DNA of 43,439 bases from Planctomycetaceae bacterium (GTDB lineage Bacteria > Planctomycetota > Planctomycetia > Pirellulales > UBA1268), in the NCBI GenBank assembly GCA_947449135.1, contig CANFQO010000019.1, forward strand, positions 1 through 43,439, in the 5' to 3' direction. The translations under genes and the position numbers were made by a program. Position 1 is the first letter of the stretch; each line of letters begins with the position of its first letter. Positions 1 through 43,439 of this stretch are shown piece by piece. A model generated the notes under the pieces. It was given only the letters and a program-made list of their open reading frames with translations, searched no databases and was not told the DNA's origin.

Positions 1-42
1 AAATGGTTTCCGGTGAAAAACGAAACCACTCGGAGCATCAAC

Positions 43-354
43 ATGACGCGTGGATACCTTTCGCTGCGGTTCAACGAGGCCAACCCATCTCACCACCTGT
101 ACGTCAACACTGGCGGACGAACTGACGGCAACTACTGGGTGGCCTACACGCTCCATTTTGGCGGCCGCAAACGCCGTATCCGGCGGTCCCTCGGCACGAA
201 GTGCCTGGCGGACGCCATTCGGTTACGCGACGAACTGTTCGCCCGAATCGAGCGGGACGGTGAGGAGGTGCCAGAGCGCCGGCGAACGGGTCTGGCTGAC
301 GGCGATAGGGAGAGCGAGATGCAGCCTGTGCCGAGCTATGCGACCCCCGTCTGA
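43..354 (+). CDS. Small basic hypothetical protein
   Basis: Unrecognised protein of 103 residues. I chose the ATG at 43 because GGAG at 32-35 lies 7 bases upstream; an in-frame GTG at 13 has no such site. The middle (about residues 35-70) has an aromatic, Arg/Lys-rich stretch (YWVAYTLHFGGRKRRIRR) followed by a helix. This resembles the three-stranded arm-type DNA-binding domains found at the front of many integrases, but no catalytic part follows. It may be a stand-alone DNA-binding protein or the remnant of one. The gene precedes a second small gene by about 30 bases on the same strand. Function is unknown, and the DNA-binding idea is an inference from composition. Confidence 0.5.
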   Translation: MTRGYLSLRFNEANPSHHLYVNTGGRTDGNYWVAYTLHFGGRKRRIRRSLGTKCLADAIRLRDELFARIERDGEEVPERRRTGLADGDRESEMQPVPSYATPV

Positions 355-385
355 ACGAATCACCCCACACCCGAGGAGTCCACAG

Positions 386-703
386 ATGAAGAAAAACCCA
401 TTGCTTGAAGAACTGCATTACCGCCGAACCTTCATCATCACCGCCGACAACACCTTCGCGGAGTGCGAGCGGCTGACGTCCACGCCGATTGACGTGAGCG
501 ACCAGGCCAAACGGCACTGGCGACGCGCCGCGAAGCTCTACGGTATTGCCGCAGAGCATTACAGACGTGGCGGCCTTGGCCTGCGGGCGATAGCGGCGTG
601 GAAAGGTGCGGCGAAGTGCTTCGAGGCTCTCAAGATGCCTGACGACCACGAGCGATGCCGGCTGAAGTCGATTTCCATCCCGGTGTACTACGGGTGCGAA
701 TGA
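386..703 (+). CDS. Hypothetical protein, helical
   Basis: Unrecognised 105-residue protein. The start is the ATG at 386, with GAGGAG at 372-377 just upstream. Residues about 35-90 look helical and TPR-like in character (KRHWRRAAKLYGIAAEHY, then AIAAWKGAAKCFEAL), consistent with one or two helix-turn-helix repeats for protein contacts, though I cannot assign a family. It sits between two other small plus-strand genes that each have their own ribosome binding site, so the three may be co-transcribed. No signal peptide or membrane segment is visible. Confidence 0.6.
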   Translation: MKKNPLLEELHYRRTFIITADNTFAECERLTSTPIDVSDQAKRHWRRAAKLYGIAAEHYRRGGLGLRAIAAWKGAAKCFEALKMPDDHERCRLKSISIPVYYGCE

Positions 704-752
704 TGAGCGATTCTGAGAAGTTCTTGCAAACACCAACAGAAGGAGGCCCGAC

Positions 753-1214
753 ATGAGCAACCAACGAATCCTGACGCTGTATCCCTACCTCTACCCCGGC
801 ACCGCGTGCTGGGTGTTCGATGACGCCAGAACGGGGCTCAAGGAGGAAGCGTTTGTGGAGGGCACGAGCGAGATGATCACCCGTGTCGTCGAGCGGAAGA
901 AGATTCCCGGAGCTGCCAAGGGTTTTCTGTTGACGTTCTCGGACCAACCGTTCGACGGTCACGATGTCGAGCGACTTTGGCTTCGTGGGGATGCCCAGGA
1001 CGGTAACTGGTACGAGGGCGACGTCCTTGGCGAGTACATGGAAAATTGGCTCTGTCCGGCGCTGCTCCTGTATTTCGAGAAACCGCCACAGCGGCTCTAC
1101 GTCCGATGCGATCCGCTGCCAGCCGGCGTGAACCCAATCTGGAATCCGCCACCGGGCGCGGAAGGCAGAAGATTTGTCGAAGCTCCGCAGAGTTGGGATC
1201 ACGGGCCGAGGTAG
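753..1214 (+). CDS. DUF6717-like protein
   Basis: A 153-residue protein with a strong ribosome binding site (AGGAGG at 741-746, 6 bases before ATG). The pattern is a start like LTLYPYLYPGTACWVFDD, a central GFLLTFSDQPF, then W-rich GNWYEGD and WLCPALLLYF, ending with YVRCDPLP. This matches my recollection of DUF6717, a family of unknown function common in planctomycetes. The trailing 35 residues are Pro/Gly-rich and probably unstructured. No catalytic motif is evident. It is the last of three small plus-strand genes and converges on the minus-strand HEPN gene across a 160-base gap in which I see no clear hairpin. Confidence 0.65.
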   Translation: MSNQRILTLYPYLYPGTACWVFDDARTGLKEEAFVEGTSEMITRVVERKKIPGAAKGFLLTFSDQPFDGHDVERLWLRGDAQDGNWYEGDVLGEYMENWLCPALLLYFEKPPQRLYVRCDPLPAGVNPIWNPPPGAEGRRFVEAPQSWDHGPR

Positions 1215-1374
1215 TAATTGGTATCGCGGCCCATTCAACCTATGCCAGCTTTCGAGACAGGATCTCCCGTGCGATTATTCCCATTGAGTCACATTTCTGA
1301 TCATGTCCCACGAATAGATCGGCGATCGGGACGGTCGTCGGAGCTCTTTACCTTGTGACGTCGCGGATCCAACT

Positions 1375-2583
1375 TCACCGCCGCTGTGCGCGTCTACGCA
1401 GTTCATCAGCGATACTAGCCGCTCGATACACAAACGCTCTGTCAGCCTCATCGATTTCCTCTCCGAAATGCTCTCGCACAGGATGCGCGACGGCATTGCG
1501 GATATTCGGTATTGCGTCCAGCCACCCGAGGGCCTGAGTCTTCGACTCAACATCGCCAAGTACGCCAGAAAGATAGGGCAGGAACAGTTCCCAATTACTC
1601 GCGATGATCTTGCGAAAGTCGACAAAATCGAGGCATGAGATCAGCGGAGACTGACCGCGCTGTCGTTGCACACACTTGATTCGTTCTTGCTCTGGAACAA
1701 GCTGATCCCACCAGGCAGTTCCAAATCCGGTCTCCCCGACAGACTTTATGAATTCGGCAAGATTTACTTCGAGGTTGTGGAGCTTGACTTGAACGGTCTG
1801 GCGAGGCGTAGCTCCGGTCGAGGTCAGAAACCGAACGATGTTTCGAGTGAGGCGGGGGTTGCCCTCAATGCCTGGAAAATGCAGGCCCCCAGCGGTCAGC
1901 ACCGGGTCGCTCAAGATGCCGATGGATGAAGTCGCGAGTAAGCCACCATTCTGTTCTGTGTAAGAGACAACGAGCGGAGTCACGTCCTGCCATGTGAACT
2001 CAGATACCGGAAGATCAGTGCGGCCGCTGACCAGCAAAATGGAGTCGGCCTCCGGATCACGCCCGAACGACACTACTGGCTGAGCGTGGCCTGCATACCA
2101 CAACGCGGATACTGCGTTGAAGGTTACGCGATCGACGCCGCTCAGCAGATACGCATCCTTGAAATGATCCCCATTGCGCGTGAAGTCTAGCGAATACGCA
2201 TCCTGCATATCTTGGCGACGAATTCGCCAATCAGTGCCAGTGACGTCGAAGGGAGCCGCCAGCGCATTCGCCTCATCCAGTCGGTCTTCCGGCAGTGAGA
2301 GGACGAGTCGGCCGCCGGCAACCATGCGGTCACGGAATTCCGTAAGAAGAGATAGCGCGTGCAGCTGCGCAATCGCGGCGTACTCGGTGACTACGATCCA
2401 TCCGGCAGCCTCAGTAAGCAGGCGCTGGATCTGCGACCGAATGTCGTCGGCCAGGCCAGGTCCAATTCGATGGAGCTGTACTTCCTCAATCCCTACGTCG
2501 CATTCCTTGGCGAGCGATCGGAGTAAGGTAAAGCGATCTTCCTGGCTAGGCTGCCGGAAAGTCAACAAACCCAAGACGCTCAT
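1375..2583 (-). CDS. HEPN-domain protein with amidotransferase-like N-terminal half
   Basis: A 402-residue two-domain protein. The C-terminal part (about residues 310-402) is helical and carries RNAVAH at 362-367. This fits the R-x4-H signature of HEPN ribonucleases, which in many toxin and antiphage systems cut RNA. The N-terminal 260 residues show alternating strands and helices, including WIVVTEYAAIAQ, GGRLVLSLPEDRL, NGGLLATSSIGIL and GNPRLTRNIVRFL. The layout resembles the class I glutamine-amidotransferase-like fold seen in ThuA/DUF4350 proteins, but no Cys-His-Glu triad is evident, so it may be a sensor or binding domain. It is transcribed in the same direction as the YbjN-like/M48 pair upstream, separated by 116 bases. 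The HEPN motif is seen directly; ribonuclease activity and a defence role are inferred. Confidence 0.6.
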   Translation of the reverse strand: MSVLGLLTFRQPSQEDRFTLLRSLAKECDVGIEEVQLHRIGPGLADDIRSQIQRLLTEAAGWIVVTEYAAIAQLHALSLLTEFRDRMVAGGRLVLSLPEDRLDEANALAAPFDVTGTDWRIRRQDMQDAYSLDFTRNGDHFKDAYLLSGVDRVTFNAVSALWYAGHAQPVVSFGRDPEADSILLVSGRTDLPVSEFTWQDVTPLVVSYTEQNGGLLATSSIGILSDPVLTAGGLHFPGIEGNPRLTRNIVRFLTSTGATPRQTVQVKLHNLEVNLAEFIKSVGETGFGTAWWDQLVPEQERIKCVQRQRGQSPLISCLDFVDFRKIIASNWELFLPYLSGVLGDVESKTQALGWLDAIPNIRNAVAHPVREHFGEEIDEADRAFVYRAASIADELRRRAQRR

Positions 2584-2699
2584 CTAGGCTCCTGCTTGAT
2601 CCGCTGGAACGAATACGAGAAGTTATCGTCGCGGGAACGTAAAAGAGGATCAACTGCATGTGCAGTGGAATCAGGCGCGTTGCGATTTCGCCGCTGTAG

Positions 2700-3167
2700 T
2701 CACAACGTGTCTTCGTCGCCCTGAGATGCTTCGTATTCATCCGCGGCCTGCGCCACGTGTCGGGCCGTGGCATTAAACTCATCGGCATCGAGCGTGTCGA
2801 GGAGGTGATCTGCAGAGGCTATCAGGAGATACTCCTCGGCGAGTTCCCGAATCCCAAATCTTACGAACATCAGGTTTTCGTTCTTCAGCAGCAGAGCCAT
2901 GAGTTCCTTCTGCGAAATCGTGGCGGTCACCTTCTTCTTTGGAAACGACTTCGCAACGGCGTAGATCGTGACGACTGGCTTGCCGCCGGGCGCGGTTGCG
3001 GTGGGGCGCACAAAGACTCTTTGGCTGCGGTTCTCTGCTGTCTTGAAGCCTGTGCAATAAGCCCCTAGCTCGGGATCCACCTCCCCTTTGATTCCTGCCA
3101 CGGCAGCTACGTCCCCGATCTGCTTCAGTAGTCGTGCGTACTCTTCTTTTTCTTCTTGCTGCGTCAC
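2700..3167 (-). CDS. YbjN/type III chaperone-like small protein
   Basis: A 155-residue protein if read from the GTG at 3167. That start overlaps the upstream peptidase stop by four bases (GTGA at 3164-3167), the usual sign of translational coupling, and a GGAAGG-type site precedes it. The body is strands then helices (VFVRPTATAPGGKPVVTIYA, then KELMALLLKNENLMFVRFGI), which recalls the YbjN/secretion-chaperone fold. That fold generally binds partner proteins. The tail is acidic. Because it is coupled to the M48-TerB gene, a role as chaperone or inhibitor of that peptidase is a reasonable guess. The family assignment is tentative. Confidence 0.55.
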   Translation of the reverse strand: MTQQEEKEEYARLLKQIGDVAAVAGIKGEVDPELGAYCTGFKTAENRSQRVFVRPTATAPGGKPVVTIYAVAKSFPKKKVTATISQKELMALLLKNENLMFVRFGIRELAEEYLLIASADHLLDTLDADEFNATARHVAQAADEYEASQGDEDTL

Positions 3168-4984
3168 GCCCCCACCTTCCCTTCTGAGAGATACCGCTGA
3201 ATAACGAGATCGCACGCCACATCGCGAAGGCCGATCGCGGCCCCAATTTCGTGCAACCGCTGCTGTTCTTGTGGACTGATGTTGCCGTCAGCGCACGCGA
3301 CGCTCAACACGCCAGCCATTATTCGGTAGAGCTCAATTGCGGAAAACTTTCGCCGCCGGCTTTCCAAATCTCCCTTGAACTGATCGATGCTGGCGTTTGG
3401 GTTGGTCTTAGCGATCGTGAATGGGTCAGCGACCTGAAAGCCGGGTGGGGCTAGTTCGAGGAGCCGTTGGCGTTCCTCTGACGACAGATCACCGTCCGCC
3501 ATCGCGATATATAGCCCGCCCCAGAAAAAGAAAGGTGCGAGCAGTGTGTCGCTACCGGTCGTTCCATCACGGACCTCGGAAGGGTCCATCATCGTGAGCA
3601 TGCGACGAACCGATTCATCGATGCTGCGGAGAGCCTCGTCTCGGTTCGGCCTCGCCCGGTCGTTCCAGACCTCCCAGTACATTACCATGGCACGCATTCG
3701 AAGCGGGGCTAGTGGATGAGAACAGTCCCATAGGTCGCGCTGTCCCAGTGCCGTGATCTCCGAGGACAATTCATCCCATTGCCCACTGAACTCGTTCAGG
3801 TCAAAAGAGTGCTCCTGCAACGAAACCCCGGCAATCAGTTTGAAGAAGGATGCTGCAGCACTCTCCAGTGCGCCGCAAACTAGCAGACCGACACGGTCAG
3901 CGGAGATCTCGGCCGCCCTCTCCCACGCACGCACGCGCATCGCCTGCCGAACGGTCAGACGACCGCTTTTTAGCAACGCGTTATCCGGTAACAATCCGTG
4001 CCTGAAGAGCACATGCCCAAGCTCATGCCCGAGGACAAACTCCAGCTCACCGGGGCCTGACAGTTGCTGGACCGCGCCGCTCGACAGTCCGATCAGTGCG
4101 ACATCATCCTGTAACGTCACAAACGCCTGGATGTCGGGTCTGCTGAAAACATAGGCTTCACAAGGAGTGTCATCGCCGATGACGTGTCGCAGGCGATCAA
4201 CGGTAGCTGCGACTCGTGGCAGGATCCGAGGCGAAACCCTCACGCCTTCGCGAAGCATGTCGCAGCGGGCCTCGGAAAGCTTGCGCACCGAGTCGAAGGT
4301 GCCGACCATCTCCTGTACGACGGGCAGAGCCATGAGCTCGTCATAGAGGTCTGCTTCGCACGAGATGCGCACGTGCTGAAGCTCCGGAAGTCGTGAGGCG
4401 GACAGCGGCAGGCCATCCTTGGTTGGCGTGAGCGATTCGATCCGCGCGAGGATACCGGCTCGCTGTGCGGTAGCCTCGGAATCCGGCATCAGGCTCTCGG
4501 CGTAGGCCGCCATGATCTGGCGGTAGTCTCGCGTGCATGCGTGAAGAGTCTGAAGGGCATCGGCCCGCCGGCACAGGTCCAAGCCGGCCATTCGCGTCTG
4601 CTCGCAGGCGTAACCGAAAGCCTTTTGGTCCTTGCGAAACAAGTCCAAGGCGGCGTCAAGCTGTCGGCGTTCCTGGCCAACAAATTGCGCGTACTCACGC
4701 CGATAGCGGCCCAGCTGCTTGAAGAGCTCCCAGGCGAACGGACCGAAACGCTCCTCGTCAGCCTTGGGAATGCCACCTTTCTGGCTCGCTATGTCCGTCA
4801 AAAGTCTCAGCAAATCGCTGTAGATCGCCATTTCAACGAGGAAATGCCCCACCCCGTCTTTGGCAAGCGGCAAGAGGTGAGGCGCGTGCAGCTTGTGGGC
4901 TGTATCGCGGGTAATCAATCCGCATAAATGTGAACGTAGTGCCTTGATCGGCTCGACTACTCGCGTGCTGAATTCATTCGTCAT
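3164..4984 (-). CDS. M48-type zinc metallopeptidase with TerB-like C-terminal domain
   Basis: A 606-residue protein. HELGH at 320-324 gives the two zinc-binding histidines and the catalytic glutamate, and AEISAD at 358-363 supplies the third ligand (Glu359) in the position usual for M48 peptidases. The first about 200 residues are helical, without the transmembrane helices of HtpX or Ste24, so this looks cytosolic. Residues about 510-600 hold two TerB-like helical segments, each with an acidic turn (DGDLSSEERQ, DGNISPQEQQ), as in tellurite-resistance and stress proteins. It is coupled by a 4-base overlap to the YbjN-like gene. No clear Shine-Dalgarno site precedes the ATG. Proteolysis is well supported; the substrate is unknown. 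Confidence 0.8.
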   Translation of the reverse strand: MTNEFSTRVVEPIKALRSHLCGLITRDTAHKLHAPHLLPLAKDGVGHFLVEMAIYSDLLRLLTDIASQKGGIPKADEERFGPFAWELFKQLGRYRREYAQFVGQERRQLDAALDLFRKDQKAFGYACEQTRMAGLDLCRRADALQTLHACTRDYRQIMAAYAESLMPDSEATAQRAGILARIESLTPTKDGLPLSASRLPELQHVRISCEADLYDELMALPVVQEMVGTFDSVRKLSEARCDMLREGVRVSPRILPRVAATVDRLRHVIGDDTPCEAYVFSRPDIQAFVTLQDDVALIGLSSGAVQQLSGPGELEFVLGHELGHVLFRHGLLPDNALLKSGRLTVRQAMRVRAWERAAEISADRVGLLVCGALESAAASFFKLIAGVSLQEHSFDLNEFSGQWDELSSEITALGQRDLWDCSHPLAPLRMRAMVMYWEVWNDRARPNRDEALRSIDESVRRMLTMMDPSEVRDGTTGSDTLLAPFFFWGGLYIAMADGDLSSEERQRLLELAPPGFQVADPFTIAKTNPNASIDQFKGDLESRRRKFSAIELYRIMAGVLSVACADGNISPQEQQRLHEIGAAIGLRDVACDLVIQRYLSEGKVGA

Positions 4985-5120
4985 GCGGCTGTTGACTCAG
5001 CGGGGTACGCCGGCTCGAAAAAACCACCATGCGGGGCAAGCTATCCCACTTACCGAGGGACGTCTATATGGCTGGGGACCAAAAAATGCGTCATAGGCCA
5101 ACAGGGTGAACCCGCAAATC

Positions 5121-5140
5121 ACAAACCCGGCTCGGGTTGT
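5121..5140 (-). terminator. Weak hairpin after the LRAT-like gene
   Basis: Immediately downstream of the minus-strand stop at 5141, AACCCG (5124-5129) and CGGGTT (5133-5138) form a 6-bp stem with a 3-base loop. On the minus strand the stem is followed by a short T-rich run (TTTGTGATTT). The stem is short, so this is only a possible intrinsic terminator. Confidence 0.35.
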
Positions 5141-6025
5141 TCAGGTCGTGGCTTGTTTAGATTCGCGCCCGCGCCCTTTGCCAGCTACCGTTTTTGCCGC
5201 CTTGTAGGCCGTGTATCCAACGGCGGCGGCAGCAATAACCGGGGCCGTCGTCGCTATGGCGACCCCCATTCCCATCCCGCCACCAATCAGACCGCCAATG
5301 GCTGCAAGGCCTGATGTGATGCCGGATGCGCTGAGGCCTGCGACAGTCCCCATGCTGCTCACCGCTGCGACGCTTCCAGCGGTTCCCGCCACAGCGCCCG
5401 CATAGCTGGCGACCCTACCAACCTTCCGAACTCTCCTCTCCTGTGGATCGCCTTCTCTCGGGTCAGCCAAGACGGTTGAGTTGACCAACGAGGCCGTGGC
5501 GAGAGCGGGTCCAGCGCCCAGGAGTGCCAATCCCGCTACGGCGCCGCCACCAACAAAGCCGCCGATGCTTGCGAGCCCGCCCGTAATACCCGCACCGGAC
5601 AACCCGTACACAGGCCCGCTTGCTGCGACTGCCGCCCGCCCAACGAGGCCAGCTGCATATGCGAGTGAGACCGCTCCGGTGCCGGTAGCCAAATCAATTT
5701 GGCCGCTGAGATGATTGTCGGTGACGCACCAGTTGCAGAAGTGCTCGCAGTTGTTTGCAAAGACCTTATATGACGCCTCACCGAGCCGTGATCGTGCCCG
5801 TTCTAAAACGATGTCTGATGGGTCAGATCTGCTGTGCTTGGCAACCCGAAATCCATTTCCCTGCGTGAAGTTCTGCAGATCCGTCTCCTCGACCGGGCCA
5901 GCCCTCCGATTGGTAGCCCAGCCGGCGTAGTGAATAACTCGCCCTTCGCCCACGTAGATTCCGTGGTGGAAGTAGAAAGTGCGGCGCGAGATCAAATGGG
6001 CTCCAAGCGGCGGGGCATTCTTCAT
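5141..6025 (-). CDS. LRAT/NlpC-P60-type thiol enzyme with glycine-rich membrane tail
   Basis: A 294-residue protein from the ATG at 6025; a TTG one codon upstream also fits. Residues 8-100 match the lecithin:retinol acyltransferase-like fold of the permuted NlpC/P60 superfamily. The features are HHGIYVG (His21), VIHYAG (His32) and NNCEHF with Cys93, corresponding to the usual His-His-Cys catalytic set. Such enzymes act as acyltransferases, phospholipases or peptidases through a cysteine. Residues about 110-275 are two long Gly/Ala-rich hydrophobic blocks full of GG and GxxxG steps, which suggests membrane insertion or oligomerisation, with a short basic-acidic linker between them. The catalytic end plus membrane tail would suit an effector acting on lipids. 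That role is inferred; the residues are visible. Confidence 0.75.
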   Translation of the reverse strand: MKNAPPLGAHLISRRTFYFHHGIYVGEGRVIHYAGWATNRRAGPVEETDLQNFTQGNGFRVAKHSRSDPSDIVLERARSRLGEASYKVFANNCEHFCNWCVTDNHLSGQIDLATGTGAVSLAYAAGLVGRAAVAASGPVYGLSGAGITGGLASIGGFVGGGAVAGLALLGAGPALATASLVNSTVLADPREGDPQERRVRKVGRVASYAGAVAGTAGSVAAVSSMGTVAGLSASGITSGLAAIGGLIGGGMGMGVAIATTAPVIAAAAVGYTAYKAAKTVAGKGRGRESKQATT

Positions 6026-6117
6026 CAACGGCTCTCTCTGTGGTTTCTAGTGGTGAGTGCTGGGGGGGCACATGGCCAGCGACGCCCAGCATCCACGCCT
6101 GCGATTCATATCCGGCC

Positions 6118-6318
6118 CTAGTTCTGCCGCACCATGGTCTGGCCATCGTTGGGGCACTTCTTCGTCCCGGGCTGGCCATACTCCTGAATGAGTTTGCACT
6201 TCATGCACTTGTACTTGTAGGTCTTCGGAGCGGCGAGCAGTGTGCCGGCTCCGCGAATCCCAGCCACCGCGCACGCGATGCCCGCCACAAAACCCCGCCG
6301 CATCATTGGACCGTTCAT
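6118..6318 (-). CDS. Small exported zinc-ribbon-like protein
   Basis: A 66-residue protein. The ATG at 6318 is preferred because AGGAGG lies at 6325-6330, 6 bases away; a longer reading from 6357 lacks this. The N-terminus (MMRRGFVAG followed by a hydrophobic run to LLAAP) resembles a signal peptide, with a twin-arginine pair. The mature part has CMKC and, 14 residues later, KKCPNDG, so only three cysteines form an incomplete zinc ribbon. It lies downstream of, and divergent from, the GYF_2 gene. I cannot give a function; small exported CxxC proteins of this kind are frequent in planctomycete genomes. Confidence 0.6.
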   Translation of the reverse strand: MNGPMMRRGFVAGIACAVAGIRGAGTLLAAPKTYKYKCMKCKLIQEYGQPGTKKCPNDGQTMVRQN

Positions 6319-6556
6319 CCGCCACCTCCTCAGCCATGCGTCTGGATCGAACACCACCTCAGACTACACCCCCTCCCGCTAGGTAGGCAAGCACCTAAAA
6401 ACGGTTTATGTTGCGAAAAGCCAAGTAGCAGAGAAGCAGGTTTGATCCAGTGTTTTCAGCCTTTCGACAGGGTTTGACCAAGGTTGGGAATCTCATTGGT
6501 TTGAATACGTTGTGCCGAGCTACAGGGATTTCAGTGTTTCGCTTCAGGGTTCTCCG
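6319..6556. promoter_or_regulatory. Divergent intergenic region
   Basis: These 238 bases separate the minus-strand zinc-ribbon gene from the plus-strand GYF_2 gene, so promoters for both must lie here or within. The middle (about 6395-6545) is visibly more AT-rich than the flanks. I could not identify a convincing -35/-10 pair: TTGACC at 6474-6479 has no good partner at 16-18 bases. No strong inverted repeat was seen. Confidence 0.4.
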
Positions 6557-7531
6557 ATGGCCGACGACTGGTACTACGCCCAGAACCAAGACCGCCGCGG
6601 GCCTGTATCCTTCGCCAAGCTCAAAACCATTGCTGGTGATGGCTGGCTGCGTCGCGAAGATCTGGTTTGGCATGCCGGGATGACTGAATGGACCGCCGCG
6701 GAGAAAGTGCCCGGGCTGTTTGCCAGTTCTCTTGGCCAGATTCTGCAGGACACGATCGCGGGAGTCAGAGCCCCAGCTGAAGCGAAGCCGGCTGAAGCCC
6801 AGCCGACAACGCAGCCGCCCGGTATCCCCGCTGAGATACCCAAGCCCGTTCAGGCGAAAAAATCCCAGCCCAAATCAAAGCAGGCCGAGATCGACTGGAA
6901 CGACTTGCGGCCCAGGCACGTGCTGGCCGCTTGCGGTGGATTCCTGGCGGCACTCGGGATTGCCTTCACGGTGATAGCCCAGTCACGGCTCGCTCTGGCC
7001 TTCACGCTGAGTGGCTTGTTCATCGTCGCTGCGGGGCTCTACGTCGAAATCGGGAGTCTTCTTGGGCAAGCCATCGAAAACATTGGCAAGGCATCCAAAG
7101 AGGCGGCGGACAGAAGGCTCAGGGCCAAGGAACTGGCCATCGAGAAGCAGCGATTGGACCTCGAGGCCGCTAGGCTCGCTCAGGAACAGGCGGCGCGAGA
7201 AGCGGCTTCTGGCACCGCTGTCATGCCGGCCAGCAAGCCGCCGGAATACGCGCCGGAAGGCCATGGCAGCCCAGGCCAAGTCGTCGTAATCAATCAGCCG
7301 CCCGTGCAGCGCTGGAGCCCGGGCTTGGCCGCCGTGCTGAGTTTCTTCCTCCCCGGTCTCGGCCAACTCTACAAGGGGCAGATCATCAACGGAATCATCT
7401 GGTTCTTCATGGTGATGTGTGGCTATGCGGCCCTGATCCTGCCGGGGCTGATCCTGCACTGTTTCTGCGTGCTCGGTGCTCTGAGCGGCAACCCGTGGAG
7501 CGAGGGCAGGACGATGGTGGTGAGACAGTAG
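6557..7531 (+). CDS. GYF_2-domain and TM2-like membrane protein
   Basis: A 324-residue protein read from the ATG at 6557, where the GYF_2 domain begins. Residues 4-55 (WYYAQNQDRRGPVSFAKL, then DLVWHAGMTEW) match the GYF_2/DUF4339 domain, a peptide-binding module very common in planctomycetes. A Pro/Ala/Lys linker follows to about residue 115. Two hydrophobic helices occupy about 123-170, then a charged coiled coil about 175-215. The C-terminal 60 residues (FFLPGLGQLYKGQ followed by two hydrophobic segments) look like a TM2-type hairpin. It is probably a membrane-anchored adaptor. The neighbour at 7566 follows after 34 bases and is probably co-transcribed. Function in the island is unclear, and it could be ordinary host cargo. 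Confidence 0.75.
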   Translation: MADDWYYAQNQDRRGPVSFAKLKTIAGDGWLRREDLVWHAGMTEWTAAEKVPGLFASSLGQILQDTIAGVRAPAEAKPAEAQPTTQPPGIPAEIPKPVQAKKSQPKSKQAEIDWNDLRPRHVLAACGGFLAALGIAFTVIAQSRLALAFTLSGLFIVAAGLYVEIGSLLGQAIENIGKASKEAADRRLRAKELAIEKQRLDLEAARLAQEQAAREAASGTAVMPASKPPEYAPEGHGSPGQVVVINQPPVQRWSPGLAAVLSFFLPGLGQLYKGQIINGIIWFFMVMCGYAALILPGLILHCFCVLGALSGNPWSEGRTMVVRQ

Positions 7532-7565
7532 TGGCGACCTGAAACCCCTGGAGAAGGAGAACCCC

Positions 7566-7766
7566 ATGACCAACCCTGCCAAGAACCGTCTGCATGATTA
7601 CGAAGCTGGTTGGCTGACGCTGCTGGTCGAGATGGGCGTGGCGACCAAGCAACAGGCCCACGACGCGATGTGCAGGGTCGCGCAGCGGGCCATAGATGAC
7701 GTGAATGAACGGCGGGAAAGGCGGCGTACGCAGCGGGACCGACGTCGGAACAATCGCCCTGAGTGA
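7566..7766 (+). CDS. Small basic hypothetical protein
   Basis: A 66-residue protein with a strong site AAGGAG at 7554-7559, 6 bases before ATG. It has a short helical body (residues 8-45) and a very Arg-rich tail (RRERRRTQRDRRRNNRPE) that could contact nucleic acid. No family recognised. It follows the GYF_2 gene closely and is probably in the same transcript. Confidence 0.6.
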   Translation: MTNPAKNRLHDYEAGWLTLLVEMGVATKQQAHDAMCRVAQRAIDDVNERRERRRTQRDRRRNNRPE

Positions 7767-7857
7767 ATGCTACCTAGCAGGCCCGCCTCACAACTCATCG
7801 ACTTCGAATTTCAGTTCATCCGTTTTCCTCCTACCTCTTTCCCGAAAGGACCATCCG

Positions 7858-8382
7858 ATGCTTCCCCCACAGCTGCCCCTGAAAGCCCTCGCCACACTCA
7901 TCGGCGACCATTCAAAGCTAACCGCCAGCGAAAGTGAGGAATTCACGCCCCTTGAGATGCTCACCGGGTACTACGAAGACGGCGAGTACGGTGGCATGCC
8001 TATCGAGAATCCGGAGAGCGACGAAACAGATCCGATGAAGCGACTCCAAGAGGGCGAGCGGCTGGCAATACAGTTGCATCTGGGCATGATTCAATACGAG
8101 GCAGCGTTTATTGACGGGAAGCCATACGTCGCTACAGATGCCGAGATCGCTGAAAACGAAGACAAGATGGATGACGAGACAGGCTTCCCAGACGAGACCG
8201 GCTTCTTTGGGCTGGGCATTTGGCTGGACGGAGATCAGCTCGGGCTGGAACCCATCCGCATCAGTGGCGACTTCAACGGCGACATCTGCGTCACGAAGGC
8301 GACGTTTCCGATCAGCTTGGCCAATAGGGCGAAGGTGTATTTGCAAAAGCTCGGTGCGGGGAGTTCATCGGCAGGCAGTTGA
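7858..8382 (+). CDS. Acidic hypothetical protein
   Basis: A 174-residue protein from the ATG at 7858 with AAAGGA about 6 bases upstream. It is strongly acidic, with Asp/Glu clusters at about 35-60 and 95-115, and ends in a Ser/Gly tail. There are no membrane segments, cysteine pairs or catalytic motifs that I recognise. The segment from about 118 (FGLGIWLDGDQLGLEPIRI) looks beta-rich. It is the last gene before a hairpin and the start of the long defence cluster, so it probably ends the preceding transcript. Confidence 0.55.
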   Translation: MLPPQLPLKALATLIGDHSKLTASESEEFTPLEMLTGYYEDGEYGGMPIENPESDETDPMKRLQEGERLAIQLHLGMIQYEAAFIDGKPYVATDAEIAENEDKMDDETGFPDETGFFGLGIWLDGDQLGLEPIRISGDFNGDICVTKATFPISLANRAKVYLQKLGAGSSSAGS

Positions 8383-8449
8383 CGGGAGCGCAATGAGTGG
8401 TTGCGTACCAAGGGAGGAAAGCGTTCTGTAGGCCGTCATTCGCCGGCAC

Positions 8450-8481
8450 AGGAGGCCCTTCTTCAGAGGAACGGCCCTCCT
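8450..8481 (+). terminator. Imperfect hairpin before the defence cluster
   Basis: AGGAGGCCC at 8450-8458 pairs with GGCCCTCCT at 8473-8481 (8 of 9 positions) around a 14-base loop. Only a short T/C-rich run follows, so it is a weak candidate terminator. It lies in the 166-base gap between the acidic hypothetical gene and the first gene of the long cluster, where a transcript boundary is expected. The promoter of the cluster should lie between here and 8548, but I see no clear motif. Confidence 0.4.
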
Positions 8482-8548
8482 TCTTGCAAGGGGTCGCTTC
8501 CACCGCTCAACTTGCGGAGAACGCACGTGAAAAAGACCAGATAGCAGT

Positions 8549-10495
8549 ATGAAACACTTCCCCTGGAGTTTTGCGATTCGCTCGGAGGCGGCGGTGCAAA
8601 CCGATCCGTTTGAAGAGGAGTTTTTTATTGGGCCAAGCGACAGCGAGCTGGATGACGGGCACGTCGCATCGCTTGTTCGCGAATCAGTACAGAACGCGAT
8701 CGATGCTAGGCTAGGAGCCGAGCCGGTTCGGGTAACGTTTGCAATTCATGAAGCGGGTGTTCGTCAGACCGACGCCCTCCGCTATCTCGCCGGACTGCAG
8801 GGCCATCTGGCGGCTCTGAAACCGCCGGTTCCATGGCCCCTGGATGGCAAACGCGGCACCATCCGCTGGCTTGTCTACGAAGACTTTCACACGACGGGCC
8901 TTTGCGGCGATCCGGCGATTGTCGATGACCCACCGCAGGGCCACGCACGTCGCGAGGATTTCTATTGGTTCTGGAGAAATGTTGGCCGTAGCGCTAAGAC
9001 GGGCGAGAAGCTTGGTCGCTGGGGCCTCGGCAAGACGGTGTTTCCGTCGTCGAGCAACATCAACTGCATCATCGGCCTCACGCAGCGCTCGGACGACGAC
9101 CGGCTCCTGCTCATGGGACAGGCAGTTCTTCGTAACCACACGATCCGCGGCAAGCGATATCTGCCCTATGGCCTGCTCAGCGACCCGGATGTCGACGGAT
9201 CGACGCCGATGCCGTTCGAGGGCGAAGAAGCGGCTTCCGACGCCATCCAAGCTTTTCGTTTGCGGCGCAACGGCGAGACCGGCCTCTCGCTCGTGGTCCC
9301 CTTCGTGCGGGATGGCATTACCGCAGAAGCAATCGCCCGTAGCGTTTGCATCCACTTTTTCGTGCGAATTCTGCGCGGTGAACTCGTGGTGGAGACGATC
9401 GACGAGCGCGGCGGGCGGTTCGAGATAACGGCCGACACGATCGACGACGTCGTTCGCCAACTGCGTTGGGAACTGCCAGACGGCCAGCGGCGGGTGAGCC
9501 CCCCACCACTCGAATTGGCCCGCGTAGCACTCGATCGCCTCGCTACCGGGGCGGTCGACGCAACGCTTTCGCCCGCTGGTGCTACGGGCACGGCTGCCTG
9601 GACACGTGACACTCTGCCCAAAGCGATTGCCGAGCCGCTGGCCAAAGCCCTCTCAGCCGACGGTGGCCGCATCTGTGTGAAGGTTCCACTCGTGTTGGAG
9701 CGGGCATCGGGAGACCGCGTCGATACCCATTTCCATGTCATGCTCAGACGCAGATCGGACGGCAAGGGCGAGGGCTGGTACGTCCGCGACGGTATGACGA
9801 TCACGGCTGTAAACAGAAAAAGGCCCTCAGGTGGCGACTACGAAGGGCTGCTGCTTGCCAGTGATTCCGTGATCTCGGGGTTTCTCGGTGATGCCGAAGG
9901 GCCGGCGCATGTCGAGTGGAGCAAAGAGGAGAAGCGGCTCTCCCGCAACTGGCGAACCTTCTCGCGGCGGCTTGGGTTCGTAACGAACGGTATTGTGTAC
10001 CTGGCTGACATGCTCCGCGAGAACCAGCCCAAGGCTGCTTCGCTCGCTCTCGCCAAGGTGTTTTCCGTTCGCTTGCCTTCCAAGCCAGAGGGCCCAACTA
10101 GCCCGACGGTCGACAAACCGGAAGAGATTCCAAGCCGAAGAGATTGGTACGCGATCGGTCCGAAGGGCCACGGGTTCTCTATCCGGAGTGTTCCCAACGC
10201 GCCGCGACCGCCGGTCAACAACCTCCGTGTCACGTTTGCCTACGACGTAAGCAGTGGCGACCCGTTCCGCATCTGGAGTCCTTTTGACTTTGAACTCCGC
10301 CTCGGCCAAGGCAGCACGCTCAAAATCAAGGGTGCCGGCGTGAAGGCCAAGCTCCTCGGGGGCAATGAGGTCCTCCTGACTGATCTTGAGGAAGCGTTCT
10401 TATTCAGTGTCGAGGGCTTTGATGCAGCGCGCGACGTGGTCGTGAGGACGGAAGTTGATGCACCGGCCGATGAGCCTGAGGAAGTGGAGGCTTAG
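8549..10495 (+). CDS. GHKL-type ATPase, first gene of defence cluster
   Basis: A 648-residue protein. The N-terminal 170 residues carry the elements of the Bergerat (GHKL) ATP fold: N-box RESVQNAIDA at 44-53, a G1-like EDFHTTGL at 111-118 and a G2 loop GRWGLGK at 156-162. There is no sensor-kinase dimerisation or receiver part, so it is closer to Hsp90/MutL-type or defence-associated GHKL ATPases than to histidine kinases. The remainder is a long mixed domain with an Arg-rich patch near 450-470 and a beta-rich end. The gene is followed after two bases by the next start, so the two are surely co-translated. It may be an ATP-driven switch or loader for the helicase complex downstream; that role is inferred. 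Confidence 0.7.
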   Translation: MKHFPWSFAIRSEAAVQTDPFEEEFFIGPSDSELDDGHVASLVRESVQNAIDARLGAEPVRVTFAIHEAGVRQTDALRYLAGLQGHLAALKPPVPWPLDGKRGTIRWLVYEDFHTTGLCGDPAIVDDPPQGHARREDFYWFWRNVGRSAKTGEKLGRWGLGKTVFPSSSNINCIIGLTQRSDDDRLLLMGQAVLRNHTIRGKRYLPYGLLSDPDVDGSTPMPFEGEEAASDAIQAFRLRRNGETGLSLVVPFVRDGITAEAIARSVCIHFFVRILRGELVVETIDERGGRFEITADTIDDVVRQLRWELPDGQRRVSPPPLELARVALDRLATGAVDATLSPAGATGTAAWTRDTLPKAIAEPLAKALSADGGRICVKVPLVLERASGDRVDTHFHVMLRRRSDGKGEGWYVRDGMTITAVNRKRPSGGDYEGLLLASDSVISGFLGDAEGPAHVEWSKEEKRLSRNWRTFSRRLGFVTNGIVYLADMLRENQPKAASLALAKVFSVRLPSKPEGPTSPTVDKPEEIPSRRDWYAIGPKGHGFSIRSVPNAPRPPVNNLRVTFAYDVSSGDPFRIWSPFDFELRLGQGSTLKIKGAGVKAKLLGGNEVLLTDLEEAFLFSVEGFDAARDVVVRTEVDAPADEPEEVEA

Positions 10496-10497
10496 CC

Positions 10498-11298
10498 GTG
10501 CTTAAGAGAATCAACTACACCGATCGTCGCCGCATTCCGCGCGGCCAGATCGAGGTAAAAGTGGATCCCACAGACCCCGCTTCGTTCACCATCGATTTGC
10601 CCGCCGACCTGCTATCGAACCCGGACGCAGAAGTTGCTTATGTCGATATTACGTCTGCCGGCAGCTCCGAAGTGCTGCGTCACAAGCTCGTCTGGACTGG
10701 GAATGGTTTCGGCCGCGGCCCCTATCCGCTCGGTCGGATTTCATGGAAGAAGGCCATCTTTGATGTGAAGGTGGTTGAGGTTGTGGGAGACGACCCAGGG
10801 CGTATCCTGCGGCGAGCCTCGCGGATCAAGGCCGTGGGGGCGGGCGGTGACCCAAACGACGGTGCGACACACCAGCTGCTCGCCACGATCCGCGAGCCGC
10901 TCGGTGAGCAGGTCTGGAGCCTTCGATTTGGGGAGTCGGTCACGCTCGTCCTGAATGATGCGCTGTCGATGAGCGACGAGCAGTTTCTCGGGAATCAGGC
11001 ATTTGCTTCGCTCGTGTTTCCTGAGATCTGCCGTCGGGCGCTCGAGTGGGCCACCGTTGCCGAGGGTGTGACGCCTGGTGATCTGACGGCGGACGATACG
11101 AACGCAGCTTCGCTATGGATCCGCTTTGCGGTCGAGATCGCCCCCGATGCGCAGTGTCCGATGACACCGGTTGGTGGCTGGGCGCCCCACAACCGGAGTG
11201 ACCTCGACGAGTGGATCGACACGGTAGTGGAGTGTCTCTGTCGGCGTCATCAGCTTTGCTCGGCCCTGTCGGCGGCCGGCCCGGAGGCCTTCTCATGA
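10498..11298 (+). CDS. Hypothetical partner of the GHKL ATPase
   Basis: A 266-residue protein starting at GTG 10498, with GGAGG at 10486-10490, two bases after the ATPase stop. Its stop overlaps the next ATG (ATGA at 11295-11298). The first about 110 residues look beta-rich (FTIDLPADLL, EVAYVDITSAG, IFDVKVVEVVG), and the second half is helical with several acidic surfaces. I recognise no family and no catalytic motif. Tight coupling on both sides implies a stoichiometric complex with the GHKL ATPase and the DUF6339-like protein. Confidence 0.65.
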   Translation: MLKRINYTDRRRIPRGQIEVKVDPTDPASFTIDLPADLLSNPDAEVAYVDITSAGSSEVLRHKLVWTGNGFGRGPYPLGRISWKKAIFDVKVVEVVGDDPGRILRRASRIKAVGAGGDPNDGATHQLLATIREPLGEQVWSLRFGESVTLVLNDALSMSDEQFLGNQAFASLVFPEICRRALEWATVAEGVTPGDLTADDTNAASLWIRFAVEIAPDAQCPMTPVGGWAPHNRSDLDEWIDTVVECLCRRHQLCSALSAAGPEAFS

Positions 11299-12119
11299 GC
11301 GTCCAGAGCGGAATTCTTCGTCGGTTCAATAACGCTGGAATCACTGAGTTTGTGCGGCGGATTGAGACGCTCCGCGCTGGCGGCGCGGCCGAAATCGACG
11401 ACGCCTTTGTAACCGACGGCAAGCTCACAGAGCCGATCGTGCCCGAGGTGCCGATAGAGCGCCCTGCGTTCAAGACGAAGTGGGATGCCGGGGCCTACCT
11501 GAGCGAGCGCACCCGGGCGGCTCGCACAGTCCACGGCGACGATGACCGCGGTCTGTGGACGTGGCTATCCGCGTGGCACTGGGATGCGGTGTGTCCCGTG
11601 CGCGACGACGGGCGGCGGAAGGTGCTGAATCCGCTGTCATACGTATTCGGGTATGGGTTTGCGAAGCGACAGAAACAACACCTACTCGCCGCGGCAACCC
11701 ATGTTTTTGAACTGCATCCGGATTCACGGCTTCTACTCACTGGTCCTGTTTACTCACTCACTCAAGCCGTCCACGAAGTTCTGACGCGACTGTCATTGAT
11801 GCGTATTAGCGGAATCGCAGAGTTGCTTGATGTGCTCTACTGGGACAAGACAGCCGAACGGATCAAGCGAGGCGTCGTTGACAACACGCCGCGGCCCGGC
11901 GACCTTCGCAATCGCCTACCGGCGCGCATCCGCCAGCTCGAAGTCACCCACGACCTCACAAACCTCAATGCCGAGCAACTTCTCAACCTGCTGGGTGATG
12001 AGTTTCGGCAGTGGGCAGTAGCCCCAGCTGCTACGCCCGCAACGTCTCGCCCGTCACGGCGCACCGCCTCGGCGTCGCCCTCTGCCCCACCCGCGGCCCC
12101 CCAAAGCCCGCATTCCTGA
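11295..12119 (+). CDS. DUF6339-like protein
   Basis: A 274-residue protein. The ATG at 11295 overlaps the preceding stop by ATGA and is preferred over upstream in-frame starts. Residues about 86-100 (GLWTWLSAWHWDAVCP), 143-152 (DSRLLLTGPV) and 177-192 (LLDVLYWDKTAERIKR) follow the pattern I remember for DUF6339, a family of unknown function found beside restriction-like and helicase genes. The last 35 residues are an Ala/Pro/Ser tail, probably flexible. It precedes the large helicase by 41 bases. The name is from memory of the family pattern, so it is moderate confidence; biochemical function is unknown. Confidence 0.6.
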   Translation: MSVQSGILRRFNNAGITEFVRRIETLRAGGAAEIDDAFVTDGKLTEPIVPEVPIERPAFKTKWDAGAYLSERTRAARTVHGDDDRGLWTWLSAWHWDAVCPVRDDGRRKVLNPLSYVFGYGFAKRQKQHLLAAATHVFELHPDSRLLLTGPVYSLTQAVHEVLTRLSLMRISGIAELLDVLYWDKTAERIKRGVVDNTPRPGDLRNRLPARIRQLEVTHDLTNLNAEQLLNLLGDEFRQWAVAPAATPATSRPSRRTASASPSAPPAAPQSPHS

Positions 12120-12160
12120 GATACTCTTGGCCGAATTCCACGGTCCTGTAGAGAACCCAA

Positions 12161-15100
12161 ATGAACGTCTTCGAAGTCCATCGCCGCATCATCGACGACT
12201 ATGCCCGGTACATCCAGTCGTTCATCCGTATCGAAGACGACGAGATCCGCAAGACGGTCGATGAGGAGCTAGCCAAAGGAAAGCTCTGGCCGGAGCCCCT
12301 CCTACAGTTCAATCCGGCTTTCAAGAACGCGGGGAAGGTCGCTGACCTTGCCGCCTCAGGCGTTCTTCATCGCGACACAGGCGACGTCTTCACGGGCTAC
12401 TCGCTCTGGCAGCACCAGCTCGACGCGATCCAGCTCGGTGCGGCCGGCAAAGACTTCGTCGTCACCTCGGGTACCGGCTCTGGGAAGTCGCTGACGTACA
12501 TCGGCACGATCTTCAGCCACCTGCTGGCGAACGCTGGCAGTAGGGGCGTGGTGGCGGTCGTCGTCTACCCTCTCAATGCCCTCATCAACAGCCAGACCGA
12601 CGAGCTCAATCGCTACGCGGCCAACTACAAGCAGGCGAAAAACCACGAACTTCCAATCTCTTACGGCCAGTACACCGGCCAGGAGGAGGAAAGCCGGCGG
12701 GAGAAGATGCGGCAGAGCCCGCCGCAGATTCTGCTCACTAACTACATGATGCTCGAGCTGCTCCTCACCCGCGTGCAGGAGCGATCGATCCGTGACGCCA
12801 TCTACGAAAACCTCCGCTACCTGGTCTTCGACGAGCTCCACACCTACCGCGGTCGCCAGGGCGCCGACGTAGCGATGCTTATTCGCCGTATCCGCGCACA
12901 GTGTCGTCACGACGTCGTGTGCATCGGTACCTCCGCGACCATGGTGTCGGGCGGCACGACCGACGACCGCCGCCGGAAGGTAGCTCAGGTCGCCTCGATG
13001 CTGTTCGGCAAACCGTTCGAGCCGTCGCAGGTCGTCGGCGAGACACTCGCCCCATCACTCGATGCCTCCGCAGGCCCGCCAACCAAACAGCAGCTCGCCG
13101 CCGCCATCGCCGCAGGCGTTTTGCCCTCTGCCGATCTCGCGGCCCTGCGCGTCCACCCGGTGGCCCTCTGGCTCGAGGCCCGAGCCGCGCTCGACGAGGC
13201 GGAAGGCGAACTGCTTCGCCGCAAGCCACGCCCGGTGAATGACCTTGCCACGTTGCTGGCCGAGGAATCCGGCGTGAGCAAGAAGAGTTGCCTTGATGCC
13301 CTTTCCGGTGTGCTCTTGTGGATCAGCACCGTCAACGAGGCGATCCAGAAACAGGGTCGCCGTGACACCGTACTTCCATACCGTCTTCACCAATTCATTT
13401 CACAGACGGGCTCGGTTTACACCACGCTCGACCGCGGTGCAGATCGGTTCATCACGCTCGAGCCCGGCATCTACAAAAAAGACTCCGACAGCAAACCGAT
13501 CTTTCCGAACGTCTTCAGCCGTGGCAGCGGCCGAACGTTCATCTGCGTGAGCCGCTCGGGCTCCCGGCTCATGCCTCGCGAGCTCAAGGAATACGTCGAG
13601 GACGAGGAGACGACGGACGGCTACCTGATCCCCGGCGATGATGTCTGGAATTCCGACACCGACCTCGACGAGCTTCCCGACTCGTGGTTCAAGTTCACGA
13701 AGGCCGGTCGCGTACCCGCCAAAGAGTATGCCGAGCGACTGCCCAAGCGGCTGTATTACGACGCCGATGGCAACTGCTCCGAGACTACGCCACTGGAGTA
13801 CGAGGGCTGGTTTATGCCGGCGCCGCTGCTCTTCGACCCCACGAGCGGCACGTTCTTCGACGCAAAGACCCACGAATCCACGAAGCTCGCCACACTCGGC
13901 AGCGAAGGCCGCAGCACGTCCACCACGATCACCGCCTTCTCGATCCTCGCCCAGCTGCGGGAGGCGGGCTACTCGCTCGCCGACCAGAAGCTGCTCTCGT
14001 TCACCGACAACCGGCAAGACGCTGCTCTCCAGGCGGGCCACTTCAACGATTTCGTGCAGGTCGTCCACCTCCGCTCGGCCATTCACAAGGCGCTCGAAAC
14101 AGCCACTGACAACCGCCTCACGTTCGCCGCCCTCGGCCCAGCGGTTTTCAAGGCTCTAAGCCTGCCTTTCACTCACTTTGCCAACCAGGAACGCGAGCCC
14201 GACCTCGCTCCGGTCCGCCGTAAATACGAGGAGACGCTCCAACAGTTCATCGTCTACCGGGCCCTTGCCGACCTCGAACGCAGCTGGCGGATCGTGCTGC
14301 CAAATCTCGAACAGTGTGCGCTCCTCGAGATCGAATATGCCGACCTCCCCGAGATCGCCGCCACCGAATCCTTCTGGCAGGACACGCCCGTCCTCCGCAG
14401 CCTGTCACCCGCCCAGCGGTCCGACTTCCTCTCCACAATTCTCGATTACTTCCGCCTCGAATACGCGATTCACAGTGCAAACTACCTCGAATACGAGAAG
14501 ATGCGCCAGGCGGAGAAGGAGTTCCGCGAAAAGCTCAAGGCGCCATGGACGTTAGACGAGAACGAGCGGCTGTCCAATCCCCGCGTGCTCCGCTACGAGC
14601 CGCTCGACCGGAGGGCGAACATGGCCTCGGCGAGCATCGGCCCGACGAGTAGCCTTGGCAAGTACATCAAGAAATATGTCAAGGACGCCGATCTCGACAC
14701 CACGCCCGTGCAGGGCGACCACTACAGAGACTTCATCCTCGGCCTCTGTCGCAAACTTGCGGACGCCGATTACCTTCACGAGCAGGAGGCGAAGGCCGAG
14801 GGGGGCGACAAGATCCCCGTCTTTCGCCTCAAGATCGACAAGCTCGTCTGGACGCTGGGTGACGGCGAGACAGTGAAGAACGACGTCATCAAGCGGCGAA
14901 GCTACAAAAACGCCACGCTCCCGCCCAATGTGTTCTTCCGCGACATGTACCGCCGCGACTTTGTCACGGCCAAGCGGCTCCGGGCGGCCGACCATACCGG
15001 GCAGCTCGACAAGGATGACCGGCTCGATCGCGAGGAGCGTTTCAAGTGCGATTGGTGGCTTGACGCTGACACGAAGAAGAAGCGTGACGAAGACAAGATC

Positions 15101-17332
15101 CGTACCCAGGCGATCAGTTGTCTATTCTGTTCGCCCACGATGGAGCTCGGCGTAGATATTGGCGGCCTCTCTGTGGTCCACCTCCGTAACGCTCCGCCGA
15201 ACTCAGCCAGCTACGCCCAGCGATCGGGCCGAGCCGGCCGCAGCGGCCAAGGGGCCCTCGTCTTCACCTACTGCTCCGGCTTTTCTGCGCACGACCGCCA
15301 TTTCTTCCAGGAGCAGGCGGACTTGGTGGCCGGTGCCGTCCAGCCGCCGCGGCTCGACCTGTTTAACCGCGAACTCCTGCTGACTCACTTGAACGCCTTG
15401 GCGATCTCGGAAGTCGGCCTTCCAGGCCTCGATTCCGACGGCGGCAGCCAGGCGTCGCTCAAGACGTTGGTGGACATCGATGCCGCCCTGATGCCGCTCC
15501 GACCGGGCGTCCGCGAGGGCTTGAAGATCCCCGATCGTACGCTCGCGGCGATCAAGGCATGCTTTCGCCGCGTGATTGCCGATTTCGAGGCCGTCCTCGC
15601 CAATAAGGCTCCGTGGTTCGCCGAATCGTGGATCGATACGTCGCTTGCCAAGCTGGCAGATCACCTCGACGAGTCGCTGGGGCGGTGGCGCAAGCTCTTT
15701 CAGGCAGCCAAGCAAAGCCGCTCTAAGGCGACCACCCGCATCGAGAGTGGCACGCTCGTGGCCACGAGCGACGAATACAAGCGGCTCGTCCGCCAGCAAA
15801 ACCAGTCCACCCGACAGATCAACCTTCTTTTGAATGAAATGGGCCCCAAGTCGCAAAACCTCTCCGAGTTCTACCCGTACCGTTACCTCGCTTCAGAGGG
15901 TTTTCTGCCGGGCTACAACTTCACCCGGCTGCCACTGCGGATCTTCATCGAGTCTGGCCAGTCGGCCGGGGAATACATTTCGCGGCCGAGAGCGATCGCG
16001 TTGCGAGAGTTTGGTCCGCTCAACCTCATCTACCACAACGGCCGCAAGTTCAAGGTTCACCAGCTCGTCCTCCAGTCGCCGGAAGACGCCCTGACCGACG
16101 CCAAGGTCAGTACAAAGGTCGGCTACTTTCTCACGGGCGAACAGAAACTCCTTGAGAACTGCCCCTTTTCAGGAGTCAGCCTTGCCGACAACGCCAACAA
16201 GGAGCACATCACCGACCTCATCGAGATGCAGGAGTCCCGTGCCGAGGAGATCGACCGCATCTCCTGCGAGGAGGAGGAACGTGTTTCCCGTGGCTTCGAG
16301 ATCGACACGTTCTTCACGGTCGAAAACCTCGACCGCGTTCGCAAGGCCGTTGCCCGCTCGGGCGACAGCCAACTGCTCAACCTTCGCTACCTGCCTGCCG
16401 CCCGGTTGGTGTACGTGAATCGCAAGTGGCGCACGTCGCCGCACATTGGCTTTCCGCTCGGCATGGTAAACGGCTTCTGGAAGTCGAAGATTCCCGACCC
16501 GCCCAAGGACGCCGCCCAACAGCGGGAGCCCTACCGCCTCGTCTCGCTGACGACATCAAACACCGCCGACGCCCTCTATATCGAGCCGGTCCAGCCGCTC
16601 GGCCTCACTGCCGCAGGCGTGATCTCGCTCCAGCACGCGCTCAAGAGAGCGATCGAGGCGGAGTTTCAGGTGGAGCCAGCCGAGATCGGCGTCGTTGCCG
16701 TGGGCAACATGGCCTCCCCGAACATCCTCATCTACGAGGCGGCCGAGGGCAGTCTCGGTATCCTATCTCGGTTTGCGGACGACCCTGACGTCCTCCACCG
16801 CGTCGTTCGGCAGGCGCAGAAGATATGCCGCTTCGATGACGCCGACTACAAGGCCAAGGCTTCCTACGACGACCTCTTGAGCTACCAAAACCAGCGGGAT
16901 CACAAGACGCTCGACCGATTCGAGATCAAGGAGGCCCTCGAAAAGCTCCTCGCCTGCACGGTCGAGCTGCAAACCAACTCCGCTTACGCCAACTACGACG
17001 CCCACTATCAGGGCCTACTCCCGTTCCTCGACCCCAACTCCACGCTTGAGCGGACGTTCCTCGATTACCTTCACGACCGTGGCCTCCGTCTCCCCGATTC
17101 GGCCCAGACGTACACGCCGGGCGTTTACAGCCAGCCCGACTTCTTCTACGAACCGGGAACATGGCTCTTCATTGACGGCTCCGTCCACGACAAGCCCGAG
17201 GTGAAAGCCGACGACGTGAGAAAACGCGGCGAACTCCGAGCCCAGGGCATGGAGGTGCTGGTCTACCGCTATGACGACGACCTCGCCACGTTCGTCGCGT
17301 CTCGCCCAGACCTCTTTTTCAAAGTCCGCTGA
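12161..17332 (+). CDS. Giant SF2 helicase with DUF1998-like region and endonuclease-like C-terminus (DrmA/DrmB- or DruE-like)
   Basis: A 1723-residue protein. Walker A SGTGSGKS is at 103-110, DELH at 224-227 and SAT at 258-260, followed by a long insertion of about 700 residues. The second RecA lobe has CSPTMELGVDIGG and YAQRSGRAGR at 1018-1027. This is the COG1205/YprA style of helicase. Near 1520-1545 ILIYEAAEGSLGIL recalls the DUF1998 core but without its usual zinc cysteine cluster. The last about 110 residues (Asp1660 in QPDFFYE, then FIDGSVHD with Asp1672 and His1676) resemble Vsr/PD-(D/E)XK-like endonuclease ends. Functionally it could combine DISARM DrmA and DrmB, or be a DruE relative; size and architecture allow either. 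It is 23 bases upstream of the SNF2 gene. Confidence 0.8.
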   Translation: MNVFEVHRRIIDDYARYIQSFIRIEDDEIRKTVDEELAKGKLWPEPLLQFNPAFKNAGKVADLAASGVLHRDTGDVFTGYSLWQHQLDAIQLGAAGKDFVVTSGTGSGKSLTYIGTIFSHLLANAGSRGVVAVVVYPLNALINSQTDELNRYAANYKQAKNHELPISYGQYTGQEEESRREKMRQSPPQILLTNYMMLELLLTRVQERSIRDAIYENLRYLVFDELHTYRGRQGADVAMLIRRIRAQCRHDVVCIGTSATMVSGGTTDDRRRKVAQVASMLFGKPFEPSQVVGETLAPSLDASAGPPTKQQLAAAIAAGVLPSADLAALRVHPVALWLEARAALDEAEGELLRRKPRPVNDLATLLAEESGVSKKSCLDALSGVLLWISTVNEAIQKQGRRDTVLPYRLHQFISQTGSVYTTLDRGADRFITLEPGIYKKDSDSKPIFPNVFSRGSGRTFICVSRSGSRLMPRELKEYVEDEETTDGYLIPGDDVWNSDTDLDELPDSWFKFTKAGRVPAKEYAERLPKRLYYDADGNCSETTPLEYEGWFMPAPLLFDPTSGTFFDAKTHESTKLATLGSEGRSTSTTITAFSILAQLREAGYSLADQKLLSFTDNRQDAALQAGHFNDFVQVVHLRSAIHKALETATDNRLTFAALGPAVFKALSLPFTHFANQEREPDLAPVRRKYEETLQQFIVYRALADLERSWRIVLPNLEQCALLEIEYADLPEIAATESFWQDTPVLRSLSPAQRSDFLSTILDYFRLEYAIHSANYLEYEKMRQAEKEFREKLKAPWTLDENERLSNPRVLRYEPLDRRANMASASIGPTSSLGKYIKKYVKDADLDTTPVQGDHYRDFILGLCRKLADADYLHEQEAKAEGGDKIPVFRLKIDKLVWTLGDGETVKNDVIKRRSYKNATLPPNVFFRDMYRRDFVTAKRLRAADHTGQLDKDDRLDREERFKCDWWLDADTKKKRDEDKIRTQAISCLFCSPTMELGVDIGGLSVVHLRNAPPNSASYAQRSGRAGRSGQGALVFTYCSGFSAHDRHFFQEQADLVAGAVQPPRLDLFNRELLLTHLNALAISEVGLPGLDSDGGSQASLKTLVDIDAALMPLRPGVREGLKIPDRTLAAIKACFRRVIADFEAVLANKAPWFAESWIDTSLAKLADHLDESLGRWRKLFQAAKQSRSKATTRIESGTLVATSDEYKRLVRQQNQSTRQINLLLNEMGPKSQNLSEFYPYRYLASEGFLPGYNFTRLPLRIFIESGQSAGEYISRPRAIALREFGPLNLIYHNGRKFKVHQLVLQSPEDALTDAKVSTKVGYFLTGEQKLLENCPFSGVSLADNANKEHITDLIEMQESRAEEIDRISCEEEERVSRGFEIDTFFTVENLDRVRKAVARSGDSQLLNLRYLPAARLVYVNRKWRTSPHIGFPLGMVNGFWKSKIPDPPKDAAQQREPYRLVSLTTSNTADALYIEPVQPLGLTAAGVISLQHALKRAIEAEFQVEPAEIGVVAVGNMASPNILIYEAAEGSLGILSRFADDPDVLHRVVRQAQKICRFDDADYKAKASYDDLLSYQNQRDHKTLDRFEIKEALEKLLACTVELQTNSAYANYDAHYQGLLPFLDPNSTLERTFLDYLHDRGLRLPDSAQTYTPGVYSQPDFFYEPGTWLFIDGSVHDKPEVKADDVRKRGELRAQGMEVLVYRYDDDLATFVASRPDLFFKVR

Positions 17333-17355
17333 CTCTCTGCAAGGATGCACATCGC

Positions 17356-20271
17356 ATGGCCGCCCATCTCCAACCCGGCAAACTCGTCACCCTTCGCGGC
17401 CGCGACTGGGTTGTGCTGCCGTCCGACGATCCCGAGCTGCTCGTCGTGAAGCCGCTCGGCGGCGCGGATGACGAGACGACCGGCATCTTCCTGCCCTTCG
17501 GGATCGAGCACGACACTCCCCGCGACGCCCGCTTCGCGCCGCCCGAGGCCGCCGACCTGGGCGACATCGCCACTGCGAGGCTCCTCTTCGATTCCGCCCG
17601 GCTCGCCTTCCGCAATGGTGCCGGCCCCTTCCGGGCGCTTGCCAAGCTGTCCTTCCGCCCCCGTGCCTATCAGATTGTGCCGCTGGTGATGGCCCTGCGG
17701 CAGGAGACTGTCCGCTTGCTCGTCGCCGACGACGTGGGTGTGGGCAAGACGGTTGAGGCTCTTCTGCTCACCCGCGAGCTCATGGAACGTCGCCGGATTC
17801 GCCGGTTCGCAGTCATCTGCCTGCCGCACCTCTGCGACCAGTGGCAGCAGGAGATTCGTGACAAGCTCGACATCGATGCCGTGATCATCCGCTCGAGTAC
17901 GCAGGCCCGGCTCGACCGCCAGATCCAAGGCGACACAAGCGTCTACGAGTACTACCCCTACCAGATCATCAGCATCGACTACATCAAGGCCGCTAACCGC
18001 CGCGACGTGTTCGTGGAGCAGGCCCCCGAGCTGGTGATCGTGGACGAGGCCCACGCCTGCGCCCGGCCCGAGGGAGCCTCGGAGAAACAGCAGCAGCGGT
18101 ATCACCTTCTGAGCCGGCTCGCGGCCAACCCCGAGCAAAACCTCGTGATGCTTACGGCCACGCCCCACAGCGGAAAGCAGGAGGAGTTTCATTCGCTGCT
18201 CGGCCTACTCAATCCGGACTTCGAAACCCTCGACCTTCCATCGTCGTCGCAGGCCGAGCGTCGCGAACTAGCCAAACATTTCATTCAGCGTAAGCGAGCC
18301 GACGTCGAGAAATGGCTCGGCGAAGACACGCCATTCCCTGCCCGCGAAGCCTTCGAGGTGGACTACGGCCTCACCCCAGCCTACGCCGCCTTCTACGACG
18401 ACATTCTCGGATTCGCTCGGAAACTCGTCGCGGCCGATCCAACGGCTGGCCCCCGCCGCACCCGGGCCCACTACTGGACAGCCCTTGCCCTGCTGCGCGG
18501 CGTGATGTCGAGCCCTGCCGCCGGTGTGACGATGCTCACCACCCGACTCGACAAGCTCGGTGCCGCCGCTGGCGACACAGACGAGTCCGCCGGATCAGCC
18601 GACTCTGATGGCCCGGAGGAAAATCCCGTCGCCGATACTGACGAAACCGCACTCGCTGACACGACCCCGACCCAGCTCGTCGAGTCCGGCGACTGGACAG
18701 ACTCGCAGAAGCGGCAGCTCCGCGACTTCGCCAAACGACTCGAGGCCCTCACCGGCGCCACGCACGACGCGAAACTAAAAAACCTGGCCGACCTCATGGA
18801 AGACTGGCTCGCCAAGGGCATCAATCCTGTCGTTTTCTGCCGGTTCATCCCCACGGCCAACTACCTCGGCGAGCAGTTGAAACCGCTCCTTGCCAAGAAA
18901 TACCCCAAGGTCGATCTCCAGGTCGTCACCAGTGAAGACCCTGACGAGCTCCGCAAGGAACGGATCAAGGGAATGCAGCCTGCCACGCAGCGGGTGCTGA
19001 TCGCCACCGACTGCCTCTCAGAGGGCATCAATCTCCAGGACCTTTTCACCGGCGTCATCCACTACGACCTCCCCTGGAACCCCAACCGCCTAGAGCAGCG
19101 GGAAGGCCGTGTGGATCGTTTCGGTCAGACCGCCAAGACGGTCATGGCCTGCCTGCTCTACGGGGCCGACAACCCGATCGACGGCGTCGTCCTCGACGTG
19201 CTCCTGCGGAAGGTCCGCGAGATCAAAAAGGCCACAGGCATCAACGTGCCTTTTCCGGAGGACTCTCAGTCGATCATCGACACGATCACGCAGGCCCTTC
19301 TCCTCAACCCTGACCGCAAGATTGGCGTCCGCAAGGGGCCGAAGCAGACCGAGTTCGACTTCAGCGAGTGCGACGAGGCGAAGACCGCCGAGATTCGCGT
19401 CTCCCATAAGATCGAGGAGGCGGCCGCTCGCGAAAAAATCTCCCGCGGTATCTTCGCCCAAAATGCCATCCAGGCAGCCGATATAGAGCAGGACCTCAAG
19501 ATCGTTGACGAGGCCATCGGCGACCCTCGGGCCGTCGAGCATTTTGTCGTTGGCGTTCTCCAAAACCTTTTCGGAGTCCAGGTTACCCGCGACAAGAAGG
19601 AAGACGGCTTTCACATCGTCACGGCCAACTTTCCGCCTCAGCTCCAAAACTTCCTCCCGCCGGGCAACGCCGTCGCCGTCTCGTTCGTCTCCCCGGCCCC
19701 CAAAGGCTTTTATTACTTGGGTCGGAACAACCGGTTCGTTGAGCAGCTCTGCCAGATCGTGATGGCCAACACGCTCGGCCGGCAGGGCGCCAAAGCCGCC
19801 CGGGCCGCCGTCATCCGCACCCGCGACGTCTCGCGGAAGACCACGCTCCTCCTCTTCCGCTGCCGCAACGTCATCGAGCAGGCCCGCGACCGCCAGCCCA
19901 ACGCTCCCCCGCACCAGATCGTCGCCGAGGAAATGCTCCTCTGGGGCTGGCGGGGCACGCTCGACGACCGCGACTTCCTCACCCATGATGACGCTAAAAC
20001 GCTCCTCGCCGCCGTCCGCGCGTCAAGCGATCTCTCCGGGCAAGCCCGCGCGAATTTTCTTTCCGCGGAGCTCGAAGCCCTCGCGGACCTCGACGATGAG
20101 TTCAAATCCATCGCGGAAGAACAATCAAAACGGCTTGTCGCCGCCCATGAGCGGTTCAGCGCTCTAATGGACAAGCAGCGGTACCAGGTCGTCTACCCCG
20201 TCCTACCGATGGACCTGCTTGGCATCTACGTCCTCCTCCCCGAAGTTGCCTCGACGGGAGGCCGGCCGTGA
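17356..20271 (+). CDS. SNF2-family helicase/ATPase (DrmD-like)
   Basis: A 971-residue protein. DDVGVGKT at 125-132 is the Walker A, DEAH is at 230-233, and EQREGRVDR at 580-588 is motif VI, all in the order of SNF2/RapA-type translocases. An acidic Asp/Glu/Thr-rich insert at about 400-440 separates the two lobes. It has no bromo- or zinc-finger domains. AAGGA at 17341 precedes the ATG. Its stop overlaps the methyltransferase start (GTGA at 20268-20271), reproducing the adjacent DrmD-DrmMI pair of class 1 DISARM. It probably translocates on DNA to deliver or license attack on unmodified DNA. The ATPase call is firm; the DISARM role is inferred from the neighbour. Confidence 0.85.
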   Translation: MAAHLQPGKLVTLRGRDWVVLPSDDPELLVVKPLGGADDETTGIFLPFGIEHDTPRDARFAPPEAADLGDIATARLLFDSARLAFRNGAGPFRALAKLSFRPRAYQIVPLVMALRQETVRLLVADDVGVGKTVEALLLTRELMERRRIRRFAVICLPHLCDQWQQEIRDKLDIDAVIIRSSTQARLDRQIQGDTSVYEYYPYQIISIDYIKAANRRDVFVEQAPELVIVDEAHACARPEGASEKQQQRYHLLSRLAANPEQNLVMLTATPHSGKQEEFHSLLGLLNPDFETLDLPSSSQAERRELAKHFIQRKRADVEKWLGEDTPFPAREAFEVDYGLTPAYAAFYDDILGFARKLVAADPTAGPRRTRAHYWTALALLRGVMSSPAAGVTMLTTRLDKLGAAAGDTDESAGSADSDGPEENPVADTDETALADTTPTQLVESGDWTDSQKRQLRDFAKRLEALTGATHDAKLKNLADLMEDWLAKGINPVVFCRFIPTANYLGEQLKPLLAKKYPKVDLQVVTSEDPDELRKERIKGMQPATQRVLIATDCLSEGINLQDLFTGVIHYDLPWNPNRLEQREGRVDRFGQTAKTVMACLLYGADNPIDGVVLDVLLRKVREIKKATGINVPFPEDSQSIIDTITQALLLNPDRKIGVRKGPKQTEFDFSECDEAKTAEIRVSHKIEEAAAREKISRGIFAQNAIQAADIEQDLKIVDEAIGDPRAVEHFVVGVLQNLFGVQVTRDKKEDGFHIVTANFPPQLQNFLPPGNAVAVSFVSPAPKGFYYLGRNNRFVEQLCQIVMANTLGRQGAKAARAAVIRTRDVSRKTTLLLFRCRNVIEQARDRQPNAPPHQIVAEEMLLWGWRGTLDDRDFLTHDDAKTLLAAVRASSDLSGQARANFLSAELEALADLDDEFKSIAEEQSKRLVAAHERFSALMDKQRYQVVYPVLPMDLLGIYVLLPEVASTGGRP

Positions 20272-23200
20272 ACTACCCGAGCATCCGCATCGAGGGCGCG
20301 ATCCTCTCGCCCGACATCATCGACCGCCTTGAGGAACTTCCCGGCCAGAAACCCGCCGATTTCGGCCTCGAGGCGACGTCCAAGGTCAAGGACGAGATCG
20401 CCCGCGCTTGGGCCGACGCCCAGGATTACTGGCGGATCTTCCAGCGGAAGCTCGACACCCTCAAGCCCGAGGCCACAGCCACCACCGAGACGCGAAACCT
20501 CTGGATCGTCCCGCTCCTCGGTCTCCTCAAATACGACCTCGAGTTCCAGAAGTCGGGGGCGGAGATCAACGGCAAGACCTACGCCATCTCCCATCGCATC
20601 ACCAACCGCGGCCACACGCCCCTCCACATCGTTGGCATCCGCGACCCCGCCGGCCTCGACCGCAAGCCAGCCAACGCCACGCTCCGGATGTCGGCCCACG
20701 CCGTCCTCCAGGAGTTTCTGAACCTCGACGAGCATCTCTACGGGGTCGTCACGAATGGCCGCGTGATCCGCCTCCTCCGCGACTCCTCCCGGCTCATCAA
20801 GCAGAGCTACCTGGAGTTCGACCTCGACCGGATCTTCACCGACGGCCTCTTCGCTGATTTTGCGATCCTTTACCGGCTCCTTCACGCCTCCCGGCTCCCG
20901 GCCTCGGCCGAGACGGCCGCCGAGAGCCTGATCGAGCGCTACCACCAAGACTCGCTCGACTCGGGCGCCCGCATCCGCGAGGGCCTGTCAGCGGCGGTGG
21001 AAAACGCGATCCTCACGTTCGGCAATGGGTTCCTCACCCACCCGGCCAACGACACCCTCCGCGACCATCTCGCGTCCGGCCGCCTCACCGCCGACGACTA
21101 CTACAAGTCGCTCCTGCGGCTCATCTACCGGCTCCTCTTCCTGATGGTGATCGAGGAGCGCGGCCTTGTCTTTCCGGCGTCGGCCACGCAAAAACAGCGC
21201 GACGCGTACATGCGGTTCTACTCGGTCGCCCGGCTCCGCACGCTCTCCGAAAAGCGACACCTCGCCGACAAACGCCAAAGCGACCTCTGGCTGGCCCTGC
21301 TCTCCACGTTCCGCCTCTTCGAGGCTGGCGGCCCAGGAGAAAAACTCGGCCTCAAGCCTCTCGCCGGCGATCTGTTCCGGGACGACGCACTCGGCGACTT
21401 GGAGCACTGCCAGCTCGCTAACGACGCGCTCCTTACCTGCCTCCGCTCGCTCGGCCTCTATCAACACCCAACATCAAACCAGCTCATCCGCGTCAACTAT
21501 GCGGCCCTCAATGTCGAGGAGTTCGGTTCTGTCTATGAGGGCCTGCTCGAGTACGAGCCCGCCGTTGACACCGGCGCCACCCCGCCAACGTTTTCCTTCA
21601 AGAAGGGCGACGAACGCTCCGCTACCGGCTCCCACTACACGCCCGACGACCTGGTTCAGCCGCTCATCAAGCACTCGCTCGACCATTTGATCGCGGACCG
21701 ACTCAAGAAGCCCGATCCCGAGAAGGAGCTGCTCGACCTCCGCGTGGCCGACATCGCCTGCGGCTCGGGCCACATCTTGCTGGCCGCCGCCCGGCGGATC
21801 GCCACGGAGCTGGCCATCGTGCGCACCGGCGAGGAGCAGCCGTCCCCCACGGCGTATCGCACGGCCCTCCGCGACACGATCCGCTCTTGCATCTACGGGG
21901 TGGACTACAACCCGCTAGCCGTGGAGCTCTGCAAGGTCGCCCTCTGGCTCGAGGCTCACAATCCTGGCGAGCCACTCAACTTTCTCGACCACCGGATCAA
22001 GTGCGGTAACGCGATCGTCGGCTACGTCCGCCGCGAAGAGGTCGATGTTGGGGTGCCGGACGAGGCCTTCGCCAAGCTGCCGGGCGATGACTCGGAGATC
22101 GCCAAGGAGATCCGGGCACGCAATAAGAAGGAACGCAAGAACCGCGATCAGAAGAAGTTTGCGTTCACGAAGGATCGGCAGGCGCAGATCGACGCGGTAC
22201 TCGCCAAGTGGCAGACGATTTCGGCGATGCCCGAACGTGTGCCCGTCGAGATCGATGCCAAGAAAGAGGCATTCGACTCGTTCATGTCGAGCGGCGCGGC
22301 GTTCGTGCTGAAGCAGATCGCGTCGATTCCAATTGCGCAGTTCTATCTGCCACGAACCAACGAGAATGAGCGGAAGATTATTACGGATGAGGAGTTTCGG
22401 GAATACTGGTCAGGTGAGCGGTCGCCGCAGGGGCAGGCACCAGCGGCCGCCGTCGGCGTCGCCACCAAGAAACGGTTCTTTCACTGGTTTTTGGAGTTTC
22501 CCGAGATCATCCAGCGGGGCGGATTTGATTGCATTTTGGGGAATCCGCCGTACCTGTGGGGGCAGGCCCTTAGCGGAAACTACGGACACTCATTTTGCGA
22601 ATACGTCCGATTTGAATACGCGCCGTGCAGTCTTAGCGACCTGGTCGCCTACTTTGTGCGTCGCATGTTCGCGTTGCTATCGCCAGTCGGTGCAACAGCA
22701 TTCATAACCACAAATTCCATTAAAGACGGGGCTCTTCGACAGGACACGCTTGATGAGATCAGTCATAGAGGTGGGCATATCCAAATGGCGCACCGGGCGA
22801 TCAGGTGGCCAGGCCGTGCAAAACTAGTCGTATCGTTACTGGCTATCTCGCGAGATGCTCCGCGCAGGCCCGTGTGGCTGGACGGTCGTCCAGTGTCCTC
22901 GGTCAACCCCTTTCTTGAGGAAGGAGAGAGCGAGACGCCAGCTCGCGATCTTGCTGCCAACGCGCACCTCGCCTTTAAGGGGGCGTTCTTCCTCGGTGAT
23001 GGCTTTCTTCTGACGCATGACGAAGCATCCCGTTTCAAAGAAGATTCATCTAAAAGCGCGGAAGTAATCTTTCCTGTATTGAATGGCCAAGAACTCAATA
23101 ACTCCCCCGCGCTGACACCAACCCGTGCCTGTATCAACTTCTTCGATCGCACGCTCGAAGAGGCTTCTAGTTACAGCCAGCCGTTTCAACGCGTCAAGAA

Positions 23201-24116
23201 ACTTGTAAAGCCAATTCGCGACGCCCTGGATTCGACCTCTGCAACCAATAAGCGGCGGCGCGAATATTGGTGGCAGTGGGCAGATATGGCACTTACGCTT
23301 CACCGCGAGGTATCTTCTCTCACACGCTGCTTCGCAACAGCCCAGACAACAAAGTATCTCAACTTCACAGCTGTTCCCGCGAATTGGGTCTTTCTGCAGA
23401 CATGCTATGTCGTCATGCGATCCGACTGGCTTACGTTCGCAATACTACAAAGCGGAATTCATGAATCGTGGGCGAGAAAATACAGCGGCGCACTCAAGCA
23501 GGACATGCGTTATTCGCCATCGACTTGCTTGGTGACATTTCCTTTTCCGCAGACGTGCGACGAGACAGGCCTGTCATATATGGAGGAGCTGGGCTCTCGC
23601 CACCACGAGCAACGTCAGAAACTGATGTTGTTACTGTGGCTGGGTTTGACGGATGTCTACAACCTCTTCCACTCGCGGGAGGTGGATGAGGATCTCAAGA
23701 AGTATTTCACGAGTCGGGCAAAGAAAGACCCGTCTGGCAGCTCGATCCCGGAGGAGCATCGGGCGGGGGCATTAGCGTTGTCGTTCGACGCGGCACTCGC
23801 CGGCATCCTCGAGCTTCGTCGCATGCACGTGGAGCTCGACACGGCGGTCCGCGACGCGTACGGCTGGCAGGATCTGCCTCTGGAGCACGACTTCTACGAG
23901 GTGGAGACGCTCCCAGAGAACGACCGCGTCCGCTACACGATCTCCCCCGCCGCCCGCAAGGAGCTCCTCAAGCGTCTCCTTGCCGAAAACCACCTCCGCG
24001 CCGCGAGCGAGTCCGCGGCCGCCGCCCTCGCTCCACCGTCCGCAAAAAATGGCACCAAACGCCCCCGCCGCAAAGCCTCCTCCGACGACAGCGGCCTTTT
24101 CGCTAACCAGGATTGA
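20268..24116 (+). CDS. Eco57I-like N6-adenine DNA methyltransferase (DrmMI-like)
   Basis: A 1282-residue protein starting at GTG 20268, with GGGAGG 6 bases upstream and the start overlapping the SNF2 stop. Motif I DIACGSG is at 495-501 and the catalytic NPPY at 759-762, typical of the gamma-type adenine methylases of the Eco57I/PglX/DrmMI kind. A long charged linker (about 610-690) lies between them. The target recognition region should follow NPPY to about residue 1110. I see no nuclease motif in the N-terminal 480 residues, so it is probably methylase-only, with self DNA as substrate. Bases 22560-23560 are visibly poorer in GC than the rest: hand counts give about 50% at 23281-23460 against 65% at 21241-21300 and 70% at 24001-24060. 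This hints at exchange of the recognition domain. Confidence 0.88.
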   Translation: MNYPSIRIEGAILSPDIIDRLEELPGQKPADFGLEATSKVKDEIARAWADAQDYWRIFQRKLDTLKPEATATTETRNLWIVPLLGLLKYDLEFQKSGAEINGKTYAISHRITNRGHTPLHIVGIRDPAGLDRKPANATLRMSAHAVLQEFLNLDEHLYGVVTNGRVIRLLRDSSRLIKQSYLEFDLDRIFTDGLFADFAILYRLLHASRLPASAETAAESLIERYHQDSLDSGARIREGLSAAVENAILTFGNGFLTHPANDTLRDHLASGRLTADDYYKSLLRLIYRLLFLMVIEERGLVFPASATQKQRDAYMRFYSVARLRTLSEKRHLADKRQSDLWLALLSTFRLFEAGGPGEKLGLKPLAGDLFRDDALGDLEHCQLANDALLTCLRSLGLYQHPTSNQLIRVNYAALNVEEFGSVYEGLLEYEPAVDTGATPPTFSFKKGDERSATGSHYTPDDLVQPLIKHSLDHLIADRLKKPDPEKELLDLRVADIACGSGHILLAAARRIATELAIVRTGEEQPSPTAYRTALRDTIRSCIYGVDYNPLAVELCKVALWLEAHNPGEPLNFLDHRIKCGNAIVGYVRREEVDVGVPDEAFAKLPGDDSEIAKEIRARNKKERKNRDQKKFAFTKDRQAQIDAVLAKWQTISAMPERVPVEIDAKKEAFDSFMSSGAAFVLKQIASIPIAQFYLPRTNENERKIITDEEFREYWSGERSPQGQAPAAAVGVATKKRFFHWFLEFPEIIQRGGFDCILGNPPYLWGQALSGNYGHSFCEYVRFEYAPCSLSDLVAYFVRRMFALLSPVGATAFITTNSIKDGALRQDTLDEISHRGGHIQMAHRAIRWPGRAKLVVSLLAISRDAPRRPVWLDGRPVSSVNPFLEEGESETPARDLAANAHLAFKGAFFLGDGFLLTHDEASRFKEDSSKSAEVIFPVLNGQELNNSPALTPTRACINFFDRTLEEASSYSQPFQRVKKLVKPIRDALDSTSATNKRRREYWWQWADMALTLHREVSSLTRCFATAQTTKYLNFTAVPANWVFLQTCYVVMRSDWLTFAILQSGIHESWARKYSGALKQDMRYSPSTCLVTFPFPQTCDETGLSYMEELGSRHHEQRQKLMLLLWLGLTDVYNLFHSREVDEDLKKYFTSRAKKDPSGSSIPEEHRAGALALSFDAALAGILELRRMHVELDTAVRDAYGWQDLPLEHDFYEVETLPENDRVRYTISPAARKELLKRLLAENHLRAASESAAAALAPPSAKNGTKRPRRKASSDDSGLFANQD

Positions 24117-24145
24117 CTAGCCCCTGCTGCAAGGAGCCCACGCAC

Positions 24146-25906
24146 ATGCCGGACTTTCATCTCTCCAAGAGCGAAATTTTTTTCTACGGCGCACTCGCCT
24201 ACTCGCTACACCCCCTTATGCCATCCAACGATGGCAAGGGCGCGAAACACCTCTCGGATCTTTTTCCCGCGTTGGGCGATCTGTGGCCCGAAACCGTGGA
24301 TCCGTTTTCCACACTTGAGCAACTGGCCGTCGACTTCGGCATCGCCCGGCGACCTGAGTGGGACCCTGCGGGCGACGACGAGGAAAGACCATGGAACCCC
24401 GAGTTTCGTGAGCCCTTGCCCGAAGATACGGTGTGGGCGCTCGCGGATGGATCGCCCGTATCCCCTGAAGAGTTTGCGGACATCGCCCAACGACTCGAAG
24501 CGGTATTCGAGCAAGATCGCGGCGTTGACGATGAGTCAGAATCGTCGCAGTTTGCTGCCGAGACGATGCGTCATCCCGCGCAGCTGCTCAACATGTTCAC
24601 GGGTGTCCCACAGTGGGTGCCGCAGAACTTGCACGAGCGCTGCTTCAAGGAGTACACCGATTCGCTCGGTGCCTTTGTGGCGGAGGGCGAATCGCCATCG
24701 GAGCCTGGCTACGTCTACCGACTCTCCTGGCGCGGCATCATGTATCGCTATAAAGTCACGCAACAGACAAATCCTCTGTATGAATCATTGGTAAACCAAT
24801 TCCGCGATGAACTGAAGCCGCCTCGGGCCGTCCTCCTGACCTTGATGAAACCGCTGGGCGAGGCCGGCAGGGTAAGCGCGCCGCGGCTTGCCACGTGGCT
24901 TGGAGATCTTGAAACCAATTACGGCGAGACTCCCGAGTGGAATGTTGCGCATTCGCTCGCGGCGGCCAGGTCTGCTGCCCGAACGCTCGAGCAGCACATC
25001 ACGCATCACGACGCCGTCTTTGCCGCCATGTTGGTGAAACAGGAGTCGCTGCAGCGGATGTCTACCCGGGAGCAACTGGGCGATTTTTTTGAATACATAT
25101 CCGACATCGTCGACGAGCGTGTCAATGAATTTCGCAATAGCGGCCGCACGTATTCCGAGCCGACACCCGAAGAGATGCTGTTCCTGAATGCCAGGGTGTT
25201 GTGCCAGCTCTCGGGTGACATGATGTACGCCGCTGCAGGAGGGGCTCGGGATCTCGGCTTGACCGAAGTAGCAACTCTGGCCGAGGGTGGCGGCGCCATG
25301 GCTCGGCGGTTCGATCAGACGCTCAAGGAAGTCACGTTTGGCGCCTACGCGATCCAGCAACTGCGGCAAGGCAGCCGTGATCTCGGCGATCTTGCCAGCA
25401 ACGCTATGCGGCTTGCGTACGGCCAACTGTTTTTCAGCGAACTCGCCGAGAATCACGTCTACATCGATCCCTCCACGAGAGCCGCACTCCTCAAGCATCC
25501 CACGGCGGTCCGAGCACAACTCGCCGAGGCGATATCCCAGTTCGAACGGCAGACGCTGCCGAACTTTACAGTGACATCGGTATGCGGTCTCGTCGAACCC
25601 ACGGTTCGAAAGATGGCTGCAGCGTGGCTGCAGCCTGGCACCTACCGCGGCGACACGGCGGACGTCCTCAGGGCACTGCGATCGAACACCCTTGCTGAGC
25701 TCGATCGAATTCGCACTAACACGGCCGTAGGCAGCGAGCCTTCGCCCGAGGAAGCCGACGCCTTGTTGAAACTGTTCTGCGTCAACGTCGGCTTGGGGCT
25801 CAACAACCTGGGTAACACGGTTCGGCATCACGCCCACAAGGTATTGAAGCGGCACGACGCCGGCGTGATGCTCCACGGCCTGTGCGCGATCTTGCAACGC
25901 CTTTAG
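24146..25906 (+). CDS. Large hypothetical protein of the defence cluster
   Basis: A 586-residue protein. I chose the ATG at 24146, with AAGGAG at 24131-24136. I do not recognise it. The sequence is soluble and overwhelmingly helical: an acidic first quarter (DDEERPWNPEFREPLPEDT), then long amphipathic helices, e.g. around SLAAARSAARTLEQHITHH and DLASNAMRLAYGQLFF. It has no nucleotide-binding or nuclease motif and no cysteine pairs. It follows the methyltransferase by 29 bases and precedes the UvrD-like gene by about 40, so it is in the same transcript. It could be a scaffold, inhibitor or effector. Confidence 0.6.
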   Translation: MPDFHLSKSEIFFYGALAYSLHPLMPSNDGKGAKHLSDLFPALGDLWPETVDPFSTLEQLAVDFGIARRPEWDPAGDDEERPWNPEFREPLPEDTVWALADGSPVSPEEFADIAQRLEAVFEQDRGVDDESESSQFAAETMRHPAQLLNMFTGVPQWVPQNLHERCFKEYTDSLGAFVAEGESPSEPGYVYRLSWRGIMYRYKVTQQTNPLYESLVNQFRDELKPPRAVLLTLMKPLGEAGRVSAPRLATWLGDLETNYGETPEWNVAHSLAAARSAARTLEQHITHHDAVFAAMLVKQESLQRMSTREQLGDFFEYISDIVDERVNEFRNSGRTYSEPTPEEMLFLNARVLCQLSGDMMYAAAGGARDLGLTEVATLAEGGGAMARRFDQTLKEVTFGAYAIQQLRQGSRDLGDLASNAMRLAYGQLFFSELAENHVYIDPSTRAALLKHPTAVRAQLAEAISQFERQTLPNFTVTSVCGLVEPTVRKMAAAWLQPGTYRGDTADVLRALRSNTLAELDRIRTNTAVGSEPSPEEADALLKLFCVNVGLGLNNLGNTVRHHAHKVLKRHDAGVMLHGLCAILQRL

Positions 25907-25945
25907 CCCTCTCGAATCTCGCCCTGTTTCTTGCGTAAAACGCCG

Positions 25946-28900
25946 ATGAATTTTTACCTCTACAAGCCTTTCCAGAGACAGCTCGCGAAGCTGGAACGCG
26001 GCGGCGGAGCAGCCTCCATGGCCTGCCGCCAGGTCCACGCCGCCATCGACAATTGGCGGCACCAGATGCCCGCCACGCTTCCGCGGACGCACCACGGTGA
26101 GTCGCGGATACCGCATGCGGTGAAATATGACCTGCATGGCCATCACCGCCTCGTCACCGTCGAGCACGACCATTGCCGTATCCTCGTCTGCGTAGGCTCG
26201 CATGACGATGTGGATCGCTGGCTCGACACCAACCGCGATGCCCAGTTCGTCGTCAACAAGCGGGGGCAGGTCGAGTTCACCCGAATCGACACAGCGCCGG
26301 TCGACCTCGAGGCGTTGAAGGACACCATACCGGATATTCCTCTGCTTTCGGGGCCCGTCTTCCGGCAACTGCCCAAGCAAATCTATGCGCTGCTCGGCCT
26401 CACACCAACCGTCCAATTGCTCCTCGAATTGATTACGTTCGAGCAGTTGCTCGAGAACGACGAGTCATGGGGCCTCATCTATGCCCAGCAATACGTCAGC
26501 GAATCTCAACGCAGCGCTACGCTCGATGCCGTCGATCACCTCCGCCACGGCCGGCTGAGGCAAGCCATTGTCCGCATCGAGGCTTATGCAGGCGAGGCGA
26601 CCGCGGCCGTGGCCGACGTCGCATCCGCCCTCGAGGCCGGCTCGGCTTCCGACACGCTGGCGAACCTCACTGCTCTTACCGATGTAGATTTCGACCACCG
26701 CTTCCGGAACAGTGCTTTTGCTGACTGGCTACTGTTTCTGCATCCGGATCAACAGAAACATGTCGATGCGAAGCACGCCGGACCTTCGCGGCTCATTGGC
26801 GTGTCTGGCTCAGGCAAGACCTGCGTACTGGTTCACCGTGCCAGTGCGCTCGCGGCTCGCTACCCCGGAGAGCGAATCTTTATCCTCGTGCTCAACGAAT
26901 CCCTGCGGCAACTCCTGACCCGGCTGTGTGAGCATCTCTGCCCTGAGCAGCAACGTCAGCAGATTGAGGTGATGCGGATCTACGACTACTGCCACACCGT
27001 CGTTAAGACGATCAATCCGAAGGCGTTGATCAACCTCATCGACGAGCGTAGCGGTGAGGATCTGGTACGTTGCTGGCACGACTTCACGAATCGCCCCCAC
27101 GCAAAGGCTCAGTCCGCAACTTTACGTTCCAAAATCAAGGCAATGAACGTCGAGCCGTGGGGCTATCTTAACGACGAACTCATCTGGGTGCGTACGGGAA
27201 CAGGGGCCCGCAAAGCTGAGCGAAAAGCCTATCTGAAAGCCGAACGGATCGGACGCTCCCTGCTTTTTCCGGTCGTGGAGAACATCCGGGCTGCCGCTGA
27301 CGCCGTGGTGACAACCACCGGATTTCTCACGGACACACGCCTCCGTGTTCTCGATCTACTGCAGGATTACGAGGAATATATGGCAGAGGGCGGTCTTCTC
27401 GACGAGGACGGCGTTGCCTTGCTGGCCTACGAGCATCGTGATCACATCGCCAAACATCCAGCTCTTCGCGCACGCTGCGTGTTGGTGGATGAGGCCCAGG
27501 ACTGCTCCACCACGCAACTTGGCGTGATCTCCCGCATCCCAACGGCGGCGGACGACGGACTCATGCTCGTTGGCGATCCGGTGCAGAAGGTGTTTCCGCG
27601 GCAACAGCACCTCAAGGCAGCCGAGATCGACATTCGCGGCCGAGCCGCGAGGCTCAACACGAATTACCGTAATACACGGCAGATTCTGGATGCAGCGTTT
27701 CCTATCATCCAAACGTACCGCACGTTCAGTCCCGTGCCGGCAGAAGAGGTCCTCGAACCAGAACTGGCCTGGCGTACCGGACCACGGCCGCAGTTGATTG
27801 TCTGTACGTCGCACAAAGAACAGTGGAAGTGTGTCGAGTTTCTCGTGCGGATTCTGCGCGAGACCGGCTCATCCTCCGTCTGCGTTGGCTCTCCGAAGCC
27901 TGCAATCGAGCGCACGCCCCGACGACGAGGAACGCAGGTCATGACCCCGGCTGAACCTCTCGTCGACAAGACGCTCCTCAACATCTGCGAGCAGAACAGT
28001 TGGCCGGTGATGGCCATCGATGGGAAGGCAAGGCTGGACGCCCTCGCGGAGAGTGTTGTCGGAGCCCGATTCGAGGACATGAAGGGCTTCGAGTTTAAAA
28101 ACGTCATCCTCGTCGATCTGCAGGACCGGCCGCTACTCCCCGAGTCGATTCCCTTCAAGGAACACTGGCGGGTTGCGTTCCAAGTGTATGTGGCCATGAC
28201 GCGGGCGCAGGAAGGGCTCTGGATGTTTGCGGTGAACACCCCATCGAAGCTCCTCAGTTCCGTAAGAGAGTTCGTGGATATCGTCACACCAGACCAACTC
28301 CTGGGCCGCACACCGAAGCTCGAGAGCCACAATCGCTTGGAGGATGATGATGCCGAGGGACAAACAAGCTCGAGGCTAAAACTGCCGCCGATTCCCACCC
28401 AAGTGCAGTTGCCGGTAGCAAGGCAGCCGGAAGTTACGCAGCCCTCAACAAGCGATGGCGATAGCGTGGCGAACGACGGCGACGAGGAATCAGATCTGCC
28501 GCCACTGCCCTTCAATCCAAAAAGGACCTCAGTCAAGCGGATGATCAAGTACGCCAATCAATACGCAGATGACTTCGACATGTTCGAGCAGATTATGACG
28601 TGTCTAAACGATCATGACACATCTGAATTCTCAGCCGAGATAACGGAGCTTCGAGAGCATTGGCTTGAAATGATTCGCAGCCTCAATACATCCGCGGATG
28701 AGGATTCCGGTGATGTTGAGTGGCCGCGTTATGCGGTCGCAAGTCGATCGCAAGCGCTCTCGGGGGTTGTCTTTCCGCACGAACAAGGGATGCTGAGTTT
28801 CATGGGCTATCAGGTTGGGATGACAAGTCCGCTGACGGACGAGGATCGAAGAGCCATTCTCAGGTATGTGTTTCATGGTGAGTTGCCCACGGTAATGAGT

Positions 28901-29074
28901 GATGCATACACCGCCGAGTGGGGACCGCCGGCTAGCGCCAGGCGTTTTTCAAAACTGAGAATCACCATTTCCGCGTTTGTCGAAAACGCCATGCGGCGCC
29001 GCACAGACATGCGCATCGCGATCATGGAGTGGAAGAGCGACTTGGAATACATCAAGCGTTTTCGATCCACCTGA
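25946..29074 (+). CDS. UvrD-type (SF1) helicase with ParE/RelE-like N-terminal domain
   Basis: A 1042-residue protein from the ATG at 25946; a TTG at 25931 is also in frame, and neither has a good ribosome site. The first about 85 residues (LYKPFQRQLAKLER, VKYDLHGHHRLVTVEHDHCRI) have the small strand-helix layout of the ParE/RelE toxin fold. From about 270 on it is an SF1 helicase: Walker A VSGSGKT at 286-292, DEAQD at 515-519, a GDPVQKVF motif III region, NYRN, and VAMTRAQ as motif VI. The C-terminal about 270 residues are acidic then helical and unassigned. Some stand-alone UvrD-like defence proteins also carry RelE/ParE-like fronts. The helicase call is firm, the toxin-like fold tentative. 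Confidence 0.8.
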   Translation: MNFYLYKPFQRQLAKLERGGGAASMACRQVHAAIDNWRHQMPATLPRTHHGESRIPHAVKYDLHGHHRLVTVEHDHCRILVCVGSHDDVDRWLDTNRDAQFVVNKRGQVEFTRIDTAPVDLEALKDTIPDIPLLSGPVFRQLPKQIYALLGLTPTVQLLLELITFEQLLENDESWGLIYAQQYVSESQRSATLDAVDHLRHGRLRQAIVRIEAYAGEATAAVADVASALEAGSASDTLANLTALTDVDFDHRFRNSAFADWLLFLHPDQQKHVDAKHAGPSRLIGVSGSGKTCVLVHRASALAARYPGERIFILVLNESLRQLLTRLCEHLCPEQQRQQIEVMRIYDYCHTVVKTINPKALINLIDERSGEDLVRCWHDFTNRPHAKAQSATLRSKIKAMNVEPWGYLNDELIWVRTGTGARKAERKAYLKAERIGRSLLFPVVENIRAAADAVVTTTGFLTDTRLRVLDLLQDYEEYMAEGGLLDEDGVALLAYEHRDHIAKHPALRARCVLVDEAQDCSTTQLGVISRIPTAADDGLMLVGDPVQKVFPRQQHLKAAEIDIRGRAARLNTNYRNTRQILDAAFPIIQTYRTFSPVPAEEVLEPELAWRTGPRPQLIVCTSHKEQWKCVEFLVRILRETGSSSVCVGSPKPAIERTPRRRGTQVMTPAEPLVDKTLLNICEQNSWPVMAIDGKARLDALAESVVGARFEDMKGFEFKNVILVDLQDRPLLPESIPFKEHWRVAFQVYVAMTRAQEGLWMFAVNTPSKLLSSVREFVDIVTPDQLLGRTPKLESHNRLEDDDAEGQTSSRLKLPPIPTQVQLPVARQPEVTQPSTSDGDSVANDGDEESDLPPLPFNPKRTSVKRMIKYANQYADDFDMFEQIMTCLNDHDTSEFSAEITELREHWLEMIRSLNTSADEDSGDVEWPRYAVASRSQALSGVVFPHEQGMLSFMGYQVGMTSPLTDEDRRAILRYVFHGELPTVMSDAYTAEWGPPASARRFSKLRITISAFVENAMRRRTDMRIAIMEWKSDLEYIKRFRST

Positions 29075-29104
29075 CTGATAGCCGGTCGAAAAGTAGTTCG
29101 GATC

Positions 29105-30418
29105 ATGACTATCGCGTTTCCTTTCCTAACAGCCGCTGACCCTGCTGGCACGAGCGAGGGCACTCTCGATCCACTCGGGCTATATCAGATCTCCGACCAA
29201 TTAGCGTCGGAGCTCGTGCCTGCCGTTCGGGAACGGATGATTCGCATTCGCTTCCTGACGGCGATCGCCGTCGGCACATTCGTCACGGAGGGGCTTGCCG
29301 AAGACGCCGCCCAGCGAGAAGCCTCTCCATACTTGGCCTGGGAATGGCATGTGGTTGAGTCGATTGTCCGCAGCCGCAATGAGGCTGGAGGTGAGGAGGG
29401 CATCTGGGGTGTGCCCGGCACCGTCGTCGCGCGCCGGGCGATCGGTCAGCATGGGTATCTCGATGCTCGTAGCTATCTCTCGACTCCACGTGTCTTCGGG
29501 TTTCACGGTGTCTACAAAAGACTCGCCCACCACCTGGGAATCACGAACGTGCATCTCGGGCCGGGCCCCGCTGCGGAACGCCTGGTCGATGCCTGGGCCC
29601 GTGGCCGCGGTCTCGGAGGCCTGCGGTCTGCGGAACCGCTGATCGCGAAGTGGCGATGCGCCATCGAGCAGGCTCTTTCTACGAAGCCGCCGAAGACTCA
29701 CCCGCGATGGGCGGCGGCCGACTGGCTCGAACTGGCCCATGCGTTTATGCCCGATGGAGCCGGTTCACACGAGAGGAAACTCCTGCGTGAGCTGCTTCTC
29801 GTCCCAGGTGACCGTCGCCTGGGCGCGCTACCCGATATCTGGAGCCTCCAGAAGGACGTCGAGGACGATGCTTTTGCTGAAGAGACGCTGCACGACCGCC
29901 TGGAAACCCTGGACTGTTCCTATGTCCCTTCGCTGACGGCCATCCGCGCCTACGAGGCCTTCGCCCGATCGATGCAGGATGCCTTCGATGTGTTGCGACA
30001 CAGGGCTGGAGTTTCAGACTCCAGAGGTTTTATCCTGACTGCTATCGCACCAGACGAGGACTTTTGCACGAGCGTTTCCGGCCTGGATCAGAAGTTCTCC
30101 GCAGCCCGTGCGGCACTCGGCGGAATCGGCGGCGGGGCATCGGCGTTGCAGGCCATGTTCACAGATCGATTCGAAGCGTTCGAGATACCTATGGACCCCG
30201 GTGAGACAGCCGTCGCACTGCGATCGCTTCATGAGAAGGTTCAGCAAGACAAGTCGGCCGAGGGGAAGAGGTCCTGGTTCGACAATCTCGGCGGTGACCG
30301 CATCTACGTGCGACACAACTATCGCATTGAACAGCCCGTGATCCAGCCGGCGAAGTACCTCCACGCCTACCGAGGGCAGCCCATTCGACGCTTCTTCAAG
30401 GACTTGAGGAAGCGATGA
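29105..30418 (+). CDS. Hypothetical protein, possibly DUF6361-like
   Basis: A 437-residue protein from the ATG at 29105. Its stop overlaps the PLD gene start (ATGA at 30415-30418). The N-terminus (DPLGLYQISDQLASELVPAVRERMIRIRFLTAIAV) recalls the opening of DUF6361-type proteins often found beside PLD and helicase genes, but the match is from memory and weak. The body is helical with conserved-looking Trp/Arg patches, and residues about 400-430 are basic (RHNYRIEQPVIQPAKYLHAY). There is no catalytic motif. Coupling to the PLD gene suggests a dedicated partner, perhaps a DNA-recognition subunit. Confidence 0.5.
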   Translation: MTIAFPFLTAADPAGTSEGTLDPLGLYQISDQLASELVPAVRERMIRIRFLTAIAVGTFVTEGLAEDAAQREASPYLAWEWHVVESIVRSRNEAGGEEGIWGVPGTVVARRAIGQHGYLDARSYLSTPRVFGFHGVYKRLAHHLGITNVHLGPGPAAERLVDAWARGRGLGGLRSAEPLIAKWRCAIEQALSTKPPKTHPRWAAADWLELAHAFMPDGAGSHERKLLRELLLVPGDRRLGALPDIWSLQKDVEDDAFAEETLHDRLETLDCSYVPSLTAIRAYEAFARSMQDAFDVLRHRAGVSDSRGFILTAIAPDEDFCTSVSGLDQKFSAARAALGGIGGGASALQAMFTDRFEAFEIPMDPGETAVALRSLHEKVQQDKSAEGKRSWFDNLGGDRIYVRHNYRIEQPVIQPAKYLHAYRGQPIRRFFKDLRKR

Positions 30419-32547
30419 GCAGGCGTTCAAAACGCGACAATCGCAGCACTATGCTCGACCTGTGGCGCCCGCCACGAGGAGCGGGTGATCCCGTGGGGTG
30501 TTTCGCCACCACCTACACGTTCGCCCCTGCCCTCTTCGACGAGCAGTGCCTGGCCCGGTTCCTCAGCATCGAATCGGAGCCCGACCGGGAAGACCTCGCA
30601 TTCCTGCTCGAGCGGGAAACGCGGCTGGGCGGCATCTATGCGGGTGTGCTCGTGGACTACACCCAGGCCGGCGTCGAGCACTCGCTGAGATGGGACGTGC
30701 TTGCGGCTCGCGTACCCGGCGGGAAGCAGCACGCGAAGCTCAGCCTGCTGGCCTGGGCAGACTGCGTTCGCGTGATCGTCTCGTCTGCCAACCTCACGGA
30801 ACCCGGATACCGTCGCAACTTTGAGGTGGCATCCGCCGTGGACTTTCGTGCCGACGAGTGCGACTCGCCCTTGCTCGATTCGTTCCTGCAGTTCCTGCGG
30901 GTAATGCTTGGCTTCGTTCCGGCTGGCGCCGATCGACCGGAAGTGGACCGCGCGACGGCGTTTCTCGGTCGAGTGGAAAAGATGACCCAGGGCTGGAAGG
31001 ATCTGCCGCGCAGCCGAACCATTCGCCAACAACTGGCATGCACGCTCCCTGGCAGGGGGCCGGCGGCCCGCAGCGCGCTTGGCGAGCTGATCGCCGCGTG
31101 CCGATCACGTGGGGCCTCGCCGCACGAGGCCTGGATCGCCTCTCCTTTCTTCGATGTCGACCAGGGGCATAACAGGGCCGCTGAGTCCCTGTGCAGCCAG
31201 ATGGCTCGCGGAAAGCAGCACCGCATTTGGTTCTGCGTGCCCGGGAGCCAAGGCGAGAGCCGTGCCAGTCCCCCGCGGCTTTTCGCGCCCCGATCGTTGC
31301 TCGATACCGCCGAGAAGCACGGGGCCAGCGTCACAATCGAGATGGTGCCATCGGTCGACGCAAAAGAGCCCCGGCCTTGGCACGCGAAGATGATTCAATT
31401 TGTCGCCGATCGCTATTCGGCATTGATGATCGGCTCGTCCAACTTCACGGGCGCCGGACTGGGACTGTTACCCAACCGTAACATTGAGGCCAATCTGGTC
31501 ACGCTCGTCGACCACGAGCAACACGGGCGTGAGGAAGGGCTCCTGGAGAGCGTGTGGAGCAGCATGGAGCCGATCCCGGATCCCGACCTGGCTGAGTGGC
31601 ACGGCCCGCAGCTTGATGAAGAGGGTGACGCGACTGGTCTGCCCTTGCCGGCCGGGTTTCTGTCGGCCGCCTACGGAGCCGGTGACCCCAGAAAAATCGC
31701 GATCCGGCTCGACCCCGAAGCCCTGCCCGCGACGTGGGCGATCGATGCCGTGGGCCGCCGGTTGTCCGCGGCTGGCGGTGGCCGGCTCGTCATTGACTCG
31801 CATAGCTGGCGCGAACAAGGCGTACCGCCGATAGTGGAAGTGGATTGGATGCCCGCTGATCCGCCCGAGAAGCTACGCGTTACCTGGGACGCCCACACGG
31901 CCTTCCTGCCACTGAACGTGGATGACGCACGTTCGCTGCCTGCGCCCTCTGTTCTCCGCGAGATGACCGCAGACGAAATGCTCGCCATCCTGGCCGCGAC
32001 CGATCCCGGCGCCGCCCTCCGCATCTGGGAACGCCGACGGCGTCTCGGAGTCACAGGGGTTTACGACCCGGACCTCGATTCGGCGACACCCATCGATCTC
32101 GACCCCCTGAGTCGCTATCGCCTGTCGACGACGTTCCTGCACCGCGTCCGGCGACGAGCCCGGATCATGGCCCAACTAAGGCTGTTCATCGAGAAACCGG
32201 CGATCAGCGTCCAGAGTCTCGAGTGGCGATTGCGCGGGCTGATCGGCATCGAGCCCCTCGCCCACAAGTTCGCTGCGGAATTCGATGCCGCCAGCACGAC
32301 GGCCACGAGTGGTGGCGATCCGCGAGAAGCCCTCCTTACGCTCGCCGACCTGCTCATCGTTCTTCGGGAAGCCCGCTACGCGTCCCAGGACGGCGCTATC
32401 CCAAAGCCGCAGTTTGAGAAGACGTACCGCCCATTCGTGCGGGATCTGGCGGCCCACCTGGACAACACGGTTCGTCCACGACTGCCTGCCTTGCCGGTAG
32501 ACATGTCGGAATTCTGGAACCGTGTCGTGGAGCGATGCCAAGTATGA
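30415..32547 (+). CDS. Two-HKD phospholipase D-family protein (Tdp1/DrmC-like)
   Basis: A 710-residue protein. Two active-site motifs are visible. The first is HAK with His106 and Lys108, followed by SSANLTEPGYRRN. The second is HAK with His323 and Lys325, followed by GSSN at 340-343. The spacing and the Asn rather than Asp following the motifs are closer to tyrosyl-DNA phosphodiesterase (Tdp1) and nuclease-type PLDs than to lipid enzymes. The C-terminal 350 residues are mixed and unassigned. It is coupled by ATGA overlaps to the genes on both sides. In DISARM the PLD subunit is DrmC; whether this one plays that part is inference. It acts presumably on DNA in the cytoplasm. Confidence 0.8.
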   Translation: MSRRSKRDNRSTMLDLWRPPRGAGDPVGCFATTYTFAPALFDEQCLARFLSIESEPDREDLAFLLERETRLGGIYAGVLVDYTQAGVEHSLRWDVLAARVPGGKQHAKLSLLAWADCVRVIVSSANLTEPGYRRNFEVASAVDFRADECDSPLLDSFLQFLRVMLGFVPAGADRPEVDRATAFLGRVEKMTQGWKDLPRSRTIRQQLACTLPGRGPAARSALGELIAACRSRGASPHEAWIASPFFDVDQGHNRAAESLCSQMARGKQHRIWFCVPGSQGESRASPPRLFAPRSLLDTAEKHGASVTIEMVPSVDAKEPRPWHAKMIQFVADRYSALMIGSSNFTGAGLGLLPNRNIEANLVTLVDHEQHGREEGLLESVWSSMEPIPDPDLAEWHGPQLDEEGDATGLPLPAGFLSAAYGAGDPRKIAIRLDPEALPATWAIDAVGRRLSAAGGGRLVIDSHSWREQGVPPIVEVDWMPADPPEKLRVTWDAHTAFLPLNVDDARSLPAPSVLREMTADEMLAILAATDPGAALRIWERRRRLGVTGVYDPDLDSATPIDLDPLSRYRLSTTFLHRVRRRARIMAQLRLFIEKPAISVQSLEWRLRGLIGIEPLAHKFAAEFDAASTTATSGGDPREALLTLADLLIVLREARYASQDGAIPKPQFEKTYRPFVRDLAAHLDNTVRPRLPALPVDMSEFWNRVVERCQV

Positions 32548-35528
32548 CTGCAGCTCAACTCGTACCCGACTCCCTCGTTCTAGGAAGGCGAATCACCGGC
32601 AACGTGCCAGAGTTCGACCAGATCCGCCAACGACGGGAAGTCGAGGAGATCCTCCATCGGCTCGAGCGGCAGCCCGGCGTGATCCTGGCCGACGAAGTGG
32701 GGATGGGAAAGACGTTCGTGGCTCTCGCGATCGCCACGAGCATCGCGCTCCGTAATCCCGTAGGCCCCGTGATCGTCATGGCGCCCACCACACTCGTTCC
32801 GAAGTGGCAGCAGGACCTGAAGACTTTCTGCCAGCTCTACATGGACAGTCGCCGACCCGTGACTGTAGGAGAGGCTCCGCATCGCGAGCTTGTCGCCAGC
32901 GATGCGCTGCGGTTTGCGGCAGTCAAGGACGGCGCGGCTTTTCTCCGTCTGCTCGATGACCCGCGTCCGAGTCGTGCCCACCTGATCTTCGTCAGCCACG
33001 GGGCGATGTCGCGGCAACGAATGGACAAGTGGGTCAACCTGTGTCTCGTCGCGGAAGCGCTTCGTCGGCATGCCCGTGGCGGAAACGACGCTTTGATCCA
33101 GGTCAAGAAAGTGATCCACCGGTTTCTCGCCCAGTTGCTCTGGATGACCGGCAAGGAGAGTCGCCACGACCTGGGGGAAGATCTCTGGCAGCGACTCCTC
33201 CGATCATCACCGGCCGACTGGAGGGAAATCTACAACGGCGGTATCCGGAAAGACGAGCGCAAGCTCCCCGATGATCCGGTGCCCAAGGCCGTGCTTCGAT
33301 CGCTCGACGAGATTGACCTGCGGGAACTGGCCGAAGCCTTGAAGCACATGCCGATACGCGCCCGCGGCGGGGCGGAGCGGGTTGCCGAGCGCGTGGCGGC
33401 AGTCCGAGAGGAGCTGCGCAAGGTGGACCGCAGACTGTGGGGAGAGGTGCTGGCCAAGTCTCGGTGGCGCTCGCCCCTGCTCGTCATGGACGAGGCCCAC
33501 CACCTGAAGAACTCCGACACGCAATTGGCAAAGCAATTGCAGTCAGCGGAGTCTGTTGACGATCTGCAGACGGGCACCGGAGCAATGGCCCAGTCGTTTG
33601 ATCGCATGCTGTTCCTGACGGCCACGCCGTTCCAGCTTGGACACAAAGAACTCGTCCACGTACTCCAACGGTTTGGCGACGTCCGTTGGGATACTGCGGC
33701 CTTCGGTGACAAGGCGTCGTTCAAGGAGTCTCTCGCTGCGCTCAATCGATCGCTCGACGATAGCCAATACACCTCGATTGCCCTCCAGCGGGCATGGAGT
33801 CGGATGCGGCCCGAGGATCTGCCAGCCGCGACCGCCGAGCTCGAGGAATGGTGGCACGGCATCCAATCCGCTGATGTCGACACCCTGACGGTTCACCAGC
33901 GCGCATTTCGCGACGCCTACGAGGCGGCTCTGCAAAAACGCCGGGAGGCCAACAAGCGACTCCGCCCGCTGTTAGTGCGGCACAACAAGGGGGATTTCTG
34001 GCCCGGCTCGCCTATTCGGCGTCGACAGCGGGTAGAAGGCGCGGCCATCGGTGAACAGGGCGGATCCGTCGGAGTCGGCATCGACGTGCCGGCGGAGCAA
34101 CTCCTCCCGTTCTTCCTTGCGGCACGAGCGGCCGTGAATCCCCACAAAGACCTACTGGGCGATGCGCTTTGTTCGTCCTATGAGGCTTTTCGGCACACCC
34201 GTGAGCACAGGCAGCACCCCGCCGATGTGGATGGCTTGCACACACCGCACGAGGCCGAACGAAAGCACCGGCAGGAGGAGCTTGACTCACTGCTGAACGA
34301 CCACTGGTATCTGGCCGAGTTTGACGCCACGCTCGCGAAAACGTCCACGGCTATCCACCCCAAGATCGCCGCCACCGTTCAGCGCGCGGCCGACCTGTGG
34401 GAGCTGGGTGAGAAGGTCGTCGTTTTTGCTTTCTATCGCTACACGTGCCGGGCCCTGCGAAGGCACATCAGCAACGAGATCGAACGGCGGCTGCTCGATA
34501 AGTCCCTTGAGCGGCTCGGCATGCCGGCGTCAACACATGACCGCGAGGCCGTTGACGCCCGCCTCAAGCAAATACAGGATCGGTTTTTCGACGACACCGG
34601 TTCACCGGGTCAACTCGCGATGGATTCGGCACTCGCCTCCATCGTGGATCGCCATGCAGCTCTGATTGACGTGATGCCCTCTGCCGCGGAAACCCGCGCT
34701 GTTCTGATCACAGTCATGCGACGGTTTCTGCGGGTCCACACAACCCTAGTGCGATGCTTTCCGTTCGAGAAGGAAGGGCTTCTGGGGCCGGTGGATCTGG
34801 TCGCGCAATTTCTGGATCATGCCGATGCATCGGGTATGTCATGGCGGCAGAAGTTTGATGACTTCATCGAATTCGTCCTGTCCCGGTGTTCGGCCGAGGA
34901 AAGCACGCAGTACCTGACAGAACTCCAGCGGATCAGCACGGGGGCACACAAGGCCGGCGAAGCGGATCCTGGCGACCCAGCTGGGCACGATGATGAAGAT
35001 GGTACGACACTAGCCAACGTGGCACTGTGCAGCGGAGAGACACGGATGGAGGTTCGGGTACGCCGCATGCGCACCTTCAACACACCATTCTTTCCAGACG
35101 TACTTGTGTGCAGCGAGGTCATGGCTGAGGGCGTGGACCTCCAGCGATTCTGCCGGCATATGATCCATCACGACCTGGCCTGGAATCCAAGCACGATCGA
35201 GCAACGGACGGGCCGCATCGATCGGATCGGCTGTAAGGCGACAAACCGCCATCCGATTGTGACGTTCTTGCCGTATCTCAGCGGCGCTGCCGACGAGCGG
35301 CAATTTCGGGTGATGCGCGATCGGGAGCAGTGGTTCCAGGTGGTCATGGGCCAGGAGGCGGTCGCTGATCTCATAACCGCCGAAACGGTCGACTCTACGC
35401 CGCCGCTCCCTCAGTCACTCGTGGAGTCGCTTGCGTTTGATCTCTCTGTAGCCAAGGAATCGGGGTCGCACGCAACAACAGCTCGAAAACGTGACCGACA
35501 AAGTCCGACCATCGGTGACCCCCCATGA
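32544..35528 (+). CDS. Second SNF2-family helicase/ATPase
   Basis: A 994-residue protein. I prefer the ATG at 32544, which forms an ATGA overlap with the PLD stop as elsewhere in this cluster, over the in-frame ATG at 32535. Walker A is DEVGMGKT at 50-57, DEAH at 316-319 and motif VI EQRTGRIDRIG near 885, giving an SNF2/RapA-like engine. Between Walker A and DEAH there is an insertion of about 150 residues, and another helical insert follows at about 450-750. Sequence and domain lengths differ from the first SNF2 gene at 17356, so it is not a recent duplicate. It probably works with the PLD nuclease before it and the PLD-helicase after it. Confidence 0.85.
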   Translation: MTAAQLVPDSLVLGRRITGNVPEFDQIRQRREVEEILHRLERQPGVILADEVGMGKTFVALAIATSIALRNPVGPVIVMAPTTLVPKWQQDLKTFCQLYMDSRRPVTVGEAPHRELVASDALRFAAVKDGAAFLRLLDDPRPSRAHLIFVSHGAMSRQRMDKWVNLCLVAEALRRHARGGNDALIQVKKVIHRFLAQLLWMTGKESRHDLGEDLWQRLLRSSPADWREIYNGGIRKDERKLPDDPVPKAVLRSLDEIDLRELAEALKHMPIRARGGAERVAERVAAVREELRKVDRRLWGEVLAKSRWRSPLLVMDEAHHLKNSDTQLAKQLQSAESVDDLQTGTGAMAQSFDRMLFLTATPFQLGHKELVHVLQRFGDVRWDTAAFGDKASFKESLAALNRSLDDSQYTSIALQRAWSRMRPEDLPAATAELEEWWHGIQSADVDTLTVHQRAFRDAYEAALQKRREANKRLRPLLVRHNKGDFWPGSPIRRRQRVEGAAIGEQGGSVGVGIDVPAEQLLPFFLAARAAVNPHKDLLGDALCSSYEAFRHTREHRQHPADVDGLHTPHEAERKHRQEELDSLLNDHWYLAEFDATLAKTSTAIHPKIAATVQRAADLWELGEKVVVFAFYRYTCRALRRHISNEIERRLLDKSLERLGMPASTHDREAVDARLKQIQDRFFDDTGSPGQLAMDSALASIVDRHAALIDVMPSAAETRAVLITVMRRFLRVHTTLVRCFPFEKEGLLGPVDLVAQFLDHADASGMSWRQKFDDFIEFVLSRCSAEESTQYLTELQRISTGAHKAGEADPGDPAGHDDEDGTTLANVALCSGETRMEVRVRRMRTFNTPFFPDVLVCSEVMAEGVDLQRFCRHMIHHDLAWNPSTIEQRTGRIDRIGCKATNRHPIVTFLPYLSGAADERQFRVMRDREQWFQVVMGQEAVADLITAETVDSTPPLPQSLVESLAFDLSVAKESGSHATTARKRDRQSPTIGDPP

Positions 35529-38500
35529 CGCACCCTTCCCGCGGTATCTACGAGACGATCCTTACAGAAGCCCTCGACAAGGAACTTGCGACGCTCGCTG
35601 CAGATCTGCGTGAAAATCGTGAGAAACTGCGGCCAGCGGAGGCGGCGGACCGCCTTTCTCTTCATATCGCCAGGGTCGTCAGGCGGCTGATCGGGAAGGT
35701 GGATGAGAAGGATCGCGTAGCGATCGGCATCAAGCTCACGCGCAGTCTGATCAGCGGCATTGCAAAGGTCACTCAGCAGCGACTACCGAAATTATTCGAT
35801 GCCGCTGATTGTGCTGAACGTCCGGTAATTGATGGAGCACTCCTTCGTGCGATCGTGCAGGTACTCCCCGATGGGTCGACCGAAGAGATCCGTCCACCAA
35901 AAATCCCGCTACTCGACACGGCGATCCTCACAAACGCCCCGGGTGAGCCATCCGTGGGCAGCCAAGTGCACACCGAAATCCACTCTGCGGATTCCATCGA
36001 TCTCGTGATGGCATTCATCCGGTTTACAGGGATCGCCCCGCTGCTCGACGCTCTTCGACAGCACTTGCAGGCTGGTCGTAGTCTTCGGGTGCTCACCACG
36101 ACATACACCGGATCCACCGAACCCCGTGCGCTCGATGCCCTTCAGGCAGCTGGGGCAGATATCCGTGTGTCATACGACACCAGCACAACCCGTCTGCACG
36201 CGAAGAGCTGGCTCTTCCACCGGCGCAGCGGATTTTCAACCGCGTACATCGGGTCGTCGAACCTGACCCACTCCGCTCAGGTGACTGGTCTCGAGTGGAA
36301 TGTCCGAGTGTCAGGAGCGCGGAACCCTGACGTGATCGACAAGGTCGCCGCAGTGTTCGATAGCTATTGGAATAGCGGTACATTTCTTCCCTACAGACGA
36401 GAGGAGTTTCTGGAACAGACCGCGGCAGCGCGATCCGGCCCTTCGTTCGTCCTCAGTCCGCTCGAAATCCGCCTGGAGCCATTTCAGGAAGACCTCCTTG
36501 CAAAGATCGCTCTCTCACGATCCCAAGGTCATCACCGCAACCTATTGGCGGCGGCAACCGGCACCGGCAAGACCGTGATGGCTGCGGTCGACTACAGCAG
36601 ACTTGCGCCTGCACTCCCACGGGCCCGCCTGCTCTTTGTGGCTCATCGGGAGGAGATTCTCAAGCAGGCCCTCGGCACCTTTCGGCATGCCTTACGAGAG
36701 CCAACGTTTGGTGAACTGTGGGTGGGGGGATCGCGGCCGCAACGGTTTGAGCATGTGTTCGCGTCTATCCAGAGTCTGGACGCAGCGGGCCTTGCCCACC
36801 TGGCGAGCGATCACTTTGACATCGTCGTTGTTGATGAGTTTCACCACGCTGCCGCCCCTTCCTACACAAGGCTGCTGGATCATGTGAAACCACGGGAGCT
36901 TCTTGGGCTTACCGCCACACCTGAGCGGAGCGACGGCCTGCCAGTGCTGAGTTGGTTCGACGATCGCATCGCTGCTGAGCTACGGCTGTGGGATGCGATC
37001 GACCAGCACCGCCTGACGCCCTTTGTCTACTACGGCATCCACGACAATACAGACCTCCGCGACGTGCCCTGGCGTAGGGGAGCAGGATATGACGTGGAAC
37101 GCCTCACTGAGGTGCTCACCGCCAATGATGCTTACGCGCGTGTCGTCCTCCAGGAACTTGATCGCCGCACTGGTGACCCCACGCAGATCAGGGGGCTCGG
37201 ATTCTGCGTGAGCATCAATCACGCGAGATTCATGGCGCGGATTTTCAATGAGGCGGGGGTGAAGGCGACGGCTGTCTGGGCCGACACGCCTGATGCCGAA
37301 CGGGCAGCCGCCCTGCAAGACCTGAAGCAGAGGCGAACGAACGTCGTTTTCTCCGTGGATCTTTTCAATGAGGGCGTCGACGTTCCTGCCGTCGACACGG
37401 TTCTCTTTCTTCGACCTACTGACAGCGCTACTCTTTTTCTGCAGCAACTCGGCCGCGGCCTGCGTCGCCTCGACGGGAAGTCGGTCTGCACGGTGCTGGA
37501 CTTTGTCGGCCAGCACCGCAAGGAGTTTCGTTACGACCGACGGTTTCGGGCGCTCTTAGGCGGCACGCGCAAGGACCTTGAGCGGCAGATAAAAGAGGGG
37601 TTTCCCTTCCTGCCAGCGGGCTGCCACATGGAGCTCGACCGCGTTGCCAGCCAGATCGTGCTCGACAACGTCAAGCAGGCGGTGCCCGCAAAATGGACAG
37701 CCCGTGTCGAAGAATTGCGAGCCATGGCCGCCGGAGGCAAGGACGTCTCTCTAGCGACGTTTCTCGCTGAATCGGGTCTTGAGCCAGACGACATCTACGC
37801 CGGCAACCGATCGTGGACTGAATTACGGCAAGCGGCTGGTCTTTCTACAGCACCGGCGGGCCCAAAAGAGAAAACGCTGCTTCGTGGCTGTGGTCGAATG
37901 CTGCATGTCGACGACCTGCGGCGGATATGGGCATACCGCAAGGCTCTGCAGCAGTCTGACGTGAGTTACCTCACTACGCTGTCCGCTGGTGACCGTCGCC
38001 TGGTCCAAATGCTGGTGGCGGGTGTCGCTGACAAGGGCGTCGCCAAGCACGCCTCACTCACGGACGGCTTGGCACTCCTTCAGGCCCATGCCAATGTCCG
38101 GAATGAACTGCTAGCGATTCTGGACGTGCTGGAGAGCCGTATCAGCCACACAACGCAGCGTCTGCTAACCCACCCAGACGTGCCTCTTGAAATCCATGCA
38201 CGCTACTCGCGGTTAGAGATTCTGGCCGCATGTGGCCTTCGTGATGGTGCCAAAATGCCGCCTTGGCAGACAGGCGTGTATTGGGCCAAGCCTGCCGATG
38301 CCGATCTGCTTGCGTTCACACTCGACAAAACAAGCGGAGGTTTCTCACCAACGACTCGCTATCGAGATTACGCCGTAAGTCGCGACCTGATTCACTGGGA
38401 AAGCCAGTCGGCCACTCGTGCCGACAGCTCGACGGGGCTACGGTACCAACATCACGTGAATCAGGGCTCGTCGATCATGCTATTCGCGCGGCTGAACACC

Positions 38501-38638
38501 GACGATCGGGCCTTTTGGTTTCTGGGGCCGGCAACCTATGTGAAGCACGAGGGCGAGCAGCCCATGGCGATCACGTGGCAGCTTACGCATCCGTTGCCGG
38601 CGGACCTCTACACGACATTTGCTGCCGCAGTCGCGTGA
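35525..38638 (+). CDS. PLD-DEAD/DEAH helicase with DUF3427
   Basis: A 1037-residue protein, the last gene of the long cluster, joined to the SNF2 gene by ATGA at 35525-35528. It has three parts. A single PLD HKD-type motif (His225, Lys227, then GSSN 243-246) is followed by an SF2 helicase with ATGTGKT at 344-350, DEFHH at 437-441, TATPERSDG and QQLGRGLRRLDG. The C-terminal domain from about 900 to the end has the features of DUF3427 (FSPTTRYRDYAVSRDLIHWES, then FWFLGPATYVKHEG). This architecture is widespread as a stand-alone restriction-like protein, where the PLD part is taken to cut DNA and the C-terminal domain may recognise modification. Here it forms one unit with the upstream genes. 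Confidence 0.88.
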   Translation: MTHPSRGIYETILTEALDKELATLAADLRENREKLRPAEAADRLSLHIARVVRRLIGKVDEKDRVAIGIKLTRSLISGIAKVTQQRLPKLFDAADCAERPVIDGALLRAIVQVLPDGSTEEIRPPKIPLLDTAILTNAPGEPSVGSQVHTEIHSADSIDLVMAFIRFTGIAPLLDALRQHLQAGRSLRVLTTTYTGSTEPRALDALQAAGADIRVSYDTSTTRLHAKSWLFHRRSGFSTAYIGSSNLTHSAQVTGLEWNVRVSGARNPDVIDKVAAVFDSYWNSGTFLPYRREEFLEQTAAARSGPSFVLSPLEIRLEPFQEDLLAKIALSRSQGHHRNLLAAATGTGKTVMAAVDYSRLAPALPRARLLFVAHREEILKQALGTFRHALREPTFGELWVGGSRPQRFEHVFASIQSLDAAGLAHLASDHFDIVVVDEFHHAAAPSYTRLLDHVKPRELLGLTATPERSDGLPVLSWFDDRIAAELRLWDAIDQHRLTPFVYYGIHDNTDLRDVPWRRGAGYDVERLTEVLTANDAYARVVLQELDRRTGDPTQIRGLGFCVSINHARFMARIFNEAGVKATAVWADTPDAERAAALQDLKQRRTNVVFSVDLFNEGVDVPAVDTVLFLRPTDSATLFLQQLGRGLRRLDGKSVCTVLDFVGQHRKEFRYDRRFRALLGGTRKDLERQIKEGFPFLPAGCHMELDRVASQIVLDNVKQAVPAKWTARVEELRAMAAGGKDVSLATFLAESGLEPDDIYAGNRSWTELRQAAGLSTAPAGPKEKTLLRGCGRMLHVDDLRRIWAYRKALQQSDVSYLTTLSAGDRRLVQMLVAGVADKGVAKHASLTDGLALLQAHANVRNELLAILDVLESRISHTTQRLLTHPDVPLEIHARYSRLEILAACGLRDGAKMPPWQTGVYWAKPADADLLAFTLDKTSGGFSPTTRYRDYAVSRDLIHWESQSATRADSSTGLRYQHHVNQGSSIMLFARLNTDDRAFWFLGPATYVKHEGEQPMAITWQLTHPLPADLYTTFAAAVA

Positions 38639-38738
38639 AGCCGCCTCGCCGCCGTTGCTAAATATCCTCCAAAAACAGGGCATATCTGGTGAGCAGCCGT
38701 TTGGTATCGGCCGCCACGTTTCACCAAGGAATATTCCC

Positions 38739-39176
38739 ATGAACGACACACTTTCTGGGCGGGCCGAAGAGCTCGCCCGCCTCACTGATCTGATACGGAC
38801 CAGCCTCTCGCTGGCTGATTCCGCGATTCCCCCAATCAACGCCCAGCTCGACGAACTCGCCTCGATGGGGCTCGATAATCTCGAACTTGAGGGGCCGCTC
38901 GTCTATTCACGCGCGGCCGGTTCTTCCCCCGCCTTCGATGATGCTCGCGTCGTATACGCCGCGGCGCTCGTCATGCCGGGCGGACTCGGCTGCACGCTCT
39001 GGGGCGCCGACGAGCACGCCGAGCGATACGGTGAGTCGTATCACGAGCCGCCGCATCTGCGGGAACGCTTCGTGCCATACGACAAGTGTCCGCCGATCGT
39101 GCGGGCCACGCTCCCGGCCCACGCCCCAAACCTGCTGGTTCAGCTGTTGCAGAGTTTCAGCGTGCTGACCCGGTAA
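38739..39176 (+). CDS. Hypothetical protein
   Basis: A 145-residue protein from the ATG at 38739 with AAGGA at 38726-38730. Unrecognised. The N-terminal 45 residues form an amphipathic helix pair (EELARLTDLIRTSLSLAD, PPINAQLDELASMG). The rest is a small mixed domain rich in acidic and aromatic residues (DARVVYAAALVMPGGLGCTLW). It starts 100 bases after the defence cluster and could be its tail gene or separate cargo. Confidence 0.6.
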   Translation: MNDTLSGRAEELARLTDLIRTSLSLADSAIPPINAQLDELASMGLDNLELEGPLVYSRAAGSSPAFDDARVVYAAALVMPGGLGCTLWGADEHAERYGESYHEPPHLRERFVPYDKCPPIVRATLPAHAPNLLVQLLQSFSVLTR

Positions 39177-39335
39177 CCACGGGCGGGCCACCATTCCGTC
39201 GAACCGTGACCGAGCGGCTCGACACCTATCTATGACCCGGTCGGCGCGTCGCCGCTCCGGTACAGGTTCTCACGCTGGCGACGCTTCTCGTTGCCGGCTT
39301 CCACCTCGCTCCCCTCATGGGGAAGGAGTATGCCG

Positions 39336-39587
39336 ATGTCTCTTCACAAAGATGAGCAGTGTCTGGCCGCCGTCGCGTCCGCCCTCGGCGAATCGATCGG
39401 CCTCATCCGCCGCCGTGGGTTTCATCTCGAGGTCACGGATGACGATCCGCACCCGCGAGAGAGCGGCCGGGTATCGAGACCCCCGACACCTGGCTGCGAC
39501 GATCCCGTCGATCTGACCACGCTCGGCATCGACTGGGATTCGCATGACGACTCCCGTCTGTATCGCCGACGGCGGCGGGCCGGGTAG
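39336..39587 (+). CDS. Small hypothetical protein
   Basis: An 83-residue protein. GGAAGGAG at 39321-39328 gives the proper 7-base spacing to the ATG at 39336, whereas the ATG at 39330 is only one base away. There is a helical start, then an acidic linker and an Arg-rich end (LYRRRRRAG). No family recognised. A perfect intrinsic terminator lies 28 bases downstream. Confidence 0.55.
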   Translation: MSLHKDEQCLAAVASALGESIGLIRRRGFHLEVTDDDPHPRESGRVSRPPTPGCDDPVDLTTLGIDWDSHDDSRLYRRRRRAG

Positions 39588-39614
39588 CTGACGATCGAGA
39601 CTTGTTTCGAGTCA

Positions 39615-39667
39615 CCGATGGCGTGGTGACGGTGGACGCGGTCTGCCGCCCACGCCATCGGTTTTTT
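39615..39667 (+). terminator. Strong intrinsic terminator
   Basis: CCGATGGCGTGG at 39615-39626 and CCACGCCATCGG at 39650-39661 form a perfect 12-bp stem around a 23-base loop, followed directly by six T at 39662-39667. It ends the small gene at 39336-39587. The next small gene (39694) therefore needs its own promoter or read-through. Confidence 0.85.
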
Positions 39668-39693
39668 CCACGCTCTACAACGAGGTATTGACG

Positions 39694-39867
39694 ATGACCA
39701 AGGACCACACTTCGGACACAGCCCCCAGTGCCGGTACGATAAACGCTGATCAAGACGTAGATCGACTGGCCGTCACCGCACGTGCGCAGGCTGAACTTAT
39801 CGAACTTCTTGCTCGACTCTTACTGCAGCAGGTCGAAGGCTCTACCGATGGTTCAGACGACGGATGA
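39694..39867 (+). CDS. Very small acidic protein, 57 residues
   Basis: Read from the ATG at 39694 to TGA at 39865-39867, with GAGG at 39682-39685, 8 bases upstream. The centre (VTARAQAELIELLARLLLQQ) is a strong amphipathic helix, flanked by polar Ser/Asp tails. It could be a dimerising helix or an antitoxin-like peptide, but nothing identifies it. It sits just after the intrinsic terminator, so it would be separately transcribed. Confidence 0.45.
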   Translation: MTKDHTSDTAPSAGTINADQDVDRLAVTARAQAELIELLARLLLQQVEGSTDGSDDG

Positions 39868-39882
39868 CGTCCCCGCTGTTTG

Positions 39883-39894
39883 TTGATGCATCAA
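39883..39894. repeat. Palindrome TTGATGCATCAA
   Basis: A perfect 12-base palindrome in the 210-base gap before the gene at 40078. The rest of the gap shows no gene and no terminator. It shares the core GATGCATC with a larger palindrome before the excisionase gene, so it may be an operator. Another copy of the core lies inside the second SNF2 coding region (34822-34833), which weakens that reading. Confidence 0.4.
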
Positions 39895-40077
39895 GGATGT
39901 TGGGTTTTAGCCTTGCAATCACCAGAAAGGTTTGCTGTGTGGTGTGAAGAGAAAGCACCTCATGGTCGAGAAGGTGACGTTCGCGCTACGACAGGCTGAG
40001 CACATCGTAACGGCGGCAGAGGCCGTCTTCGGCTTTGGATATTCGCGGCCCGCTTCTCCAGAATCGAAGGGATTTCT

Positions 40078-40770
40078 ATGACGTGGTCCACCGAAATCGG
40101 CGATCGCTACCTGACCGGATACGAAGCTCGGCTCGTCCGAAAGGCGGTCGACTGCATGCACGACAAAATCGTTGCAGAGCTTGATGGCACTGACGACAAA
40201 GACGACGTCATGCCCTACGGAGTTCCTGAATTCGACAGGCTGACACCCGCTCAAAAGCTCACCACGCTCGAGCATGTAACGCGTCATTTGCTCACGCCCA
40301 CCGAACGAACACCCGGACTTACGGCATTAACCGCCGGCACCGTCGCGGCCATCTTTTCAACCGTGGGTGAGATGGTGACGAGCGAGGTCGCCCTCGATGT
40401 CGAGTTGCGACGCGACCGTGACGTGAGGGGGATGTTTGACATGCACTTTTGGCGCAAGTTGCTGCTCGATGTCGCTCACGAAACTGGTTGTGACCCCAGA
40501 GAGGTGCCGTCCGTACAGGGCCGTGATTATGACGATTGGGATGGCGTGCTCGACTCCATCATCGGTCGCGTTCTCCAAAACGACCACTACATGAAAGCAG
40601 ACAAGGTGCTTGATGCGGCACCAGAGGCTGCACAGCGTTATCGTGAGAAGCATGGCATTGAAGAGAGTTACTTTATCTCTATCGCCTCTGACCCGAACGG
40701 TGCGGAACTCAAGGTGATTCGTGAGCGTTTGAGGGCGTTATGCCAGGATGATGGCGATGACGCTGTATGA
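40078..40770 (+). CDS. Hypothetical protein
   Basis: A 230-residue protein from the ATG at 40078 with AAGGGA 5 bases upstream. Unrecognised. It appears helical, with an acidic patch at 35-45 (DGTDDKDDVMPYG), a segment LTPAQKLTTLEHVTRHLL, and a C-terminal half with many Asp/Arg residues. No membrane helix, nuclease or nucleotide motif is seen. It lies between the small genes and the winged-helix gene of the recombination end, so it is probably island cargo. Confidence 0.6.
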   Translation: MTWSTEIGDRYLTGYEARLVRKAVDCMHDKIVAELDGTDDKDDVMPYGVPEFDRLTPAQKLTTLEHVTRHLLTPTERTPGLTALTAGTVAAIFSTVGEMVTSEVALDVELRRDRDVRGMFDMHFWRKLLLDVAHETGCDPREVPSVQGRDYDDWDGVLDSIIGRVLQNDHYMKADKVLDAAPEAAQRYREKHGIEESYFISIASDPNGAELKVIRERLRALCQDDGDDAV

Positions 40771-40827
40771 GTGCCCACCGTAGCGTGGGTACACTACCAG
40801 GCTAATCCAGACCCGGAGTCCGAGGCC

Positions 40828-40926
40828 ATGGCCGTTCGGGCAGAAACCGATGTGATCAAGATGCTCGCGCGGTTCTCGTTGCAAGAGGACGAACGGGCTA
40901 CCGGCGGCACATACGTCGAAACATAG
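40828..40926 (+). CDS. Possible 32-residue peptide gene
   Basis: An ATG at 40828 opens a 32-residue frame ending at TAG 40924-40926 (start MAVRAETDVIKMLARF). The nearest purine-rich element GAGG ends only two bases before the ATG, so translation is doubtful. It may be a leader peptide of the winged-helix gene at 40946 or simply chance. Confidence 0.2.
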   Translation: MAVRAETDVIKMLARFSLQEDERATGGTYVET

Positions 40927-40945
40927 CCACCCGGGAGTGTACGTC

Positions 40946-41608
40946 GTGGCAGGCAAGAAAGAAGCCGAGCACGCAGAACTACCCGCCGCGATGCGCGAGA
41001 GCATCGAGGCGCTCCTGCAGAAGATCTTCAGCGAGACGGCGAAGCGGGAGCTGTGGGCGAACCGGTTCACCACGACTGATCGCCTCAAGTTCTCAGGCGG
41101 CGACGCGGCGCTGCGGAAGCACAACATCATCGAGCTGTGGCACATCGCTCGCGGCACTGCCACGTGGAATGAGTGTATCGTCGAGGTTGCACATGCTCTT
41201 GGCTTCATCAACGACGCTCGGCGTGCATCGCTGCTCGAGGCCCTGGGGGCAATGCCATCGAAGGCGAAGGGTGGCAGGCGGCCGTCTGCCGTGCCGCACT
41301 GGGATGAGGATGCCAGGGAACTCCGCTACCTAGGCCAAGTGGTTCGCGTCGTGAAGAAGCCGAAGCAGGCTCACAATATTGTCGGGATCTTGCGAGCCTT
41401 TGAGGAGGCAGGGTGGCCACGCCGAATCGATGATCCACACCGCCGTAAGCCGAGCGACCAGACGCGGCGGCGGGATGTGGAGAACCTCAACAAGCGACTG
41501 CTGAAACCGCTGCTGAAGTTCGAGTGCGATGGCAACGGCACCGGGTTTCTCTGGAAGAAGATCGCCCAGCCAACGGTAAAAAAGACTGCAAAACGCTCGC
41601 GGCGATAG
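40946..41608 (+). CDS. Winged-helix-like DNA-binding protein
   Basis: A 220-residue protein. The GTG at 40946 is preferred, with GGGAG at 40933-40937, 8 bases away; an upstream GTG overlaps that site. Residues about 115-210 (LRYLGQVVRVVKKPKQA, ILRAFEEAGWPRRIDDP, then DVENLNKRLLKPLLKFECDGNGTGFLW) match a winged-helix pattern I associate with planctomycete proteins. The helix-loop-helix is followed by a beta wing containing the DGxGTG turn. The first about 90 residues are helical and may dimerise, and the tail is basic. It is probably the regulator nearest to the recombination genes, and the inverted repeats just downstream are obvious candidate sites. DNA binding is inferred. Confidence 0.6.
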   Translation: MAGKKEAEHAELPAAMRESIEALLQKIFSETAKRELWANRFTTTDRLKFSGGDAALRKHNIIELWHIARGTATWNECIVEVAHALGFINDARRASLLEALGAMPSKAKGGRRPSAVPHWDEDARELRYLGQVVRVVKKPKQAHNIVGILRAFEEAGWPRRIDDPHRRKPSDQTRRRDVENLNKRLLKPLLKFECDGNGTGFLWKKIAQPTVKKTAKRSRR

Positions 41609-41650
41609 CAGGCTGGCTCGAGCGCCCTTCTATGGTGGTGCCGCCCCGAG

Positions 41651-41671
41651 CACGGGCGCTGCACGGGCGCT
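41651..41671. repeat. Phased direct repeat CACGGGCGCT
   Basis: Two identical 10-base units at 41651-41660 and 41662-41671, spaced 11 bases start to start, about one helical turn. Phased repeats of this kind upstream of an excisionase gene are typical of cooperative protein-binding sites. They open the structured region before the excisionase gene. Confidence 0.5.
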
Positions 41672-41689
41672 CCTGTGATTCGTCTGAAG

Positions 41690-41772
41690 GATCGATTATT
41701 CGATCATTGAATCCAGCGTCGAGGCTCGCAATGGATGCGAGCCCGATGCATCGGGCGGGCCCCGCAGGCCCG
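41690..41772. promoter_or_regulatory. Cluster of inverted repeats upstream of excisionase gene
   Basis: Four inverted repeats in 83 bases. GATCGA/TCGATC with a 4-base loop lies at 41690-41705. GGCTCGCA/TGCGAGCC with a 5-base loop lies at 41723-41743. A 16-base perfect palindrome GCCCGATGCATCGGGC lies at 41741-41756, and CGGGCC/GGCCCG with a 5-base loop at 41756-41772. The last three abut end to end, and the final stem closes 11 bases before the excisionase ATG. The region could be a regulatory or recombination site bound by the Xis-like or winged-helix protein, or a folded leader RNA. A terminator is less likely because no T-tract follows. Confidence 0.6.
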
Positions 41773-41783
41773 GTTGGTGCCGC

Positions 41784-42017
41784 ATGGATTCAAAGACTTT
41801 CTTCAAGGACGGTGCCGGCGACGCCGGCGAGCCGATCGGGCTGCGGCCTGCGGAGGCCGCGGCCAGGCTCGGCGTCAGCATTACCACGCTCTATCGCCTC
41901 CGCGTGGCGGGCCGGATTCCGTTCGTGAAGCTCGACGGAGCGGTCATCTACCGCGTCGCCAGTCTCGACCAGTTCCTGCGCGACTCTGAGCAGCAGGGCA
42001 AACAAGACACCGCCTGA
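41784..42017 (+). CDS. Excisionase-like MerR-type helix-turn-helix protein
   Basis: A 77-residue protein. Residues 18-66 (LRPAEAAARLGVSITTLYRL, then GRIPFVKLDGAVIYRVASLDQFLRDS) form the winged helix-turn-helix of the excisionase/AlpA-type MerR family. These proteins bind near attachment sites and direct the integrase towards excision, or act as small repressors. No clear ribosome site precedes the ATG. It lies 55 bases upstream of the integrase gene, in the usual xis-int order. The stop codon is inside a strong hairpin. Confidence 0.8.
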   Translation: MDSKTFFKDGAGDAGEPIGLRPAEAAARLGVSITTLYRLRVAGRIPFVKLDGAVIYRVASLDQFLRDSEQQGKQDTA

Positions 42018-42039
42018 GCCCACGATGGGCTCAGGCGGA
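42011..42039 (+). terminator. Perfect 13-bp hairpin at the end of the excisionase gene
   Basis: CCGCCTGAGCCCA (42011-42023) pairs with TGGGCTCAGGCGG (42027-42039) around a CGA loop, containing the excisionase stop at 42015-42017. Only a short T stretch (AGGTTTCT) follows. It could terminate or attenuate transcription between the excisionase and integrase genes, lowering integrase expression relative to the excisionase. Confidence 0.7.
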
Positions 42040-42072
42040 GGTTTCTAGTCAATCATCTCAAGGAGATTTTCC

Positions 42073-43344
42073 ATGGCATCGTTATGTTCTGATTCAGGAA
42101 AGCGGGGTGAGACCTATCGGGTCATCAGCCGCTCAAAAAATGGTAAGCGTCACACCATCCGCCTCGGCCGGGTCAACAAGAGGATCGCGGAGACGGCAAG
42201 GTTGATGATCGAGTCGCTCGAGGCGGCGAAGGCGACCGGCCATTCGCCCGACCGCGAGACGGCTGAATGGGTCGGTCGCCTAGGGGACGAGATTCATCGC
42301 CGGCTCGCCAGGGCCGGGCTCGTGTCGCCACGAGAGCCGGCCCAGCCGGCGATCGTCACCCTTGGCCAGCATCTCGAGCAGTTTTTCGGCAGCCTCGGCA
42401 AGCAGAAGCCGACGACGGCCCGTAACTACGCGCGGGCGCGGCGGCTGCTCGAGGAGTTTTTCGGCAAGAATCGGACGCTCGTCTCGATCACCGAGGGCGA
42501 CGCCGACGGCTACAAGCGGTGGCTCCTGGCCAGCTACGCCCCGGCGTCGGCATCAGTCGACCTGCGACGCGCCAGGCAATTCCTCAAGGCCGCCGTCCGC
42601 CGGCGGCTGATCGCCGTCAATCCGTTCGCCGACGTGCCGTGTGGCCCCCAGGTCAACGACGACCGCATCTACTATGTTTCCGTCGAGGACATCGAGCGGG
42701 TCATCGCGGCCTGCCCGGATGAGGACTGGCGCATGATCTTCGCCATGCCGCGGTTCGGCGGCATCCGGTTTCCCAGCGAGGCCGAGGCATTGAAGTGGGA
42801 GGACGTGGACTGGGCGAACTCACGGTTCACCGTCCACGAGAAGAAGGTTGAGCACCATCCCGGCCGAGGCCGGCGGGTCGTGCCCATCTTCGAGGCGCTG
42901 CGGCCCCATCTGGAGCGGGCCTACCGCGAGCGGGCCCCGGGCGCTGTCTACGTGGTGCCGCGGGCCCGTGGCGGTCAGAACCTCGGCACCCAGGCCAAGC
43001 GGATCATCGAGAAGGCGGGGGTGAAGCCGTGGCCAAAACTCTTCGTCAACATGCGCGGCAGCTGCTCCGACGATCTCGAGCGTCGAGCCATTCCGGAAAA
43101 GGCGATCAACGCCTGGATTGGAAACACCGCTCGCATGCGGCAGCGGCACTACCACTCGGTGCGGCCGGAGGACTGGGCGGCGGTCACCGGAAAAGCGGCG
43201 CAAATTCCGGCGCGCCCAGCGTCGTTCAGGAGTGTTCAGGAGCCGTCAGCCCTTCACGAATCCCGCGAAAAATCGCTAGACGTCGTGAAGGACGCGGAAA
43301 ATCAGTACCCCCGGCAGGGATCGAACCTGCGACCTGAGCTTTAG
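42073..43344 (+). CDS. Tyrosine recombinase (integrase) of planctomycete type
   Basis: A 423-residue protein from the ATG at 42073 with AAGGAG at 42060-42065. Residues 13-55 form an N-terminal arm-binding part and about 95-185 a SAM-like core-binding domain. The catalytic domain shows Arg232 in GGIRFPSEAEALKW, Lys257/258, Arg328 in FVNMRGS, and the nucleophile Tyr360 in RHYHSV. The histidine usual before the second Arg is Val325, and the later His/Trp position is Asn351 (WIGNT), as in a divergent group I associate with planctomycetes. It integrates the element by strand exchange at the tRNA. The last residues (YPRQGSNLRPEL) are encoded antisense within the tRNA gene, as happens when the attachment site lies in the integrase end. 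Confidence 0.85.
   Translation: MASLCSDSGKRGETYRVISRSKNGKRHTIRLGRVNKRIAETARLMIESLEAAKATGHSPDRETAEWVGRLGDEIHRRLARAGLVSPREPAQPAIVTLGQHLEQFFGSLGKQKPTTARNYARARRLLEEFFGKNRTLVSITEGDADGYKRWLLASYAPASASVDLRRARQFLKAAVRRRLIAVNPFADVPCGPQVNDDRIYYVSVEDIERVIAACPDEDWRMIFAMPRFGGIRFPSEAEALKWEDVDWANSRFTVHEKKVEHHPGRGRRVVPIFEALRPHLERAYRERAPGAVYVVPRARGGQNLGTQAKRIIEKAGVKPWPKLFVNMRGSCSDDLERRAIPEKAINAWIGNTARMRQRHYHSVRPEDWAAVTGKAAQIPARPASFRSVQEPSALHESREKSLDVVKDAENQYPRQGSNLRPEL
43306..43344. other. Probable attachment site (attL or attR) in tRNA-Arg 3' part
   Basis: The 3' half of the minus-strand tRNA gene, from the discriminator base to near the anticodon stem, overlaps the integrase 3' end. Elements of this type usually insert here and restore the tRNA sequence. 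The island therefore should extend leftward from this point. I did not find a second copy within the window by reading it, so the partner site is probably left of position 1. Confidence 0.55.
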
Positions 43345-43379
43345 GAAAGCTCCGCTCTATCCAACTGAGCTACGGGAGC
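43306..43379 (-). tRNA. tRNA-Arg (anticodon CCT)
   Basis: A full cloverleaf on the minus strand, 74 bases. The acceptor GCTCCCG pairs with CGGGGGT (one G-T pair), and the D arm contains AGCTCAGTTGG. The anticodon stem is GAGCT/AGCTC with loop TTCCTAA (anticodon CCT), and the T arm is GCAGG TTCGATC CCTGC. The discriminator base is A and CCA is not encoded. The anticodon reads AGG, a rare Arg codon in GC-rich genomes. It is the insertion target of the neighbouring integrase. Confidence 0.93.
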
Positions 43380-43389
43380 AAAATGAGCA

Positions 43390-43410
43390 GGGCCGAGGAA
43401 CTCTCGGCCC
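43390..43410. other. Short hairpin upstream of tRNA-Arg
   Basis: GGGCCGAG (43390-43397) pairs with CTCGGCCC (43403-43410) around a 5-base loop. It lies beyond the 5' end of the tRNA, in what should be chromosomal flank. It could be a terminator of a gene off the right edge, but no T-tract is clear on either strand. Confidence 0.35.
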
Positions 43411-43439
43411 CAACTCTCTTCCGATCTTACGGCCCGCGG

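Follow-up and report, generated by a model that had tools for sequence, protein, structure and literature searches.

A tandem 11-bp repeat and a pairing-conserved leader as a candidate control region of a planctomycete excisionase-integrase operon

Introduction

What does a dense array of direct and inverted repeats do directly in front of an excisionase gene? The question is raised by a window of 43,439 nt (the whole stretch of DNA analysed here, contig C19 of a 3.69 Mb planctomycete assembly), in which such an array lies between an uncharacterised gene and an excisionase-integrase gene pair. A sequence-only reading of the window had concluded that the repeat density is not explained by a terminator, and had suggested a control or recombination site or a folded RNA leader. 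Structured leaders of integrase/excisionase genes, such as int-alpA, are represented in Rfam. In proteobacterial ICEs, FseA (DUF2285) activates rdfS (PMC10359603). We found no description in the open literature of how excision is decided in planctomycete integrative elements.

Results

The repeat region lies in a + strand module that ends in a tRNA gene. The gene for a 223-aa uncharacterised protein with a C-terminal winged-helix-like domain (40937..41608; hereafter the regulator gene, the proposed reader of the direct repeat) is followed by the repeat and hairpin region, a gene for a 77-aa excisionase-like HTH_17 protein (41784..42017; Pfam HTH_17 E 4e-11) and a gene for a 423-aa tyrosine integrase (42073..43344). 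The integrase gene overlaps tRNA-Arg(cct) (43305-43379) with its 3′ end, and the C-terminus of the protein (PRQGSNLRP) reads through the 3′ end of the tRNA gene. The excisionase-like protein scored 28 bits against TIGR01764 (excisionase), slightly below the cut-off of 28.8. For the integrase, Phage_int_SAM_5 was above cut-off and Phage_integrase slightly below. A second copy of the tRNA-Arg stretch on contig C71 was considered as an att duplicate and rejected, as it is a 149-base overlap of contig ends; no further copy of this stretch is present in the source genome, and the left att site was not found.

Searches of Pfam, NCBIfam and PDB gave no match for the 223-aa protein. The protein is present in 15 copies in 12 of the 72 genomes of the family, and across the order 93 of 396 genomes contain its C-terminal domain; among viral contigs, neither the integrase nor the regulator had a relative. 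From the sequence pattern and an AF2 model of low confidence (bbb-H-H-bb, pLDDT 60; pLDDT 50 for the whole regulator), we infer that the C-terminal domain is a winged helix. Trans_reg_C gave no Pfam match in the regulator up to E = 5, and profile comparison with planctomycete Trans_reg_C domains gave an hhalign probability of 1.4%. Neither a receiver domain nor a DUF2285 match was found in the protein. In the regulator copies of the family that were examined downstream, an intergenic stretch leads to an HTH excisionase-like gene and then, on contigs that extend far enough, to an integrase.

The dense repeats reported in front of the excisionase gene proved real. The 11-bp unit GCACGGGCGCT occurs exactly at 41650-41660 and again at 41661-41671, with a start-to-start distance of 11, forming a tandem direct repeat (41650..41671) that is a candidate operator. 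A search of the 3.69 Mb genome with its degenerate form RYGGGCGCNNNRYGGGCGC gave a single occurrence, at this site; the reversed-pattern control also gave one. A row of inverted repeats follows: 41687-41695/41700-41708, GGCTCGCA/TGCGAGCC at 41723-41730/41736-41743, GCCCGATG/CATCGGGC at 41741-41748/41749-41756, and a GC hairpin with arms at 41756-41760/41768-41772. The third of these is a perfect palindrome (GCCCGATGCATCGGGC, 41741..41756). The last three (41723-41772) abut or overlap, and consecutive hairpins run up to the excisionase start at 41784. We found no intrinsic terminator (GC stem and T-run) on the + strand within this region of the window.

Folded as RNA, 41641-41775 reached -69.1 kcal/mol, compared with -54.7 for dinucleotide shuffles (z -3.63, with 0 of 200 shuffles as good). 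The z-scores were -3.30 for 41609-41783 and -3.68 for 41666-41783. The corresponding regions of relatives folded less extremely than the window, at z -1.1 to -2.2, that is, moderately better than shuffles. The case for function therefore rests on conserved pairing, not on energy.

We were able to find integrases 55-85% identical in related genomes, and the DNA of the region was matched in a few of these. The leader alignment comprises eight loci (the window, L005, L007, L008, L009, L010, L011 and L012), four of which are closely alike. L003, L004 and L006 were left out because their contigs end inside the xis gene; such breaks affect 3 of 11 integrase relatives, and strong hairpins or repeats may disturb assembly there. 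The eight loci share a common anatomy of GGGCGC-like units (11 or 12 bp), two hairpins, a Shine-Dalgarno sequence (AGGTG or GGTG) and ATG. The tandem repeat is kept in two to three copies at 11 or 12 bp spacing, with a degenerate first unit in L005, and the last unit starts 119-121 bases before the ATG in six of the eight.

Downstream of the repeat we distinguish a P1 block, GTGATTC-N27-GAATCCA (41675..41715), and the hairpins P2 and P3. In P2 (41716..41749), 13 pairs close a 7-nt loop, and the A at 41722 is bulged. P3 (41748..41780) has an outer helix, GCATC/GGTGC, which pairs 41748-41752 with 41776-41780 over the Shine-Dalgarno region, and encloses the inner GC hairpin (41756-41772). The palindrome, found in the closest relatives only, might let arms of P2 and P3 pair with each other instead. 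A long-range pair absent from the list of the sequence-only reading joins TCATTGAATCCA (41704-41715) with TGGATTCAAAGA (41785-41796) across the start codon and would compete with P1. This potential pairing, of TTGAATCCA with the start-codon region TGGATTCAA, is retained in the closest relatives only.

Comparison across the eight relatives, proposed earlier as a way of separating conserved pairing from conserved sequence, showed that the hairpins keep their pairing and not their sequence. In P2, the outer P3 helix and the inner P3 hairpin, 94.0% of pair cells were kept, compared with 30-43% with slid partners; the structure was derived from the same eight sequences, which favours the true register and G·U pairs. 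The outer P3 helix had 95% of cells paired and one two-sided change, and the inner P3 hairpin 90%. The covariation score was 0.342 versus 0.240 for shuffled alignments, with 0 of 500 shuffles as high. Four pairs were changed on both sides, a number not above shuffles (117 of 500 reach 4); columns 13/40 of the alignment, for instance, show a change from A-U to U-A, and columns 19/35 one from C-G to U-A.

The inverted repeats might instead act in double-stranded DNA, as dyads recognised by one regulator or several, with no function as an RNA leader. The perfect palindrome, the presence of several dyads and the closeness of the hairpins to the direct repeat all fit such an arrangement. However, 28 G·U cells were counted against 3 A·C cells in the leader pairing, an asymmetry expected if the RNA is transcribed from the + strand; in a DNA dyad, both kinds of cell would be tolerated equally. 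The argument is partly circular, since a structure chosen with RNA rules favours G·U. The stem with a 6-7-nt loop is also retained, and the palindrome is missing in L010-L012. We therefore consider DNA dyads rather unlikely, and favour a leader that folds as RNA.

In Rfam, the region matched no family at the gathering cut-off, which distinguishes it from int-alpA-type leaders, with which it shares conserved RNA structure before xis/int genes. Matches up to E = 10 were at chance level apart from the tRNA, and none of these weak matches was a structured integrase/excisionase leader. A covariance model (R1) run on 396 genomes of the order recovered the eight known loci and four weak matches; the latter were rejected, as they lie inside other genes and lack xis/int context. 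A conserved leader peptide was rejected, as the reading frames differ among relatives.

The direct repeat was examined on a wider scale downstream of the stop codon in 87 regulator-family loci across the order, 60 of them added later, with dinucleotide shuffles as the reference. In the first 200 nt behind the stop codon, 9 of the 87 loci reached 12 or more of 14 matches at lag 11 (shuffled mean 0.05, maximum 1). By the same threshold, lag 22 was seen in 3 loci and other lags in 0-1, and no locus qualified at lag 11 either 300-500 nt further down or inside the regulator gene. At p<=0.05, 21 loci qualified at lag 11, 10 at lag 22 and 0-5 at other lags, with 3-4 loci at lag 11 in the two control regions. 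Most of the 87 loci lack a clear repeat. The 11-bp rule is therefore not universal and may apply to only part of the family, whose members may be heterogeneous or use diverged sites.

Three groups of repeats were recognised behind the family copies examined downstream. The window group has ACGGGCGC units, two to three in number at 11-12 bp. ACGGGCGC units also occur in L039-L041 before a different integrase, and L060 has one unit; GGCGCACCGGT units are found in L064, L065, L066 and L069. The strongest repeats across the order were those of L138, a row of six GCTTCCCATCM units, L091 (TGACCGTCGAG twice), L107, L096, L132 and L146. In L138, L096, L107 and L146, the repeats stand behind the regulator gene though no excisionase or integrase is seen downstream, indicating that the repeat belongs to the regulator gene. 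Seventeen integrase homologues without a regulator had no strong repeat (best 7-10 of 14), among them L021, which has an HTH_17-like gene and an integrase. The direct repeat is thus associated with the regulator gene, and not with the excisionase or the integrase.

These results bear on whether the repeat could be the excisionase's own binding site, serving autoregulation, excision as an arm site, or both, in the manner of wHTH directionality factors that bind near attP and at their own promoter. The repeat does lie upstream of the xis gene, and RdfS binds attP as well as its own promoter (PMC11963761). Against this stand the similar 11-bp repeats behind regulator genes in loci with no visible xis or int. 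The window locus and L041 have 21 of 22 repeat bases in common with regulator domains 58% identical, but their excisionases are merely 30% identical. No second repeat pair is present in the window near the int/tRNA end. An excisionase site is improbable on this evidence; the most economical reading of the sequences makes the repeats a tandem binding site of the regulator itself.

Two direct repeats ~11 bp apart, as present here, are what is expected of an OmpR/PhoB-type operator. An arm-type att site would lie beside the attachment core, and the presumed core, the tRNA-Arg at the integrase end, is ~1.6 kb off. A recombination arm site is accordingly unlikely, as is a terminator. Of the earlier interpretation, the control site is supported, with the 11-bp repeat as candidate operator, and so is the folded RNA leader, represented by the hairpins; the recombination site is not, since the same kind of repeat accompanies homologous regulators with no recombinase downstream. 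Excisionase/integrase relatives lacking the repeats, named earlier as the refuting case, do exist, L021 among them. They also lack the regulator gene, so that their existence refutes a tie to recombination but not one to control.

A different module was also compared. In L064, L065, L066 and L069, a block GTGATTC-N27/28-GRRTCCA as in the window lies at a similar distance behind the repeat, so that P1 has matching ends and the same length in modules with two different integrases. On its own, the P1 block gives a weak fold, and it may equally be a weak hairpin or a promoter element. In L064, L065 and L069, the bases directly after TCCA form a hairpin whose sequence is unrelated (z -3.5, -4.4 and -2.2, respectively). 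An unrelated hairpin at the same place means that pairing, not sequence, is kept there as well.

In L065 and L069, this P2-equivalent hairpin is followed by CACTTTTCC, and L039-L041 have a terminator-like hairpin between the regulator gene and the repeat, as would be expected if the hairpins were an attenuator or terminator before xis-int. Such a role is highly doubtful for the window, which has no + strand terminator in the region; among the eight close relatives, moreover, neither P2 nor P3 has a T-run behind it. Chance structure without function is very improbable, despite the GC-richness of the region and the moderate folding z-scores of the relatives, given the slide and shuffle controls on pairing and the order-wide excess at lag 11.

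Discussion

On balance, we think it somewhat more likely than not from these sequence comparisons that an operator for the adjacent regulator and a structured 5′ leader limiting excisionase translation together form the control region of the xis-int operon in a tRNA-Arg-associated element. The winged-helix-like regulator would occupy both 11-bp repeats, next to one another on the same face of the helix. Bound there, it would set xis-int transcription, by activation or repression, from a putative promoter just behind the repeat. The predicted transcript would carry a leader of the consecutive hairpins P1, P2 and P3, in which pairing of the outer P3 helix with the Shine-Dalgarno region would keep excisionase synthesis poor unless the leader is opened. 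Excision would then require both signals, regulator-set transcription and an opened leader.

OmpR/PhoB-type tandem operators, such as the pho box, are 11-bp direct repeats whose two units adjoin at a distance of one helical turn. The side-by-side 11-bp units described here resemble them, and the strand-helix-helix-strand hairpin order in the low-confidence model is reminiscent of that family; however, by Pfam and by profile comparison the present protein is not a Trans_reg_C protein, and no receiver domain was found in it. The nearest described logic appears, by analogy, to be that of FseA acting upstream of rdfS (PMC10359603; PMC11963761). Both cases have an element-encoded divergent DNA-binding protein, acting (here, by prediction) just upstream of the directionality-factor promoter, in a tRNA-inserted element (PMC10359603). 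In contrast to the 11-bp direct repeats here, the FseA site is two inverted hexamers ~15-16 bp apart (PMC10359603), and in our case no frameshift fusion was seen and DUF2285 gave no match. RdfS resembles the present system in that a tRNA-integrated element has a small wHTH excisionase gene under control at its own promoter; it differs in that the repeat here tracks another protein family, not the excisionase, and the passages on RdfS consulted mention no RNA leader (PMC11963761).

The locus thus provides a concrete candidate regulator-operator pair for excision control in a planctomycete element. Evenly balanced, in our judgement, is the broader proposal of a planctomycete-wide, unnamed DNA-binding family with its own 11-bp tandem operator behind the stop codon, diverging in sequence together with the protein; mobile elements would have recruited it for excision control, some adding a pairing-conserved leader over the excisionase start. 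A rule of this kind could assign sites to many uncharacterised planctomycete regulators, some of them before surface-protein-like genes. In L138, L096 and L135, regulator-family genes with tandem 11-bp repeats lie before large secreted-protein-like genes with a start motif like LEPRLLLS.

Two further features of the window were noted. Upstream of the module, 35525-38638 encodes a 1037-aa protein with PLDc, DEAD/ResIII helicase and DUF3427 domains, possibly a defence gene. At 42003-42038, a 13-pair GC-rich inverted repeat, terminator-like on the - strand, covers the stop codon of xis together with the gap between xis and int, and may set the Xis:Int ratio. Several relatives retain it, and L007 has a hairpin of other sequence at the same place.
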